Assembly: GCA_022842595.1 (NCBI GenBank)
Contig: JALHPF010000025.1
Coordinates: forward strand, 1 to 64,000
Source of the DNA: Rubrivivax sp.
GTDB taxonomy: Bacteria > Pseudomonadota > Gammaproteobacteria > Burkholderiales > Burkholderiaceae_C
Length of the DNA stretch: 64,000 bases
Direction: 5' to 3'
A program made the position numbers and the translations under genes. Within the stretch, counting starts at the first letter, position 1. Each line of letters begins with the position of its first letter. A model generated the notes under the pieces. That model searched no databases. It saw only the letters and a list, made by a program, of their open reading frames with translations, and was not told the DNA's origin. Below, one piece after another: positions 1 through 64,000 of the stretch.

Positions 1-33
1 GAGCACCGCAGGGAAGTCGGAGCGAAGCGGAGA

Positions 34-125
34 CCGCCGAGGATAAGCGCCACAGCCAGCCCCAGCCCGCCTTTGCAGCGGGACCAAGCAGGCAAGAAAT
101 GAATGACCGCAACGGGCCGATAGCA
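34..125 (+). repeat. Dispersed intergenic repeat A, copy 1
   Basis: This stretch is nearly identical to 29775-29866 in the same orientation. Shared blocks include CCGCCGAGGATAAGCGCC, a CAGCCAGCCCCAGCCCGCC stretch, GGGACCAAGCAGGCAAGAAA and CCGCAACGGGCCGA. An inverted, interrupted copy lies at about 29316-29539. It ends about 45 nt before the epimerase start codon. Weaker similarity to copy 2 extends left to about position 6. No coding function is proposed. Confidence 0.8.
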
Positions 126-168
126 GTCCACTCGCCACGAACCTCCAACACGCGGCAAGATAGCGCGT

Positions 169-1209
169 ATGGAACTCCTCATCCTCGGCGGCACGCGATT
201 TCTCGGCCGGCATCTGGCCGAGCAGGCCCTGGCACGCGGCCACGAGGTGACGCTGCTGCACCGCGGGCACAGCGGGCCGCAGTTGTTCCCGCAGGCCGAG
301 CATCTGATCAGCGACCGGAATCTCGGTCTGCAGGTGCTCGAAGGCCGCCGCTGGGACGCCGCGATCGACACCAGCGCCTACCTGCCGCGGCAGGTGCGCA
401 GCGCCGCGGCCAGATTGGCCGGCAAGGTGGGGATCTATCAGCTGGTCTCCAGCATCAGCGCCTATGCCAGCCTGACCGAAGCCGGCACTGCAGAAGATGC
501 TGCCCTGGCCACCCTGGCCGACCCCACGGTCGAAACCATCAACGGCGAAACCTATGGCGGTCTGAAGGCGCTGTGCGAGGCCGAGGCGCTGCTGGCTTTC
601 GGTGAGCAGCACTGCTGCATCGTGCGCCCCGGGCTGCTGGTCGGGCCGTTCGACCCCACGGGCCGCTGGACCTGGTGGGTGCAGCGCCTGATGCAGGGCG
701 GCGAGGTGCTGGCCCCCGGCCACCCGGGCGCGCCGGTGCAGTTCATCGATGTCCGCGACGCGGCGGGCTGGATGCTCGACCAGGCTGAACGGGGCACGGT
801 CGGCGCCTTCAACCTGACCGGGCCGGCGCAGGCCTTGACGCTGGGCGAATTCCTGGGCACCGCGCAAGCCGTGCTCAACCCCGCCGCGCAGCTGCACTGG
901 GTGGACGAGGACTTCGTACTGGGCGCCAATGTGGCGCCGTGGTCAGACCTGCCGGTGTGGCTGCCGCAGGCCTCGCAGGCGCTGCATCAGGTCGACATCC
1001 GCCGCGCACTGGCCGCTGGCCTGGTGTGCCGGCCGCTGGCGCAAACGCTGCATGACACGGCGGAATGGGCCGGGTTGCCGGACACCACGGCCGACACGGC
1101 GGACGGCGCTTCCACCGCAGGCCCGGCGCGGCCGGCGGTGGGGCTGCCGCCAGAGCGCGAAGCCGCCCTGCTGTCGGCATGGCGGGCGCGCGCTGGCGGC
1201 CAGGCCTAG
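169..1209 (+). CDS. NAD(P)-dependent epimerase/dehydratase family protein
   Basis: A 346-aa extended/atypical SDR. The N-terminus carries the Rossmann dinucleotide loop (LILGGTRFLG, residues 4-13), and a YGGLK segment near residue 127 supplies the family YxxxK pair. The fold and the nucleotide-sugar-epimerase-like layout are clear, but the substrate cannot be read from sequence. ATG at 169 is the first start that keeps the complete Rossmann strand. The gene is convergent with the cytochrome gene, and the two stop codons share the tetranucleotide CTAG at 1206-1209. The C-terminal 40 residues are Ala/Pro-rich and probably variable. Confidence 0.85.
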   Translation: MELLILGGTRFLGRHLAEQALARGHEVTLLHRGHSGPQLFPQAEHLISDRNLGLQVLEGRRWDAAIDTSAYLPRQVRSAAARLAGKVGIYQLVSSISAYASLTEAGTAEDAALATLADPTVETINGETYGGLKALCEAEALLAFGEQHCCIVRPGLLVGPFDPTGRWTWWVQRLMQGGEVLAPGHPGAPVQFIDVRDAAGWMLDQAERGTVGAFNLTGPAQALTLGEFLGTAQAVLNPAAQLHWVDEDFVLGANVAPWSDLPVWLPQASQALHQVDIRRALAAGLVCRPLAQTLHDTAEWAGLPDTTADTADGASTAGPARPAVGLPPEREAALLSAWRARAGGQA

Positions 1210-2582
1210 CGCTCCGGCAGCGGCACCAGCTGGTCGCCGTCGTTCAGCGTCTGCAGGAAGGCCAGCAGGTCCTGCAGCTCGGCTTCGCTGGGCAGGTAGG
1301 CGCCGTTGAAGGGCGCGCCTGTCGACAGGTTGTTCAGGTAGGCCAGCGGCAGGTCGTTGTAGGCCCGGTCGGGCGAACCGTCGGCCTTGCGGTACCAGGT
1401 GGTGGACCGCGTGCCGGCGCGTCGGTCGCGCTCGAAGTGGAAGCGCACGGCGTCCTTCAGGCTCGTGATGGCGGCGTTGTGGAAGTAGGGTGCCGTGCGC
1501 TCGATGTTGCGCAAGGTCGGCGTCTTGAACAGGCCGCAGTAGCGCGCCTGCCGCACCCGCTGTTCGGTGCGCGAATTCGCCTGTGGCTTGTCACGCGCGC
1601 ACAGGCCCAGGTCGAAGTAGGCCGGGTCGGCATTCTTCGGCCCGGCGTGGTTGCGCGGCACGCCCAGCGCGGCATAGCCGAAGTTGGTGAACAGCGAACG
1701 TTCGCTCAGGCTGGCAGTGTGGCAGCTGCTGCAGTTGCCCTTGGTGGGGTCGGTGAACAAGGCCCAGCCGCGCGCTTCGGCAGGCGTGAAGAAGTCTTCG
1801 CCGGCCTGGACGCGGTCGAACTTGGCGTCGAACAGGTTGTAGTCGACGTCGTCGCGCTGGTAGATCTCGATCAGCTTCGAGATTTCGCGGAACAGCCCCT
1901 GGTCGGTAGCGATGGCCGCCGGGTTGCCGGCGTACAGCGCCTGCAGCCGCGGCCAGTACGACGCGGCACGTACGCGGTCGGTCACGGCCTGGGGCTGGGC
2001 ATTGCTGCCGGGCAGGGCCATCTCCACCGGGTTGAAGAACGGCCCGCCGTGGAACACCTGTTCGAAGCGGTTGTCGGCGCGCCCGTCCCACAGGTAGCCG
2101 CCCGATGGCGTGCCATCGGCGCTCAGCCGGAACGGCGGTGTCAGGTTCAGATAGCGCGTCGTCTGCGAACTGCGCATGCCCGCCAGGTCATGCCCCGGGC
2201 CGCCCAGCGGCAGACCGGTTCCCGGTCCGTCGGCATGGCCGAACATCTGGATGTGGCAGCTGCCGCACGACATTTGCCCGCTGGCAGACAGGCGGGGGTC
2301 GTGGAAGAGCTCGTTGCCCACTTCCACGGCTTCAGGGTCGTCCACCGCCGGTGCCGGGGGCTGCGCCACGGTCTGCACGACAGCGCCCGCGGCCAGCGTC
2401 GTGGCCCGGCCGTCGGTGGCCATCGCCGCGGCGCCAGCCTGTGCCGACGCCACCCCCGGTGCCTCGGATGCCCCGCCACCACAGGCAGCCAGCACGAACA
2501 GGGAAGCCAGCAACACCGTGCCCAGAAGGGCATGCCGGGGGGCCGACGGGAGGGTCTGAGGAGCGTGCGCGGCTGTCTGCAT
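1206..2582 (-). CDS. Di-haem cytochrome c peroxidase / MauG-like lipoprotein
   Basis: A 458-aa exported protein. The N-terminus is a lipoprotein signal peptide with lipobox LAAC (Cys34), so the mature protein should be membrane-anchored on the periplasmic side. Two haem-c motifs are visible, CGSCH at residues 106-110 and CSSCH near residue 285, as in bacterial di-haem cytochrome c peroxidases and MauG relatives. Such proteins use a high-potential and a low-potential haem for peroxide reduction or substrate oxidation. Which of these applies here cannot be decided from sequence. No partner cytochrome or methylamine genes are nearby. Confidence 0.85.
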   Translation of the reverse strand: MQTAAHAPQTLPSAPRHALLGTVLLASLFVLAACGGGASEAPGVASAQAGAAAMATDGRATTLAAGAVVQTVAQPPAPAVDDPEAVEVGNELFHDPRLSASGQMSCGSCHIQMFGHADGPGTGLPLGGPGHDLAGMRSSQTTRYLNLTPPFRLSADGTPSGGYLWDGRADNRFEQVFHGGPFFNPVEMALPGSNAQPQAVTDRVRAASYWPRLQALYAGNPAAIATDQGLFREISKLIEIYQRDDVDYNLFDAKFDRVQAGEDFFTPAEARGWALFTDPTKGNCSSCHTASLSERSLFTNFGYAALGVPRNHAGPKNADPAYFDLGLCARDKPQANSRTEQRVRQARYCGLFKTPTLRNIERTAPYFHNAAITSLKDAVRFHFERDRRAGTRSTTWYRKADGSPDRAYNDLPLAYLNNLSTGAPFNGAYLPSEAELQDLLAFLQTLNDGDQLVPLPER

Positions 2583-2680
2583 GAGGGGCTCGGCTGAAAA
2601 GACCCCACCAATTTAAGGGCAATTCGCCACGCCAGCCACCCGCTGCTCGCTCCTCTCCCGCGAACCGGGGGCCGGGTTCT

Positions 2681-3457
2681 TCAGCCGCGGCCCACGAAGG
2701 GCATCTGCGTGGCCATCACCGTCATGAACATGACGTTGGCTTCGAGCGGCAGGTTGGCCATGTGCAGCACGGCACGTGCGGCATGCTGCACGTCCATGCG
2801 GGCCTCAGGCCGCACACTGCCGTCGGCTTGCGGCATGCCGGTGGCCATGCCGGCACTGATGGCGGTGACGGCATTGCCGATGTCGATCTGGCCGACCGCG
2901 ATGTCGTGCGCGCGGCCGTCGAGAGCCGCCGCCTTGGTCAGGCCCGTCATCGCGTGCTTGGTGGCGGTGTAGGCCACCGAGTTCGGCCGCGGTGCATGGG
3001 CCGAAATCGAGCCGTTGTTGACGATGCGCCCGCCGCGCGGGACCTGCGTCTTCATCTGCCGGAAGGCCTGCTGGGTGCACAGGAAGGCGCCGGTGAGGTT
3101 CGTGTCCACCGCCGCCTGCCACTGCGCCAGCGCCAGGTCTTCCAGCGCCACGCCAGGGGTGAAGACACCGGCGTTGTTGAAGAGGAAGTCGAGCCGGCCG
3201 AAACGCAGGTGCACGGCGGCAAACAAGGCGGTGACGCTGTCGGCCTGGGTGACGTCGCATGGCACGGCCAGGGCGCGGTGGTCGATGTCGCCGAACGGGT
3301 CGCCGCACGCCGCCACCGACTCGGCCAAGGCGTCGGCGCGGCGCCCGGTGAAGGCCACGCGCCAGCCATCAGCAAGCAGGGCCTGGGCCGTGGCGCGGCC
3401 AATGCCGCTGCCGGCGCCGGTGACGATGGCGATGCGGTCGTGGGGGGTCAGGGGCAT
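2681..3457 (-). CDS. SDR family NAD(P)-dependent oxidoreductase
   Basis: A classical 258-aa short-chain dehydrogenase. It shows the TGAGSGIG cofactor loop near residue 14, the NNAG structural motif near residue 94, and the catalytic Ser with the YTATK (YxxxK) pair near residues 150-170. The arginines after the second beta strand (TGRRADA) suggest NADP(H) preference, which is an inference. It is transcribed away from the DUF294 gene. The 200 bp between the two starts holds a palindrome at 3600-3620. Substrate unknown. Confidence 0.85.
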
Positions 3458-3599
3458 GGTCGGGGTCTCCGTGGCGGCCAGGGTGCGGGCGCGCAGTCTA
3501 TGCCGCGCCCGGCCGGCTCGGCCAAGGCTTCTGCGGCGCCGGCAAGACAGCCAGCAGCCGGGTCGAAAGCAGCGGCGCGTGAGCGGCGGGCCCTGTCAG

Positions 3600-3620
3600 G
3601 CGCATGTCCGTCACATGCGC
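3600..3620. promoter_or_regulatory. Perfect inverted repeat, candidate operator
   Basis: GCGCATGT, a 5-nt spacer CCGTC, then ACATGCGC: two perfect 8-bp arms. It lies 38 bp upstream of the ATG chosen for the DUF294 gene, in the divergent SDR/DUF294 region. An earlier in-frame ATG at 3604 falls inside the left arm, which argues against using it as the start. A dimeric regulator site is the simplest reading, but the protein is unknown. Confidence 0.5.
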
Positions 3621-3657
3621 TCCAATCAACCCTTGCTTCACTTTCGTGGCTGTGACG

Positions 3658-5517
3658 ATGACACTCTCCACCCGCGACGCCGAACTCATCGCCCAGGCCC
3701 TGCAGCAGCATCGCGTGCTGGGCCGGCTGGATGCGGCAGCCCGTGATGCGCTGTTGCCGCGACTGCAGCTGCAGCACTGCGCCCGCCACCAGATCGTCGC
3801 CACCGGCAGCACGCTGACGCAGCGCCTGTACCTGCTGGCCGCCGGCGTCGTGGCCTTCCAGCCCGAGGCGCCCGACGACCAGACGCCGCCGCTGCAGTTG
3901 ACCGCACCCGACTGGTTCGGCGCCGGCGTCCAGGCGCCGGCCCAGGGCGGCTGGCAGGTGGAGGCGCAGGCGCCGGCCCTGGTGGCCACGCTCGGGCTGG
4001 AGGAACTGGCCGCACTCTTGCAGGCCCAGCCCTGGCTGCAGCTGTTCATGCAGCCGCTGGTGGTGACGCCGCCACCGCAGGAAGCCGCCGACCCCCATCT
4101 GAACCTGATGACGACGCCAGTGCGCGCGCTGCTGCAGCGCCCGCCGGTAACGGTGTCGCCGCACACCCCCATCCGCACCGTGGCCGAGCTGATGCGTGAA
4201 AAGCGGGTGTCGTCGGTGATGCTGGTCGAACAAGGCCATCTCTTCGGCCTGGTGACCGACCGCGACCTGCGCAACCGCGCCCTGGCCGCGGGCCTGGACC
4301 CGGCCTTGCCGGTGCTGGAGATCGCCACCGTCGCGCCGATGACGATCGACGTCAACGCCCCGGGCTTCGACGCGCTGCTGCTGATGGCGCGCCACAACAT
4401 CCACCATGTGCCGGTCATGGACGGCACCCAGGTTGCAGGCATGGTGACGGCCACCGACGTGACCGAGCAGCACAGCACCTCGGCCGTGTTCCTGGCCGGC
4501 GATGTCCACAAGCAGACGACGCTGGCGGGCCTGGTGGCGGCAGCGGCCAAGGTCAAGACCTTGCAGAAACACCTGGCCGCTGCCGGCGCCAGCGCCTACA
4601 GCACCGGCCACATCGTCACGGCCATCACCGACGCGCTGACGACCCGGCTGCTGCACCTGGCCGAAGTGCAGCTGGGCCCGGCGCCGGTGGACTTCGCCTG
4701 GGTTGCAGCGGGCTCGCAGGCGCGACACGAACAGACCGCCAAGAGCGACCAGGACAACTGCATGGTGCTCGACGATGCCTACGACCCCGCCGTCCATGGC
4801 GACTACTTCAAGCAGCTGGCCACATACGTCTGCGACGGCCTGGCCGCCTGCGGCTACGTGCACTGCCCGGGCGAGATGATGGCCATGACCGACAAGTGGC
4901 GCCAGCCCCAGCGCCACTGGGCCGAGCTGTTCCGCCAGTGGGTGGACACACCCGAGCCGATGGCGTTGATGCTGACTTGCGTGTTCTTCGACGTGCGTGT
5001 CGTCGCCGGCCGCCCCGACCTGCTGGATTCGCTGCGCCAGCGCACGCTGCAGCGCACCCGCGACAACCGCCTCTTCCTGGCCCACATGGTGGGCAATGCG
5101 CTGAGCCGGCAGCCGCCGCTGGGCCTGTTCGGCGGCTTGTCGACGCTGCGCAGCGGCGAGCACAAGGGCACGCTGGACCTGAAGCAAACCGGCATTGTGC
5201 CCATCATCGACCTCGCACGCGTCTATGCGCTGGCCGCCGGCCACCCGGCTGTCAACACCCACGACCGGCTGGCGCATGCCGCCGAAAGCGGCGAGATCAG
5301 CCCGCAGAGCGTGCGCGACCTGCGCGATGCGCTGGAATTCCTGTCGCTGGTGCGCATCCGCCACCAGTCGCGCCAGATCGCGGCAGGCTTTGCCGCCGAC
5401 AACTATCTGCGCCCGGAGGAGCTGTCGAACTTCGAACGCAGCCAGCTCAAGGATGCTTTCGGGGTGGTGAAGTCGCTGCAGGACGTGCTGGCGCAGCGCT
5501 ATCGCATGGCGCGGTAG
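3658..5517 (+). CDS. CBS-domain putative nucleotidyltransferase, DUF294 family
   Basis: A 619-aa cytoplasmic protein with four parts. A cyclic-nucleotide-binding-like N-terminal domain (about 1-140) is followed by a CBS pair (about 155-275). Next is a DUF294 nucleotidyltransferase domain whose signature starts at residue 352 (GSQARHE, then SDQDN). A DUF294 C-terminal helical domain (about 490-619) completes it. CBS pairs usually bind adenine nucleotides, so energy-state sensing is plausible but unproven. In proteobacteria these genes often neighbour acetate symporters, DnaQ-like exonucleases and SSS histidine kinases, and all of these are within 13 kb here. ATG 3658 is preferred over 3604, which lies in a palindrome and adds a poorly conserved leader. 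Confidence 0.85.
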   Translation: MTLSTRDAELIAQALQQHRVLGRLDAAARDALLPRLQLQHCARHQIVATGSTLTQRLYLLAAGVVAFQPEAPDDQTPPLQLTAPDWFGAGVQAPAQGGWQVEAQAPALVATLGLEELAALLQAQPWLQLFMQPLVVTPPPQEAADPHLNLMTTPVRALLQRPPVTVSPHTPIRTVAELMREKRVSSVMLVEQGHLFGLVTDRDLRNRALAAGLDPALPVLEIATVAPMTIDVNAPGFDALLLMARHNIHHVPVMDGTQVAGMVTATDVTEQHSTSAVFLAGDVHKQTTLAGLVAAAAKVKTLQKHLAAAGASAYSTGHIVTAITDALTTRLLHLAEVQLGPAPVDFAWVAAGSQARHEQTAKSDQDNCMVLDDAYDPAVHGDYFKQLATYVCDGLAACGYVHCPGEMMAMTDKWRQPQRHWAELFRQWVDTPEPMALMLTCVFFDVRVVAGRPDLLDSLRQRTLQRTRDNRLFLAHMVGNALSRQPPLGLFGGLSTLRSGEHKGTLDLKQTGIVPIIDLARVYALAAGHPAVNTHDRLAHAAESGEISPQSVRDLRDALEFLSLVRIRHQSRQIAAGFAADNYLRPEELSNFERSQLKDAFGVVKSLQDVLAQRYRMAR

Positions 5518-5520
5518 GTG

Positions 5521-5611
5521 GAGCCCCCAAGCTCGCTGGCGCTCGCTATCCCCCAGGGGGGCCGTCCGCCAGCGGCCCGGCAGAGCCGGTTCCGCGGCGG
5601 GAAGCTGGGGT
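5521..5611 (+). repeat. Dispersed intergenic repeat B, copy 1
   Basis: About 90 bp that reappears inverted at 51087-51175. It begins 3 nt after the DUF294 stop codon with GAGCCCCCAAGCTCGCT and contains CCCCCAGGGGGG and CCGGCAGAGCCGG hairpin-forming segments. It lies between two convergent genes, a typical place for a two-way terminator. Relative to the upstream gene it is in the same position and orientation as copy 2, which follows glyS. Confidence 0.8.
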
Positions 5612-5635
5612 GCTTCTGGCGATGGAACCGGATCG

Positions 5636-7834
5636 TCAGTAGCTCAGCCGCGCGTAGTAGGTCTTTTGCGCCGCCTCACGCGCCTGCCCCAGGGTGTGGA
5701 TGCCTTGCGCGGCCAGCAGCGGCAGCAGGTGCAGGAAGACTTCGGCCGTCACCCGCGCGTCGCCCAGCGCGGTGTGGCGGCCGACGACGGTGACGCCGAA
5801 GCGCTCGGCAATCGCCTCCAGCCGGTGGGATTCCTGCTGCGGGTGCACCACGGCCGACAGCAGCAGGGTGTCCAGCACCGGTTGGTCGAAGCGCAGGCCG
5901 GTGGCTTCTTCCTTCAGCTGCAGGAAGCGCATGTCGAAGGCCGCGTTGTGGGCCACCAGCACGGTGTCGGCAGCGAAGGCATGGAAGGCGGGCAGCACAC
6001 GCGTGATGGTCGGCTTGCCCTGCACCATCTCGGGCGTGATGCCGTGGATGGGGATGCCGGCCGCAGGGATGCTGCGCTGCGGATCGACCAGCTGCTCGAA
6101 GCTTTCGTGCTGCAACAGCCGGCCGCCGACCACGCGCACTGCGCCGATCTGGATGATCTCGTCGCCCTGCTGCGGCGCCAGGCCCGTGGTCTCGGTGTCG
6201 AAGACGGTGAAGCGCAGGCTGGCCAGCGGCTGCTCGTCGAGAGCGCGCGTGCTTTCACTGGTGCCGAACAGGTTGAAGTCGTAGAACTCGGGGCGGCTGT
6301 CGCTGGCCGCCAGTGCCGGGGCTTCGGCATCGCCGCCGGCGGCAGACTCGGCCAGCGGCAGCAGGAAGCGAAAGAACTGCTGCTGGTGCGAGCGGTCGCG
6401 TTCGAACCAGAACTCGCCGCCGTGGCGCTGCACGACGTCGTGCACGCTCAGCGAGCTGAGTTCGCGGCTGTCGCCTGGCTGGCGCATGCCTTCACTTTCC
6501 CAGGCCATCACCGTTTCGGTGCTCATCGGCAGGCTCGGCCAGACGAGGTCGAGCTGGGCGCGCGGGCCGGCACGCTGCAGACGCAGTTGCACCGCAGGCA
6601 CTTCGAAGTCTTCGAAGAGGCGGCCCGCCAGGTGCGTCAAGGCCTGCAGCAAGGCATAGCTGTCGAGCTTCAGCCACAGCGCGGCCTCGACCTCCAGCGC
6701 ACTGGCGCGCTGCCCGGTGGCCGCGCTGATGCGTGCCAGCGCTGCCGCCACCAGGTCGCTGCCCAGCATGTCCTCCAGCGGCCAGCGGCTGCGGCTTTGC
6801 TGGGTGCTGCGGGCGGCGGCGTCGTTCAGTCGCGCGGCCATCTGCCGGGCTTCGTCGCGCACCACGGTCAGGAAACGCTCGCGCTGCGCGTCGTCGAGAT
6901 CGGGGGTGGCCAGCAGCTCCACGGCGGCCTGCAGGTTGCCCAGGGCAGCGCGGCTGCCTTCGGTCAGGTCCTGCAAGAGCTGGTCCTGCGCGCTGTCGCG
7001 CTCGTAATCACGCGTGATGTTGTCCAGCACCAGCACATAACCGCCCAGCACGGGGCCAGCGTCGGGGGCGGCGTTGGCGAGGTCGCGCACCGCAGCCATC
7101 TGCACCCGCAGCAGCTGCCCGCCGCGGGTGACGGTGACGAACTGCGCCGCGGGGCTGGCCGCCCCGCGCTCCAGACGCTGGCGGATGTTGTCCAGGGCAT
7201 GGTCCAGCAGGGCAGGATCGAGCACGGTATGGATCGACCGGCCCAGGCCCATCAGTTCGGCGCCGCCTGCCACGCCGGGCTCGCTGGACAAGGCCTTGAA
7301 CTGCAGGCGCGCGCGCTGGTTGTAGAGCAGCACGCGGCCGTCGAGGTTGCAGACCACCACGCTCTGCGTCAGTTCGGCCATCAGCGCCGCCAGGCGGCTG
7401 CGTTCCTGTTCGATGCCGCGGCTGGCCTCGGCCACCCGGCTGCCCATCTCTGCACGCAACTGCTCACGCTGCGCCACCAGCGCATTGAAGGCAGCCGCCA
7501 GACCCTGCATGGCAGCCGTGCCCTGGCCCTGCAGCTGCAGCTTCGCGTCGGTGTCCACCAGCACCCTGGCTTGCTCCAGCAGCCTGGCCGGCGGCGCGAC
7601 ATGGCGCCGGTAGAACGCTTGCACCGCGGCAGCGACGGCAGCCACGGCCACGGCCACCATCATGAAAAGCAGCGCCACGCGCGGGCCCAGCAGGTCCCGG
7701 GCCGTGGTGAGCTCGGCGGGCGAGAGCGTGGACGACAACAAGGCCCAGGTCAGCCCCAGCCACACGCCCAGGCCCAGGGCCGCCGCGCCCGTGCCGAGGG
7801 CCAGCGCCTTGACGAAGGCAGCGTCACGCTTCAT
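5636..7834 (-). CDS. Membrane sensor-like protein fused to a 3'-5' exonuclease (DnaQ/PolIII-epsilon type)
   Basis: A 732-aa fusion. The N-terminus has two membrane helices (about 10-32 and 50-72), followed by a HAMP-like linker and a PAS-like region (about 145-260). A dimerisation-helix region (about 285-345) follows in which the kinase H-box is replaced by LTEGSRAALGN, so no phosphorylatable His is visible. A degenerate ATPase-like part follows. The C-terminal 190 residues are a DEDDh exonuclease: FDTETTG near residue 545, HNAAFD near 632, and HTALGDAR near 692. The exonuclease motifs are intact while the kinase appears dead. It overlaps the response-regulator gene upstream by 4 nt (ATGA), so translation is coupled. 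Role unknown; the catalytic class is clear. Confidence 0.85.
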   Translation of the reverse strand: MKRDAAFVKALALGTGAAALGLGVWLGLTWALLSSTLSPAELTTARDLLGPRVALLFMMVAVAVAAVAAAVQAFYRRHVAPPARLLEQARVLVDTDAKLQLQGQGTAAMQGLAAAFNALVAQREQLRAEMGSRVAEASRGIEQERSRLAALMAELTQSVVVCNLDGRVLLYNQRARLQFKALSSEPGVAGGAELMGLGRSIHTVLDPALLDHALDNIRQRLERGAASPAAQFVTVTRGGQLLRVQMAAVRDLANAAPDAGPVLGGYVLVLDNITRDYERDSAQDQLLQDLTEGSRAALGNLQAAVELLATPDLDDAQRERFLTVVRDEARQMAARLNDAAARSTQQSRSRWPLEDMLGSDLVAAALARISAATGQRASALEVEAALWLKLDSYALLQALTHLAGRLFEDFEVPAVQLRLQRAGPRAQLDLVWPSLPMSTETVMAWESEGMRQPGDSRELSSLSVHDVVQRHGGEFWFERDRSHQQQFFRFLLPLAESAAGGDAEAPALAASDSRPEFYDFNLFGTSESTRALDEQPLASLRFTVFDTETTGLAPQQGDEIIQIGAVRVVGGRLLQHESFEQLVDPQRSIPAAGIPIHGITPEMVQGKPTITRVLPAFHAFAADTVLVAHNAAFDMRFLQLKEEATGLRFDQPVLDTLLLSAVVHPQQESHRLEAIAERFGVTVVGRHTALGDARVTAEVFLHLLPLLAAQGIHTLGQAREAAQKTYYARLSY

Positions 7835-8229
7835 CGGCCACCCGCGGCGCCAGCGGCGGGGCCTTCGGCCAGCAGTGCCGCCACCTTGTCGGCCAGCTCA
7901 CGCGTCGAGAACGGCTTGGTCATGTAGGCGTTGGCGCCCAGCGCCAGACCCTTGACGACATCGGTCTCGCGGCCCTTGGCGGTGAGCATCAGGATGAGCG
8001 TGTGCTTCAGGGCTTCGTCCAGCCGCACTTCCTGGCAGACCTCGAACCCGGTCTTCTTCGGCATCATCACGTCGAGCAGAACCAGGCGCGGGTGTTCGCG
8101 GCGCAGCAGGTCCAGCGCTTCCTGGCCGTCGCGCGCCACGTGCACGTCGTAGCCCTCGCGCTTCATCAGGAATTCGAGCGAGATCAGGATGTTCGGCTCG
8201 TCGTCGGCGATCAGGATCTTGGTCTTCAT
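7831..8229 (-). CDS. Single-domain response regulator (REC)
   Basis: 132 aa consisting of one receiver domain and nothing else. The acidic pair DD(E) is at residues 9-11, the phospho-acceptor is Asp53 (LLDVMMPKKTG), the conserved Thr is at 83 and the Lys at 105 (MTKPF). There is no DNA-binding output domain, so it must act by protein contact or phosphotransfer. Start ATG 8229 overlaps the histidine kinase stop by 4 nt, and the gene overlaps the exonuclease fusion by 4 nt at its other end. An in-frame upstream extension to 8286 lies inside the kinase gene and is rejected. Confidence 0.9.
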   Translation of the reverse strand: MKTKILIADDEPNILISLEFLMKREGYDVHVARDGQEALDLLRREHPRLVLLDVMMPKKTGFEVCQEVRLDEALKHTLILMLTAKGRETDVVKGLALGANAYMTKPFSTRELADKVAALLAEGPAAGAAGGR

Positions 8230-10916
8230 CGCTTGTCTCCGGGATTCGTCTCTTTTTGCTGCCAGGGTAGGCTGAATTCGAAGCACGCGCCTTGCGTTGT
8301 GTCAGAACGCAGCACGATGCGGCCGCCAAAGTGCTCGACGATCTGGCGGCTGATCGGCAGGCCCAGGCCGGTTCCGGCCGGTCGTTGGCCTGGGTCACCA
8401 CCTTGCTGGAAGCGCTCGAAGATGCGGGCACGCTGCTCGGGCGGCACACCCGGGCCGTTGTCCTGCACCTGAACGGTGGCCGTGTCGGCATCGGCCCGCA
8501 GGCGCAGCGTGATGAGCCCGCCCGGCCGGGGCACGAACTTGGCCGCATTGCCCAGCAGGTTCAGCAGCACCTGCATCAGGCGGTCGGCGTCGGCACGCAG
8601 CGGTGGCAGCTGCTCGGGCAGTTCCAGCCGCAGCTGCGTGCCCTGCTCGTGCAGCGCCGCGGCCATGGCCTGCGCCGCCTGTTCACACAGGGCGCGCAGG
8701 TCGCAGTCGCTGTTGTGCCACTCGGCGTGGCCGCTCTCGATCTTCGCCAGGTCCAGCACCTGGTTGACCAGGCGCGACAGGCGCTCGGTCTCGGCCACGA
8801 CGATGCCCAGGAACTGCTGGCGCTGGGCCAGGTCCATCTGCGGGTCGTCGGCCATCAGTTCGGCCAGGGCGCGGATGCTGGTCAGCGGCGTGCGCAGCTC
8901 GTGCGTGACGCTGCTCATGAAGTCGTCCTTCAGGCGGTCCAGGCTCTGCAGGCTCTCGTTGGCGGCGCGCAGCTGGCGCGATTCGTCGAGGATGCGCGCC
9001 ACTTCCTCGAGCGCCAGCGGCTCTTCTTCCACCACCGAGGCCACCATCGCGCGCGCCGACGCACTGCCGATGGCGCCGGCCAGTTGCGTCTCGACGAACT
9101 GCACCAGCTGCGCATCGGCCGGGATGTCGGCCACCTGGGCGACGCCGGCACGCCGCGCGTAGTCGGCGAACAGCTGCTGCGCACGCGCAGCGCCCAGGAA
9201 ACGCGCGGCCAGAGGCAGCAGGTCGGCCACGGCGGCACGGCCGCGCCACAGGGCCGGGTCGGCCTCGCCGGCGGCGCTGCCGACGTCGACGAACAACGCC
9301 GCCTGGCTGGCTTCACGCCCCGATGGTGCACGCCACAGCGAAACGCCCACGTAGGCGCCGACGTTGGCCAGCAGGCTCCAGAACAGCGAATGCGTCAGGC
9401 CGTCCAGCCCCTGCAGCCCGAACAGGGCCTCGGGCCGCAGCAAGCTCAGGCCGAACAGCCCGTCCTGCATGAAACCTGCCGGGAACCAGCCCGACCGCGC
9501 CAGCGATGGCAGCATGAGGGTGTAGACCCACAACGCAAAACCTGCCCCCAGCCCGGCCAGCGCGCCGTGCTGGGTGCCGCCCTTCCAGTACATCCCGCCC
9601 AGGGCCGCCGGTGCAAACTGCGCCACGGCGGCGAAGCTGATCAGGCCGATGCTGACCAGGGCATAGGCTTCGCCGGCCAGGTGGAAGTACAGATAGCCGA
9701 GCAGCAGGATCACCAGGATCGCGGCGCGCCGGATGGTCAACAGCAGCCGCGTCAGGTCGCTGCCCGCGCCGACGCCGGCACGGCGACGGAGCAGCAGGGG
9801 CATCACGAGGTCGTTGCAGACCATCGTGGACACGGCGATCGCCTCGACGATGACCATGCCGGTGGCCGCCGACAGCCCGCCGATGAACACGGCCAGGGCC
9901 AGCCAGTGCGCGCCTTCGGCCAGCGGCAGCGAAAGCACGAAGGCGTCGGCATTCGCCGCGGACCCTGCACCAGCGCCGAAATACAGCAGGCCGCCGAAGG
10001 CGATCGGCAATACGAACAGGTTGATGAGCCAGAGATAGGCCGGGAACACCCAGGCCGCGCGCTTCAGGTGCCTTTCGTCGACGTTCTCGACCACCATCAC
10101 CTGGAACTGCCTTGGCAGGAAGACCACCGACAGCATCGAAAGCAGCGTCAGCGCGAGCCACTGCGCATAGGCGAATGGCTGGCCCTGGTTCAGCGTCAGC
10201 AGGCGCTGCAGTTCTGGCACCGCGGCCACGCGGTCGAACAGGTCCATCGGGCCGGCATAGATGCCCCAGGTGACGAACACGCCCACGGCCAGGAAGGCCA
10301 GCAGCTTGACGATGCTCTCGAAGGCGATGGCCGCAACCATGCCTTCGTGGCGTTCGGTACTGTCGTGGTGGCGGGTGCCGAACATCATCGTGAAGGCGGC
10401 CAGCAGCAGTGCGGCGTAGAAGGTGCCGTCCTGCCACCAGCTGACCTGCGCCGCGATCGGCTGGCCGGGCGCGGTGGTCATCAGCGCATAGCCGGTGGCG
10501 ATGGCCTTCAGCTGCAACGCGATGTAGGGCACGATGCCCACCACGGTGATGAGCGTCACGCCGCCGGCCAGCAGCGGGCTCTTGCCGTAACGGCTGGCCA
10601 CGAAGTCGGCGATCGACGTGATGCGGTAGCGCCGCGCGATGCGGATCATCTTGCGCAGCACCGTCCAGGCCAGCACCATGGCCAGCGTCGGCCCCAGGTA
10701 GATGGGCAGGAACCACACGCCCGAAGCCGCAGCGCGGCCGACGCTGCCGAAATAGGTCCAGGCGGTGCAGTACACCGCCATCGACAGCGCATAGGCCCAG
10801 GCATTGGCGACGATGCTGCGGCCCTGTGCGGCGCGCCGGTCGCCCCAGGCCGCCACTGCGAACAGAAGCGCCAGATAGGCCAGTGAAGCACCGATGACGA
10901 GCGAGGGGCTCAGCAT
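8226..10916 (-). CDS. Hybrid sodium:solute symporter / STAC / sensor histidine kinase (CbrA/CrbS-like)
   Basis: An 896-aa membrane protein. Residues 1 to about 510 form a sodium:solute symporter-family core with about 13 helices. A STAC-type linker (about 560-640) follows. The kinase module has a HisKA H-box with His672 (THELRTPLTS), the N-box LLNLLGNAAKF, DNGPGVP and GTGLGLPIS. Relatives include CbrA and CrbS/MxtR, which respond to amino acids or to acetate-type carbon supply. It lacks the PAS domain often seen in the family. It heads a coupled operon with the receiver protein and the exonuclease fusion. The ligand is not readable, but the nearby acetate symporter makes a C2 carboxylate plausible. 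Confidence 0.9.
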   Translation of the reverse strand: MLSPSLVIGASLAYLALLFAVAAWGDRRAAQGRSIVANAWAYALSMAVYCTAWTYFGSVGRAAASGVWFLPIYLGPTLAMVLAWTVLRKMIRIARRYRITSIADFVASRYGKSPLLAGGVTLITVVGIVPYIALQLKAIATGYALMTTAPGQPIAAQVSWWQDGTFYAALLLAAFTMMFGTRHHDSTERHEGMVAAIAFESIVKLLAFLAVGVFVTWGIYAGPMDLFDRVAAVPELQRLLTLNQGQPFAYAQWLALTLLSMLSVVFLPRQFQVMVVENVDERHLKRAAWVFPAYLWLINLFVLPIAFGGLLYFGAGAGSAANADAFVLSLPLAEGAHWLALAVFIGGLSAATGMVIVEAIAVSTMVCNDLVMPLLLRRRAGVGAGSDLTRLLLTIRRAAILVILLLGYLYFHLAGEAYALVSIGLISFAAVAQFAPAALGGMYWKGGTQHGALAGLGAGFALWVYTLMLPSLARSGWFPAGFMQDGLFGLSLLRPEALFGLQGLDGLTHSLFWSLLANVGAYVGVSLWRAPSGREASQAALFVDVGSAAGEADPALWRGRAAVADLLPLAARFLGAARAQQLFADYARRAGVAQVADIPADAQLVQFVETQLAGAIGSASARAMVASVVEEEPLALEEVARILDESRQLRAANESLQSLDRLKDDFMSSVTHELRTPLTSIRALAELMADDPQMDLAQRQQFLGIVVAETERLSRLVNQVLDLAKIESGHAEWHNSDCDLRALCEQAAQAMAAALHEQGTQLRLELPEQLPPLRADADRLMQVLLNLLGNAAKFVPRPGGLITLRLRADADTATVQVQDNGPGVPPEQRARIFERFQQGGDPGQRPAGTGLGLPISRQIVEHFGGRIVLRSDTTQGACFEFSLPWQQKETNPGDKR

Positions 10917-10929
10917 CGCGCAGCGGCCA

Positions 10930-11127
10930 TCAGTCGGCCGAGCGTTCGCTCAGCCAGGCCAGCAGGCCGATGACCAGCGCCCACAACACGAAAAGCGCCA
11001 GCGGGAACAGCGGCAGCCCGGCCACCCGCAGCGGGCTGTCCCACAGCGCCAGCAGCGGGAAGTTGAACATCAGCAAGCCGGCGGCGAACAGCGCAATGCC
11101 GCGTTGGCGGCCCAGGCGGCTCTTCAT
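10930..11127 (-). CDS. Small two-helix membrane protein preceding the SSS-kinase
   Basis: 65 aa with two hydrophobic segments (about 10-29 and 36-58) separated by a short polar turn, and charged termini (MKSRLGRQR; LSERSAD). It ends 13 nt before the histidine kinase start on the same strand, so it is probably co-translated. Small membrane ORFs occupy this position upstream of cbrA in pseudomonads and upstream of acetate symporters (DUF485). An accessory or stability role for the transporter domain is therefore an inference. The ATG at 11127 is the first start that gives a compact two-helix protein. Confidence 0.65.
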   Translation of the reverse strand: MKSRLGRQRGIALFAAGLLMFNFPLLALWDSPLRVAGLPLFPLALFVLWALVIGLLAWLSERSAD

Positions 11128-11378
11128 GCCCGCCTCATCGTGCTGCGCCTTGGGCCAGCGGCTCGTGCGCGTGCGCAAGACTGTTGATGTGCCGCAAAGA
11201 CATGGCGCTGAGGTCGAGGATTTCTTGCACGAGCCTGAACCATCGTTTGTCAAAATCCCAGTATGCCGCCGTGCCTGGGATTCTCGATCAGCAAGCCCGC
11301 CAAAGATTTGGCTGGTACGAGGCGACACACATCGTCGGCCTGCTGGCGGATCCTGCCCACAGAACGAATGGAACGCTG

Positions 11379-12134
11379 ATGAAGCTGGCGCTGCTATCGG
11401 ACATTCATGCCAATCTGCAGGCCCTGGGCGCCTGCCTGGAGCATGCGCAGCAACAAGGGGCCGCCCGGTACGCCGTGCTCGGCGACATGGTCGGCTATGG
11501 CGGTGAGCCTGCTGCCGTGATGGACCGCGTCATGCAAATGGCGCAGGCCGGCGCCGTGGTGCTCATGGGCAATCACGATGCCATGGCGCTCAATCCGCCT
11601 GTGAAAGTCGAGCATCTGGGTGAGGCCACTGCCTCCTGGACCCATGCTCAGCTGACCGAGGAGCACCGGCAATTCCTGGCGGCACTGCCGCTGACCGCGC
11701 GCCTGCAGTCGTGTCTTCTGGTGCATGCCAGCGCCCATTCACCTGGGGATTGGCAATACGTCGACGACGAGCGCAGTGCAAGCGTCAGCCTGGCCGCCGC
11801 AACATCTGATCCCGACGTGCGCTACGTCTTCGGTGGCCACGTGCACCATCAGGCTCTGTTCTACAAGGGCGGCGGTGGCGGCGGCCTGATGGCTTTCTCA
11901 CCCACGGCTGGCGTGCCCATCCCCGTGCCTGCACACCGGCGCTGGATCGCCACGGTCGGTTCCGTCGGGCAGCCGCGCGATGGCCAGGCCAGTGCCATGT
12001 ACGCCCTGTTTGACCTGGCCCACAGCCGCCTGACGTTCCATCGCGTGCCGTACGACCACATGGCGGCTGCGGCAGCAGTGCGGCGGGCTGGTCTGCCAGA
12101 ACAGTTCGCCAAACGCCTGGAAGAAGGTCGATGA
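11379..12134 (+). CDS. Calcineurin-like metallophosphatase
   Basis: 251 aa with the full metallophosphoesterase motif set: SDIHANL (Asp8, His10), GDMVGYG (Asp36), GNHDA (residues 64-68), a lone His near 115 and GGHVHH near residue 153. These supply a dinuclear metal centre. The GDxVGYG form resembles YfcE/ApaH-like small phosphoesterases. Start 11379 is chosen because it places SDIH at the usual N-terminal position. Its last 4 nt overlap the start of the Ser/Thr kinase-USP gene (ATGA). The pair therefore looks like a coupled kinase and phosphatase, although protein phosphatase activity is not shown by sequence. Confidence 0.85.
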   Translation: MKLALLSDIHANLQALGACLEHAQQQGAARYAVLGDMVGYGGEPAAVMDRVMQMAQAGAVVLMGNHDAMALNPPVKVEHLGEATASWTHAQLTEEHRQFLAALPLTARLQSCLLVHASAHSPGDWQYVDDERSASVSLAAATSDPDVRYVFGGHVHHQALFYKGGGGGGLMAFSPTAGVPIPVPAHRRWIATVGSVGQPRDGQASAMYALFDLAHSRLTFHRVPYDHMAAAAAVRRAGLPEQFAKRLEEGR

Positions 12135-13567
12135 AGCCGCTGGAACCCGGGAGCGTCCTGGATGGGTTCGTCGTCGAGAAGTGCATCCACTCGGGGGGCA
12201 TGGCCCACATCTACCGCGTGCACTACGCCAACGGCGCGATCGACCCCGGCTTTCCGATGGCGATGAAAGTCCCGCGCATGACGGCAGACGACGGCGCCGA
12301 GAACATCGTCAGCTTCGAGGTGGAGCAGCAGTTGCTGCAGGTGCTCACCGGCCCGCACGTTCCGCGCATGGTGGCCGCCGGCGATCTTCACAACATGCCC
12401 TACCTGGTGATGGAGTACGTCGAAGGCAAGACGCTGGAACACTGGCTGTCCGGGTCGGGCGCCAGCCAGGCCCCCCTGGCGCACGAGACCATCGCCAGCC
12501 TGGGCGCGGCCACGGCGCACGCCGTGCACAGCCTGCACCAGCAGGACACCTGCCATCTGGACCTGAAGCCGGCCAACGTGATCATCAAGCCCGACGGTAC
12601 GGCCGTGTTGCTGGACTTCGGACTGTCCTGCCACGCCCACTATCCCGACCTTCTGGCCGAGGAGCTGCGCCAGGCGGTTGGCTCGCCCGTCTGGATCGCG
12701 CCCGAACAGGTGGTGGGTGTGCGTGGCGATCCTCGCAGCGACATCTTCGCCATGGGCGTCATCCTGTACGAACTGGCCACCGGCGAGGTCCCATTCGGGT
12801 CACCCACGTCGGTCAAGGGTATGCGCCTTCGGCTGTGGATGGACGCCAAGCCCCCGCGCGCCCTGCGTCCGGACATGCCGGAGTGGCTGCAGGAGGTGAT
12901 CCTGCGTTGCCTGGCACACGAAGCGGCCCATCGGTATCCGTCGGCGGCGCATCTGGCCTTCGACCTGACCCACCCGGATCAGGTGAAGATCACGGCGCGA
13001 GGCAGGCGTATCGGCGGAACGGGCTTCTGGGAGCATCTCAAGCGCTGGCTCAAGGCCGCGGGCAAGCATTACCAGCCGAGCCCGATTCCCAGCCGCCACA
13101 TCGAAGACGTGCCCATCCTGATGGTGGCCGTGCCACACGGCGACGCGACCGACGAGACACTGTACTCGCTGCGCCAGGCGGTCGCGCGTTCGCTGGGCAT
13201 TCGCCCCGGCGCGCGGCTGGCCTGCGTGACGGTGATTTCGCCCGGGGACACCAGCTACACCGAGAGCAGCAAGAGCGAAGCCCTGGTTCACCGGCGCCAC
13301 CTCACGATGCTGATGCAATGGGCCAAAGGACTGGACCTGGACGACCATCAGACGTCGTACCACGTGCTGGAGTCCAGCGACGTGGCCCAGGCCCTGGTGC
13401 GCTACGCCCAGGGGAACCATGTCAGCATGATCGTCATGGGTGCCGCGACCCACGGCCTGCAGATGCAGCGTTTCGTGGCCACCATCCCCATCAAGGTGGC
13501 CATGGAGGCGCCTTGCACCGTCATCCTGGTCAAGCAGCAGTTGCCATTCGACCAGCTCGCGCGCTGA
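12131..13567 (+). CDS. Ser/Thr protein kinase fused to a universal stress protein (UspA) domain
   Basis: 478 aa, soluble. Residues about 10-290 form a Hanks-type kinase: glycine-rich HSGGMAH, ATP-binding Lys46 (AMKVP), catalytic loop HLDLKPAN with Asp144 and Lys146, and DFG at 162-164. The Arg of the usual HRD is Leu, so it is a non-RD kinase and may not need activation-loop phosphorylation. Residues about 325-475 are a UspA-like domain with MGAATHG followed by VAMEAPCTVILVK. The terminal Gly-Ser of the ATP-binding signature seems absent. No transmembrane segment or PASTA repeats are present. Translation is coupled to the upstream phosphatase. Confidence 0.88.
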   Translation: MKPLEPGSVLDGFVVEKCIHSGGMAHIYRVHYANGAIDPGFPMAMKVPRMTADDGAENIVSFEVEQQLLQVLTGPHVPRMVAAGDLHNMPYLVMEYVEGKTLEHWLSGSGASQAPLAHETIASLGAATAHAVHSLHQQDTCHLDLKPANVIIKPDGTAVLLDFGLSCHAHYPDLLAEELRQAVGSPVWIAPEQVVGVRGDPRSDIFAMGVILYELATGEVPFGSPTSVKGMRLRLWMDAKPPRALRPDMPEWLQEVILRCLAHEAAHRYPSAAHLAFDLTHPDQVKITARGRRIGGTGFWEHLKRWLKAAGKHYQPSPIPSRHIEDVPILMVAVPHGDATDETLYSLRQAVARSLGIRPGARLACVTVISPGDTSYTESSKSEALVHRRHLTMLMQWAKGLDLDDHQTSYHVLESSDVAQALVRYAQGNHVSMIVMGAATHGLQMQRFVATIPIKVAMEAPCTVILVKQQLPFDQLAR

Positions 13568-13614
13568 TGCAAGCCATGGGTGGCAGGCCGTTGCGGCCCT
13601 GACTCAACAGTTGC

Positions 13615-13887
13615 TCAGCGGCGCATGCGCTTGAGCAACTGCTCGGCTGCCAACACGACTGCCAAGATGATGACGTTGGAGACCAGCCCTGCCCCGATGG
13701 CATGGGCCAGGCTGGCTGTGCCGCTGGGCATCGTGGTGGGCAGGATCACGGCGACAAACACCACGCCCAGGGCCAAGGGCAAGACGCGCCCCGTCACGGC
13801 CGATGTCCTGCGCATCGTGAAGACGAGCGCGACGATCAAACCGATGCGAAAGATGTCGGTCAACTGAGAAAGCACGAGCTCGGTCAA
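13615..13887 (-). CDS. Small hydrophobic membrane protein, unknown function
   Basis: 90 aa with about three hydrophobic segments (roughly 8-25, 35-55 and 63-82) and a basic C-terminus (LLKRMRR). The only usable start is TTG at 13887, because a stop codon lies four codons further upstream. An AGGA sequence sits about 9 nt before it. It is convergent with the kinase-USP gene and lies 197 bp downstream of the MFS gene on the same strand. Codon choice is GC-rich in third positions as in its neighbours, which supports coding. No family recognised. Confidence 0.5.
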   Translation of the reverse strand: MTELVLSQLTDIFRIGLIVALVFTMRRTSAVTGRVLPLALGVVFVAVILPTTMPSGTASLAHAIGAGLVSNVIILAVVLAAEQLLKRMRR

Positions 13888-14084
13888 TGTCGCATCGTCC
13901 TAATGTGAATGCCGCGATGTCCAGCGGGATCGCAGGCGTAACGGCACTGCCGCAGTCCCAGGCCATTGCCCCGCCCGAACCCGCACAAGGCAAACCGGCC
14001 ATCGGCTGCGCGCAGCGATGGCCGGAATCAAGGTTATCGCAAGCCCGCGCGCATCATCGACGCAGGCTCGGGCGTTCGCCAGGC

Positions 14085-15884
<1,800 letters not shown>

Positions 15885-15903
15885 AAGTGAGCTCCGAGAA
15901 GAT

Positions 15904-15926
15904 CGGGTTGAGTTCATCTCAACCCG
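15904..15926. promoter_or_regulatory. Perfect inverted repeat upstream of MFS gene
   Basis: CGGGTTGAG, 5-nt centre TTCAT, CTCAACCCG: two perfect 9-bp arms starting 20 bp upstream of the MFS start codon. No run of T follows on either strand. An operator, or an mRNA leader hairpin close to the ribosome-binding site, is therefore more likely than a terminator. Confidence 0.55.
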
Positions 15927-15967
15927 CTTGCGGAGCGACTATCTGCAGAGTCACTGACCTTCCGCTG

Positions 15968-16003
15968 ACATACCCCCTCTTTGCGAAAAAAGCGAGGGTA
16001 TGT
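15968..16003 (-). terminator. Hairpin downstream of actP
   Basis: On the minus strand ACATACCCTC pairs with GAGGGGGTATGT, leaving a 2-nt bulge and a loop containing TTTTTT. It starts 13 nt after the acetate symporter stop codon and precedes the MFS gene on the same strand. There is no clean U-tract after the stem, so it could be a weak terminator, an mRNA 3'-end stabiliser, or part of the MFS leader. Confidence 0.4.
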
Positions 16004-16015
16004 GCTGATCAGACT

Positions 16016-17731
16016 CTAGTGCCCGCTGGCACCCGCGGCACCGATGCCGGTTTCCGAGCGCACCTGCTGGGCCATGAAGCCGGCGCGGTCGGTCGCGCCG
16101 CGCGCGCTGCGGTCGAGCACGCTGAACAGCCAGATGCCGACGAAGCCGATCGTCATGCTGAACAGCGCCGGGCTGGTGTACGGGAAGAGCGCACTGCCCT
16201 TGGGGTTGCCCAGCGTGGCTTCCCACACCGCCGGCGAGACCACCGTCAACACCACCGAGCTGATCAGCCCCAGGAAGCCGCCGATCACGGCACCGCGCGT
16301 GGTGCAGCCCTTCCACAGCACGCTCATCAACAGCACCGGGAAATTGGCGCTGGCGGCGATCGCGAAGGCCAGGCTCACCATGAAGGCGATGTTCTGCTTT
16401 TCGAACGCGATGCCCAGCACCACGGCCACCACGCCCAGACAGATGGTGGTGATCTTGGAGACCCGCAGTTCGCTGGCGCTGTCGGCCTTGCCCTTCTTCA
16501 GCACCGTGGCGTAGATGTCGTGCGACACCGCGCTGGCACCCGACAGCGTCAGGCCGGCCACCACCGCCAGGATGGTGGCGAAGGCCACGGCACTGATGAA
16601 GCCCAGGAAGACGTTGCCGCCCACGGCATTGGCCAGGTGGATGGCCGCCATGTTGTTGCCGCCGAGCAGCCCGCCCTTGGCGTCGAGGAAGCCCGGGTTG
16701 GTCAACACGAAGGTAATGGCACCGAAGCCGATGATGAAGGTGAGGATGTAGAAGTAGCCGATCCAGGTGGTGGCCCACAGGACGCTCTTGCGTGCTTCCT
16801 TCGCGTTAGGCACGGTGAAGAAGCGCATCAGGATGTGCGGCAGCCCGGCGGTGCCGAACATCAGGGCCATGCCGAAGCTGATGGCGCTGATCGGGTCCTT
16901 CACGAATCCGCCCGGCCCCATGATGCTGTTGCCGAGCACCGCCGCCTCTTCCGCCGTCTTGCCACCGCCCAGGGCGATGTCGGTCTTGATCTTCACGGCG
17001 CCGGCGAACATGGCCTCGGGGCTGAAGCCGAAGTGCCACAGCACCGCGCCGGCCATGAAGGTGGCGCCGAACAGCAGCATGATGGCCTTGATGATCTGCA
17101 CCCAGGTGGTGGCCGTCATGCCGCCGAAGAGCACGTAGACCATCATCAGCGCGCCGACGATGACCACCGCCATCCAGTATTCCAGCCCGAACAGCAGCTT
17201 GATGAGCTGGCCCGCGCCGACCATCTGCGCAATCAGATAGAACGCGACCACCACGAGCGTGCCGCTGGCCGCGAACACGCGCACCGGCGTCTGGTCGAAG
17301 CGGAAGGCGGCGACGTCGGCAAAGGTGAACTTGCCCAGGTTGCGCAGGCGCTCGGCGAGCAGGAAGGTGACGATGGGCCAGCCCACCAGGAAGCCGATGG
17401 AATAGATCAGCCCGTCGAAGCCGCTGGCCATCACTGCGGCGCTGATGCCCAGGAACGAAGCCGCGCTCATGTAGTCGCCGGCGATCGCCAGGCCGTTCTG
17501 GAAGCCGGTGATGCCGCCACCGGCGGTATAGAAGTCGGCCGTGCTCTTGGTCTTGGCCGCCGCCCACTTGGTGATGAACAGCGTGAAGACGACGAAGGCG
17601 CCGAACATGCCGATGGCCGTCCAGTTGGTGGCCTGCTTGGTGGCCTGGCCCAGGTCGGCGCCTGCGGCCAGCGCTGCACCGGTGCCGACCAGCGCCGTCA
17701 GGGCGACGAGGAAGAAGGTGGAGCGCTTCAT
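16016..17731 (-). CDS. actP: Cation:acetate symporter (ActP-type sodium:solute symporter)
   Basis: 571 aa. An N-terminal hydrophobic segment ending ALAAGA resembles the cleavable signal peptide typical of ActP. About 13 membrane helices with sodium:solute symporter features follow ([14 protein letters not shown], a [10 protein letters not shown] stretch, and [17 protein letters not shown]). ActP imports acetate and other short carboxylates such as glycolate or pyruvate with a cation. ATG 17731 overlaps the stop of the DUF485 gene by one base (TGATG), indicating translational coupling. A GTG one codon earlier is less likely. Regulatory repeats upstream of the DUF485 gene would control both. 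Confidence 0.9.
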
Positions 17732-18036
17732 CACAGCACCGCCTTGTTGATTTCGCCCTGCAGGCGGTCGAACTCGTTGTTCGCCCGGTTCACGTAGAGG
17801 CCGGTGATGAGGATGGTGAAGACGATGACGCCCAGGCCCAGCGGCATGCCCAGGGTCATGACGCCTTCACCCAGGCGCGTGGCGAGCAGCGGCTTGTTGA
17901 AGGCCACCAGCAGGATGAAGCCGTAGTACACGACCAGCATCGCCAGCGTCAGCCACAGGCCGAAGCTGGTGCGCTTGCGCTTGAGCTCCTGGTACTTGGG
18001 GTGGGCGGCGATGCGCTGCGCCAGATCGTTTTGCAT
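17731..18036 (-). CDS. DUF485 (YjcH-like) inner-membrane protein
   Basis: 101 aa with two membrane helices (about 26-47 and 60-84) and the conserved N-terminal segment [15 protein letters not shown] typical of DUF485. The family is almost always co-transcribed with actP and is presumed to be an accessory subunit or stabiliser; a catalytic role is not expected. An AGGAG ribosome-binding site lies 8 nt before the ATG at 18036. It is the first gene of the actP unit. Confidence 0.9.
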
Positions 18037-18108
18037 GGGGTGTCTCCTGCACGGGTGTCGAACGCCACCGACCGGCAGCGAACACCCCCACTGTGCGCGG
18101 GGCTACTG

Positions 18109-18164
18109 AGCCAGCGCTGACGCGAAACAAACGCTGGCTGACGCCACGCTGATGCGAAGCTGAC
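18109..18164 (-). promoter_or_regulatory. Phased direct repeats and inverted repeat upstream of the DUF485-actP unit
   Basis: Four related octamers occur at 18116 (GCTGACGC), 18137 (GCTGACGC), 18148 (GCTGATGC) and 18159 (GCTGACAA). The spacings are 21, 11 and 11 bp, close to whole helical turns. They overlap an inverted repeat AGCCAGCG (18109-18116) / CGCTGGCT (18132-18139). They lie about 75-130 bp upstream of the DUF485 start codon. This layout fits cooperative binding of an activator on one face of DNA, which is an inference. Confidence 0.45.
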
Positions 18165-18181
18165 AACTCGCGGGTTAACCC

Positions 18182-18850
18182 TTAAGCTTTTGTGTCGTTT
18201 TGCACGTGGCGGCGCATTGCAGGCCGCTCTGCCGCCGCGGCGGCCCAGGCGGGCCCGTCGAACCAGGCGTCGCCCGACAGCGCCGCGCGCAGCATCGGCA
18301 GCGCGTCCAGGCCCCAGAAGAGCCGGTTGTCGCAGACCCAGGCAGGCACCCCAAAAACGCCCAGGCTCAGCGCTTCGTCGGTGGCATCGCGCAGCGCCTG
18401 CTTGACCACGTCCGACTGCGGGTCGCAGGGCGGCGCCAGCGAAGACACCAGTAAGGCCAGGCGGCCGGGGTCGTTGGCATCGGCACCTTCGGCGGCCCAG
18501 ACATGTTCGAACAGCGCCTGCACCACGCGCCGGTTCGGCCCGGCGGCCCCGGCCGGCGTGCAGGCCACGGCCAGGCGCTGCAGGGCCAGCGGGTTGAAGG
18601 GGTGCTGGGCGGGCAGTTGCATCGGCAGGCCTTGCAGGTGAGCCAGCCACTGCACGTGGCGATAGGTCCAATCGCGCTTGGGTGGAATTTCCGCCGGGCC
18701 CTTCTGGCCCCAGTGCTGGAGCACGCCGCCCAGCAGCAACGGGCGGTAGTCGACGACGACGCTCAGCCCTTCCAGCGCCTGCGGCATGGCGTCGAAGGCC
18801 AGCCAGGCGTAGGGCGAGATGCAGTCGAACCAGAAGCTGATGCGCTTCAT
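18182..18850 (-). CDS. 2-hydroxychromene-2-carboxylate isomerase-like (DsbA/GST-kappa fold) protein
   Basis: 222 aa beginning MKRISFWFDCISPYAW, the FWFD-SPY signature of HCCA isomerases, and ending with the GVFGVPAWV cis-Pro segment and a WGLDALP tail. The family uses glutathione for a cis-trans isomerisation in naphthalene degradation, but many members in other clusters have unknown substrates. No naphthalene genes are present. Start 18850 gives a 4-nt overlap (ATGA) with the DUF1289 gene. A related gene lies at 26469-27086, so the leucine block is bracketed by two such genes. Confidence 0.85.
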   Translation of the reverse strand: MKRISFWFDCISPYAWLAFDAMPQALEGLSVVVDYRPLLLGGVLQHWGQKGPAEIPPKRDWTYRHVQWLAHLQGLPMQLPAQHPFNPLALQRLAVACTPAGAAGPNRRVVQALFEHVWAAEGADANDPGRLALLVSSLAPPCDPQSDVVKQALRDATDEALSLGVFGVPAWVCDNRLFWGLDALPMLRAALSGDAWFDGPAWAAAAAERPAMRRHVQNDTKA

Positions 18851-19056
18851 GCCGCTTCCTGGCCACCTGCGGCGCAGCGCTGCAGCCACAGCACCTGGCG
18901 GCCCGGCAGTTCGGCGAGCACCGCGTGTTTGTCTTCTTCGTCCAGCACCGACCAGAAGGCAATCTCGTCCAGCGTGCGCAGGCAGCCGCGGCACCAGCCG
19001 CTGGCCTCGTCCATCTGGCAGACGTTCACGCAGGGGCTGGCGGCAGGCGCCGTCAT
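18847..19056 (-). CDS. DUF1289 domain protein (small Cys-rich Fe-S-type)
   Basis: 69 aa. The N-terminal half contains the DUF1289 pattern SPCVNVCQMD followed by WCRGCLRTLDEI, four cysteines arranged as in a small metal- or Fe-S-binding fold. Function of the family is unknown. It sits between liuE and the HCCA-isomerase-like gene with 4-nt overlaps at both ends (19053-19056 and 18847-18850). It is therefore translated as part of the same message. Start 19056 fits both the coupling and the family length. Confidence 0.85.
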   Translation of the reverse strand: MTAPAASPCVNVCQMDEASGWCRGCLRTLDEIAFWSVLDEEDKHAVLAELPGRQVLWLQRCAAGGQEAA

Positions 19057-19979
19057 GCCGGCACCTGCGCACGGCGCGTCAGCAGCGCCTTGCCGGCGCG
19101 CGAGGCCGGCGGCCGCCCCAGCACCTGGCTGATGAAGGCCCCGGCGTCGACCAGCGCACCCAGTTCGTGGCCGGTGTCGATGCCCATGCCCTGCAGCATG
19201 AACACCACGTCTTCGGTGGCCACGTTGCCGGTGGCGCCCTTGGCGTAGGGGCAACCCCCCAGGCCGGCGATGCTGGTGTCGAAGACATGCACCCCCAGCG
19301 CCAGGCTGGCGTGGATGTTGGCCAGCGCCTGACCGTAGGTGTCATGGAAGTGGCCGCTGACCTCTGCCAGCGGATAGTGCTTCAGCGCACGTTCCAGCGC
19401 CGCCTGCACGCGCCGCGGCGTGCCCACGCCGATGGTGTCGGCCACGCCCACATGGTCGACGCCGATGGCGCGCATGAGCCGGGCCACCCGCTCCACGTCG
19501 TCCAGCGGAACCTCGCCCTGGTAGGGGCAGCCCAGCGCACACGAGATGGCGCCGCGCACTTTCAGCCCGGCTGCGTGGGCAGCCGCGGCCACCGGGCGAA
19601 AGCGTTCGACGCTTTCCTCGATGCTGCAGTTGATGTTCTTCTGGCTGAAGGCCTCGCTGGCGGCACCGAACACCACGACCTCGTCGGGCCATTGCTCGCG
19701 CGGCGCCGCGAGCGCGGCTTCCAGGCCTTTCATGTTGGGCACCAGCACCGAGATGCGCACACCCGGCCTGCGCCGGATGCCAGCCATCACGGCGGCGTTG
19801 TCGGCCATCTGCGGCACCCACTTCGGGCTGACGAAGCTGGTGGCCTCGATCTCGCGGCAGCCGGCAGCCTGCAGGCGGTGGATGAGCTCGATCTTGTCGG
19901 CGGCGGCCACGGGCTGCGCTTCGTTCTGCAGGCCGTCGCGGGGGCCGACCTCGACCAGAGTGACATGCGTGGGGTTCAT
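19053..19979 (-). CDS. liuE: Hydroxymethylglutaryl-CoA lyase
   Basis: 308 aa. It has the DRE-TIM metallolyase start VEVGPRDGLQNE, a catalytic-loop signature GLGGCPYAKGATGN with its conserved Cys, and metal-ligand HFHDTYG. It cleaves HMG-CoA to acetyl-CoA and acetoacetate, the last step of leucine catabolism. ATG 19979 places GPRDG at the usual position. It is separated from liuD by an opposite-strand gene, an unusual break in an otherwise continuous set. Downstream it overlaps the DUF1289 gene by 4 nt. Confidence 0.93.
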   Translation of the reverse strand: MNPTHVTLVEVGPRDGLQNEAQPVAAADKIELIHRLQAAGCREIEATSFVSPKWVPQMADNAAVMAGIRRRPGVRISVLVPNMKGLEAALAAPREQWPDEVVVFGAASEAFSQKNINCSIEESVERFRPVAAAAHAAGLKVRGAISCALGCPYQGEVPLDDVERVARLMRAIGVDHVGVADTIGVGTPRRVQAALERALKHYPLAEVSGHFHDTYGQALANIHASLALGVHVFDTSIAGLGGCPYAKGATGNVATEDVVFMLQGMGIDTGHELGALVDAGAFISQVLGRPPASRAGKALLTRRAQVPA

Positions 19980-20014
19980 CAGGCGGGCTTTCCGGTCAGG
20001 TGTCACGCCCAGTG

Positions 20015-20068
20015 TGCCGCAAAGCGGCAACCCCCCGCGAATAGGTGGGTCCGCTTGCCCTCGGGGGG
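20015..20068. other. Two stacked stem-loops in the liuE leader region
   Basis: TGCCGC-AAA-GCGGCA (20015-20029) is a perfect 6-bp stem, and CCCCCCG (20031-20037) pairs with CGGGGGG (20062-20068). They lie 36-90 bp upstream of liuE and upstream of the opposite-strand gene at 20124. They could be a terminator or attenuator for transcription running from liuD, or part of a two-way promoter region. No T-run is present. Confidence 0.35.
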
Positions 20069-20123
20069 CTGGCAGGCCACCGGGCGCGCGGGCAAACTGA
20101 CCGACCCGCACCTGGCCGAATTC

Positions 20124-20510
20124 ATGAATCTCCGCCGTTGCCTTCGCATCGCTGAACGCCTGCGCCTGCCCTTCGAGCAGCAGGTAGGCATTGCCATCGA
20201 CGTGCAGCGCATGGTCAGCGACAGCAGCTACGTGCTGGACGTGCTCACCGTGTGCGAAGCCCGCCCCGACAGCCCCTTGATGGCCCTGGCGCAGCAATTC
20301 CGGCTGGCGCTGGCGGAACCACCGGCTGCTGACGAGGCCGATGCCCAGGGTGCCGACACCACCGGCTGGGGGAGCAGCAGCACCAGCTTCGGCGCCACCC
20401 AGAACCAGCCCGTGAACTCGGTTTTCGAGCAGGCTCGCCAGGCGGCGCGCGCCGCTCGCCGGTCGCCCACGTGGATGAGGCCCGGCCGCTGGCTGGGCAG
20501 CGACAGCTGA
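20124..20510 (+). CDS. Unrecognised 128-aa protein on the strand opposite the liu genes
   Basis: An open frame of 128 codons from ATG 20124 with strongly GC-biased third positions. The first 60 residues are amphipathic and helical (MNLRRCLRIAERLRLPFEQQ, then VQRMVSDSSYVLDVLTVCE). The C-terminal half is polar and low-complexity (EPPAADEADAQGAD, then a Ser/Thr/Gly stretch). I do not recognise a family. It lies between liuD and liuE, both on the other strand, ending 7 bp before the liuD stop, so the two are convergent. Codon bias and the lack of a better frame on either strand support it being real, but a short conserved-hypothetical call is the most that can be said. Confidence 0.5.
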   Translation: MNLRRCLRIAERLRLPFEQQVGIAIDVQRMVSDSSYVLDVLTVCEARPDSPLMALAQQFRLALAEPPAADEADAQGADTTGWGSSSTSFGATQNQPVNSVFEQARQAARAARRSPTWMRPGRWLGSDS

Positions 20511-20517
20511 GCCTGCT

Positions 20518-22524
20518 TCAGGCCAAGGGCGCCAGCCGCAGCAGTTCGTCGCCTTCGGCCACCAGGTCGCCCACCGCATAGCGCAGTTCGGCCACGACGC
20601 CATCGCGCGGCGCGTGCAGGGTGTGCTCCATCTTCATGGCTTCCATCACCGCCACGGCCTGGCCGCGCTGCACGCTGGCACCGGCCGCGACGAAGAACGA
20701 CACCACCTTGCCCGGCATCGGCGCAGCCAGCCGGCCGCCTTCACCCGCGCCATCGCCGGCATGGGCCAGCGGGTCGATGTCGCTGACCAGCGCGCTGGCG
20801 TGTTCGGCAAACACCGCGATGGTTTCGCCACGTGCGTAAACCGCCAGGGTGTGGCGGGCACCGCCCAGGGTGATGTCGAAGCGGCTCGCGCCCAGCGTTT
20901 GCACCGCCAGCGGCCAGACCTGGCTGCCCACGCGCAGGGCCAGGCCGCCCCCGTGCTGGCGCTGAAGCGCGGCCGGCAAGGGCTGGCCGTGAACGGCCAG
21001 GTCCAGCGGTCGTTCGGCGGTGCCGAAAAGACGCCAGCCGTCGCGGCGCGACCAGGGGTCGGCGTCTTCCAGCGCGCCTTCGGCGGCCAACACCTGCGCC
21101 GCCACGCCCGCGGCGGCGATCTCGGGCGCCAGCGGCGGGGCTTCGAAGAGCGCGGCGTGTTCACGTTCGATCAGCGCCGTGTCCAGATCGGCAGTGGCAA
21201 AGGCCGTGCTGCCGACGACACGGCGCAGGAAGGCGACATTGGTGTGCAGCCCCATCAGGTGGGTGTCGCGCAGCGCCGCGTCCAACCGGGCCAGCGCCTG
21301 CGCGCGGTCGGCGCCCCAGACGATGAGCTTGGCAATCATCGAGTCGTAATGGGGGCTGACGGCGTCACCCTCCCCGAACCCGCTGTCCACCCGCGCCAGG
21401 GATTCGCTGCGCGTGAACGACACATGGGCCGGCCAACGCGCCACCTGCAGCTTGCCTGTGGCGGGCAGGAAGTTGGCGTCGGGGTTCTCGGCACAGATGC
21501 GCGCCTCGATGGCATGGCCCTGCATCGCCACTTCGGCCTGCGCCAGCGGCAGCGGCTCGCCGCTGGCCACGCGCAGCTGCCATTCCACCAGGTCCAGCCC
21601 GGTCACGGCCTCCGTCACCGGATGCTCGACCTGCAGCCGGGTGTTCATTTCCATGAAGTACGCGCGAATGTCGCCGTCGTCCAGCTCTTCGGCCACGAAC
21701 TCGACCGTGCCCGCACCCACGTAACCCACGGCGCGCGCCGCGGCCACCGCGGCGGCACCCAGCTCGGCACGGCGTGCGGCGCTCAGGCCCGGGGCCGGCG
21801 ACTCTTCCAGCACCTTCTGGTGGCGACGCTGCACCGAGCAGTCGCGTTCACCCAGGTGGATGACATGGCCATGGGTGTCGCCGAAGACCTGGATCTCGAT
21901 GTGCCGCGGCCGCAGTACATAACGTTCCACCAGCACGTGGGCATTGCCGAAGCTGGCCTGGGCTTCGCGCTGGCAGCTGGCGAGCGCGGCTTCGAAGTCT
22001 GCCGCCTTGTCGACACGCCGCATGCCCTTGCCGCCACCGCCGGCGCTGGCCTTGATGAGCACCGGGTAGCCGATGCGGGCGGCCTGCCCGGCCAGGAACG
22101 CCGGCTCGTTGTTGTCGCCGTGGTAGCCGGGCACCAGCGGCACGCCGGCCTTTTCCATCAGCGCCTTGGCCGCGCTCTTGCTGCCCATCGCTGCGATGGC
22201 TGAAGCCGGCGGGCCGATGAAGACGATGCCGGCCGCGTCGCAGGCCCGCGCGAATTCTTCGTTCTCGCTGAGGAAGCCGTAGCCCGGATGGATGGCCTGG
22301 GCGCCGGTGGCCTGGGCGGCGGCGATGATGCGCTGCCACTGCAGATAACTGTCGCGCGGCGCGTTGCCACCCACGTGCACGGCTTCGTCGCAGGCGCGCA
22401 CATGGCGTGACTGGGCGTCGGCATCCGAATACACCGCCACCGTGCGCACACCCAGCCGGCGGGCCGTGGCCGCCACCCGGCACGCGATCTCGCCGCGGTT
22501 GGCAATGAGGATCTTCTTAAACAT
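20518..22524 (-). CDS. liuD: Methylcrotonyl-CoA carboxylase, biotin-carboxylase/biotin-carrier (alpha) subunit
   Basis: 668 aa. Starts MFKKILIANRGEIACRV. It contains the biotin carboxylase ATP-grasp core (a KASAGGGGKGMR glycine loop, and the MNTRLQVEHPVTE metal-site segment) and ends in a biotinyl domain with EAMKMEH (biotinylated Lys near 631). With the liuB product it carboxylates 3-methylcrotonyl-CoA in leucine degradation. The neighbouring liuC, liuB and liuE genes make this more likely than propionyl- or geranyl-CoA carboxylase. The start region is duplicated: a second ATG with the same 11 codons lies 115 bp upstream and opens a 40-codon ORF that ends on this start codon. Confidence 0.9.
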   Translation of the reverse strand: MFKKILIANRGEIACRVAATARRLGVRTVAVYSDADAQSRHVRACDEAVHVGGNAPRDSYLQWQRIIAAAQATGAQAIHPGYGFLSENEEFARACDAAGIVFIGPPASAIAAMGSKSAAKALMEKAGVPLVPGYHGDNNEPAFLAGQAARIGYPVLIKASAGGGGKGMRRVDKAADFEAALASCQREAQASFGNAHVLVERYVLRPRHIEIQVFGDTHGHVIHLGERDCSVQRRHQKVLEESPAPGLSAARRAELGAAAVAAARAVGYVGAGTVEFVAEELDDGDIRAYFMEMNTRLQVEHPVTEAVTGLDLVEWQLRVASGEPLPLAQAEVAMQGHAIEARICAENPDANFLPATGKLQVARWPAHVSFTRSESLARVDSGFGEGDAVSPHYDSMIAKLIVWGADRAQALARLDAALRDTHLMGLHTNVAFLRRVVGSTAFATADLDTALIEREHAALFEAPPLAPEIAAAGVAAQVLAAEGALEDADPWSRRDGWRLFGTAERPLDLAVHGQPLPAALQRQHGGGLALRVGSQVWPLAVQTLGASRFDITLGGARHTLAVYARGETIAVFAEHASALVSDIDPLAHAGDGAGEGGRLAAPMPGKVVSFFVAAGASVQRGQAVAVMEAMKMEHTLHAPRDGVVAELRYAVGDLVAEGDELLRLAPLA

Positions 22525-22640
22525 GCGCTGTCCCCGCGGCAAGATCGCCTGCACTCGCTTCGCGAGCCAAGCATTCTGGCTTCGCCGCAGCGGAAATACC
22601 GCTGTCGCCGCGGTTGGCAATGAGGATCTTCTTGAACATG
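22490..22640 (-). repeat. 36-bp direct repeat of the liuD 5' end flanking a hairpin-rich insert
   Basis: Positions 22490-22525 and 22605-22640 are identical except for one base (22519 versus 22634). Each encodes the liuD initiation codon and its first 11 codons. The 79 bp between them contains three small perfect stems: 22554-22566 (CTCGC-TTC-GCGAG), 22565-22581 (AGCCA/TGGCT) and 22588-22604 (CAGCGG-AAATA-CCGCTG). The outer copy lies 2 nt after the DUF4126 stop and has the better ribosome-binding site, so it is probably the ancestral start. Confidence 0.85.
22517..22639 (-). CDS. 40-codon upstream ORF carrying a duplicated liuD N-terminus
   Basis: Opens with the same MFKKILIANRG as liuD, then diverges and stops after 40 codons. 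Its TAA stop overlaps the liuD initiation region, so the reading is GC-ATG-TTTAA. The single base that differs between the two 36-bp copies creates this TAA. A GGAG ribosome-binding site precedes its ATG at about 8 nt, whereas liuD itself has a weaker GGGGA. Ribosomes may translate this leader and re-initiate at liuD. Whether the peptide has any function is unknown; a scar of a duplication is the simplest view. Confidence 0.5.
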   Translation of the reverse strand: MFKKILIANRGDSGISAAAKPECLAREASAGDLAAGTAHV

Positions 22641-22641
22641 C

Positions 22642-23286
22642 TCAGGTCTCCAGCGGCCTTGCAATCGGAACGAAACGCCTGATCAGCGCACGCAGGAACT
22701 TGAACAGCACGGCGATCAGCACGACCGCGAGCAGCAAGGCCAGCGCCAGCGCCGGAAAGAACCACAGCGGGTGCTCCCAGGCCAGCCACAGCATCACCGG
22801 CACGGCTGCATCACCGGCCAGTGACAGCGCCATGTTCGAGAACGGCTCGGGGCTGGTGTTGACCGCCGCACGGGTGGTGGACTTGGCGGCGTGCGAAGTC
22901 GCGGCCAGCGTGCCGCCGGCCAGTGCCGCGATCAGCATCCAGGCCTGCGAGACGTCCTGCTCGCCCATGCCGCCGACACCGCTGAACACGCCCGCGGCCA
23001 AGGCCGCGCCAGCAGGGATGCGGATGAAGGTGTGCACGGCGTCCCACAGGCTGTCGACGCCCGGGATCTTGTCGGCGACGAATTCCACCGCGAACATCAG
23101 GAAGCTGGCGCCCAGCACCAGCGGGTGCTGCAACAGCTTCAGGCCGTCGGGCAGCGGCACCCAGCCCAGGAAACCGGCCCCGCCCACCAGGAACACCACG
23201 GCATACAAGCGCATGCCGCTGGCCCAGCCCAAGGCAGCGGCCAAAGCGGCCAGGTGGGTGAGGTCGAGGTTCATCGCTGTGGTCAT
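22642..23286 (-). CDS. DUF4126 family membrane protein
   Basis: 214 aa, very hydrophobic, with five to six probable membrane helices. Features include GWASGMRLYAVVFLVGGAGF near the N-terminus, FVADKIPGVDSLWDAVHTF in the middle and a basic C-terminus (RALIRRF), matching DUF4126. Function unknown. Its ATG overlaps the liuC stop by 4 nt (ATGA), so it is translated with liuC. Its stop lies 2 nt before the outer copy of the liuD start. Conserved position within leucine clusters suggests a membrane accessory role, which is inference. Confidence 0.8.
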   Translation of the reverse strand: MTTAMNLDLTHLAALAAALGWASGMRLYAVVFLVGGAGFLGWVPLPDGLKLLQHPLVLGASFLMFAVEFVADKIPGVDSLWDAVHTFIRIPAGAALAAGVFSGVGGMGEQDVSQAWMLIAALAGGTLAATSHAAKSTTRAAVNTSPEPFSNMALSLAGDAAVPVMLWLAWEHPLWFFPALALALLLAVVLIAVLFKFLRALIRRFVPIARPLET

Positions 23287-24062
23287 CGCCACGAAGGGTC
23301 GCGCTTGGCCAGGAAGGCCTGCACACCTTCCTGTCCTTCGGCGCTGGCGCGGATGTCGGCAATGCGGCGAGCGGTATCGGCGCGAAGGGCCGCGTCGATC
23401 GGCCGACCGGCCAGGTCCTGCACCAGTTGCTTGCAGGCCCTCACCGCCGCCGGGCCGTTGGCCACGAGCTGGGCCACGATCTCGGCCAGCCGGGTGTCCA
23501 GCGCATCGGGCGTGGTGAGCTCGTGCACGAAGCCCAGGGCCTGGGCCCGGGCCGCGCTGAAACGTTCGGCGGTGGTGAAGTAGCGGCGCGAGGCCTGTTC
23601 CCCCAACGCCTTCACGACGTAGGGGCCGATCGTGGCCGGCAGCAAGCCCAGCTTCGCTTCGCTCAGGCAGAAGTGCGCGGCGTCGCTGGCCACCAGCACG
23701 TCGCACACCGCTGCCAGGCCCACCCCGCCGGCATAGCAGTCACCGTGGATGCGGCCGACCACCGGCACCGGGCAGCGGTAGATCGTCCACAGCATATCGG
23801 CCAGGCGTGCGGCGTCGGCCTGGTTTTCGTCCCAGCCATAGCTGGCCATGGCGCGCATCCACGACAGGTCGGCACCCGCGCAGAAGGCCTTGCCGTGGCC
23901 GGCCAGCACCACCGCGCGCAGCTCGCCTTCCTGGGCGAAGCCGGCGAAGGCAGCGGTCAGCTCTTCGATGACGCTGTCGTTGAAGGCGTTGCGAACCTCG
24001 GGGCGGTTCAGCCAGACCTCGGCAACGAAGGGCGAAGGGCGGCGGATGTCGAGCGTGTTCAT
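23283..24062 (-). CDS. liuC: Methylglutaconyl-CoA hydratase (enoyl-CoA hydratase/isomerase family)
   Basis: 259 aa crotonase-fold enzyme. Oxyanion-hole segments are visible as LAGHGKAFCAGADLSWMR (about 53-70) and GGVGLAAVCD (about 113-122), and the catalytic region contains FCLSEAKLGLLPATIGP. LiuC hydrates 3-methylglutaconyl-CoA to HMG-CoA; assignment from generic enoyl-CoA hydratase rests on the position between liuB and liuD. A VapBC pair separates it from liuB, with only 15 nt between the vapC stop and the liuC start. Confidence 0.88.
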   Translation of the reverse strand: MNTLDIRRPSPFVAEVWLNRPEVRNAFNDSVIEELTAAFAGFAQEGELRAVVLAGHGKAFCAGADLSWMRAMASYGWDENQADAARLADMLWTIYRCPVPVVGRIHGDCYAGGVGLAAVCDVLVASDAAHFCLSEAKLGLLPATIGPYVVKALGEQASRRYFTTAERFSAARAQALGFVHELTTPDALDTRLAEIVAQLVANGPAAVRACKQLVQDLAGRPIDAALRADTARRIADIRASAEGQEGVQAFLAKRDPSWR

Positions 24063-24077
24063 CGGGGGTGGCGTGCC

Positions 24078-24479
24078 TCAGTGCTGCCAGCCGCGCAGGC
24101 CGCGCCGCTGCTCGAAGGCCTGGAAGTCGCGGTCGCGGTGCAGCAGGGCGTAGTCGCGGTCGATGCAGAAGCTGGCCACCAGCACGTCGATACTGCTGCG
24201 CACGGTGACGCCCTGGGCGCGCAGTTCCCGGTAATGCGCGGCCGCCTCGCGTGCCCGGTCGGCGCCGCCCACGTCCTCGATGTCGAAGCTCTCCATCAAC
24301 GCACGTGCCTGGCGGTGATCGCGTTCGTCACGGAAGCCGCGCAGCACCTCGAACAGCACCAGGTCGGGCACGACGATGCGCACTTCGCCGTGGTGCAAGA
24401 GATCGTCCAGCATCGCTGCGGCCGGAAGCGCCGCGCCATTGAAGAAGTCGATCCAGACGCTGGAATCAACGACCAGCAC
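24078..24479 (-). CDS. vapC: Type II toxin, VapC-type PIN-domain ribonuclease
   Basis: 133 aa. PIN-domain acidic residues are present: Asp5 (VVDSSVWIDFF), Glu near 44 (LVLFEVLRG), Asp near 98 (SSIDVLVAS) and Asp near 116 (HRDRDF). It is a metal-dependent RNase that blocks translation when not held by its antitoxin. Start is GTG 24479, overlapping the antitoxin gene by 14 nt, a normal toxin-antitoxin arrangement. Its location inside the leu-degradation block, on the same strand, means it will be co-transcribed with liuC unless a terminator intervenes. Confidence 0.9.
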   Translation of the reverse strand: MLVVDSSVWIDFFNGAALPAAAMLDDLLHHGEVRIVVPDLVLFEVLRGFRDERDHRQARALMESFDIEDVGGADRAREAAAHYRELRAQGVTVRSSIDVLVASFCIDRDYALLHRDRDFQAFEQRRGLRGWQH

Positions 24480-24750
24480 GGCGGGCCTTCGTTGCCGGGG
24501 CAGCCTTGAAGGCTGGCGACGGGGGCTGCTGCACCACCGCGCCGGCGTCGGCGCGGTTGGCCGCCACCCAGTCGACTGCTTCGTCGCCTTCCCACTTGAG
24601 CTTGCCGCGCCACTTCGCCACCTCGCGGTAGGCAGCCTGGCGCGCCAGCAGCTTCAGGCCCGCCTCGACCGCGTCCTTCTTGGTCTTGAAGGGCCCGGCC
24701 TGCAGTGCCTGGCTCATGAGCGCGTCGTCGATGTCGATGTTGGTGCGCAT
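24466..24750 (-). CDS. vapB: Type II antitoxin, VapB-type
   Basis: 94 aa. The N-terminus MRTNIDIDDALMSQAL and KTKKDAVEAGLKLLAR match a ribbon-helix-helix VapB antitoxin. The C-terminal half is unusually long for VapB, with a Pro/Ala-rich basic tail (PPSPAFKAAPATKARRAGR). That tail probably wraps around the toxin. The gene precedes vapC and overlaps it. A palindrome spanning 24754-24788 directly upstream is a good candidate for the auto-regulatory operator. Confidence 0.85.
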   Translation of the reverse strand: MRTNIDIDDALMSQALQAGPFKTKKDAVEAGLKLLARQAAYREVAKWRGKLKWEGDEAVDWVAANRADAGAVVQQPPSPAFKAAPATKARRAGR

Positions 24751-24753
24751 GAT

Positions 24754-24788
24754 GTGTATGAAATCAACTTATCTGGTGCATCATACAC
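24754..24788 (-). promoter_or_regulatory. vapBC operator-like inverted repeat
   Basis: GTGTATGA (24754-24761) and TCATACAC (24781-24788) form perfect 8-bp arms 19 bp apart, starting 4 bp upstream of the vapB ATG and ending 13 bp past the liuB stop codon. The AT-rich centre (24760-24773) contrasts with the GC-rich surroundings and likely contains the promoter. VapBC complexes normally bind such sites to repress their own operon. Confidence 0.6.
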
Positions 24789-24800
24789 GGGTTGCCCGCC

Positions 24801-26411
24801 TCACATCCGGAAGACGCCAAAGCGCGGCGCTTCGGGAATGGGGGCGTTCAGGCTGGCGCTGAGGCCCAGCGCCAGCACGCGCCGGGTGTCGGCCGGGTCG
24901 ATGATGCCGTCGTCCCACAGGCGCGCGCTGGCGTAATACGGGTGGGCCTGGGTGTTGAACTGGTCGAGGATGGGCTGCTTGAACGCCGCCTCATCGCCCG
25001 CAGACCACTGCCCGCCCTTGGCCTCGATGCCGTCACGCTTGACGGTGGCCAGCACGCTGGCCGCCTGCTCGCCGCCCATCACGCCGATGCGTGCGTTCGG
25101 CCACATCCACAGCAGGCGCGGGCTGTAGGCACGGCCGCACATGCCGTAGTTGCCGGCGCCGAAGCTGCCACCGATGATGACCGTGAACTTCGGCACCGTG
25201 GCCGTGGCCACGGCCGTGACCATCTTCGCGCCGTGCTTGGCGATGCCTTCGGCCTCGTACTTCTTGCCGACCATGAAGCCGGTGATGTTCTGCAGGAAGA
25301 CCAGGGGCACACGCCGCTGGCAGCACAGTTCGATGAAGTGCGCGCCCTTCATCGCACTTTCACCGAAGAGCACGCCGTTGTTCGCGACGATGCCCACCGG
25401 CATGCCTTCGATGTGGGCGAAGCCGGTGACCAGCGTGGCGCCGAAGCGGGCCTTGAACTCGTCGAACTCGGACGCGTCGACGATGCGGGCGATGATCTCG
25501 CGCACGTCGAAGGGCTTGCGTGCATCGGTCGGGATCACGCCATGCAGCTCGGCGGCGTCGAACAGCGGCGGCCGCGCCGGCTGCAGCAACAGCGGCTGCG
25601 GCTTGCGCCAGTTCAGGTTGGCCACCGTGGCGCGCGCGATGGCCAGCGCATGCATGTCGTTCTCGGCCAGGTGGTCGGCCACGCCCGACAGGCGCGTATG
25701 GACGTCGCCGCCGCCCAGGCCTTCGGCGCTCACGACCTCGCCGGTGGCCGCCTTCACCAGCGGCGGGCCGGCCAGGAAGATGGTGCCCTGGTTCTTCACG
25801 ATGATGGTCTCGTCGCTCATCGCCGGCACGTAGGCGCCACCGGCCGTGCAGCTGCCCATCACCACCGCCACCTGCGGGATGCCCAGCGCCGACATGTTGG
25901 CCTGGTTGTAGAAGATGCGGCCGAAGTGGTCGCGGTCGGGGAACACTTCGTCCTGGTTCGGCAGGTTGGCGCCGCCGCTGTCCACCAGGTAGATGCAGGG
26001 CAGCCGGTTCTGCTGCGCCACTTCCTGCGCGCGCAGGTGCTTCTTCACCGTGATCGGGTAATAGGTGCCGCCCTTGACGGTGGCGTCGTTGCAGACGATC
26101 ACGCATTCGACACCGCTGACGCGGCCGATGCCGGCAATCACACCACCGCCGGGCGCCGCGTTGTCGTACAGGTTCAGCCCGGCCAGCGGCGCCAGTTCCA
26201 GGAAGGGCGTGTCGGGGTCGAGCAGCCGGTCGACGCGGTCGCGCGGCAGCAGCTTGCCACGTGCCGTGTGGCGCGCGCGGGCAACGTCGCCGCCACCTTG
26301 CGCCACCTGGGCCAGCCGCACCTGCAGGTCGGAGACCAGCGTGCGCATGTGCGCGGCATGGGCCTTGAAGTCGTCGGAGCGCGGATTGAGCTTGCTGCTG
26401 AGGGTGGGCAT
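24801..26411 (-). CDS. liuB: Methylcrotonyl-CoA carboxylase, carboxyltransferase (beta) subunit
   Basis: 536 aa. A two-crotonase-domain carboxyltransferase: the N-terminal part includes [17 protein letters not shown] sequence ([14 protein letters not shown]) and [14 protein letters not shown]; the C-terminal part includes [17 protein letters not shown] and the terminal [14 protein letters not shown]. It transfers the carboxyl group from carboxybiotin on LiuD to 3-methylcrotonyl-CoA. The GG-rich signature and length match MccB rather than PccB. It lies upstream of vapBC on the same strand, and an isomerase-like gene lies 57 nt before its start. Confidence 0.92.
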
Positions 26412-26468
26412 GGGCGAAGGTCTCGGTGCGAAGGCTTGAAGCCGATGCTAAGCCGCGTTCAGAACGGG

Positions 26469-27086
26469 CTAGAACGGACCCTGGGCCAGCCAGCGTTCGA
26501 TCTGGGCGCGGCGGTCGTTGCCCCAGAAGGGCTCGCCGTCGACCTTGAAGAAAGGCGCGCCGAAAACGCCGCCGGCAATGGCTTCGTCGTTGGCCTGCTT
26601 CAGCCGCGCCTTCCATTGGGGGTCGGCACAGACCGCCTGCACGGTGTCGGCGTCCAGCCCCTGGGTGGCTGCCAGCGCCGCGAGGCCTTCGGGCCGGTGC
26701 AGTGCCAAGCCCTGGGTGAACATGCCGCGCAGCCCGGCCGTGGCCCACTGCGTGGCTACGGCTTCGCCCTGGGTGGCCTGCAGCCACCAGAACACCCGCG
26801 CAGCGTTCTGCGTGGGGATGGGGAAGTCCGGCGGCGGCACGTAGGGCAGGCCCTCGAAGCGCGCCGAACGCGCGAAGTCGCGCAGCGAATACACCCCCTT
26901 CAGCGGGAAGGCCACCGGTGGCTTCAGTTCTGCCGCCTGGAAGGTGGCGCCCAGCAGGATGGCATGGCGGCGCACGGTGCGGCCGTGGCGCGCAGCCACG
27001 GCGTCGACCCATTCGTTGGCGATGTACGAATACGGCGAAGAGAAGTCGAACCAGAAGTCGATGGCGGCAAGAGGCAAGGCAGGCAT
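26469..27086 (-). CDS. 2-hydroxychromene-2-carboxylate isomerase-like protein (second copy)
   Basis: 205 aa with the FWFDFSSPYSY signature near the N-terminus, the cis-Pro segment GGVFGAPFF near 175 and the tail EPFWGNDRR. It is a DsbA-like, GST-kappa-fold protein that probably uses glutathione. Only distantly similar to the gene at 18182-18850, so the two are paralogues or independent arrivals rather than a recent duplication. ATG 27086 is chosen; an upstream TTG at 27107 would add seven residues. Substrate unknown; the shared neighbourhood suggests a CoA-linked or aromatic side reaction. Confidence 0.85.
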   Translation of the reverse strand: MPALPLAAIDFWFDFSSPYSYIANEWVDAVAARHGRTVRRHAILLGATFQAAELKPPVAFPLKGVYSLRDFARSARFEGLPYVPPPDFPIPTQNAARVFWWLQATQGEAVATQWATAGLRGMFTQGLALHRPEGLAALAATQGLDADTVQAVCADPQWKARLKQANDEAIAGGVFGAPFFKVDGEPFWGNDRRAQIERWLAQGPF

Positions 27087-27166
27087 GGCGGCGGCTTGGG
27101 CATGCAAGCAGGTCGGGCTTGCGGCAGATCAGCATAGCCGCGCCCGCCCCCGCCTAGCATGCATGA

Positions 27167-27802
27167 ATGCCCTGGACTTTCTGGATCGACGCCACACTGG
27201 CGCTGGCTGCGCTGCTGCCCGCGCTGGCCTTGCGGCCCTGGCGCGCGCTGCCCGCCGCTGGCCCCCCCTGGCCCTGGCTGGCCTGGTGGGCGGCACTGCC
27301 GGCGCTGTGGGGCGTGGACGGCGTGACCGGGCAGAGCCTGGCGCAGCCGATTTCCGGCGCGAGCCTGCTGACGCTGATGGCCGGCTGGCCGCTGGCCGTG
27401 CTGGCGATCTTCCCTGCAGCCGCCATCACCGGCTGGCTGGCCGGGCTGCCGCCGGAACTGGCGCTGCAGCGCGGCGTCTGGCTGGGCGTCGTGCCCGCGA
27501 CACTGGCGCTGGCCTTCGGCGCCACGTTGCGGCGCTGGCTTCCGCATCACCTGTTCATCTACATCCTGGGCCGCGGCTTCTTTGCCACCTGGCTGGCCGG
27601 CGCCCTGGCGGCTGTCGGCCAGATGCTGCTGCACGAAGGCCCGGCCAGCCTGCACGAAGGCGACCTGCTGCTGGCGCGAGTGCTCACCGCATCGGGTGAC
27701 GCCTTCATCACCGGCATGCTGGTGAGCATCTTCGTGGCCTTCAGGCCGCATTGGCTGGCGACCTATGCCGACCGCATCTACCTGCTGCCGCCGAAGGCGT
27801 GA
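27167..27802 (+). CDS. Predicted integral membrane protein (COG3235, CbiM-like)
   Basis: 211 aa with six hydrophobic segments. The pattern GVDGVTGQSL, then PISGASLLTLMAGWPLAV, and a later HHLFIYILGRGFF resembles the COG3235 family of membrane proteins. That family is distantly related to CbiM-type energy-coupling-factor substrate components. The N-terminal metal-binding histidines of true CbiM are not evident, so a cobalt/nickel role is not assigned. It is divergent from the isomerase-like gene and convergent with trkH. Confidence 0.7.
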   Translation: MPWTFWIDATLALAALLPALALRPWRALPAAGPPWPWLAWWAALPALWGVDGVTGQSLAQPISGASLLTLMAGWPLAVLAIFPAAAITGWLAGLPPELALQRGVWLGVVPATLALAFGATLRRWLPHHLFIYILGRGFFATWLAGALAAVGQMLLHEGPASLHEGDLLLARVLTASGDAFITGMLVSIFVAFRPHWLATYADRIYLLPPKA

Positions 27803-27813
27803 GCCAAAGCCGA

Positions 27814-27832
27814 GCACCCCTTCGGCGGGTGC
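27814..27832. terminator. Hairpin between convergent COG3235 and trkH genes
   Basis: GCACCC (27814-27819), 7-nt loop CTTCGGC, GGGTGC (27827-27832). It lies in the 47-bp gap between two convergent genes, where a bidirectional terminator is expected. There is no strong T-run on either side, so efficiency is uncertain. Confidence 0.45.
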
Positions 27833-27849
27833 CCCGCGGGCCAGGGGCC

Positions 27850-29301
27850 TTATTTCCTCCAGAACTGCGGCGTGAACAGCACCAGCACGCTCAGCAGTTC
27901 CAGCCGGCCCAGCATCATGGCGAAGGTACATACCCAGGTCTGGAAATCGCTGAGCCCGCCATAGTTCACCGCCGGTCCCACCTCACCCAGCCCCGGGCCG
28001 ATGTTGTTGACGCAGGCGATGATGGCCGTGAAGGCGGTGACGACGTCCAGGCCGCTGAACAGCAGCACCATCGTCAGCGTCACCAGCGTGGCGCCGTAGA
28101 TCATCATGAAGGCGATGACGCTCTGGATGACCTTCTCGCTGACCGCGCGCCCACCCACCACCACCGGGTTGACGACGTTGGGGTGGACGATGCGCACGAG
28201 TTCGCGCCGCGCCTGCTTCAGCAGCAGCAGCATGCGGATCATCTTGATGCCGCCGCCGGTGCTGCCGGCGCAGGTGGCAAAGCAGCCCAGCAGGATCATC
28301 CACAGCGGCGCGAAAAGCGGCCACTGCGCATAGTCGTTCGAAGCGTAGCCGGTGGTCGTGGCGACTGAAACGACGTGGAAGACCGTGTGGCGCAGCGCTT
28401 CAGGGTACCCGTCGTAGGAACCCTGCGCCCACAGGAATACCGAGATCAGCGCCACGCTGAACAGCAGCACGCCGTAGAAGGCCCGTACTTCGATGTCGTA
28501 CCAGAGCCGCGCCAGTGAACGCTGCCGCCAGGCCACGAAGTACAGCGCGAAGTTCAGCCCGGCCAGCAGCATGAAGACCACCGCCACACCTTCGATGAGC
28601 GGCGAATTCCAGTAGCCGAAGCTGGCGTCGTGGCTGGACAGCCCGCCCAGGCCCATGGTCGTGTTCATGTGCATGAAGGCGTCGGCCCAGCTCATGCCGG
28701 CCAGGCCATAGGCCAGGAAACAGGCCAGCGACATCACGAAATACACCACCCACAGCCCACGCGCGGTATCGGCGATGCGCGGCGTGAGCTTCTGGTCCTT
28801 CATCGGCCCGGTGATCTCGGCGCGAAACAGCTGGCTGCCGCCGACGCCCAGCATCGGCAGGATGGCCACGACCAGCACGATGATGCCCAGGCCGCCGACG
28901 TAGGTCATGAAGCAGCGCCAGACATTCACCGACAGCGGCATCGTGTCCAGCCCGCTGAGCACCGTGGCCCCGGTGGCGGTGAAACCGGACATGGCTTCGA
29001 AGTAGGCGTCGGTGAAGCTCAGTTCGGGCAGCGCAAACAGCAGTGGCAGCGCGCCGAAGAACGGCAGCAGCAACCAGGTGAAGGTGACGAGCAGGAAGCC
29101 GTCGCGCGGCTGCAGTTCGCGCCTGAACCGACGCATCGCCACGCTCATCGCCACGCCACTGAGCATGGTGATGACGAAGCCTGCCACGAATGCACCCTGG
29201 GCGCCGTCGTCGCCGACCACGGCGAACACCAGCGGCACGATCATCATCAGCGCGAACATCAGGACGATGCGGCCGATCAGGGCAATGACGGCCAGATTCA
29301 T
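27850..29301 (-). CDS. trkH: Trk potassium uptake protein, membrane subunit
   Basis: 483 aa. Membrane protein of the TrkH/KtrB family: four pore repeats with selectivity-filter glycines, seen in SGFTATGATVL, NTTMGLGGLS, SVATTTGYASND and NNIGPGLGEVGP. It forms the K+ channel-transporter that is gated by TrkA. trkA is upstream on the same strand, but the two are separated by a 577-bp block of dispersed repeats, which is much larger than the usual gap. Start 29301 retains the first membrane helix. Confidence 0.93.
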   Translation of the reverse strand: MNLAVIALIGRIVLMFALMMIVPLVFAVVGDDGAQGAFVAGFVITMLSGVAMSVAMRRFRRELQPRDGFLLVTFTWLLLPFFGALPLLFALPELSFTDAYFEAMSGFTATGATVLSGLDTMPLSVNVWRCFMTYVGGLGIIVLVVAILPMLGVGGSQLFRAEITGPMKDQKLTPRIADTARGLWVVYFVMSLACFLAYGLAGMSWADAFMHMNTTMGLGGLSSHDASFGYWNSPLIEGVAVVFMLLAGLNFALYFVAWRQRSLARLWYDIEVRAFYGVLLFSVALISVFLWAQGSYDGYPEALRHTVFHVVSVATTTGYASNDYAQWPLFAPLWMILLGCFATCAGSTGGGIKMIRMLLLLKQARRELVRIVHPNVVNPVVVGGRAVSEKVIQSVIAFMMIYGATLVTLTMVLLFSGLDVVTAFTAIIACVNNIGPGLGEVGPAVNYGGLSDFQTWVCTFAMMLGRLELLSVLVLFTPQFWRK

Positions 29302-29689
29302 GTCGGGTCGGCTCTCGGCCCGTTGCGGTCGTTCGCCATTCGACTGGGTCCCAGGGCTACGGACGTCGGGTGGCCCCTTGCGCTCATGTCCCCCGCCGCC
29401 GGCCCTGGCGGGCCGGCGGCTCCTCCTTTACTTCGCTCCAGGGGCCACCCAACGCCCGCAGCCCGCCAACGTGTCGGCGCGCCACGGCGGAGACCCGGAC
29501 ACGGTGTTTGCAAAGGTGGGCTGGGGCTGGCTGTGGCGCGCATGGGAGGCGCCGAGGAACACAGGGCCCGCGGCCCCCGCGCGCAGCGCGGTTCAACTAC
29601 AGACTCATCGCGGGTGATTGAGCGCAATGAGCGCAGCGAATGAAGCGAGTTCCGCGATGGGGCCGCGGGACCGATGCACTGAGCCCGGA

Positions 29690-29716
29690 CACAAACAGTC
29701 CAGTGGACTGTTTGTG
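29690..29716. terminator. Strong stem-loop inside the trkA-trkH repeat block
   Basis: CACAAACAGTCC, loop AGT, GGACTGTTTGTG: 12 perfect base pairs, followed 12 nt later by a second hairpin CCAGGCCA-C-TGGCCTGG at 29729-29745. These could end or pause transcription running from trkA into trkH, or stabilise the trkA message. No T-run is present, so the assignment as a terminator is tentative. Confidence 0.4.
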
Positions 29717-29774
29717 CCTGGCGAAGGACCAGGCCACTGGCCTGGGCCGCAGGGCAGCCTGAGCGCAGCGAAGG

Positions 29775-29866
29775 CCGCCGAGGATAAGCGCCGCAGCCAG
29801 CCCCAGCCCGCCTTTGCAGGGGACCAAGCAGGCAAGAAACGAACGTCCGCAACGGGCCGAAAGCAG
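29775..29866 (+). repeat. Dispersed intergenic repeat A, copy 2
   Basis: Same orientation and nearly the same sequence as 34-125: CCGCCGAGGATAAGCGCC, the CAGCCAGCCCCAGCCCGCC block, GGGACCAAGCAGGCAAGAAA with one base lost, and CCGCAACGGGCCGA. It ends 12 nt before the trkA stop codon (trkA is on the minus strand). The two copies are 30 kb apart, so this is a dispersed and not a tandem family. Confidence 0.85.
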
Positions 29867-29878
29867 CCAGACCCATCA

Positions 29879-31309
29879 TCAGAAGAGAAAGGTCGCGCTG
29901 ACCTGGAACAGCTTTTCCACTTCGCGCACCATGCGCTTGCGGGGCACGAAGATGATCACGTGGTCGTTGGGCAGCACCAGTGTGTCGTGGTGGGCGATGA
30001 TCACCTCGGGCGGCGCGTCGCCCTTGGCGGCTTCACTGCCGTCCGGGCGGTGCAGGCCGCGCACGATGGCACCGACCTGGGCGCCGGCAGGCAGCCCCAC
30101 TTCCTCGATGCGGCGACCGGCCATGCGGCAGGTCTTGCGGTCGCCGCGCACGATGGCTTCCATGGCTTCGGCCGCGCCGCGGCGCAGGCTGTGCACGGCT
30201 TCGACGTCACCGCGGCGCACATAGGCGAGCAGCTCTCCGATCACGGCATGCGCCGGCGAGATGGCGATGTCGATCTGCGTGCCCTGCACCAGGTCGGCAT
30301 AGGCGCGCCGGTTGATCAGCGCCAGCACCCGCCGCGCGCCCAGGCGCTTGGCGAGCAGGCAGCTCATGATGTTGTCCTCGTCGTCGCTGGTCAGCGCGAT
30401 GAAGAGGTCCATCTGGTCGACGTTCTCCTCACCCAGCAGATCTTCGTCGGTGCTGTCGCCGCTGAGCACCAGCACGTTCGACGGCAGTTCGGTGGCCAGG
30501 TACTCGCAGCGCTTGGCACTGCTCTCGATGATCTTGATCTCGTACTGCTCGTTCAGCTCGCGCGCCAGGCGCAGGCCGACCTTGCCACCACCGGCGAACA
30601 TCAACCGCTTCACCGGCCGTTCGTCGACGCGGCTGAGTGCGCCCAGCACCTTGCGGATGTGCTCGGTGGCGGCGAGCACGAAGACCTCGTCACCCGGTTC
30701 GATGCGTGTCGTGCCGTCCAGCGCCGTCAGTGCCTTGTCGAGCCGGTAGATGGCGACGATGCGCATGTCCACCCCCGGCACCAGGTCGGGGATCTCGGCC
30801 AGGCTGTGCTGCACCAGCGGCCCGCCGGCGAGGGCACGCACCGCGATCAGGCTCACCAGGCCATGCGCAAATTCGAGCACCTGCAGGGCTTCGGGGTATT
30901 CGATGAGCTTGCGGATGTAGGCGGTGACGCTCTGCTCGGGGCAGATCACCTCGTCGACGGCGAAGCCGCCCTTGCCCAGCAGCGGCGCGCCGTTCTGGAA
31001 TTCGGGGCTGCGGATGCGGGCGATCGTGGTCGGCACGTTGAACAGGTCGTGCGCCACCTTGCAGACGACGAGATTGGTCTCGTCCATCGGCGCGCACGAG
31101 ATCAGCATGTCGGCGTCTTCGATGCCGGCGTCGCGCAGGACGCTGGGCTGGATGCCGTTGCCGACGACACCGCGCAGGTCCAGCCTTTCCTGCAGGGCAT
31201 GCAGGCGCGCGGGGTCGGTGTCGATCAAGGTGATGTCGTTGCGCTCGGAGACCAAGCTCTCGGCCACGCTCTCACCGACTCGGCCGGCTCCAAGGATCAC
31301 GATCTTCAT
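29879..31309 (-). CDS. trkA: Trk system potassium uptake regulatory NAD-binding protein
   Basis: 476 aa with two tandem RCK modules. The first Rossmann glycine motif is at residues 4-9 (ILGAGRVGES) and the second near 237 (FAGGGKVGLR). Each module is followed by a TrkA-C ligand-binding domain. It binds NAD(H)/ATP and gates TrkH at the inner membrane. Its ATG overlaps the stop of the DUF3482 GTPase gene by 4 nt, so TrkA translation is coupled to a GTPase gene, which is not the standard trk arrangement. Confidence 0.93.
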   Translation of the reverse strand: MKIVILGAGRVGESVAESLVSERNDITLIDTDPARLHALQERLDLRGVVGNGIQPSVLRDAGIEDADMLISCAPMDETNLVVCKVAHDLFNVPTTIARIRSPEFQNGAPLLGKGGFAVDEVICPEQSVTAYIRKLIEYPEALQVLEFAHGLVSLIAVRALAGGPLVQHSLAEIPDLVPGVDMRIVAIYRLDKALTALDGTTRIEPGDEVFVLAATEHIRKVLGALSRVDERPVKRLMFAGGGKVGLRLARELNEQYEIKIIESSAKRCEYLATELPSNVLVLSGDSTDEDLLGEENVDQMDLFIALTSDDEDNIMSCLLAKRLGARRVLALINRRAYADLVQGTQIDIAISPAHAVIGELLAYVRRGDVEAVHSLRRGAAEAMEAIVRGDRKTCRMAGRRIEEVGLPAGAQVGAIVRGLHRPDGSEAAKGDAPPEVIIAHHDTLVLPNDHVIIFVPRKRMVREVEKLFQVSATFLF

Positions 31310-32832
31310 GCGGCCGGATTATGGGTGGCGGCCGGGTACAGGCGCACCAGGGTCTCGCGCACCGCCGTGGCCAGCACGGGCTGCAGCTGCGCGGCCAGCG
31401 GCGCCGGGTCGGCCGCGACGGCCTTCGGGTCGCGCGCAGCCCAAAGGGCCTGCAGCGCAGCCTGCTGCTGCGCCAACGCGGCGGCCACCGTGGCCGGCCA
31501 GTGCGGCGGCGCTTCGCCGTGCACCCATTCGCCGCGGCCGCGGCCGAAGTGGGCGACTGCCAGGTAGCGCAGCACGGCCGATTCGACCAAGGGGCCCATC
31601 GCCTCGTCGGCCACACGCAGCCAGCTCTGGTCGGTGCCGCGCACCACGTTCAGGCCGCGCGCGACGCCAGCGGCGCCCAGTGCGCCGATGACGGCACCGG
31701 CCAGCAAGCCGCCGCCGAGCGTGAGGCCGCCGGTGGCGACGTCGGCCTTCAAGCCGGCCAGTGCGCCGGTGACGGCACCCCCCACCCAGGCCGCCGTGCC
31801 TTCGGGCACGCGCTGGCGCAAGGCGAACTGGCCGGCCACCCGCTGCAGGATGTCGCCGCGGGCGCGGCCGGCCAGGCCATGCAGGGCCAGCAGGCGGTCG
31901 GTACTGGTCTGCACTTCAGTCTGGAGCGCGGCCGCCAGCGCCTGTTCGGCGGGCGTGGCTGCCGCCCTGCCATCACGTGCCGCAGCGTCGGCCTGGGCGT
32001 GATCGCTGCCCGCGCCCGGGCCGCCAGAAAGCGCAGCACCGAGCGAGCTGCCCATCTGGCGCAGCCGGTCGCGCAGGCCCGGCGCTTCGGCCACGGCTTC
32101 ACGCGCCAGCGCCATGCGCGCCAGGCTGTCGGCCAGCACCTGGATCGCGGCGTCGAAGCGCTGCTGGTTGCGCGCCGACCAGGCGGCCGCCAGGCGCGCC
32201 ATGGCCGCAGCCTGTTCGCCGCTCAATACACGCTCGACGGCCTGCAGCAAGGTCTGCTCGTGCACCCAGCAGCGGGCAAAGGCGTCCAGCGGCAGCACCG
32301 CCTGCACCCGCGGCCAGCGCGCCAGGTGGTCGCGCCACGCCTGCACGTCGGCGGCCTCGGCCTCGGGCCCGCGCGGTTCGCCCAGCTGGTTCAGCAGCAC
32401 CAGCACCGGCTTGCCGACCCAGCCCAGCAGGTCCATCTCGGGCGCCACGTAGCCGGCGGCAGCCGGGCTCTCGGCGGCGTTGACGAGATAGAGCACGACA
32501 TCGCTCTCGGCTTGCACGTGGCGCATCGCCTGCTGGCTGGCCCAGAAGCCGCGGTCGCGCCAGCGGTCCCAGACCTGGCTCATGAACCAGCCCAGCGGGT
32601 TGCTGCTGGCCAGCAGGCGCCTGGCCAGGCGCGCGCTGTCGCCGAAGCCCGGCGTGTCCCACAGACGCAGACGGTCACCCTGCTCGGTGGCGATGAGCTC
32701 GTGGCCGTCGGCGAATTCGGTGACATGCGGTGCGTCGCGCACCTCGCCGACGTCGACGCCGAGCAAAGTGCGCGCCAATGTCGTCTTGCCGACGTTGGTA
32801 TGGCTGACGAGGCTGAGGGTGATGTTCGTCAT
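31306..32832 (-). CDS. GTPase, DUF3482 family
   Basis: 508 aa. N-terminal small-GTPase domain: a P-loop-like SHTNVGKTTLARTL (about 9-22), a G3-type segment LWDTPGFGDS (about 57-66), and a G4-type NQLGEP in place of NKxD. The C-terminal 250 residues form the DUF3482 region, with a Gly/Ala-rich hydrophobic stretch (GGLTLGGGLLAGAVIGAL) that could insert in or touch a membrane. DUF3482 proteins are paired with DUF2868, as here, with a 4-nt overlap. Function unknown. ATG 32832 is clear from the P-loop position. It overlaps trkA at its 3' end. Confidence 0.85.
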   Translation of the reverse strand: MTNITLSLVSHTNVGKTTLARTLLGVDVGEVRDAPHVTEFADGHELIATEQGDRLRLWDTPGFGDSARLARRLLASSNPLGWFMSQVWDRWRDRGFWASQQAMRHVQAESDVVLYLVNAAESPAAAGYVAPEMDLLGWVGKPVLVLLNQLGEPRGPEAEAADVQAWRDHLARWPRVQAVLPLDAFARCWVHEQTLLQAVERVLSGEQAAAMARLAAAWSARNQQRFDAAIQVLADSLARMALAREAVAEAPGLRDRLRQMGSSLGAALSGGPGAGSDHAQADAAARDGRAAATPAEQALAAALQTEVQTSTDRLLALHGLAGRARGDILQRVAGQFALRQRVPEGTAAWVGGAVTGALAGLKADVATGGLTLGGGLLAGAVIGALGAAGVARGLNVVRGTDQSWLRVADEAMGPLVESAVLRYLAVAHFGRGRGEWVHGEAPPHWPATVAAALAQQQAALQALWAARDPKAVAADPAPLAAQLQPVLATAVRETLVRLYPAATHNPAA

Positions 32833-34277
32833 CGCACCTGCGCTGCCGGATGCACCACCTGAGGCGCCACCTGAAGCGCCGCCTGCAGCTGTGCTTCGGC
32901 CTGGGCGCCGTCGACGTGCTCCAGGTCGACGCCGATGAAACCCGCGCCATGCTGCGTGGCAAAGGCCTGCCAGGCCTTGCGGCGTTCGGCCAGGCGCTCG
33001 GGCAGCTGGGCAAAGCGGCGCCGGAAGGCGGCCTCGTCGGCCAGCACCAGCAAGGCCGCGGCAGGCGCCTCGCGCTGCGTCTTCAAGGTGGCCAGCAGGC
33101 GGCCCTGGGTGTCGTCCTCGGGCGTGCTGCCCAGGTCGACGAGCAGCACGCGCAGCGTCGTGCCCGGCTCGGCCGCTGCGGCCGCTTCCTCCTGGCCGTA
33201 GGGCGTGGGCGCGGCCAGCCGCAGCTGCAGGCCGTCGCCGCAGGCAGCCGCCAGCCATTCGCGCAGAGCCAGCGTGGCCTGCGGGCTGGGCGCGGCGCCA
33301 TGCGGCAGCACCTGCACCTGGGCGGTGGCGTTCTGCAGTTCGCGCAGCAGGCGCTGGAAGTACGGCTCCTGCAGCGGCAGCGGCACATGGCGCGCACGCC
33401 AGGCCGCGCGCGAAGCGGCCATCAGCGCCAGCGCCAGCCGCGGCACGATGACGAACAGGCCCAGCATCGCGGCGTACAGGTGGATCCAGTCGGCCGCGCT
33501 GCCCGTGGCCGGCACACCCGGCGCGACGCGCAGGGCTTCGATGCCGGCCACGTCGGGCACGGCAATGCCGGTGGCTGCCGTGGCCGGCGACAGGAGCGTG
33601 GCCAGCCCGGTGCGAACCGCGCTGGCATCGAGGAAGGTGCTTTCCCAACCGGCGCGGTAGTCCAGCACCAGGCCACGAACGTAGAGCCCGGCCACCAGCC
33701 CCAGCGCGAGCGCGGCCGCAGCCACGTGCAGCAGCACCGCAGCGCGCGCCGCCGCCAGCGGCAGGCTCGCCTGGCCCCAGGCGGCGCCGTAAGCCCGCAG
33801 CGGCGCACTGCCACCCGTGCCGCCGGCCAGGCGCCGCGCCAGCAGCGCGCGCAGGCCACGCGGCACTTCGGGCCGCGGCAGCAGCAGGCCCAGGTAGACG
33901 GCCAGGTTCCAGACGATCACCACCCACACCGGCGGCGCCAGCAGGTTGATGCGCTGGGTGCCGCCGACGGCGTCGACGGCGATGCCGGCCAGGAAGGCCA
34001 GGCCCAGCACCAGCGGCACCCACGCGGTGTGCCACATGCGCAGGCCCAGCCGCTTCGGCACGGCCGCTTCGCGCGGGCCCAGGCGTTCCATGGCGTGGCG
34101 GGCACGCTGGTCCAGGGCCTGGGCCGGCGCGGCGGCAGTGGCGCCGGTTTCACGCGCCAGGCGTGTCGCCCAGGCGCGGTCTTCGAGGGTCCAGAGCGCG
34201 CTGTCGGCGCCGGTGGTTTCGAAGGCCTGCAGCATCAGCACGCGGCGCGCCGCGGCTTCGGGCAGGGTGGCGCTCAC
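32829..34277 (-). CDS. DUF2868 family membrane protein, partner of DUF3482 GTPase
   Basis: 482 aa. About four to five membrane helices in the first 270 residues (VPLVLGLAFLAGIAV, VVIVWNLAVYLGLLL, AVLLHVAAAALALGLVAGL, LFVIVPRLALALM), then a cytoplasmic C-terminal half. DUF2868 is found with DUF3482 in many betaproteobacteria, so the two probably act as one unit at the inner membrane. Start is GTG 34277, 10 nt after the acyl-CoA dehydrogenase stop. A Met at residue 15 is an alternative. No biochemical role is known. Confidence 0.8.
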   Translation of the reverse strand: MSATLPEAAARRVLMLQAFETTGADSALWTLEDRAWATRLARETGATAAAPAQALDQRARHAMERLGPREAAVPKRLGLRMWHTAWVPLVLGLAFLAGIAVDAVGGTQRINLLAPPVWVVIVWNLAVYLGLLLPRPEVPRGLRALLARRLAGGTGGSAPLRAYGAAWGQASLPLAAARAAVLLHVAAAALALGLVAGLYVRGLVLDYRAGWESTFLDASAVRTGLATLLSPATAATGIAVPDVAGIEALRVAPGVPATGSAADWIHLYAAMLGLFVIVPRLALALMAASRAAWRARHVPLPLQEPYFQRLLRELQNATAQVQVLPHGAAPSPQATLALREWLAAACGDGLQLRLAAPTPYGQEEAAAAAEPGTTLRVLLVDLGSTPEDDTQGRLLATLKTQREAPAAALLVLADEAAFRRRFAQLPERLAERRKAWQAFATQHGAGFIGVDLEHVDGAQAEAQLQAALQVAPQVVHPAAQVR

Positions 34278-34287
34278 GCGGAGCCCA

Positions 34288-35418
34288 TCACGCCAACGCG
34301 CGCCCGATGAGGATCTTCTGCACTTCCGACGTGCCCTCGTAGATCTGGCAGACGCGCACGTCGCGGTAGATGCGTTCGACCGGGAAGTCGCTGACGTAGC
34401 CGTAGCCGCCGAACACCTGGATGGCGTCGCTGCACACCCGTTCGGCCATCTCGCTGGCGTAGAGCTTGGCCATCGCCGCTTCCTTCAGGCAGGGGCGGCC
34501 GGCGTCCTTCAGCGCCGCGGCGTGGTGGATCATCTGCCGCGCCACTTCCACCTGCGTGGCCATGTCGGCCAGCTTGAACTGCACCGCCTGGTGCTGGAAG
34601 ATGGGCTGGCCGAAACTCGTGCGGTCCTTGCTGTAGGCCAGGGCTGCCTCGAACGCGGCGCGGGCCATGCCGACAGCCTGGCTGGCGATGCCGATGCGCC
34701 CGCCTTCCAGGCCCGACAGCGCGATCTTCAGCCCCTGCCCTTCTTCGCCCAGGCGGTTGGCGGCGGGCACGCGGCAGTTGTCGAAGACGATCTGCGCGGT
34801 GTCGCTGGCGTGCTGGCCGAGCTTGTCCTCGACCCGCGCCACCGTATAACCCGGCGTTGATGTGGGCACGATGAAGGCGCTGATGCCCTTCTTGCCCGCG
34901 GCCTTGTCGGTGACGGCCATGACGATGGCGACATCGCCGTTCTTGCCGCTGGTGATGAACTGCTTGACGCCGTTAAGCACGTAGTCGTCGCCGTCCCTGA
35001 CCGCCGTGGTCTTCAGCCCGCCGGCCTCGCTGCCCACGTGCGGCTCGGTCAGGCAGAAGGCCCCCAGCATCTGCCCGCGCGCCAGCGGCACCAGGAAACG
35101 CGCCTGCTGCTCGGCGTTGCCGAAGGCCATCAGGATGCTGCAGACGGGGCAGTTGTTGACGCTGACGATGGTGCTGGTGGCGCCGTCGGCCGCGGCAATC
35201 TCCTCGAGGATGACCGCCAGCGCCAGATAGTCGAGCCCGGCGCCGCCGTGTTCGGCGGGCACGGCCACGCCGTAGCAGCCCAGCTCGGCCAGGCCGCGCA
35301 GCGCCACCTTCGGGAAGGCGTGCGACTTGTCCCAGGCCGCGGCATGGGGCGCCACTTCGGCCTGCACGAAGGCGCGCACCGCGTCCTGCACGGCCAGATG
35401 GTCTTCGGAGAGCAGCAT
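34288..35418 (-). CDS. Acyl-CoA dehydrogenase
   Basis: 376 aa FAD flavoenzyme. FAD/substrate segments are visible as AFCLTEPHVGSEAG and FITSGKNGD (about 115-160), and the catalytic base is Glu361 in IYEGTSEVQ, the position used by short- and medium-chain enzymes. This differs from the isovaleryl-CoA dehydrogenase of this window, which uses an internal Glu. Likely a butyryl/short-chain acyl-CoA dehydrogenase passing electrons to ETF. It lies between the tricorn-like peptidase and DUF2868 on the same strand. Confidence 0.9.
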   Translation of the reverse strand: MLLSEDHLAVQDAVRAFVQAEVAPHAAAWDKSHAFPKVALRGLAELGCYGVAVPAEHGGAGLDYLALAVILEEIAAADGATSTIVSVNNCPVCSILMAFGNAEQQARFLVPLARGQMLGAFCLTEPHVGSEAGGLKTTAVRDGDDYVLNGVKQFITSGKNGDVAIVMAVTDKAAGKKGISAFIVPTSTPGYTVARVEDKLGQHASDTAQIVFDNCRVPAANRLGEEGQGLKIALSGLEGGRIGIASQAVGMARAAFEAALAYSKDRTSFGQPIFQHQAVQFKLADMATQVEVARQMIHHAAALKDAGRPCLKEAAMAKLYASEMAERVCSDAIQVFGGYGYVSDFPVERIYRDVRVCQIYEGTSEVQKILIGRALA

Positions 35419-35440
35419 GGCGTCGGTCCTTCGCGGGGTA

Positions 35441-38400
35441 TCAGTTGGGCAAGGGTGCCACGAATGGCCGGGGAGCCGGCGGCCGCGGCGGCAAGGGCCG
35501 CGGCTGTTCGGCCAGGCGGCGCTGCAGGTGGTCGACGGCGGCGTCGAGCTGCGCGTCGCCGCCGGCGGCCGTGGCGCGCGGCGGGTTGTCGACCTCGATG
35601 TCGGGCTCGACGCCGCGGCCTTCGATGATCCAGCCGTCGCCGGCGACGAACTGGCCGGTCTCGGCGGCGCGCATCAGGCCGCCGTCGGCCAGCCGGTTGC
35701 TGTCGCTCAGCCACACACCCGCGCCGGCCGTGCGCCGGCCGATGAGCGCGCCCAGACCCAGGCGCTTCACGCCTTCGGCGAAGGTCTCGCCGTCGGAATA
35801 GGTGTTCTCGTCGACGAGCACGGCCAGGTGGCCGCGAAAGCTCTGCTGCATGTTGCCCACCGGCGGCGCGCCTTCCGGGAAGCGCCGGTGCCAGAAGGCC
35901 CAGGTGCGGCGCAGCAGCTTTTCGATGATCCAGCTGTCGATGCTGCCGCCGTTGTTGCCACGCACGTCGATGACGAGCGCTTCGCGGTCGAGCTGGGCGT
36001 AGAACTCGCGGGCGAAGGTGGCGATGTCGCCACCGCCCATCGCACGCAGGCGCAGGTAGCCCACGCGGCCCTGGCTGCGCGCCGCCGCGCGTTCGCGGTT
36101 GCCGGCTTCCCAGTCACCCGTGCGCAGCTGGGTTTCACGCTGTGCGGCCACGGGTTGCAGCACGACGCGGCGTTCGGCCGCGCCGGCGCGGGCCGGCTTC
36201 ACCACCAGCAGCACCTGGCGGCCGGCCTGGCCGCGCAGCAGTTCGGCCAGGTCGGCCAGGTTCGCCAACGAGCGGCCGTTCAGCTGCGTGATGACGTCGC
36301 CCGGCTGCACGCCCACGGCCACCAAGGGCGAGGCTTCGGACGGCAGCTCGGGGTCGCTGCGGTAGATATGCTCGACGCGGAAGCCTTCGGCCACACGCTG
36401 CAGACGCGCGCCCAGGCCGGCGCTGACGATGTCGTCGGGGCCGCGGCGCAGGTCGCTGGTGAAGACCTGGCTGTGCAGCAGGCTCAGCTCGTTCACCATC
36501 TGCGCCAGCAGTTCGTTGAGCTCGCCGCGCTCGGCCACGCGTGGCAGCAGCGTGGCGTACTGGCGGCGCTTGGCGGCCCAGTCGACGCCATGCATGCCGG
36601 CGTCGAAGAAGTGGTCGCGGTGCAGCCGCCAGGCGTCGTTGAACATCTGCCGCCACTCGGCGGCGGGCTCGGTGGCCAGCGGTGCATCGGCCCAGCGCAC
36701 CTGGCTGCGCGCCAGCACCGCGACGTCGGCCGGGGCCTTGGCGGCGGCGTCCAGCAGCTGCACGTCGCCCGGCTGCGGGCCGCTGGCGGCGCGACGCTGC
36801 AGCAGCAGGCGCTTGCCGTCGGGGCTGAGGTCGAAGTCCTGCACGTCGGCCGCGAACAGCTCGGGCGGTGTGCCCAGGTTGTCGATGGCCACGGTGCGCA
36901 GGCTGGTGCGGCGTTCGGGCGTGCTGTCGGCTTCCAGCAGATACAGGCGCTTGCCGTCGCTGCGCAGCCGCGTGAAGTTGGCGCCGGGCAAGGGCACTTC
37001 GAACAGGCGCGTGGCCAGGCCTTCGAGCTGGATCGGCGGCACCTTGGGGGCGGGTGCCGGTTTGGCGGCAGGCTTCGCCGGGGCCGGGGCGGGCGCGCTG
37101 GCGGCCGAAGGCGCCGATGCTGCCGCGGCAGCCGCGGCCGCACCTGCAGCAGGCGGCTCGGGAGTGGCTGGCTGCAGCTCGTCGGCCGGCAGGAAGGGCC
37201 AGCGTTGGCCGTCCTGCAGGGCCAGCGCATAGACGCGCGTGCGCCGGTCGAAGTAGGGCCCGAGGTTGCGGTCACCCCAGGGTGAACCGTTCAGCGACGC
37301 GAAGTGCCGGTCCGACAGGAAGTACAGCCAGCGCCCGTCGGGCGTGAACGCCGGGGAAGTGCTGTCGTAACGGTCGCTGGTCAGCGCCAGCGTGCGCTGG
37401 CTGGCCAGCTGGTACAGGAACAGCCGGTCGCGGTTGGCATCGCCTTCGGGGCGCACGAAGACCAGGGCCTGGCTGTCGGGCGACCAGGCCAGCACCGGCG
37501 CAACGGCCGCGCCCCTGGCGCTGTCGATGAGCTGACTGTCACGCCCGCCCGTGGCTGGCAGTGCGGGCGCCAGCGGTGTCAGCCAGAGGCGGCCGGCACG
37601 GTCGCCATGCGCCAGCCAGCGGCCGTCGGGCGACGGAAACAGCGCCAGCCGGCGCGCGGTGGTGCCGCGCGTCACCTGCACCGGGCTGCCGCTGCCGTCG
37701 GCGTTGAAGCGCCAGACCTCGGTTTCCGCCAGTTCCCCTGCCGCCAGGCCGGCTGGCGCGATGTCGCACAGCGCATACACCTGCCGGCTGTCGTGGCTGA
37801 ACACGGCCTCGCGGCAGCGGGTGTCGGCCGGCACCGCCAGTTCGGCGCGGCGCAGCGGGCCCGTGCCCTGGGTGGCCACACGGCCGCGCAGGCTGAGCGC
37901 CACCCGCTGGCCATCGGGCGCCAACGTGACCGATGTCGGGAAGCTCTGGGCCCGGCCCACCCAGCGCTGGCGCTGGTGGTCGGCGTCGCCGCCGAGCGTG
38001 ATGTCGATGCGCCGCCCGGGGCTGCCTGGGGCGTCGCCGGCCAGGTCCAGCAGCCAGAGGTCGGCGCCCAGCGCATAGACCACGCGGCTGCCGTCGATGG
38101 CCGCGCTGCGCAGGTCCCAGTCGCGGTGGCGGGTGTGCTGGCGCAGGTCGCCGCCACTGGCGTCCACGCTCCACAGGTTGTTGCGGCCGTCGCGGTCGGA
38201 CACGAAGGCCACGCGCAGGCCCTGGGGCGTGGCGTAGGGCATCGGCTGGCTGCTGCCGGCGTCGGCGGGCAGCAGCGGCTGGGCTTCGGCGCTGGCGGCC
38301 AGCGCCAGGCGCCAGATACGCGGCATCTGGCCGCCGCGGTAGCCGCGCGAGTTGTCGCCGCGCAGACCGCCGCGCGTGAAGTAGAGCGTGGCGCCGTCGG

Positions 38401-38887
38401 CGCTGATGGCGCCGTCGCTGGCCTGGCCCACCGGCAGCATGCGCTGCTGGCCGGTCTGCGCGTTCAATGCAAAGAGCTGGGTGACGGGTTCGCCACGCAG
38501 CGAAGGTGCCGTCACCAGCACTTCACCGGCGGGTGTGTAGCCCAGCACCCGCGGGCTCTGGCCAGACCAGGTCAGCCGCTGCGGCAGGCCGCCAGCCAGC
38601 GGCATCTGGTAAGCCTCGGTGGCGCGCTCGTAGGACCCGGTGAATGCCAGCCAGCGGCCGTCGGGCGAGATGGCGGGGCGGGTTTCCAGGTCGGGGTGGG
38701 TGGTGATGCGCTCGGCGCGGCCACCGGCCGCAGCCACGCGCCACAGGTCGCCTTCGGCCGTGAACACCACGGTGTCGCCGCGCAGCGCCGGCGTGCGGTA
38801 GAAGCCTTCACGCGCAGCCGCCGGCAAAGCCACCGTGGCCAGCGACAGCAGTGCGCAGGCCGCTGCGGCCCATGTCGTCGAACTCAT
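35441..38887 (-). CDS. Tricorn-like S41 family peptidase with PD40 propeller, PDZ domain and signal peptide
   Basis: 1148 aa. A cleavable signal peptide (AAAACALLSLATVALPAAA, residues 7-25) predicts export, unlike the archaeal cytosolic tricorn core. A WD40/PD40 beta-propeller (about 40-560; repeats such as SPDGRWLAF and TPDGRWLYFLSDR) is followed by an Ala/Pro/Lys-rich linker (about 575-625). A second propeller part, a PDZ domain (about 880-940) and an S41 catalytic domain complete it. The nucleophile is Ser1031 in NTYSDGE, and DVRGNNGG is near 970. It probably degrades peptides in the periplasm. Start 38887 is the first Met giving a signal peptide. Confidence 0.87.
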   Translation of the reverse strand: MSSTTWAAAACALLSLATVALPAAAREGFYRTPALRGDTVVFTAEGDLWRVAAAGGRAERITTHPDLETRPAISPDGRWLAFTGSYERATEAYQMPLAGGLPQRLTWSGQSPRVLGYTPAGEVLVTAPSLRGEPVTQLFALNAQTGQQRMLPVGQASDGAISADGATLYFTRGGLRGDNSRGYRGGQMPRIWRLALAASAEAQPLLPADAGSSQPMPYATPQGLRVAFVSDRDGRNNLWSVDASGGDLRQHTRHRDWDLRSAAIDGSRVVYALGADLWLLDLAGDAPGSPGRRIDITLGGDADHQRQRWVGRAQSFPTSVTLAPDGQRVALSLRGRVATQGTGPLRRAELAVPADTRCREAVFSHDSRQVYALCDIAPAGLAAGELAETEVWRFNADGSGSPVQVTRGTTARRLALFPSPDGRWLAHGDRAGRLWLTPLAPALPATGGRDSQLIDSARGAAVAPVLAWSPDSQALVFVRPEGDANRDRLFLYQLASQRTLALTSDRYDSTSPAFTPDGRWLYFLSDRHFASLNGSPWGDRNLGPYFDRRTRVYALALQDGQRWPFLPADELQPATPEPPAAGAAAAAAAASAPSAASAPAPAPAKPAAKPAPAPKVPPIQLEGLATRLFEVPLPGANFTRLRSDGKRLYLLEADSTPERRTSLRTVAIDNLGTPPELFAADVQDFDLSPDGKRLLLQRRAASGPQPGDVQLLDAAAKAPADVAVLARSQVRWADAPLATEPAAEWRQMFNDAWRLHRDHFFDAGMHGVDWAAKRRQYATLLPRVAERGELNELLAQMVNELSLLHSQVFTSDLRRGPDDIVSAGLGARLQRVAEGFRVEHIYRSDPELPSEASPLVAVGVQPGDVITQLNGRSLANLADLAELLRGQAGRQVLLVVKPARAGAAERRVVLQPVAAQRETQLRTGDWEAGNRERAAARSQGRVGYLRLRAMGGGDIATFAREFYAQLDREALVIDVRGNNGGSIDSWIIEKLLRRTWAFWHRRFPEGAPPVGNMQQSFRGHLAVLVDENTYSDGETFAEGVKRLGLGALIGRRTAGAGVWLSDSNRLADGGLMRAAETGQFVAGDGWIIEGRGVEPDIEVDNPPRATAAGGDAQLDAAVDHLQRRLAEQPRPLPPRPPAPRPFVAPLPN

Positions 38888-38919
38888 GTGAAAGCCTTGT
38901 GGGAGTGGCGGGCGGCGCT

Positions 38920-39408
38920 TCAGCTGGCACGCGTGGCCGCACGCGTCACGAGCACGGTGCCGCGCCCCACCACGCAGGGCCGCCCGGCGACGCTGGCGGT
39001 GCCGTCGAGGTGACCGATGAAGCCGCCGCGCTTGCTGTTTCGTTCGATATCGCTGACGCGCCACTGGATGGCGATGTCCTGCTCGGCGAACACCGGCGCG
39101 CGGAAGGCGAAGTTGAAGTTCAGGCACAGCACCTCGCGCGCGACGCCATCGTCGCGGCGGCTGAAGTGCGTGGCCACCACGCCCATCATCTGGCTGGCCG
39201 TCTGCTGGCCGCTGGCGATGATCTCGCCGAAGCTGGCACGTTCTGCTGCCTGCCGGTCGTGGTGCAGCGGGTTGGCGTCGCCGGTCAGCCGCGCGAACTG
39301 CACGATCTGTTCGCGCGTGTAGCGCACCTGGGCCAGGAAAGATTCACCCGGGCGGATGAGCGGTGTGTCGGGAATGTCTTCTGCGAGCATAGGCATGAGG
39401 TTGACCAT
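38920..39408 (-). CDS. MaoC-like hot-dog domain protein
   Basis: 162 aa with the MaoC/hydratase-2 pattern: ARLTGDANPLHHD (hydratase motif with Asp and His, about 41-53) and FGEIIASGQQTASQMMG. It may hydrate an enoyl-CoA or act as a related acyl-CoA enzyme. Starts further in (Met5 or Met7) are possible. It sits just upstream of the tricorn-like peptidase and 63 nt after the LysE gene on the same strand. Confidence 0.85.
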   Translation of the reverse strand: MVNLMPMLAEDIPDTPLIRPGESFLAQVRYTREQIVQFARLTGDANPLHHDRQAAERASFGEIIASGQQTASQMMGVVATHFSRRDDGVAREVLCLNFNFAFRAPVFAEQDIAIQWRVSDIERNSKRGGFIGHLDGTASVAGRPCVVGRGTVLVTRAATRAS

Positions 39409-39471
39409 CGGTACTGCTGTGGGAACCTTCGGCCAGCGCGCCAGCGCAGGGCGCGGCGGGCCAGCGAATCG

Positions 39472-40173
39472 TCAGGCGGCCACCGTCTTGCTGGCGGCCA
39501 CGCGCCAGGCCAGCACCATGAAAAGCGTTCCTCCCAGGGCATTGGCCATGCGCTGCACAGATTGTGGAGTCTGCCAGCGCCGCAGGCGCCCTGCCAACAC
39601 CACCACCATGAACAGGAAGGCGGTGCTCTGCAGCACGAACCAGGCGCCGAGCAGCAGGAAACCGACCATGCGGCTGCCACCGGCCTGCGGCAGGGAAGGC
39701 GGCAGGAAGGGCGGCAGGAACACCAGGAAGAACAAGGCCACCTTGGGGTTGAGCAGGTTCGTGAGCAGGCCGCGGCGGAACTCGGCGCGCAGGCTGGGCG
39801 ACTGGCCCGACACAGGCACTGCCGGGCTCGCAGGCACGCCGTCGACCCCCCATGACCGAGTGGCCGCGGGCTGCCAGGCCTGCCGCCAGAGGCCAAAGCC
39901 CAGCCACGCCAGGTAGGCCGCGCCGGCCCACTGCAGGGCCAGCAGGCCGCCCGGCACCAGCGCCAGCCAGGTGGCCAGGCCGAACGCCGCGGCCAGTGCG
40001 TGCACCACACAACCGGCGTTGATGCCCAGCGCCGTGGCCAGGCCGGCGCGCGGGCCGTGCGCAAGGGTGCGGCTGAGTGTCAGCAGCAGGTCGACACCCG
40101 GCGTGGCGTTGAGCACCAGCACTGCGAGCGCAAACGCGGCGGCCTGGGCCGGGCCGGGCAGCAGGTCGGTCAA
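39472..40173 (-). CDS. LysE/RhtB family amino-acid exporter
   Basis: 233 aa with six hydrophobic helices. It has the family signature PGVDLLLTLSRTLAHGPRAG in the first loop, GINAGCVVHALAAAFGL, and TNLLNPKVALFFLVFLP in the middle. It exports amino acids or their analogues by proton antiport. No ATG exists near the true N-terminus, so a TTG at 40173, 10 nt after the thiolase stop, is the most likely start. The substrate cannot be inferred. Confidence 0.85.
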   Translation of the reverse strand: MTDLLPGPAQAAAFALAVLVLNATPGVDLLLTLSRTLAHGPRAGLATALGINAGCVVHALAAAFGLATWLALVPGGLLALQWAGAAYLAWLGFGLWRQAWQPAATRSWGVDGVPASPAVPVSGQSPSLRAEFRRGLLTNLLNPKVALFFLVFLPPFLPPSLPQAGGSRMVGFLLLGAWFVLQSTAFLFMVVVLAGRLRRWQTPQSVQRMANALGGTLFMVLAWRVAASKTVAA

Positions 40174-40183
40174 GCGGCGCGGC

Positions 40184-41362
40184 TCACAGCAGTTCGACGG
40201 CCAGCGCGGTCGCCTCGCCGCCGCCGATGCACAGCGCCGCCATGCCGCGCCGCTTGCCCTGCTTGCGCAATGCGCCGAGCAGCGTGACGACGATACGGGC
40301 ACCGCTGGCACCGATGGGGTGGCCCAGAGCACAGGCGCCGCCGTGCACGTTGACGATCTCGTGCGGCAGCTTGAATTCGCTCATCGCCGCCATCGTCACC
40401 GCCGCGAAGGCTTCGTTGACTTCCCACAGGTCCACCTGACCGGGCTGCCAGCCGGCCTTCTTCAGTGCCTTGTCGATGGCGCCGGCCGGCGCCGTGCTGA
40501 ACCACTCGGGCGCCTGCGCGTGAACCGCATGGGCGACGATGCGGGCGATCGGCTTCAGGCCCATCTGCGCGGCCGTGCTCTCGCGCACCATCACCAGGGC
40601 GGCGGCGCCGTCGCTGATGCTGCTGGCATTGGCCGCGGTGATGGTGCCGTCCTTCTTGAACGCGGGCTTCAGGCCCGGGATCTTGTCGAGCTTGGCCTTG
40701 AAGGGCTGCTCGTCGAACTTCACCACGGTCTCGCCGCCCCGGCCTTGAAGGGTGACGGGCGCCATTTCCCAGTCGAAGCTGCCGTCCTCGTTGGCCTGCC
40801 TGCTGCGTGTGGTGCTGGCGATGGCAAAGGCGTCCTGCGCCTCGCGCGTGAACTGGTACTTGGCCACGCATTGTTCGGCGAAGACGCCCATCGCCTTGCC
40901 CTTCTCGTAGGCATCTTCCAGCCCGTCCATGGCCATGTGGTCGAACATCTGCGCAGTGCCGTACTTCACGCCCTTGCGCGCGAACATCAGGTGCGGGGCG
41001 TTGGTCATGCTTTCCATGCCACCGGCGACCAGGGCGCTGGCGCTGCCTGCGGCCAGCATGTCGTGCGCGAACATCATGGCGCGCATGCCGCTGCCGCACA
41101 TCTTCGTCAGCGTGACGGCGCCCACGCTGTCGGGCAGGCCGGCGCGGCGCATCGCCTGGCGGGCGGGGGCCTGGCCCTGGCCGGCCATCAGGCAGTTGCC
41201 CAGCAGCACCTCGTCGAAAGCGTCGCCGGGGATGCCGGAACGTTCGACGACCGCCTTCACGGCCACGGCGCCCAGTTCCCAGGCCTGCAGGCCGGCGAAG
41301 TCGCCGAGCAAGCCGCCGATGGGCGTGCGCGCAGCAGAAACGATGACGATGGATTCAGCCAT
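40184..41362 (-). CDS. Acetyl-CoA acetyltransferase (thiolase)
   Basis: 392 aa. Nucleophilic Cys89 (TKMCGSGMR), the C-terminal His in GHPIGASGAR and the second Cys in CIGGGEA are all present, the full thiolase set. Biosynthetic-type (AtoB/PhaA) by length. It interconverts acetoacetyl-CoA and two acetyl-CoA. It would use acetoacetate from HMG-CoA lyase after activation. The neighbouring aceK links the same acetyl-CoA pool to the glyoxylate bypass. Confidence 0.92.
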   Translation of the reverse strand: MAESIVIVSAARTPIGGLLGDFAGLQAWELGAVAVKAVVERSGIPGDAFDEVLLGNCLMAGQGQAPARQAMRRAGLPDSVGAVTLTKMCGSGMRAMMFAHDMLAAGSASALVAGGMESMTNAPHLMFARKGVKYGTAQMFDHMAMDGLEDAYEKGKAMGVFAEQCVAKYQFTREAQDAFAIASTTRSRQANEDGSFDWEMAPVTLQGRGGETVVKFDEQPFKAKLDKIPGLKPAFKKDGTITAANASSISDGAAALVMVRESTAAQMGLKPIARIVAHAVHAQAPEWFSTAPAGAIDKALKKAGWQPGQVDLWEVNEAFAAVTMAAMSEFKLPHEIVNVHGGACALGHPIGASGARIVVTLLGALRKQGKRRGMAALCIGGGEATALAVELL

Positions 41363-41394
41363 GGTGGGCTCCTTTCGGGGGTGCGGTGATCGCT

Positions 41395-43197
41395 TCAGGC
41401 AGCACGGCCTGCCAGCCTGCGCTGGTTGATGAAGCGCTTGTGGGGTTCGTAGGGAAAGACATCGTGCACGTGGCCGGCGGCGATGCGTTCCTTGTGGCTC
41501 TGCCAGAAGCCGGCGTCAAGCAGGTCGGCATGGTGGGCCATGAAGGTTTCGCGCACCTGCGGATTGCCCAGCAGGAAGGGGCCGAAGGTTTCCGGGAACA
41601 CGTCTTTCGGGCCCACCGAATACCAGACCTCACCGCTCATCTCGTCTTCCTCGTTGCGTGGCGTGGGCACGCGGCGGAAGTTGCAGTCGGTGATGTATTC
41701 GATCTCGTCGTAGTCGTAGAACACCACCTTGCCATGGCGGGTGACGCCGAAGTTCTTCCACAGCATGTCGCCGGGGAAGATGTTGGCGGCCACCAGGTCC
41801 TTGATGGCGTTGCCGTATTCCTGCACCGCATGGGCCATCTGCTCGGGCGTGGCTTCCTGCAGGTACATGTTCAGCGGGATCATGCGCCGCTCGATGTAGA
41901 GGTGCTTGATGAGGATCATCTCGGCGCCGTCCTGGGTGCCGAATTCCAGCAGGCTGGGGCAGAACTTCTGCAGCTCGGCGATGAGCTCATCCTCGAAACG
42001 GTGGCGCGGGAAGGCCACCGTGCTGTATTCCAGCGTGTCGGCCATGCGGCCCACGCGGTCGTGCTGCTTCACCAGCAGGTACTTGCCCTTGATCTGCTCG
42101 CGCGTGGTGTCCTTCGGCGGCGGGTAGAAGTCCTTGATCACCTTGAACACGTACGGGAACGAGGGCAGGTCGAACACCAGCATCACCATGCCCTTGATGC
42201 CGGGCGCGATGCGGAACTTGTCCGACGAATGGCGCAGGTGGGCCAGGAAGTCGCGGTAGAACAGGTTCTTGCCGTGCTTCTGCAGGCCCAGGCTGTTGTA
42301 GAGCTCGGCGCGCGGCTTGCGCGGCATCAGGCTGCGCAGGAACTGCACCGTGGCCGACGGGATTTCCATGTCGACCATGAAGTAGGCACGGGCGTAGCTG
42401 AAGATCATCAGCAGCTCGTCCTCGCCGAACAGTGCGGCGTCGATGGCCAGGGGGCCAGGGCCGGCGCGGCCCGCCTGCTCGACATGCACGATGGGCAGCG
42501 CAAACGGCGTCTCGGTGAAGCCGTTGATGATCTTGCCGACCACGTAGGCGCCCTTGTTCCGGTAGAAAAGGCTCGACAGCACCTGGATCTGGAAGTTGGG
42601 GCGCGGCCTGAAGCCGCCAAGCTCGGCGCCCATCGCCTCGACCACCTGGGCCACGTCGCGGTCCAGGTCCTCGAACGGCAGCGCCAGCTGGAAATTGTTG
42701 ACCAGGCGCAGCCAGGTCTCGTGCAGGTTGGCCTGGCTCGGGTAGTAGGCGCGGTAGGTGGGCATCGAGGCCGGGGCGTCGTTCTCGATGTACTCGGTGC
42801 TGACGGCAGGGCGTACGAAGATGAAGTCGTTGTTGTAATAGCTGCGGTCGAGCACCTTCGACGTGACCGAATTGAAGAAGGTCTCGGCCAGTTCAGGCTG
42901 GTGGTGGTTCGTCAGCAGGCCGATGTAGTGCAGCTTGGCCTGCTGCCAGCTGTCCTGCGAAAGCTCGGCCACCTTGAATTCGGTGCGCAGGCGTTCCACG
43001 GCCTCGTTCACGCGCAGGTCGTAGAAGTCGATGCGGGCGCGCTGCGCCGTCTGTTGGCCGGCCCAGTCGGCGGCTTCGAAGCGCTGCTTGGCGGCGGCGC
43101 TGGTGGCGCGGAACAGGCGGTAATGGCGGTCGAAGCCGTCGCGCAGGGCCTGCGCGATGTCGAAGGCGCGGCTGTCGGTCAGGCGGTTCGGGAACAT
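41395..43197 (-). CDS. aceK: Isocitrate dehydrogenase kinase/phosphatase
   Basis: 600 aa, the family length. Conserved blocks recognised include [57 protein letters not shown], and the terminal region with VFPEVFGPF-like sequence ([11 protein letters not shown]). AceK reversibly phosphorylates isocitrate dehydrogenase. This diverts isocitrate into the glyoxylate bypass when cells grow on acetate or on compounds that yield acetyl-CoA. Isocitrate lyase is not in this window. The gene starts 7 nt after the carbonic anhydrase stop, so the two are co-transcribed. Confidence 0.95.
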
Positions 43198-43204
43198 CGG
43201 AGCC

Positions 43205-43897
43205 TCAGGCGCTGACGCTGACGCCGCGCTCGATGTGCTGACCGTGGCGTGCGTGGATGCCGGCCAGCGCCACCTGGTACGCGGGTTCCACGTCGCCCCA
43301 GCTCGCCACCGTCATCTTCAGGTCCTCCAGCAGACCATTGTGCAAGCCGTAGACCCAGCCATGCACCACCACTGTCTGCCTGCGCGACCAGGCGTCCTGC
43401 AGCACGGTGGTCTGGCAGACGTTGTAGGCCTGCTCCAGCACGTTCAGTTCGCACAGCGCCTTCATGCGGGTCTCGTCGTCGGCCAGGGTATCGAGGAAGG
43501 GTCGGTGCTGGTTGCGCACGTCGGTCACGTGGCGCAGCCAGTTGTCGGCGATGCCGATGCGCAGGTCGAGCAGCGCAGCTCGCACGCCGCCGCAGCCGAA
43601 ATGGCCGACCACCATCACATGCCGTACCTTCAGGGCGTCGACGGCGAACTGCATCACCGACAGCGCATTCAGGTCGCCATGCGCCACCACGTTGGCGACA
43701 TTGCGGTGAACGAACACATCGCCCGGCAGCAGACCCAGGATCTCGTTGGCAGGCACGCGGCTGTCGCTGCAGCCGATCCACAGGTATTGCGGTGTCTGCT
43801 GGCTGAGCAGGCGTGTGAAGAAGCCCGGGTCGCGGGCTTCGGTGGCGGCGGCCCAGCGGCGATTGCCTTCGAAGAGTTCGGTGAGGGCGTGGCTCAT
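43205..43897 (-). CDS. can: Beta-class carbonic anhydrase
   Basis: 230 aa. Zinc ligands are visible in CSDSR (Cys43, Asp45), and [14 protein letters not shown] supplies the His and the second Cys (about 100-107). It also has the RNVAN motif. It hydrates CO2 to bicarbonate, which is the substrate of the biotin carboxylase in this same block. The gene is upstream of aceK (7-nt gap) and divergent from the GAF-domain gene with only 63 nt between the start codons, so the promoters overlap. Confidence 0.93.
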
Positions 43898-43960
43898 GGG
43901 CGTTTGATTCGGCGGCAGACCATCAGTTTACGGCCCACCTGCACGCATAAACTGCAACCA

Positions 43961-44452
43961 ATGAGACCCGACCCCGACCGGCTGGCCGCGCTGCGCCGCC
44001 TGATGATCCTGGACTCGCAGCCCGAAAAGGCCTACGAGGACATCACCCGGCTGCTGGCCACCACGCTGGCCGTGCCGATCAGCATGGTCAGCCTGCTGGA
44101 CGAAGACCGCGACTGGTTCAAGGCCTGCGTGGGCCTGCCGTTGCAGCAGTCGCCGGCGTCGACCTCCTTCTGCGAGGCCTTCTTCGACATCGGCGAAGAG
44201 CTCATCCTCGTCGAGGACACCCTGCTCGACGAGCGCTTCAAGACGCACCCGCTGGTCCTGGGCGCGCCGCACATCCGCTTCTATGCGGCGGCACGGCTGG
44301 TGGTCGATGGGCAGACCGTGGGCACGCTGTGCGCCTACGACACGCAGCCGCGCCAGCTGCAGCCCGAACAGGTGGCTGAATTGCAGACCCTGACGCGGGC
44401 GGTGGTGGCCTTGCTGAACCAGCGCGCGGCGGGCAGGGGCCCCCAGCCGTAG
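43961..44452 (+). CDS. Stand-alone GAF-domain protein
   Basis: 163 aa, essentially one GAF domain: MRPDPDRLAALRRLMILDS lead, ISMVSLLDEDRDWFKACVGL core, and VDGQTVGTLCAYDTQPR near the end. The pattern resembles GAF domains fused to GGDEF/EAL or histidine kinase outputs, but here no output domain follows. Presumably senses a small ligand or redox state and acts through a partner. It is convergent with the truncated Uma2 remnant, with 1 nt between them. Confidence 0.8.
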   Translation: MRPDPDRLAALRRLMILDSQPEKAYEDITRLLATTLAVPISMVSLLDEDRDWFKACVGLPLQQSPASTSFCEAFFDIGEELILVEDTLLDERFKTHPLVLGAPHIRFYAAARLVVDGQTVGTLCAYDTQPRQLQPEQVAELQTLTRAVVALLNQRAAGRGPQP

Positions 44453-44453
44453 A

Positions 44454-44708
44454 TCAGCCTGCAGGCATCTGCACGCCGTCGCGGGTGAAAACGGGACCTT
44501 CGACCAGCGCCGTGCCCTCGGGCAGCTGGTCGGCCAAGGCCCGGCCGATCAACAGCTGGCGAATGCCGTGGCGATTGCTGGCGGGACTCATCTCGATCAC
44601 CCCCATGCCATTGAGTTCGAGCTTGCCGCCCAGGTCATGCCAGCGCGGGTCGTTGCAAAGCTCGGCCCAGCGCAATGCCAAGGCTTCGTGCGGGGTGACA
44701 TGTCCCAT
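44454..44708 (-). pseudogene. Truncated Uma2/DUF820-family nuclease-like gene
   Basis: 84 codons with the DUF820 N-terminal pattern: ELNGMGVIEMSPASNRHG, then GTALVEGPVFTRDGVQMP. The family normally has about 180-200 residues and a restriction-endonuclease-like core whose catalytic Asp/Glu/Lys lie after this point. This frame stops straight after MPAG, and no continuation is seen in other frames before the convergent GAF gene. It is likely a 3'-truncated remnant. Uma2 genes are commonly mobile and often degraded. Function is probably lost. Confidence 0.7.
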
Positions 44709-44742
44709 TGCGGCACCTCCAATCAGACTTCTGGCCGCCAGA

Positions 44743-45294
44743 CTACCCCAACGACGGCGCGCCCTGCTCCTGGTAGGCCGCCCAGATCACCCGGTCGATC
44801 ACACGCCCGGCCTTGAAGGCCGACAGCCGTTGCGTGCCCTCGTTGACGAAGCCGTTCTTCTGCAGCACCCGCATCGACGCGCCATTGCCCGCATGCACCG
44901 GCGCAAACACCCGCGTGACGTCGGGCAGCGCGAGCGCCAGCCTGTGCAAGGCAGCGACCACGGCCGTGCCCACGCCATGGCCCCAGACGGGTGGCGCCAG
45001 GAAGTAGCCGATCTCGACATTGCAGCGCAGGAAGCCGCTGCCCGGGTGGTAACCGGCACCGCCCACCGCCACGCCGTCCCGGCTGATGGCGCAGTTTTCG
45101 CCGCCGAATTCCAGGTGCCCGCGTTCCACCCAGTGCCGGGCAACGTCCGGCGTGTAGGGCTTGGGGAAGGAGTCGCTCATCCAGCGCCACACCCGGTCGT
45201 CGCCGGCCACCTGGGCCAGGGCCAGGGCATCGTCCTCCTGCCAGGCGCGCAAGCTGAAGCCGGGCAGGCCGAGCGACACGGTGGGAAAGCTCAC
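44743..45294 (-). CDS. GNAT family N-acetyltransferase (RimJ/RimL type)
   Basis: 183 aa. Shows the acetyl-CoA-binding loop in [18 protein letters not shown] and the later [18 protein letters not shown] typical of RimJ/RimL-like acetyltransferases. Target amine unknown. Its GTG start at 45294 overlaps the liuA stop (GTGA), so it is translationally coupled to isovaleryl-CoA dehydrogenase. No Met exists near the true N-terminus, which supports the GTG. Confidence 0.8.
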
Positions 45295-46469
45295 ATCGTT
45301 TCCGCAAACAGCTCGCGGCCGATGAGCATGCGGCGGATCTCGCTGGTGCCTGCACCGATCTCGTACAACTTGGCGTCGCGCCACAGCCGGCCCAGCGGGT
45401 AGTCGTTGATGTAGCCGTTGCCGCCGAAGATCTGGATGCCTTCGCCAGCCATCCAGGTGGCCTTCTCGGCGCACCACAAGATGACGCTGGCGCAGTCCTT
45501 GCGCACCTGGCGCACGTGCGCGGCACCGAGCATGTCCAGGTTCTTGCCTACCGTGTAGCAGAAGGCCCGGCCAGCCTGCAGCACGGTGTACATGTCGGCC
45601 ACCTTGCCCTGGATGAGCTGGAACTCGCCGATCGATTGCCCGAATTGCTTGCGGTCGTGGGTGTACGGAATCACGTTGTCCATCACCGCCTGCATGATGC
45701 CGATGGGCCCGGCGGCCAGCACCGCACGTTCGTAGTCCAGCCCGCTCATCAGCACCTTGGCGCCGCCGTTCAGCTGGCCCAGGATGTTTTCGGCCGGCAC
45801 CTCGACATCGTGGAACACCATCTCGCCCGTGTGGCTGCCGCGCATGCCCAGCTTGTCGAGCTTCTGGGCCGTGGAAAAGCCCTTCATGCCCTTCTCGACG
45901 ATGAAGGCGGTGACGCCGCGTGCACCCAGCTCGGGCTCGGTCTTGGCGTAGACGACCATGGTGTCGGCGTCGGGGCCGTTGGTGATCCACATCTTGGTGC
46001 CGTTGAGCACGTAGACGCCACCCTTGTCCACGGCCTTCAGCTTCATGCTGATGACGTCGCTGCCGGCGCCGGGCTCGCTCATCGCCAGCGCGCCCACATG
46101 TTCGCCGCTGATCAGCTTCGGCAGGTACTTCGCCTTCTGCGCCGGGGTGCCGTTGCGGTTGATCTGGTTCACGCACAGGTTGCTGTGCGCGCCATAGCTC
46201 AGGCCGATGCTGGCGCTGGCGCGGCTGATCTCCTCCATCGCCACCATGTGGGCCAGGTAGCCCATGCCGGCGCCGCCGTCGGCTTCGGGCACGGTAATGC
46301 CGAGTACACCGAGCTCGCCCATCTGCCGCCACAGGTACATCGGAAACTGATCGCTGCGGTCGACCTCGGCGGCGCGCGGCGCGATCTCGGCCTGCGCAAA
46401 TTCGCGCACCGCATCGCGCAGCGCGTCGACGTCGTCGCCGAGCATGAAGTTCAGGCCGGGAAGGTTCAT
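45291..46469 (-). CDS. liuA: Isovaleryl-CoA dehydrogenase
   Basis: 392 aa acyl-CoA dehydrogenase. The catalytic base is internal (Glu247 in [15 protein letters not shown]), as in isovaleryl-CoA dehydrogenases, and the C-terminal region has [10 protein letters not shown], without the Glu used by other family members. It oxidises isovaleryl-CoA to 3-methylcrotonyl-CoA, the entry to the liuB/liuD steps. Those genes are about 20 kb away on the same strand, so the pathway is split. An AGGAG ribosome-binding site lies 7 nt before ATG 46469. A 220-bp region divides it from the divergent MBL gene. Confidence 0.93.
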
Positions 46470-46689
46470 GGCGGTCTCCTGCTGGATATCTTGCCCGGCA
46501 TGCTAGCCCAGGCACCCGCTTGCGGCCACCGGGGCCCACACCCGCCCGCACGCTGGCGCGCCAGGCGATCGCCACGGCCCCAAGGCCACCACCAGGGCGG
46601 CGCCTTCAGTGAGGCAGAGCTTGCGAGCCGCCCGTTACCAGGCCGTCACACGCACTCGCAAGGCCACGGCCGAAAGCTAGACTGCCGCC

Positions 46690-47781
46690 ATGGCCAACCC
46701 CCAAGAAGCAGCGCTCGACTACCCACTGCGCGACACCCTGCCCGCCACCGGCAGCAGCATCGAGCTTGCTCCCGGCGTACGCTGGCTGCGCATGCCGCTG
46801 CCCTTTGCGCTGGACCACATCAACCTGTGGCTGCTGCGCGACCGGCAGGAGGGCCCGAATGGCTGGGTCGATGGCTGGACGATCGTCGACTGCGGCGTCG
46901 CCAACGACATCACCCGCGCGGCCTGGGAGCAGATCTTCGAACACGAACTGGGCGGCCTGCCGGTGCTGCGTGTCGTCGTCACCCACATGCACCCCGACCA
47001 CATCGGCCTGGCGCACTGGCTGTGCGAGCGCTGGACGACGGCCGAGGGCGGCGAATGCCGGCTTTGGATCAGTGCCACCGACTGGAACGCCGCGCGCATG
47101 GCCAGCCAGACGACCACCGGCTTCGGTGGCGACAACGCGGCGCGCTTTTTCGCCCTGCACGGCCTGACCGACCCGGAGGCCCTGGCCAAGGTGCGTGCCC
47201 GCTCGAACTACTACGCCAGCATGGTGCCGCAGGTGCCGGGCCGCTACCGGCGGCTGCTGGACGGCATGGTGCTCACGGTGAACGGCCAGGCCTGGCATTG
47301 CATTGCCGGCTACGGCCACGCGCCGGAGCACATCGCGCTGCACTGCCCGGGCCTGGACCTGCTGATTTCAGGCGACATGGTGCTGCCGCGAATTTCAACC
47401 AACGTCAGCGTCATCGACATCGAGCCCGAGGCCGACCCGCTGCCGCTGTATCTGCGTTCGATCGCGGCGATGCGTTCGCTGCCCGCGGTCACGCTGGTGC
47501 TGCCTTCGCACGGCAAGCCCTTCACCGGCCTGCACGCCCGCATCGAACAGTTGACGACGCACCACGACGAACGCTACGCCGACGTGCTGGCCGCCTGCGC
47601 CAGGCGCCCGCACAGCGCCGCCGACCTGCTGCCGGTGCTGTTCAAGCGCACGCTGGACCTGCACCAGACCACGTTTGCGATGGGTGAGGCCATTGCCCAC
47701 CTGCATGCCCTGGCCGGCCAGGGCCGGCTGCGCGCGCTGCCGCTGGAAGGCGGCGTGCTGCGGTTCGAGACGATCGGCTGA
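46690..47781 (+). CDS. Metallo-beta-lactamase-fold hydrolase
   Basis: 363 aa. Zinc-binding motif THMHPDHIG (HxHxDH, about 99-107), a later Asp in ISGDMVLPR and a terminal His in LPSHGKPF. A C-terminal winged-helix-like part (about 300-363) recalls LACTB2/glyoxalase-II-type hydrolases. Substrate not evident. MBL hydrolases are often encoded opposite liuA, as here, so a thioester or lactone by-product of leucine degradation is possible. A strong terminator follows at 47788. Confidence 0.85.
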   Translation: MANPQEAALDYPLRDTLPATGSSIELAPGVRWLRMPLPFALDHINLWLLRDRQEGPNGWVDGWTIVDCGVANDITRAAWEQIFEHELGGLPVLRVVVTHMHPDHIGLAHWLCERWTTAEGGECRLWISATDWNAARMASQTTTGFGGDNAARFFALHGLTDPEALAKVRARSNYYASMVPQVPGRYRRLLDGMVLTVNGQAWHCIAGYGHAPEHIALHCPGLDLLISGDMVLPRISTNVSVIDIEPEADPLPLYLRSIAAMRSLPAVTLVLPSHGKPFTGLHARIEQLTTHHDERYADVLAACARRPHSAADLLPVLFKRTLDLHQTTFAMGEAIAHLHALAGQGRLRALPLEGGVLRFETIG

Positions 47782-47787
47782 AAACAG

Positions 47788-47826
47788 GTCGGCGGCCGGG
47801 CAAGCAGGGCTTGCGGGGCCGCCGAC
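47788..47826 (+). terminator. Composite stem-loop terminator after the MBL gene
   Basis: GTCGGCGGCC-GG-GCAAGC-AGG-GCTTGC-GG-GGCCGCCGAC: a 16-bp stem in two parts, broken only by a symmetric GG/GG mismatch, starting 7 nt after the stop codon. It is followed by GTGTTCCTTCTGCTTCTG, moderately T-rich. It is the clearest intrinsic terminator in the window and may also serve the opposing YgjP-like gene. Confidence 0.7.
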
Positions 47827-48002
47827 GTGTTCCTTCTGCTTCTGTGGCGGAGCCTCCCGGCAGTCCGCTCGATTTCTCTTCGGGTGATGACAACTTGCTG
47901 GCCGAAGTCTGACGAACACGACCTCGTTGCGCATCCTCCGGAAGGCGGAACCTGCCCTCACCAGCACCACCCTGAAGAGGGGGTTGCTTCAAACCACCTG
48001 GC

Positions 48003-48881
48003 TCAGTCGAGCACGGGCAGCACTTCCGATCGCAGCACACCGCGCGCCGCTTCGAAGTCGGGCAAGGCGCTGCGCACCACGTCCCAGAACGCCGGGCTGT
48101 GATTCATCTCGCGCAGATGGGCCAGCTCGTGGGTGACGACATAGTCGATGACGGGCAGCCCGAAGTGCACCAGGCGCCAGTTCAGCCGGATGGACCCGTC
48201 GGCACTGGCGCTGCCCCAGCGCGTGGCCGCCGAGCTCAGGGCCAGGCGCTTCATGCGCACCCCCAGGCGCGGTGCGTACATGGCGCAGCGTTCCTCGAAG
48301 ACCCGCCGAGCCTGGCGCTGCAGCCAGCTCTGCACGGTGTCGCGGATTTGTTCCGCTTCGGCGCCGTACGGCAGGCCCAGGTGCAGGCGCAACGCCGGGG
48401 CACCGGGTGCTGCCTCGTCGGCGCCCTTGAGGACGGCGCCCGTGGTGCGCGCATCGATCACCAGCGTGAGTGTCTGGCCCAGGAACGGCAGGCTGGTGCC
48501 TTCGCGCCAGTCTACTCGCGCCGCGGCCACGCGCTGGCCGCGTTCACGCTGCTCCTGCAGCTTGCGCAGGATCCACGGCGCCTTCTCGCGCAGCGCGGCA
48601 TCGACATCGGCCTGCCCCACCCAGCGCGGGGCGCTCACGGTCAGGCCTTCGGCACCGATGCAAAAGCCGATGCTGCGGCGGCGGGCGCGACGCAGTTCGT
48701 AGCCGACCAGATGCTCACCAAAGCGGATGTCGCGCTGGGACCGCGGGTGGCGAAAGGCCACCGGCCCGGCCGGCGCGGCGGCAGGCGCCGGCGCCACGGC
48801 TCGCGGCGGCTCGGAACCGGGCGGCGCCTCGCCGAACAGCGAGAGCTGCATCGTCGGGTGGGCCGGGGTCGGGTTTGCCAT
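48003..48881 (-). CDS. YgjP-like zinc metallopeptidase (M48-like)
   Basis: 292 aa. C-terminal zincin motif HELAHLREMNHS (about 252-263) with the downstream FWDVV typical of YgjP/DUF45. The N-terminal leader is Pro/Ala-rich, followed by RRSIGFCIGAEGLTVSAP, the other conserved block. Family members are predicted metal proteases of unknown substrate. It converges on the MBL gene and is divergent from the racemase gene. MQLSLFGEA at residue 11 is an alternative start. Confidence 0.85.
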   Translation of the reverse strand: MANPTPAHPTMQLSLFGEAPPGSEPPRAVAPAPAAAPAGPVAFRHPRSQRDIRFGEHLVGYELRRARRRSIGFCIGAEGLTVSAPRWVGQADVDAALREKAPWILRKLQEQRERGQRVAAARVDWREGTSLPFLGQTLTLVIDARTTGAVLKGADEAAPGAPALRLHLGLPYGAEAEQIRDTVQSWLQRQARRVFEERCAMYAPRLGVRMKRLALSSAATRWGSASADGSIRLNWRLVHFGLPVIDYVVTHELAHLREMNHSPAFWDVVRSALPDFEAARGVLRSEVLPVLD

Positions 48882-48949
48882 CTGCCTCGAATTCTAGGTT
48901 CACACGCCGTTGCCACGCCGGCGCCCGGCTGCCCCAGAATGAGGCTTCG

Positions 48950-49711
48950 ATGCGTCTGCTCCTGATCAACCCCAACACTTCGGCCGCCATGACCACCGGC
49001 ATCGCCCAGGCCGCGCGCGAGGTGGCGGCAGCGGGCACCGTGATCGTGGCGCGCCAGCCCAGCTTCGGGCCGGCATCGATCGAAGGCCACTTCGACGACG
49101 CCTTCGGGGCCGCCGGCGTGGCCGAACAGGCCGCACTCGCGGCCAACGAAGGCTTCGACGCCACCGTCATCGCCTGCTTCGGCGACCCCGGGCTGGACGC
49201 TGCACGTGAAGTGCTGCGCGGCCCGGTGCTGGGCATTGCCGAGGCCGCCTTCCATGCCGCGGCGATGCTGGCCACCGGGTTTTCGGTGGTGACGACGATG
49301 ACACGCACCTGCGTCATTGCCGAACGGCTGGTGCTGCGCTACGGCTTCGAGCGCAGCTGCCGCGGCATTCACGGCACCGACATCCCGGTGCTCGACCTCG
49401 AAGCCATCGGCGGCGACACCGTCGACCGCATCGAGGCCGCCGCCCGCCAGGCGCTCGCCGCCGACCGCAGCGAAGCCATCGTGCTGGGCTGCGCCGGCAT
49501 GGCCGCCTTGTGCCGCGAGCTCAGCACCCGGTTGGGCGTGCCGGTGGTCGACGGCGTGGCCGCGGCGGTGAAGTTTGCCGAAGGCCTGGCCGCGCTGGGG
49601 CTGGTCACCGCCAAGCAGGGTGACTACGCGGCGCCGATTGCCAAGCCCTGGTCGGGCTGGGCCGCAAGCTTCGGCAGCGGGCGCCGTTCCGACGGTCAGC
49701 CGGCCGAGTAG
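48950..49711 (+). CDS. Hydantoin/aspartate racemase-family protein
   Basis: 253 aa. It shows LLLINPNTSAAMT at the N-terminus and two cysteine motifs, IACFGDPGLDAAREV (about 77) and VLGCAGMAALC (about 180). These are the paired catalytic Cys positions of cofactor-independent racemases. INPNTS is characteristic of hydantoin racemases, though no hydantoinase lies nearby. It overlaps plsC tail-to-tail by 16 bp. Substrate not certain. Confidence 0.85.
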   Translation: MRLLLINPNTSAAMTTGIAQAAREVAAAGTVIVARQPSFGPASIEGHFDDAFGAAGVAEQAALAANEGFDATVIACFGDPGLDAAREVLRGPVLGIAEAAFHAAAMLATGFSVVTTMTRTCVIAERLVLRYGFERSCRGIHGTDIPVLDLEAIGGDTVDRIEAAARQALAADRSEAIVLGCAGMAALCRELSTRLGVPVVDGVAAAVKFAEGLAALGLVTAKQGDYAAPIAKPWSGWAASFGSGRRSDGQPAE

Positions 49712-50451
49712 GCCGTCGGGTCCAGGCGCCGCATCTCGGCCTCGATCCAGACTTCAACCTCGCGCATCAGCTCGTCGGGCTGGCGGTCACTGCTGTCGAT
49801 GGGCCGGCCGATCGACACGTCGATCACGCCCGGCCGCAGCAGGAAGCTCTTGCGCGGCCAGCATTTCGCCGAGCTGGCAGCTATCGGAACGATGGGCACG
49901 CCGGTGGCGATGGCCAGCCGCGCCGCGCCGTTCTTGTAGGTACCCTGGCTGCCGCGCGGCGTGCGCGTGCCTTCCGGGAACATGATCACCCAGATGCCTT
50001 CGGCCGCCAGCCGCTTGCCCTGCGCGGCCACCTTGTTCCAGGCTTCGGCGCGCTTGCTGCGGTCGATGTGGATCATGTCCAGCCGGCCCATCGCCCAGCC
50101 GAAGAAGGGCACATAGAGCAGTTCGCGCTTGAACACGTAGGCCAGCGGGTGCGGCATCAGCGTGGGGTAGGCGAAGGTCTCCCAGGTGCTCTGATGCTTG
50201 GACGCCAGCACGACGGCCGAGCGTTTCTCGCCGGCGGTCGGCAAATGGTCCATGCCATGCACGCGGTAATTCACGCCGCAGATCACGCGCGCTCCCCAGA
50301 TGGCCATGCGCAGCCAGCGCATCGTCGGCCAGTAGAGCTTTTCGCCGCGCCAGAAGATCGACAGCACCAGCATCATCGTGCCCCAGGGGATGACGGTGGC
50401 CGCCAGCCACAGCACGAACAGCAGCGAACGCAGGGCCCAGACGACCCGCAT
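49696..50451 (-). CDS. plsC: 1-acyl-sn-glycerol-3-phosphate acyltransferase
   Basis: 251 aa. An N-terminal membrane helix (LLFVLWLAATVIPWGTMML) is followed by the acyltransferase block ASKHQSTWETF (HX4E variant of the HX4D motif), then RLDMIHIDR, FPEGTRTPRG and the VPIVPIAA region. It makes phosphatidic acid at the inner membrane. ATG 50451 shares one base with the gmhB stop (TGATG). It is the last gene of the corC-lnt-glyQS-gmhB-plsC run. Confidence 0.9.
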   Translation of the reverse strand: MRVVWALRSLLFVLWLAATVIPWGTMMLVLSIFWRGEKLYWPTMRWLRMAIWGARVICGVNYRVHGMDHLPTAGEKRSAVVLASKHQSTWETFAYPTLMPHPLAYVFKRELLYVPFFGWAMGRLDMIHIDRSKRAEAWNKVAAQGKRLAAEGIWVIMFPEGTRTPRGSQGTYKNGAARLAIATGVPIVPIAASSAKCWPRKSFLLRPGVIDVSIGRPIDSSDRQPDELMREVEVWIEAEMRRLDPTAYSAG

Positions 50452-51047
50452 CAGCCAAGGCCCCCGGCGGCGGAATCCTCGACGCCGTCGCGGCGCCGCA
50501 GGAATTCGACGAACTCGCCCAGGCTGGCGTGCACGGTGCTGCCGGGCACGGCGTCCAGCAGGGCCTGCAGCTCGGCACCGGCCAGGCCGGCGGCACGGCC
50601 GCTCAGCACCAGGTGCGGCTGGCAGCCGGCGGCGCGCGCGGCCTGCAGGTCGCGCAGGGTGTCGCCCACCATCGCCACGTTGGCCAGGTCCACGGCATAG
50701 CGGCGGCCGATGTCCAGCAGCAGGCCAGGCTCGGGCTTGCGGCAGTCGCAGCCGTCTTCGGGCGTGTGCGGGCAGAAGAACACCGCGTCGAGCCGGCCGC
50801 CCTCGGCAAGCAGCAGCTCGTTCATGTGCGCATGGACGGCATTGACGGCGCTCATGTCGATCATGCCGCGGCCGATGCCGCTCTGGTTGGTGGCCACCAC
50901 CACATGCCAGCCGGCGTGGTTCAGCCTGGACACGGCTTCCAGCGCCCCGGGAATCGGCAGCCATTCCTCGGGCACCGTCACGTGCCCTTCACGGAAGTGG
51001 TTGAGCACGCCGTCGCGGCCCAGGATGATGAGTTTGGTGTGCTGCAT
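50451..51047 (-). CDS. gmhB: D-glycero-beta-D-manno-heptose-1,7-bisphosphate 7-phosphatase family protein with altered nucleophile motif
   Basis: 198 aa HAD-family protein. It contains ATNQSGIGRG, the zinc motif CPHTPEDGCDCRKP and VGDTLRD, all typical of GmhB. However, the first motif, usually DRDG with the nucleophilic Asp, reads ILGRDG, with Gly10 (codon GGC, one base from GAC). The general-acid Asp12 remains. GmhB dephosphorylates heptose-1,7-bisphosphate for lipopolysaccharide core synthesis. Whether this protein is active is open. It starts 38 nt after the end of repeat B that follows glyS. Confidence 0.85.
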   Translation of the reverse strand: MQHTKLIILGRDGVLNHFREGHVTVPEEWLPIPGALEAVSRLNHAGWHVVVATNQSGIGRGMIDMSAVNAVHAHMNELLLAEGGRLDAVFFCPHTPEDGCDCRKPEPGLLLDIGRRYAVDLANVAMVGDTLRDLQAARAAGCQPHLVLSGRAAGLAGAELQALLDAVPGSTVHASLGEFVEFLRRRDGVEDSAAGGLG

Positions 51048-51086
51048 ATTTCAGCGACGGCAGACCACCGCAAGCGAAGGGAATTG

Positions 51087-51175
51087 CCCCAGCTTCCCGC
51101 CGCGGAACCGGCTCTGCCGGGCCGCAGGCGGACGGCCCCCTCGGGGGGTAGCGAGCGCTAGCGAGCTTGGGGGCT
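51087..51175 (-). repeat. Dispersed intergenic repeat B, copy 2
   Basis: Inverted copy of 5521-5611. On the minus strand it begins directly after the glyS stop codon with AGCCCCCAAGCTCGCTAGC and ends with GCGGGAAGCTGGGG. As with copy 1, it is attached to the 3' end of the upstream gene in the same orientation. It contains GC-rich stems such as CCCCCCGAGGGGG and CCGGCAGAGCCGG. A conserved role as transcript end or stabiliser is possible. Confidence 0.8.
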
Positions 51176-53284
51176 TCATGACGCCAGGCGTGAGAGGTCG
51201 GCGACACGGTTCATCGCCGCATGCAGCCGCGCCAGCAGCGCCAGGCGGTTGCGGCGCAGGTCCGGGTCGTCGGCATTGACCATCACCGTCTCGAAGAACG
51301 CATCGACGGGCGCCTTCAGTGCGGCCAGCGCCTGCAGCGAAGCGGCGTAGTCGCCGTGCTCGAAAGCCGCGTCGGCCACCGGCGCCACGGCGGCCAGGGC
51401 CGCGGCCAGCGCGGCCTCGGCGGGTTCGACGAGGCGGGCGGTGTCGACCTGGCCTGGTGCGGCGCCCTCGGCCTTCTTCAGGATGTTGCCGACGCGCTTG
51501 TTGGCCGCCGCAAGTGCGGCCGACTCGGGTAGCGCGGCAAAGGCGCGCACGGCCGCGAGGCGACGCGGAATGTCGCCCCAGCGTGGCGGGCGCAGGGCCA
51601 CCACGGCGTCGATTTCCTGCAGGCTGCTGCCCTGCTCACGCAGGCTGCCGACCAGGCGGTCGAACATGAAGCCGATGAGTTCGTCGGCCACACCCGCGGG
51701 CGCTGCCGGGAACTGCGCCAGTGCCTGCGCCACCAGCGCCGGCACGGCCAGCGCCAGGTCGCGTTCGATGAGCATGCGGATGACGCCCAGCGCATGGCGG
51801 CGCAGCGCAAACGGGTCCTTGTCGCCGGTGGGCTTCTCGCCGATGCTGAAGAGGCCGGCCAGGGTTTCCAGCTTGTCGGCCAGGGCCACGACCACGCCGG
51901 TGTCGCCGCGCGGCAGTTCGTCGCCGGCGAAGCGGGGCTTGTAGTGGTCTTCCACGGCCAGGGCCACGGCCTCGGTCTCGCCGTCGTGGCGGGCGTAGTA
52001 GCCGCCCATCACGCCCTGCAGTTCGGGGAATTCACCCACCATGTCGGTCAGCAGGTCGGCCTTGGCCAGCAGCGCGGCGCGGTCGGCACTGGCGGCCAGC
52101 GCCTCGCCACCCAGTTGCCGCCCGATGCCGCGCGCCAGAGCGCGCACTCGTTCGTTGCGTTCACCCTGGCTGCCGAGCTTGCCGTGGTAGACCACGCGGG
52201 CCAGTTGCGGCACGCGGCTTTCGAGGCTGCGCTTCCTGTCCTGGTCGAAGAAGAACTTGGCGTCGGCCAGCCGCGGGCGCACGACACGTTCGTTGCCCTG
52301 GATCACGCGGCCGGCGTCAGCCGGGCGGATGTTGCTGACGATCAGGAACTTGTTCGTGAGCTTGCCCGCGGCGTCGAGCAGCGGGAAGTACTTCTGGTTG
52401 GCCTTCATCGTCAGGATCAGGCATTCCTGCGGCACCGTCAGGAACTCGGCCTCGAACTGGCACAGCAGCACGTTCGGGCGCTCGACGAGGGCCGTCACTT
52501 CGTCCAGCAGCGCCGGGTCGGTGGCCACCACGAGCCCCTCCTTCTGCGAAGCGGCGTCCAGCTGGCGTTGCAGTTCGGCTCGCCGCTGTGCAAAGCTGGC
52601 GAACACGGCGCCTTCGTCACGCAGCTGGTCGTCGTAGCTGTCGGCATCCTTCAGCGTGATCTCGGCCAAGGCGGCCTCGAACCGGTGGCCCCGCGTGATG
52701 CGGCCGGACTGCAGGCCCAGCGCCTGCACCGGCACGACCTCGCTGCCGTGCAGCGCCACCAGGCCGTGCGCCGGGCGCACGAAGTTGACACTGGTCCAGC
52801 CGTCTTCCAGCTGGTACTGCATCACCTTGGGGATGGGCAGCTTGGCGATGGCTTCGAGCAGCGCCTTCTGCAGGCCTTCGGCCAGCGTGGCACCGGGCAT
52901 GGTGCTGTCGAGGAACAGCGCTTCGGCCTTGCCGTCCAGCGCGCGCTTCAGGCCGGGCACGGCGCTGGCATCGGCGCCCAGCGCGGCCAGCTTCTTCAGC
53001 AGCGCCGGCGTGGGCGCGCCGCTGGCGTCCAGGCCCACGGCCACGGGCATCAGCTTGTTCTGCTGGGCCTTGTCGGCGGCGCGGCCGGCCACGCCCGTCA
53101 GGTGCAGGGCCAGCCGGCGTGGCGACGCAAAGGCCGTGGCCACGGCATCGGCCGCGGCCAGGCCCTGGGCCTTCAGGCTGTCGGCCAGCAGGCTGGCAAA
53201 GGCATCGCCCAGCTTCTTCAGGGCCTTCGGCGGCAGTTCTTCGACGAACAGTTCGACCAGCAGGTTGGCGGTGCTCATCGTCAT
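51176..53284 (-). CDS. glyS: Glycine--tRNA ligase, beta subunit
   Basis: 702 aa. N-terminus [39 protein letters not shown] region and the C-terminal anticodon/HD-like helical part ([12 protein letters not shown]) match GlyS of the bacterial alpha2beta2 enzyme. It charges tRNA-Gly together with GlyQ. The ATG at 53284 overlaps the glyQ stop by 4 nt; an internal ATG two codons later is also possible. Repeat B lies directly after its stop codon. Confidence 0.96.
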
Positions 53285-54198
53285 GCCGCCTTCTTCGCCA
53301 GCTGCGCAGCCACTTCGTCGGCCCAGGCCTTCGGCGCCATCGGAAAACCCAGGCGCGCGCGGCTGTCCAGGTAGTTGGCAGCGACGCTGCGGGCCAGGTT
53401 GCGGATGCGGCCGATGTAGGCCGCGCGTTCGGTGACGCTGATGGCGCCACGGGCGTCGAGCAGGTTGAAGCTGTGCGCGGCCTTCAGCACCTGTTCGTAG
53501 GCAGGCAGGGCCAACTGTTGCGTCATCAGGTGCTTGGCCTGCTTTTCATGGGCGACGAAGGCCTGGAGCAGGAAGTCGACGTCGCTGTGCTCGAAGTTGT
53601 AGGTGCTCTGCTCGACCTCGTTCTGGTGGTAGACGTCGCGGTAGCTGAGCGTGTCGGTCCATTGCAGGTCGTAGACGTTTTCCACGCCCTGCAGGTACAT
53701 CGCCAGCCGTTCCAGGCCGTAGGTGATCTCGCCGGTGATCGGCTTGCAGTCGATGCCGCCCACCTGCTGGAAATAGGTGAACTGGGTGACTTCCATGCCG
53801 TTCAGCCAGACCTCCCAGCCCAGGCCCCAGGCGCCCAGCGTCGGATTCTCCCAGTCGTCCTCGACGAAGCGCACGTCGTTGGCCTTCAGGTCGAAACCCA
53901 GCGCTTCCAGGCTGCCCAGGTAGAGCTCCAGGATGTTCGCCGGCGCGGGCTTGAGCACCACCTGGTACTGGTAGTAGTGCTGCAGGCGGTTCGGGTTGTT
54001 GCCGTAGCGGCCGTCCTTGGGGCGGCGGCTGGGCTGCACGTAGGCGGCCTTCCAGGGTTCGGGGCCGAGCGCGCGCAGGAAGGTGGCGGTGTGGCTGGTG
54101 CCGGCGCCCACTTCCATGTCGTACGGCTGCAGCAAGGCGCAGCCCTGGGCGTCCCAGTAGGACTGCAGCTTCAGGATGATCTGCTGGAAAGTGAGCAT
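53281..54198 (-). CDS. glyQ: Glycine--tRNA ligase, alpha subunit
   Basis: 305 aa, the usual GlyQ size. Begins [20 protein letters not shown], with [16 protein letters not shown] and the class-II motif stretch [14 protein letters not shown] and [18 protein letters not shown]. It carries the aminoacylation site for glycine. It overlaps glyS by 4 nt and lies 47 nt downstream of lnt. Confidence 0.97.
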
Positions 54199-54245
54199 GG
54201 CGGGGGCAGTGGGTGGCAGCCGGCGGCTGCGGACAGCCGCTGAGT

Positions 54246-55829
54246 TTACGGGGCCGGGCCTGGGGGAATTGCGGTCGCCGAGGGCCCGCCGCGGCGCACC
54301 GCGCGGCCCGACAGCCCCAGCACCAGCACCAGCAGCACGGCCAAGGCCACCGCGGGCCACAGGCCATAGCGCGCGGCCCACCAGGCAAACGGCGTGTTGC
54401 CGGTACGGCCTTCGACCTGGGCGGTGAGCACCCCGCGGGTGGCCGGCGGCAGCTCGGCGAGCACAAGGCCGCGGTGGCTGATGGCCACGGTGGCACCGGT
54501 GTTGGTGGCGCGCACCACCGGCCGCTGCAGTTCGAGCGCGCGCATGCGTGAGATGTTGCGGTGCTGGTCGATGGCCACGCTGTTGCCGAACCAGGCGATG
54601 TTGCTGATGTTGGCGAGCACCGTGGGCGCCTGGGCGGGGTTGCGAAAGCGCAGCGCCAGCTCTTCGCCGAACAGGTCTTCGTAGCAGATGTTCGGCGCCA
54701 CGCGCTGCTGGCCCACCACGAACGAAGGCGCTGCCGGCACGCCGCGGCTGAAGTCGCCCAGCGGGATGTTCATCATCTCGGTGAACCAGCGGAAACCGGT
54801 CGGGATGAATTCGCCGAAAGGCACCAGGTGCTGCTTGTCGTAGCGGTAGCCGGTGCCGGCTTCCGACATGCCGACCACCGAATTCGTGTAGCCACGCTCG
54901 AAGTCGCCCAGCGGCGCGCCCACCAGCGCGGCACGGCCAGGTGCCTTGAAGTGTTCGACCAGGGCTTCCCAATAGCCCGGCGCCGCGTCCGCCAGCTGGT
55001 AGGGCAGCAGGGGCACGGCGGTCTCGGGGGTGATGACGAGCTCGGCCTGGGCCGCCTGCAGTTCCCTGGCCACCCAGGCCAGGGTCTCGGGCAGGCGTTC
55101 GGCGCTGAACTTCTCGTCCTGCCTGACATTCGTCTGCAGCAGAGTCACCTGCAGGGCACCGGCGCCGGTCGTGAAGTTCCACGGCCCGGCCAGCCCCGGC
55201 AGCGTCAGCAGCACGATGACCAGCGCCGCCACGACAGGCCGTTGAGCCAGCCGCACGCGCGCCATGCCGGCCAGCATGGCGGCCGACCAGGCAACGACCG
55301 CGCCGATGCCGTAGACGCCCACCCAGGGCGCCAGCACGGCCAGCGGCGCGTCGACCTGCGAGTAGCCCAACGCCGCCCAGGGAAAACCGGTGAACAGCAC
55401 GCCGCGCGCCCATTCCGCCAGCAGGAACAGCGCCGAAAAGAGTGCAGCGTCGCCCCACAGCCTGGCCCGGCGCAGCCGGGCGTAGAGCGCCGCCGCCGCC
55501 GCCAGGTACAGCGACAAGGCCGCCGACAACATGAACACGGCCGACACGGCCAGCGGCGCCGGCAGCCCGCCATAGGTATGCAGGCTGATGAACAGCCACC
55601 AGACCCCCGCCAGCAGCCAGCCCGTGCCATAACACCAGCCCCAGAGCGCGGCGCGGCGCGGGCCGCAGCCGTCCAGGCGCCACACCAGCACGGCCAGCGT
55701 CAGCACCGGCAGCCACCAGGCCCAGGTGTGGACGCAGGCCAGCGTCTGCAGCGCGCCCAGCCCGGCCAGCGCCAGGCCTTCCATCACACGCCGGCCGGGC
55801 GCGATGCCAGTCGGGGTCGAGGCGATCAA
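54246..55829 (-). CDS. lnt: Apolipoprotein N-acyltransferase
   Basis: Up to 527 aa. Eight or so membrane helices are followed by a nitrilase-like catalytic domain. The catalytic triad is readable as Glu near 270 (VITPETAVP), Lys near 333 ([12 protein letters not shown]) and Cys near 380 (NICYEDLFG). It adds the third acyl chain to lipoproteins in the inner membrane. The frame opens with TTG 55829, which overlaps the corC stop by 4 nt (TTGA). ATG 55784 (MEGLALAG) would give 512 aa and is a good alternative because it sits right at the first helix. Confidence 0.93.
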
Positions 55830-56779
55830 TCCTGGTCGCCGCCGTCGGCCGTGATCGGCGCGTCGGGGCTGCGGGCCACGCGGAACCAGCGCACGGCGCC
55901 GCCACGTGTGAGCATCACGGCAAATCGCAGCCCGCCCACGTCCACCGCTTCGCCGCGACGCGGCACGCGGCCGAATTCATGCGCGACCAGGCCGCCGATG
56001 GTGTCGAAGTCCTGTTCCGGCAGGCCGGTGCCGAAGGCATGGTTGACAGCGTCGATGCCGACGTCCCCGGCCACGCGCTGGCTGCCGTCGGCCAGGGTGT
56101 AGATGCCGCTTTCCTGCGCGCGCTCGTCGAATTCGTCCTCGATCTCGCCGACGATTTCCTCGAGCACGTCTTCGATGGTGATGAGCCCGGCGGTGTTGCC
56201 GAATTCGTCGATCACGATGGCCAGGTGGTTGCGGTTGCTGCGGAAGTCCCGCAGCAGTTCGTTCAGGCGCTTGCTTTCGGGCACGAACACGGCCGGCCGC
56301 AGCAGCGTGCGCAGGTTCAGCTCGGGCGCGCGCTGCAGCTTCAGCAGGTCCTTGGCCATCAGGATGCCGATGATGTTGTCGCGTTCGCCTTCGTAGACCG
56401 GGAAGCGCGAGTGCGCGGTGTCGATCACCAGGGCGAGCAATTCGTCGTAGTCGGCGGCGATGTCCAGCAGGTCCATGCGCGGCGCGGCCACCATCACGTC
56501 ACCGGCCGTCATGTCGGCCATGCGCAACACGCCTTCGAGCATCAGGCGTGATTCGGGTTCGATCAGTTCACGCTGTTCGGCATCGGCCAGCGTCTTGATC
56601 AGCTCTTCCTTGCTGTCGGGCCCGGGCGAAACGAATTCCACCAGGCGTTCGAAGAGCGTGCGGCGGTCAACCGTCTCGGGCCGGTCGGGCCGGTCTGGGC
56701 GGTCGGCACGTTCGGTGCGGCCGACGCGGGACACGGAAGACGGGCTGCGTGAAGGGCGGGGGTGGGGGGGTTCTGACAC
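55826..56779 (-). CDS. corC: HlyC/CorC family protein with CBS domains
   Basis: 317 aa cytoplasmic protein: a variable N-terminal region with a DRP repeat ([11 protein letters not shown]), two CBS domains ([12 protein letters not shown] and [13 protein letters not shown] regions), and a CorC_HlyC C-terminal domain ([16 protein letters not shown]). Associated with magnesium/cobalt efflux and, with lnt, with envelope maintenance. Start must be GTG 56779, because there is no Met before the CBS core. This GTG lies in a 5-bp hairpin (GACAC/GTGTC, 56775-56789). Confidence 0.9.
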
Positions 56780-56887
56780 GGGGGGTGTCGGCAGTCTCGG
56801 TCGAGCCGAGAATAACCGACCCTGGCCCGCTGTCCGCGCAGTTCGCGCGGCGCACCTGGTCGCAGGCAGGCACAATCCGCGCCCTCC

Positions 56888-57490
56888 ATGACCCACGCAC
56901 CCCACCCCACCCCGCCCGCCCCATCGGGCCCGCCCCGCCCCGCGGCGGCGGCCTGGCGAGCGCTCGCCCTGCCCGTCCTGGCCATGGCTGCCGTCATCGT
57001 GCTGTCCAACGTGCTCGTGCAGCACGAGATCAACGCCTGGCTGACCTGGGGTGCTTTCAGTTACCCGCTCGTCTTCCTGGTCAGCGACCTGACCAACCGC
57101 GCGCTCGGCCCGCAGTCGGCGCGACGCGTCGCCTGGATCGGCTTCGCCATCGCCGTGGCGGTGTCCCTGGCCCTGGCGCCCTGGCGAATTGCCCTGGCAT
57201 CGGGCGCGGCTTTCCTGTTTTCGCAGCTGATGGACGTCGCGGTCTTCAACCGCTGGCGCCAGGCCAGCTGGTGGAAGGCGCCGCTGGTGGGCAGCTTGGT
57301 GGCCAGCGTCGTCGACACTGGCGTGTTCTTCTTCCTGGCCTTTGCCGGCAGCGACATGAACTGGCTGCAACTCGCCGCCGGCGACCTGGGCGTCAAGGCG
57401 CTGATGGCCGTCGTGCTGCTGGCGCCCTACCGCGCCCTGCTGCCGCGCTTGCAAACCTGGGCGGCGCCCTCATATCCGACGGCTTCCTGA
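56888..57490 (+). CDS. yhhQ: VUT family membrane protein (queuosine-precursor transporter, YhhQ-like)
   Basis: 200 aa with six hydrophobic segments. Conserved elements include [20 protein letters not shown] (ground-plan SDLTNR motif), [19 protein letters not shown] and [16 protein letters not shown], all typical of YhhQ. The family imports 7-deazaguanine precursors (preQ0/preQ1) for queuosine. The N-terminus is Pro/Ala-rich. It lies 27 nt before the CobW gene and is divergent from corC. Confidence 0.85.
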
Positions 57491-57516
57491 ACGTTTCACT
57501 TCCTCAAGGCGCACCC

Positions 57517-58581
57517 ATGTCGCAAGGCCTCATTCCCGCCACCATCCTGACCGGCTTCCTGGGCTCGGGCAAGACCACCCTGCTCAAGCGTGTGCTGACC
57601 GAGCACCACGGCCAGAAGATCGCGGTGATCGAGAACGAGTTCGGTGAAGAGAACATCGACAACGACATCCTCGTGGCCGACACCAACGAGCAGGTCATCC
57701 AGATGAGCAACGGCTGCGTCTGCTGCACCATCCGCGAAGACCTGCGCGCCACCCTGGCCGACCTGGCCGAAAAACGGCGCAAGGGTGAACTGAGCTTCGA
57801 CCGCGTCGTCATCGAGACCACCGGCCTGGCTGACCCCGGCCCGGTGGCGCAGACCTTCTTCATGGACGACGAGATCGCCGAAAGCTACCTGCTCGACAGC
57901 ATCCTGACGCTGGTGGACGCCAAACACGCCGACGAACAGCTGAACACGCGCCAGGAAGCACGCCGCCAGATCGGCTTCGCCGACCAGATCTTCATCAGCA
58001 AGACCGACCTGGTGGACGGCGCCAGCCTCGACGCGCTGAAGCACCGCATCAAGCACATGAATCCGCGGGCGCCACAGCAGGCGGTGCACTTCGGCGAGGT
58101 GCCGATCGCCAGCGTCTTCGACCTGAAAGGCTTCAACCTCAACGCCAAGCTCGACATCGACCCCGATTTCCTCAAGGCCGATGAGCACGAGCACCACGGT
58201 CACGACCACCACGACCATGGCCACGAAGGCCACGACCACGCCCCGGGCGAGGCCTGCGACCACCCGCACCACCACGCCCACGACGACGACGTGAAGTCCT
58301 TCGTGTTCCGCAGCGCACGCGCCTTCAACCCGGCCAAGCTGGAAGATTTCCTCGGCGCCATCGTCCAGGTCTATGGCCCCAAGATGCTGCGCTACAAGGG
58401 CGTGCTGCACATGAAGGGCAGCGAGCGCAAGGTCATCTTCCAGGGCGTGCACCAGCTCATGGGCAGCGACCTCGGCCCGAAGTGGGCGCCGGGCGAAGTC
58501 AAGGGCAGCAAGATGGTTTTCATCGGCATCGACCTGCCCAAGGAAGTGCTGCTGCAGGGCCTGGAGCAATGCCTGGTGTGA
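57517..58581 (+). CDS. CobW/COG0523-type GTPase with histidine-rich metal-binding tract
   Basis: 354 aa. Walker [10 protein letters not shown] (residues 13-21), then [10 protein letters not shown], the metal-binding CxCC in [11 protein letters not shown] (about 68-78), SKTDLVD as G4, and a C-terminal CobW domain. Between them is a His/Asp-rich tract (about 224-262; about 17 His) that can bind zinc or another transition metal. COG0523 proteins act as metal chaperones for cobalt, zinc or nitrile-hydratase iron. No zinc-uptake genes or Zur site are seen next to it, so the metal remains open. Confidence 0.88.
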
Positions 58582-58632
58582 TGCACGCAGCACTTGGCCG
58601 CGACTGTGGCGCGCAGGCCCCGGTGGCGTGGC

Positions 58633-58765
58633 TACAATCCGCGCGCCTTGAAGGTCTGGCGCGAGGTCGCGCCGGACCGGACAGGGGCCACCCGCCGACA
58701 GGCGGTCATTCTTGCCCCCAGGGCCTTCGGGCCCTCAAGGCCCATTCGCAGGCGAGGAGAACCCC
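58633..58765 (+). promoter_or_regulatory. dksA promoter and structured leader
   Basis: TACAAT at 58633-58638 is a good -10 element but no convincing -35 lies 16-18 bp upstream. The following leader has two stems: CCGCC-GACA-GGCGG (58692-58705) and AGGGCC-TTCG-GGCCCT (58720-58735), the second with a stable UUCG tetraloop. The ribosome-binding site GAGGAGA (58754-58760) lies 5 nt before a TTG start. Confidence 0.45.
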
Positions 58766-59536
58766 TTGACGAAGACAGCTGCCAATACCCCCCCCGCGGC
58801 CAAGCCAGCGGCCAAAGCAGCACCCAAGCCGGCCGCAAGCCCGGTGGCAGAGAAAGTGCCGGCCAAGGCTGCGCCCGCCAAGGCCGCCCCGGCCAAGCCG
58901 GCACCGGCGCCTTCAGGCAAGAGCAGCAAGGCCTCGGCCAAGGCGCGAGCCTTGCCCGAAACACCGGCCCAGATTCCTTCCACCGCCCTGTCAGGCGGAG
59001 GCAACCGTTTCACCGACCGCTTCGCGCCTTCTCCGCCGTCGAAGCTGCCTGACCCCATCGAAGTGCAGAAGAATCTCTACAAAGCCGACCCCAAACTCGT
59101 CAACGCCTGGAAAACCAAGCCAGGCCGGGACCTGACCGAAGCCGAGCTTCAGGCCATGCCCGACGAGGAGTACATGAACGAGAAGCAGATCGACTTCTTC
59201 CGCGCCCGACTGCAGCAGCAGAAGGACGACCTGCTGTCCAATGCCGGCGAGACCACCGAGCACCTGCGTGAAGACACCAGCATCGTGCCCGACCCGGCCG
59301 ACCGCGCCACGATCGAGGAAGAACATGCCCTGGAGCTGCGCACGCGCGACCGGGAGCGCAAGCTGCTGAAGAAGATCGCCCAGTCGCTTTCCAGGCTGGA
59401 CAGCGGCGAATACGGCTTCTGCGACGAGACTGGCGAGCCCATCGGCATCGCCCGGCTGCTGGCCCGGCCCACCGCCACGTTGTCGCTGGAAGCGCAACAA
59501 CGTCGCGAGTTGAAGCAGAAGATGTTCGGCGACTAG
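58766..59536 (+). CDS. dksA: RNA polymerase-binding transcription factor DksA with long Ala/Lys/Pro N-terminal tail
   Basis: 256 aa. The last 150 residues are DksA: a coiled coil whose tip keeps the DxxDxA motif (DPADRA) needed at the RNA polymerase secondary channel, then the zinc-finger region. In that region only one Cys of the usual four remains (YGFCDETGEPIGI, then TATLSLEAQ). The finger therefore likely folds without zinc, as in Cys-poor DksA types. Residues 1 to about 80 are Ala/Lys/Pro-rich repeats (PAKAAPAK-like). TTG 58766 is preferred because AGGAGA lies 5 nt before it and no ATG is in place. It is a ppGpp co-factor for stringent control. Confidence 0.9.
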   Translation: MTKTAANTPPAAKPAAKAAPKPAASPVAEKVPAKAAPAKAAPAKPAPAPSGKSSKASAKARALPETPAQIPSTALSGGGNRFTDRFAPSPPSKLPDPIEVQKNLYKADPKLVNAWKTKPGRDLTEAELQAMPDEEYMNEKQIDFFRARLQQQKDDLLSNAGETTEHLREDTSIVPDPADRATIEEEHALELRTRDRERKLLKKIAQSLSRLDSGEYGFCDETGEPIGIARLLARPTATLSLEAQQRRELKQKMFGD

Positions 59537-59560
59537 GCACGAAGCAGCGGACACTGCCCC

Positions 59561-61534
59561 ATGGCCGACAACCCGAGCTTTTTCCGCAAGGTCGTGCGGT
59601 TCGTGGCGAACCCGGCCACCGACTGGACCGACCTGAATACGCGGCAGGAAGACTCGCGCGAGCTCGAACTCGAAAAGTCCGAGCTGAAGGCCATGATCGA
59701 GCGCAAGCGCCGCAACGATTTCGTGCGCAAGCGCGAATTCGACATGCTGCGCAAGGTGCGACGCGAGGGGCTGTCGCCTGAACAACTGGCCGCCCTCGGC
59801 GGCTCGTCGCGGCTCGACGACTCCGAGGCGAGGCTGCCCGACCCCAAGGCCGGCCGCCCCGACCAGGGCGTGAAGGCCAAGATCGACGAGATCGAACAGC
59901 AGATGGTCGGGGACGGCTTCCGTGGCAACAGCCGCCGCGGGGTGCTGGGCGGCAGTTCGGTGGCCGGCGCACTGGCGCGGCTGGCGGGCGCGCAGCCCCG
60001 CCCGCCGGGACGCGAATCCGTGCGCGGCCAGTTGCCCCCCGAGGGCCGGCCCAGCCGTGACGACAGCGCTTTCCGCGACGCCACGATCAATCCTTCGACG
60101 CGCCAACCTGGCATCGACTTCCCACCGGCCGACAGTCGGGCCGACGCCGGCCGCCGCTCAGGCGACGAGCGCGGCAGCCTGAACTCGCCACCATCCGCCG
60201 GCAACGACCGCGCCTATCCGCCGCGCTCGGCCGCACCTGCTCCCTTGCAGATGGGCACCGGCCTGCCGCCGCTGAGCACGCTGAACCTGCCGAACACACC
60301 GCCCCCTTCGGTGTCGAGCCCGAGCCCGGCGCCCTACGTCCAGCCCTATGCGCCGGGGGACCTGCCGCCGCTGCCACGCTACGGCGCCACCGAAGCCGAA
60401 GGCGGCCCGCTGGCCCTGGAAGTCAGCGAAGTCGTTCACGACCCCGATCTCGACGAGGCCGTGATTGCCTTTGCCAACGCCGACTTCGCCCAATGCGAAA
60501 CCGCGCTTCAGCAGCTGACGGGCGTGGGCGGCGTCCGCGCCCAGCATGCCGAGACCTGGCTCGTGCTGTTCGACCTGTACCGCGCCACCGGCCAGCAGCA
60601 GCGCTTCGAGAGCCTGGCGCTGGAGTACGCGCACCAGTTCGGCTGGTCGGCACCGCAGTGGTATTCGCTGCCCAAGCTGGTGGCCGACGCGGTGGCCGAC
60701 GAACCCGTACTGGCCACGCACAGCAGCACCGTGGGGCCCGGCGACGTCGGCTGGGTGTGCCCCGACACGCTGGACATCGAAGCCGTGGCGCGGCTGCGTT
60801 CGCAGACGCTGCAGATGCCGCTGCCCTGGGTCTTCGACTGGTCGCTGCTGCTTCGCATCGACCCCGAAGCCGCCATGCAGCTGTCGATGCTGTTCCGCTT
60901 GTGGGCCGGCCAGGCGCTGGAAATGCGCTGGGTCGCCGGCGACCGCCTGTTCCACGTGCTGCAGGAAGCCGCACCCACCGGCGTGCGCGATGCCGACCCG
61001 GTGTACTGGCTCACGCGCCTGGACGCGCTGCGCCTGGCCAACCGCGCCGACCAGTTCGACGAAGCGGCCATCGACTATTGCGTCACCTACGAGGTCTCGC
61101 CACCCTCGTGGGAGGCAGCCCGGTGCAAGGTCCGCGTGAGCAGCGCCAACCCGAACACGCGCAACCCGCAGCTGTCGATGATCAGCGAGGTATCGACGAG
61201 CTTCCTGGAATCCACCCTGCTGGAAGACATCTCTGGCGCTGGCGCGGCGGTGGAGATGGCGCATGTGGAACTGTCCGGCCAGCTGGTCGGCGACATCGGC
61301 GCCACGCTGCGCAAGCTCGACGATGGCCTGACGGCCGCACCCATCGTCAGTGTCAGCTGCGCGCGGCTGATCCGCGTCGACTTCATCGCTGCCGGCGACC
61401 TGCTGAACTGGGTGCTGACCAAGCGCAACGAGAACCGCGCCGTGCACTTCGTCGACGCCCACCGCCTGCTGGCGCTGTTCTTCGGTGCCATGGGCATCAA
61501 CGAACACGCCAAGGTCGCGGTGCGGAAAGTCTGA
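59561..61534 (+). CDS. Conserved hypothetical protein with STAS-like C-terminal domain
   Basis: 657 aa. N-terminal charged helix region (about 25-75; ELEKSELKAMIERKRRND), a Pro/Gly/Arg-rich disordered part (about 100-290), then a globular part (about 290-560). The C-terminus (about 565-657) reads like a STAS fold: VELSGQLVGDIGATL, then SCARLIRVDFIAAGDLLNWV, where STAS proteins have the DSAG-type loop. The phospho-acceptor Ser of SpoIIAA is replaced here (VDFIAAG). It occurs between dksA and hslV. I do not know a function; a regulatory or scaffolding role is a guess. Confidence 0.75.
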   Translation: MADNPSFFRKVVRFVANPATDWTDLNTRQEDSRELELEKSELKAMIERKRRNDFVRKREFDMLRKVRREGLSPEQLAALGGSSRLDDSEARLPDPKAGRPDQGVKAKIDEIEQQMVGDGFRGNSRRGVLGGSSVAGALARLAGAQPRPPGRESVRGQLPPEGRPSRDDSAFRDATINPSTRQPGIDFPPADSRADAGRRSGDERGSLNSPPSAGNDRAYPPRSAAPAPLQMGTGLPPLSTLNLPNTPPPSVSSPSPAPYVQPYAPGDLPPLPRYGATEAEGGPLALEVSEVVHDPDLDEAVIAFANADFAQCETALQQLTGVGGVRAQHAETWLVLFDLYRATGQQQRFESLALEYAHQFGWSAPQWYSLPKLVADAVADEPVLATHSSTVGPGDVGWVCPDTLDIEAVARLRSQTLQMPLPWVFDWSLLLRIDPEAAMQLSMLFRLWAGQALEMRWVAGDRLFHVLQEAAPTGVRDADPVYWLTRLDALRLANRADQFDEAAIDYCVTYEVSPPSWEAARCKVRVSSANPNTRNPQLSMISEVSTSFLESTLLEDISGAGAAVEMAHVELSGQLVGDIGATLRKLDDGLTAAPIVSVSCARLIRVDFIAAGDLLNWVLTKRNENRAVHFVDAHRLLALFFGAMGINEHAKVAVRKV

Positions 61535-61585
61535 CCCCGGGTTCAGCTTGAACCCCGGTGCTCCGGCACCAACTGACAAGAACCC

Positions 61586-62122
61586 ATGGAAACTTATCAC
61601 GGCACCACCATCGTGAGCGTTCGCCGCGGCTCCACCGTCGCCCTCGGCGGCGACGGCCAGGTCACGCTCGGCCACATCGTCGTCAAGGCCAGCGCACGCA
61701 AGGTGCGCAAGCTCTACCGCGAACAGGTGCTCGCCGGCTTCGCCGGTGCCACCGCCGACGCATTCACGCTGTTCGAGCGCTTCGAGGCCAAGCTCGAGAA
61801 ACACCAGGGTCACCTGGTGCGCGCCGCCATCGAACTCACGCGCGACTGGCGCACCGACCGTGTGCTGCGCCGCCTCGAAGCCATGCTGGCGGTGGCCGAC
61901 GGCACCGCCAGCCTCATCATCACCGGCAATGGCGACGTGCTCGAGCCCGAGCAGGGCATCGTCGCCATCGGCAGCGGTGGCGCCTATGCCCAGGCCGCGG
62001 CGATGGCGCTGCTGAACCACACCGAGATGACCCCCGCCCAGATCGTCAAGCGTTCGCTCGAGATCGCCGGCGACATCTGCATCTACACGAACCAGAACCA
62101 CATCGTGGAGACGCTGGGATGA
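61586..62122 (+). CDS. hslV: ATP-dependent protease peptidase subunit HslV
   Basis: 178 aa. The N-terminal nucleophile threonine is in [11 protein letters not shown]; the short propeptide METYHG would be removed, leaving Thr at the new N-terminus. GGDGQVTLG and [14 protein letters not shown] match the beta-subunit fold. It forms dodecamers that are opened by HslU. The stop overlaps the hslU start by 4 nt (ATGA), so synthesis is coupled. Confidence 0.97.
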
Positions 62123-63504
62123 CGGCCGAGATCGACACCGAGAACCTGACCCCGGCGCAGATCGTCGCCGAACTCGACAAGCACATCGTCGGCCAGCATG
62201 GCGCCAAGCGCGCGGTGGCCATCGCGCTGCGCAACCGCTGGCGCCGCCGCCGCGTGCAGGGCGCCATGCAGGCCGAGATCACGCCGAAGAACATCCTGAT
62301 GATCGGGCCCACCGGCGTCGGCAAGACCGAGATCGCGCGCCGGCTGGCGCGGCTGGCCGACGCCCCCTTCGTCAAGGTGGAGGCGACCAAGTTCACCGAA
62401 GTGGGCTACGTCGGCAAGGACGTGGACACGATCATCCGCGACCTCGTCGAGGTATCGGTGAAGCAGGAGCGCCAGCGCCAGGTGGCGGCCAAGCGCGCCG
62501 CAGCGCAGGACGCCGCCGAGGAGCGCATCCTCGACATCCTGGTGCCGCCGCCTCGGGATGCGCGTGACGCACGCGATGCCAGGGCGATCGGCTTCACCGC
62601 CGAACCCCCGGCGGAGAACACCGCCCGCCAGGTGATGCGCAAGCGCCTGCGCGAAGGAACATTGGACGACAAGGAAATCGAGCTCGACATCGCCGACGCC
62701 AAGCCCGCGCTCGAAGTGCTGGGCCCGCAGGGCATGCCCGGCATGGAAGAGATGGCCGAACAGCTGAAGGGCCTGTTCAGCCAGATGAACCAGCCCAAGA
62801 AGAGCAAGCGCAAGGTGACGATCGGTGAGGCGCTGAAGCTGCTGGTCGAGGAAGAAGCCGGCCGCCTCGTCAACGAGGACGAGATCCGCGCCGCCGCGGT
62901 GGCCAAGGCCGAGGCCGACGGCATCGTCTTCATCGACGAGATCGACAAGGTGGCCTCCCGCAGCGACAACGGCAGCACCGCCGAAGTCAGCCGCCAGGGC
63001 GTGCAGCGCGACCTGCTGCCGCTGGTGGAAGGCACGGCCGTCACGACGAAGTACGGCGTGGTCAAGACCGACCACATCCTCTTCATCGCCAGCGGTGCCT
63101 TCCACCTGGCCAAGCCCAGCGACCTGATCCCCGAGCTGCAGGGCCGCTTCCCGATTCGCGTGGAACTGTCGTCGCTCAGCGTGGCCGACTTCGAGGCCAT
63201 CCTCACCAGCACCCACGCCAGCCTGGTGGCGCAGTACCAGGCCTTGCTGGCCACCGAGGGCGTGACGGTGCAGATCGAGCCGGCCGCGGTGCGCCGCCTG
63301 GCCGAGATCGCCTTCGAAGTGAACGAACGCACCGAGAACATCGGTGCGCGCCGCCTGGCCACGGTGATGGAACGCCTGCTCGACGAGGTCAGCTTCGACG
63401 CGCCCACGCGCAGCGGGCAAACCCTGGTGGTCGACGTGGCGATGGTCAACGCCCGCCTGGCCGAACTGGCGCACGACGAAGACCTGTCGCGCTACATCCT
63501 GTGA
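62119..63504 (+). CDS. hslU: ATP-dependent protease ATPase subunit HslU
   Basis: 461 aa AAA+ unfoldase. Walker [10 protein letters not shown] near residue 69, Walker [10 protein letters not shown] near 270, sensor segment [12 protein letters not shown] and the C-terminal tail SRYIL that inserts into HslV. The I-domain contains a small DAR tandem ([10 protein letters not shown]). It unfolds substrates for HslV. Start 62119 overlaps the hslV stop by 4 nt. Confidence 0.97.
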
Positions 63505-63515
63505 ACGGAGCGTCC

Positions 63516-64000
63516 ATGCACTATCGCCCACTCGGCCGCAGCGGCCTGGCTGCAGCCCCCATCGCCTTTGGCGGCAATGTGCTGGGCTGGACGGCCGATG
63601 CGGCCACGTCGTTCAGCCTGCTCGACGCGTTCGCCGACGGCGGCTTCAACCTCATCGATACCGCCGACATCTATTCACGCTGGGCGCCGGGCCACCTGGG
63701 TGGCGAGAGCGAAACCGTCATCGGCCAGTGGCTGCAACGCAGCGGTCGGCGCGGCCAGGTGCTGATCGCCACCAAGGTGGGCAAGCCGATGGGCGACGAG
63801 GGCAGCGGCCGCATGGGCTTGAGCCGGCGCTGGATCCGCCAGGCCTGCGAAGACAGCCTGCGCCGGCTGCAGACCGACCACATCGACCTGTACCAGAGCC
63901 ACGACGACGACACCGCCACGCCGCTGGAAGAGACCCTGGCAGCCTTTGCCGAACTGATCCAGGAAGGCAAGGTGCGCGCCATCGGCGCCAGCAACTACAG
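63516..64000 (+). CDS. Aldo/keto reductase (partial, runs off the window)
   Basis: Only the first 161 codons are present, in frame to the end. The AKR catalytic residues are readable: Asp and Tyr in [12 protein letters not shown], Lys in IATKVGKP and His in LYQSHDDD. The N-terminus [20 protein letters not shown] is typical of NADPH-dependent AKRs. It lies 11 nt after hslU, so it may share its transcript. The product's C-terminus, which decides the subfamily, is outside the window. Confidence 0.88.

Follow-up and report, generated by a model that had tools for sequence, protein, structure and literature searches.

Most two-component systems act through a transcription factor or a second-messenger enzyme. 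According to the reports on CrbS/R (MxtR/ErdR), CbrA/B and RpuS/R, these systems employ an SLC5-type sensor kinase and are associated with acetate or pyruvate use and with a symporter, and the P. putida regulon includes genes of an RNase_T and a CBS-domain protein (PMC9927547, PMC5715377, PMC9100948). The link between this RNase_T nuclease, its CBS-domain companion and the SSS/STAC system MxtR/ErdR has already been published for P. putida (PMC9927547). The nuclease in question, the putative exonuclease PP_0353, is described as an MxtR/ErdR target with an RNase_T domain, an operon shared with a CBS-protein gene, SSS/STAC control and a pyruvate phenotype, and is likened to the protein studied here by this description (PMC9927547). 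A second related case, from Caulobacter, is the kinase-dead histidine kinase DivL, which binds DivK~P via its DHp and whose R553A exchange weakens this binding (PMC4211667).

The window analysed here, a stretch of 64,000 nucleotides of Rubrivivax sp., encodes an SLC5-type sensor kinase as in CrbS/R, CbrA/B and RpuS/R. Unlike these systems, for which a DNA-binding regulator has been described as output and the nuclease gene is among those regulated, the locus has a single-domain receiver and a nuclease carrying a docking-like copy of the kinase's DHp. It comprises the following genes:

3604-5517, plus strand: DUF294 nucleotidyltransferase with CBS domains (Pfam DUF294 2.6e-44, DUF294_C 4.1e-49, CBS 1.3e-22)
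5636-7834, minus strand: fusion protein of 732 aa with two TM helices, HAMP-like helices, PAS-like fold, pseudokinase DHp and CA, and predicted DEDDh exonuclease
7831-8229, minus strand: receiver-only response regulator of 132 aa, phospho-acceptor D53 (Pfam E 5.8e-28)
8226-10916, minus strand: SSS (SLC5) histidine kinase of 896 aa with intact H-box HELRTPL (Pfam HisKA and HATPase; CbrA 10ed_A)
10930-11127, minus strand: small membrane protein of 65 aa located 5' of the SSS kinase, two hydrophobic helices (hydropathy)

The fusion/receiver and receiver/SSS-kinase junctions are both 4-nt ATGA overlaps, the small protein gene is separated from the kinase gene by 13 nt, and the DUF294 gene is convergent to the fusion gene at a stop-to-stop distance of 118 nt. 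The coordinates, lengths and 4-nt couplings reported in a first-pass annotation of this DNA, together with the 65-aa protein placed ahead of the kinase, were re-derived and all proved right. Its assignment of the partner kinase to the SSS type is borne out by a match of residues 8-476 to the CbrA structure (E 2.7e-74); Pfam SSF gave no match in the 896-aa protein, and the segment following the SSS part, a putative STAC domain, has matches among relatives. The kinase core is matched by HisKA (2.6e-18) and HATPase (1.5e-28), with the H-box consensus THELRTPL in 100 relatives, and the receiver residues D10, D53 and K105 are present in 65/65 aligned receivers. No Pfam or NCBIfam match was obtained for the 65-aa protein. 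By layout it resembles CbrX of P. putida, a small two-helix membrane ORF just 5' of the SSS kinase CbrA; unlike the gene in the window with its intergenic gap, CbrX is translationally coupled to CbrA (PMC6591292).

Architecture of the fusion protein

The fusion protein was divided into the following parts, all encoded on the minus strand:

7376-7831, minus strand: residues 2-153, two TM helices and HAMP-like/signalling helix (hydropathy, AlphaFold model; HAMP by topology only)
7019-7363, minus strand: residues 158-272, PAS-like fold (model, Foldseek matches to PAS-containing kinases; Pfam silent)
6791-7015, minus strand: residues 274-348, pseudo-DHp hairpin, proposed docking site (E292 replaces the phospho-His, R295 retained; alignment, model)
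6353-6775, minus strand: residues 354-494, CA-like (ATPase-like) domain (N, G1 and G2 boxes absent; alignment, model)
5705-6217, minus strand: residues 540-710, DEDDh 3'-5' exonuclease domain of the DnaQ/PolC type (all five catalytic residues; activity predicted)

The exonuclease domain gave an RNase_T Pfam match (E 2e-37, residues 544-700). The DEDDh residues D546, E548, D634, H687 and D692, already noted as kept in the first-pass annotation, are invariant in 63/63 rows of an alignment into which two genes, including the window's own, were entered twice. Fold and catalytic residues are those of DnaQ/PolC-type DEDDh exonucleases; unlike these, the fusion is membrane-anchored, has a pseudokinase attached and scores below the equivalog cut-off of NCBIfam dnaQ_proteo (118 versus 222.7 bits). 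One database name for it is DNA polymerase III epsilon subunit. An ordinary replication proofreading subunit seems unlikely in view of the score below this cut-off and of three further RNase_T loci in the genome. A weak Pfam PAS_4 match of the fusion falls within the exonuclease domain.

In the sensor part, Pfam detected neither HAMP nor PAS, and HisKA only at E 0.09. The PAS, DHp and CA assignments rest on the AlphaFold model (mean pLDDT 85.4) and on Foldseek, whose matches (WalK, CovS/VicK-like kinases) span 431-484 columns at low overall TM-scores; a PDB fold search returned the nuclease part only, which is no evidence against a kinase fold. Of the membrane, HAMP- and PAS-like parts proposed at first, the TM helices are supported by hydropathy and the PAS-like part by model and Foldseek but not by Pfam, and the HAMP-like part, likewise missed by Pfam, is assigned by topology.

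Position 292, which aligns with the kinase histidine, is occupied by E in 49 rows, D in eight, Q in three and M, A or a gap in one each, and by H in none of the 63. Many relatives have a histidine one turn ahead (at 288 in 21/63 rows, at 289 in 14/63); the window's fusion has none within residues 283-299. In the 33 printed alignment rows, which were read by eye, the ATPase domain lacks its N, G1 and G2 boxes, and an active kinase is therefore unlikely. A displaced histidine serving an active kinase is also unlikely, despite the residues at 288 and 289. The previously claimed loss of the H-box thus stands, and the description as a dead sensor applies to the kinase core but not to the DHp, which is conserved and resembles a docking device. 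At the level of sequence and model, the fusion represents a histidine kinase fold lacking the phospho-His while retaining the DHp surface.

These features are shared with the DivL/DivK/CckA system: a kinase-dead histidine kinase with PAS, a replaced phospho-His, a receiver-only partner and a retained arginine, R553 of DivL lying three residues after the lost histidine as does R295 in the fusion (PMC4211667). Unlike DivL, which acts on another kinase, the fusion has its pseudokinase joined to an exonuclease, and the histidine is replaced mostly by Glu, Asp or Gln instead of Tyr. The likeness is meant as a proposed way of working and not as a claim of common descent.

Distribution and gene neighbourhood

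The fusion was detected in 20/250 genomes of the order (E 1e-30; including fragments and one 511-aa variant), 33/398 of the phylum (sensor-only profile, E 1e-25) and 70/299 of the family (E 1e-60). A recent or chance fusion is rejected on account of this presence across all three samples.

The first-pass annotation had proposed to search for the fusion architecture and its co-occurrence with SSS kinases and DUF294, and to regard two-component genes persisting without the fusion as evidence against a link. Fusion and kinase were found to co-occur. In the family sample, 63 genomes had fusion and kinase, seven the fusion only, six the kinase only and 223 neither (Fisher p 3e-49, kinship ignored); the corresponding numbers in the order sample were 16, 4, 16 and 214 (Fisher p 3e-13, kinship ignored). 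Kinases without the fusion do occur, in 6/69 kinase-bearing family genomes (five of the six at 45-49% identity and perhaps other SSS kinases) and in 16/32 kinase-bearing order genomes, so that such kinases are able to work without the nuclease. Of the regions with kinase but no fusion, 8/17 contained a DNA-binding regulator domain, as did 1/53 fusion loci. In ten genomes the fetched stretch contained the receiver but no kinase, and an SSS kinase was located elsewhere in 10/10; four of these kinases are only 45-46% identical and may be other SSS kinases.

The module is widespread in Proteobacteria, with DUF294 as usual companion and often a sodium/solute symporter. The receiver gene lies directly upstream of the fusion gene in 64/80 loci, with a 4-nt overlap in 30 of the 64. 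Locus counts were taken from a separate neighbourhood analysis, simple gene calling having missed the fusion in 6/80 loci (gene calling or contig ends). Among 53 well-flanked loci, DUF294 was present at 40 and a counterpart of the 65-aa protein at 36; the fusion's strand is shared in 38 of 54 loci having DUF294. ACS was found nearby in just 14/53, and the link to acetate is therefore partial.

The pseudo-DHp and the kinase-receiver pair

In its similarity to the dead DHp, the DHp of the operon's SSS kinase stands well apart from those of 29 further kinases in the genome, which is a new observation. With a pseudo-DHp profile of 65 sequences, the SSS kinase of the operon scored 50.8 bits and the next-best HisKA kinase 19.2 (30 fetched of 58 genome matches), and 100 distinct SSS kinases scored 31-55 bits. 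Using a profile built from fusions of other classes, all eight SSS kinases tested (seven newly fetched ones and that of the window) ranked first with 31-45 bits, the remaining kinases reaching at most 20.

The state of the DHp follows the presence of the partner genes. In a set of 127 rows, mostly from the window's order and with other-class rows left out, the DHp scored 68.9-114 bits in 111 kinase-positive rows and 3.4-60.8 in 16 kinase-negative rows, where it is decayed or deleted; nearly all sequences used to train the profile were kinase-positive, with at least two negatives among the 65. R295 is retained in 111/111 kinase-positive and 11/16 kinase-negative rows, and E, D or Q occupies position 292 in 111/111 and 12/16, respectively. 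Among 115 receiver-bearing loci, five other-class rows fall under the lowest kinase-positive value (L068 49.6, L069 52.9, L067 63.4, L049 64.1, L063 66.6), so that the overlap-free split holds only for the 127-row set, near the window.

The decay concerns chiefly the DHp; the remaining domains also score lower without kinase, though the drop is small. After accounting for the other domains, the residual in rows without kinase was z -8.9 for the DHp, compared with -0.1 for CA (p 0.31), -0.7 for PAS (p 0.10) and -0.7 for the exonuclease (p 0.03). Family medians fell from 97 in kinase-positive to 13 in kinase-negative rows for the DHp, from 183 to 157 for CA, from 174 to 144 for PAS, from 309 to 287 for the nuclease and from 99 to 78 for the TM part.

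On a tree of the 127 rows, kinase presence and DHp state (cut at 65 bits, chosen after the scores were seen) each change seven times; of the independent contrasts, the five pairs on supported branches were all concordant (sign test p 0.0625), with seven pairs on all branches. The tree used 33 of 55 named adjacent-kinase loci, picked mainly by even locus number; of the 22 left out, 20 were readable and all had DHp scores of at least 85 bits. Partner presence was first labelled by adjacency, for which p in the regression was no lower than 0.04, since five loci with normal DHp and no adjacent receiver keep the kinase elsewhere in the genome (5/5). With these exceptions in view, labelling was moved to the level of the genome, and the family sample of 299 genomes was collected afterwards as a fresh test. 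No kinase was found at E 1e-60 in 11 genomes with a decayed or variant fusion. A receiver orthologue was likewise missing from 17/17 kinase-negative genomes, whose best matches, if any, did not exceed 47% identity and 89 bits (controls 57-65% in 4/4). These comparisons show that the DHp of the fusion depends on kinase and receiver being present in the genome, which is likewise new.

Possible role of the exonuclease and competing explanations

We consider it slightly better than an even bet (probability roughly 0.55) that the phosphorylated receiver docks on the pseudo-DHp and gates the nuclease, which instead of a transcription factor would be the local output. The SSS kinase would sense a transported monocarboxylate, presumably acetate or a relative as suggested by the neighbouring genes, and phosphorylate the stand-alone receiver. 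The latter would then dock on the membrane-bound fusion at its pseudo-DHp, a mimic of the kinase's DHp that would neither accept nor donate phosphate, and docking would turn the activity of the DEDDh exonuclease on or off. A second input might come from the PAS-like and ATPase-like domains. The nuclease most likely trims 3' ends of RNA (or DNA) near the membrane, together with the DUF294 nucleotidyltransferase. We infer docking, gating, direction of control, substrate and signal as parts of the best explanation. Among the window's relatives the DHp is intact only where sensor and receiver remain, which suggests a nuclease, in place of a gene switch, as the target of the pathway. The first-pass annotation had proposed that a membrane system sensing carboxylates has the nuclease as its output; this gains comparative support from neighbourhood, co-occurrence and DHp decay, but is weakened by the kinases without fusion and the partial acetate link.

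A wider proposal, to which we would give somewhat less than even odds, is a two-component class with nucleic-acid decay as local output, in which a kinase core was copied, killed at the phospho-His and the ATP site and joined to an exonuclease. The docked phospho-receiver would gate the membrane nuclease, which may pair with DUF294 to add and remove nucleotides and so tune RNA or a nucleotidylated protein to the monocarboxylate supply without a transcription step.

No pseudokinase-exonuclease of this kind was found in the literature searched (full texts of open-licence papers). The SSS/STAC-controlled nuclease in Pseudomonas is already known; the DHp mimicry, the co-occurrence of fusion and kinase and the DHp decay without kinase are new. 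If true, a conserved module with such an output, a nuclease joined to a dead copy of the module's kinase, would represent a new wiring from sensing to post-transcriptional control. It would further supply a rule for spotting such pairs, namely a docking domain that decays once its partner is lost, and a testable role for many proteins named 'DNA polymerase III subunit epsilon'. Should PP_0353 prove related, a possible mechanism for its unexplained pyruvate phenotype in Pseudomonas putida would be at hand.

Alternatively, the pseudo-DHp may bind the SSS kinase itself, as RetS reportedly interacts with GacS, a mixed dimer then modulating the kinase or bringing the nuclease to the transporter, with the receiver not being the ligand. 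DHp hairpins are dimerisation units and the pseudo-DHp resembles that of the SSS kinase; moreover, since kinase and receiver are lost together, co-occurrence and decay fit either of them as binding partner. Yet it is the receiver and not the kinase gene that directly precedes the fusion gene in most loci, and the ten receiver-bearing genomes without a nearby kinase all keep an SSS kinase elsewhere (subject to the low identity of four) while the receiver stays by the fusion, which makes receiver and fusion the tighter pair. We regard binding to the kinase as unlikely.

Rather improbable, too, is a nuclease linked to the symporter and, for adding and removing nucleotides, to DUF294, which senses a signal by its own TM-PAS part, the two-component genes being mere co-regulated neighbours. 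Kinase-negative family loci do keep the fusion next to DUF294 (7/7) and an SSF symporter (6/7), a 511-aa relative without DHp and CA has a VC_2705-type symporter and DUF294 as neighbours, and growth of P. putida on pyruvate was delayed by deletion of PP_0353, but not of PP_0354 (PMC9927547). This explanation leaves open, however, why the DHp above all decays upon loss of kinase and receiver. A dead DHp titrating the phosphorylated receiver as a sink or decoy, with the nuclease as incidental cargo, would agree with the DHp mimicry but is most improbable given the invariant DEDDh residues and the small drop of the nuclease domain score without kinase.

Azonexus, Dechloromonas and a relative have a free-standing nuclease next to DUF294; descent of the fused one from such a nuclease is unsupported, at 24-27% identity where matched. 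The fused exonuclease domains share 65-95% identity among five compared, and 56-62% with the 511-aa variant.

Operon layout and genomic context

In the window the minus-strand genes are transcribed in the order 65-aa two-helix protein, 896-aa SSS histidine kinase, 132-aa receiver-only regulator and 732-aa fusion (membrane helices, PAS-like fold, pseudokinase DHp and CA domains, DEDDh exonuclease), with a DUF294-CBS protein encoded convergently on the opposite strand. The translational coupling claimed in the first-pass annotation was recovered as a 4-nt ATGA overlap at both the kinase-receiver and the receiver-fusion junction. The SSS part of the kinase matched the solved CbrA (10ed_A) with an E-value of 2.7e-74. 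The operon is headed and flanked by the following genes:

10930-11127, (-), 65-aa two-helix protein, which precedes SSS kinases with and without a fusion
11379-12134 and 12131-13567, (+), metallophosphoesterase and Ser/Thr kinase with a universal-stress domain, adjoining the small protein

No family was assigned to the small protein by Pfam or NCBIfam. By analogy with CbrX, which excerpts of PMC6591292 describe as a two-helix ORF translationally coupled to and located ahead of CbrA, it may partner with the SSS domain. Since homologues of the metallophosphoesterase and the Ser/Thr kinase lie near the small protein and the SSS kinase in two genomes with the kinase only (L184, L189), this pair may recur in the neighbourhood.

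The fusion was matched in 70 of 299 family and 20 of 250 order genomes, and a sensor-only profile matched 33 of 398 phylum genomes, 28 of these outside the window's class. A scan of named genomes detected at least 576 relatives among at least 595 pattern stretches; the best 80, which were retained, include Polaromonas, Hydrogenophaga, Rubrivivax, Thauera, Azoarcus, Accumulibacter and Dechloromonas as well as Colwellia, Wenzhouxiangella and Thioalkalivibrio. In 53 of the 80 the flanking sequence reached 4.5 kb or more on the upstream and 3.5 kb or more on the downstream side; the neighbours there comprised a receiver directly upstream (45), the SSS kinase (42), DUF294 (40), the small protein (36), an SSF symporter (33), acetyl-CoA synthetase (ACS; 14) and a second nuclease (4). 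The most frequent gene order was (ACS) - small protein - SSS kinase - receiver - fusion - DUF294 - symporter; in other classes, several loci start with DUF294 and the receiver and end with the kinase. From these neighbour genes we infer a link of the module to acetate.

Fusion and kinase occurred together in 63 family genomes (fusion only 7, kinase only 6, neither 223; Fisher p 3e-49) and in 16 order genomes (fusion only 4, kinase only 16, neither 214; p 3e-13), these p-values being overstated due to the kinship of the sampled genomes. Six of the seven fusion-only family genomes are 98-100% complete, the exception being at 74%. Of 17 regions fetched from the 16 kinase-only order genomes, seven contain an ORF of 656-661 aa that precedes the small protein or the kinase, and the one checked (L188) encodes an acetyl-CoA synthetase. 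DNA-binding domains were of the OmpR type in 7/17 and the LuxR type in 1/17 of these regions, compared with 1/53 fusion loci.

Retention of the pseudo-DHp and presence of the SSS kinase

An adjacent receiver was found for 115 of 139 scored fusions and was missing from 14 despite sufficient upstream sequence. The pseudo-DHp (residues 274-348) scored normally in five of these 14 and 61 bits or less in nine. Genome searches located an SSS kinase elsewhere in all five genomes of the former; none was found at E 1e-60 in the genomes of the nine low-scoring loci, nor in G007 and G126, which carry variant fusions.

The family genomes provided a fresh test. The DHp scored 69-107 bits in 59 kinase-positive fusions and 4-54 in seven kinase-negative ones; among the 63 genomes with both genes, three yielding fragments only were left unscored, and that of the window joined the set later. 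The median fell from 97 to 13, with smaller falls for CA (183 to 157), PAS (174 to 144), nuclease (309 to 287) and the membrane part (99 to 78). In a regression on the other domains the kinase-negative deficit amounted to 8.9 SD for the DHp, 0.1 for CA and 0.7 each for PAS and nuclease. The pooled ranges did not overlap, with 68.9-114 bits in 111 kinase-positive rows (59 family, 13 order, 38 named, window) and 3.4-60.8 in 16 kinase-negative rows (seven family, two order, seven named), as scored by a profile trained mainly on kinase-positive rows. Arginine at position 295 was present in 111/111 versus 11/16 rows, and no receiver orthologue was found in any of the 17 kinase-negative genomes searched.

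Kinase presence changed seven times on a FastTree tree that left out the DHp columns, and so did DHp state, for which the 65-bit cut was chosen after the scores were seen. Five of five independent pairs on supported branches were concordant (sign test p 0.0625), with seven pairs on all branches. As counter-evidence, however, five receiver-bearing rows of other classes scored 49.6-66.6 bits, within or near the kinase-negative range; the genomes of L068 and L069, two of the five, carry an SSS kinase of about 45% identity at another place. These rows narrow the claim and leave the family test unaffected.

A possible docking site for the receiver

Among the best 30 of 58 HisKA matches in the genome, the pseudo-DHp profile gave 50.8 bits for the window's SSS kinase and at most 19.2 for the other 29. 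With a separate profile from other-class fusions the eight SSS kinases tested ranked top (31-45 bits, remainder 20 or less). The scores of 100 distinct SSS kinases were 31-55 bits. This likeness may reflect descent by duplication, a common partner, or both.

Conservation of a surface only alongside its partner is the pattern expected of a docking site. The SSS kinase itself is a possible ligand of the pseudo-DHp. The closest worked-out precedent for docking of the receiver is the kinase-dead DivL, which according to excerpts of PMC4211667 binds DivK~P via its DHp, and whose R553, corresponding to R295 of the fusion, weakens this binding when replaced by alanine. The receiver has no further domain and, judged from D10, D53 and K105 in 65/65 aligned sequences and T or S at position 83, is equipped for phosphorylation. 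Taking together the partner-dependent conservation, the DivL precedent and this single-domain receiver, we propose that the phosphorylated receiver would dock on the pseudo-DHp and gate the nuclease.

In the literature searched no pseudokinase-nuclease fusion, receiver-only partner or co-loss pattern was described. According to excerpts of PMC9927547, PP_0353 (RNase_T) and PP_0354 (CBS protein) of P. putida form one operon, the PP_0354 promoter is bound by ErdR of the SSS/STAC system MxtR/ErdR, and deleting PP_0353 caused a growth delay on pyruvate; a role in mRNA decay is its authors' speculation. A CrbS/R study discusses the CBS/nucleotidyltransferase gene pflu5625 (PMC5715377), and PMC9100948 is a further source on SSS/STAC systems.

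Variant fusions and related nucleases

In L284 (G007) and L151, possibly near relatives, the DHp is cleanly deleted and the PAS joined straight to the CA-like domain; the SSS kinase is absent. Other loci and sites of note are:

L200, 5289-6824, (+), 511-aa relative keeping membrane part, PAS-like region and nuclease, without DHp and CA
L131 12064-12600, L135 13166-13741, L141 13092-13685 and L142 13100-13693, free-standing nuclease-like proteins downstream of DUF294
Window 6968-6973, fusion residues 288-289, site of a histidine in many relatives

The genome of the 511-aa variant (G126), without an SSS kinase at E 1e-60, encodes DUF294 and a VC_2705-type symporter nearby; this symporter and that of the kinase-only region L188 were both assigned to the VC_2705 family by NCBIfam, far over the cut-off. 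The free-standing proteins are distant from the fused nuclease (24-27% identity where matched), and that of L135, read by eye, seems to lack some catalytic residues and is possibly a pseudo-nuclease.

A histidine lies one turn of the helix ahead of the missing H-box residue, at position 288 in 21/63 and 289 in 14/63 rows; the window's fusion lacks it. More divergent full-length fusions were detected in L020 (40% identity) and at G012:C20:330878-333007 (46%), the latter being a second copy in its genome.
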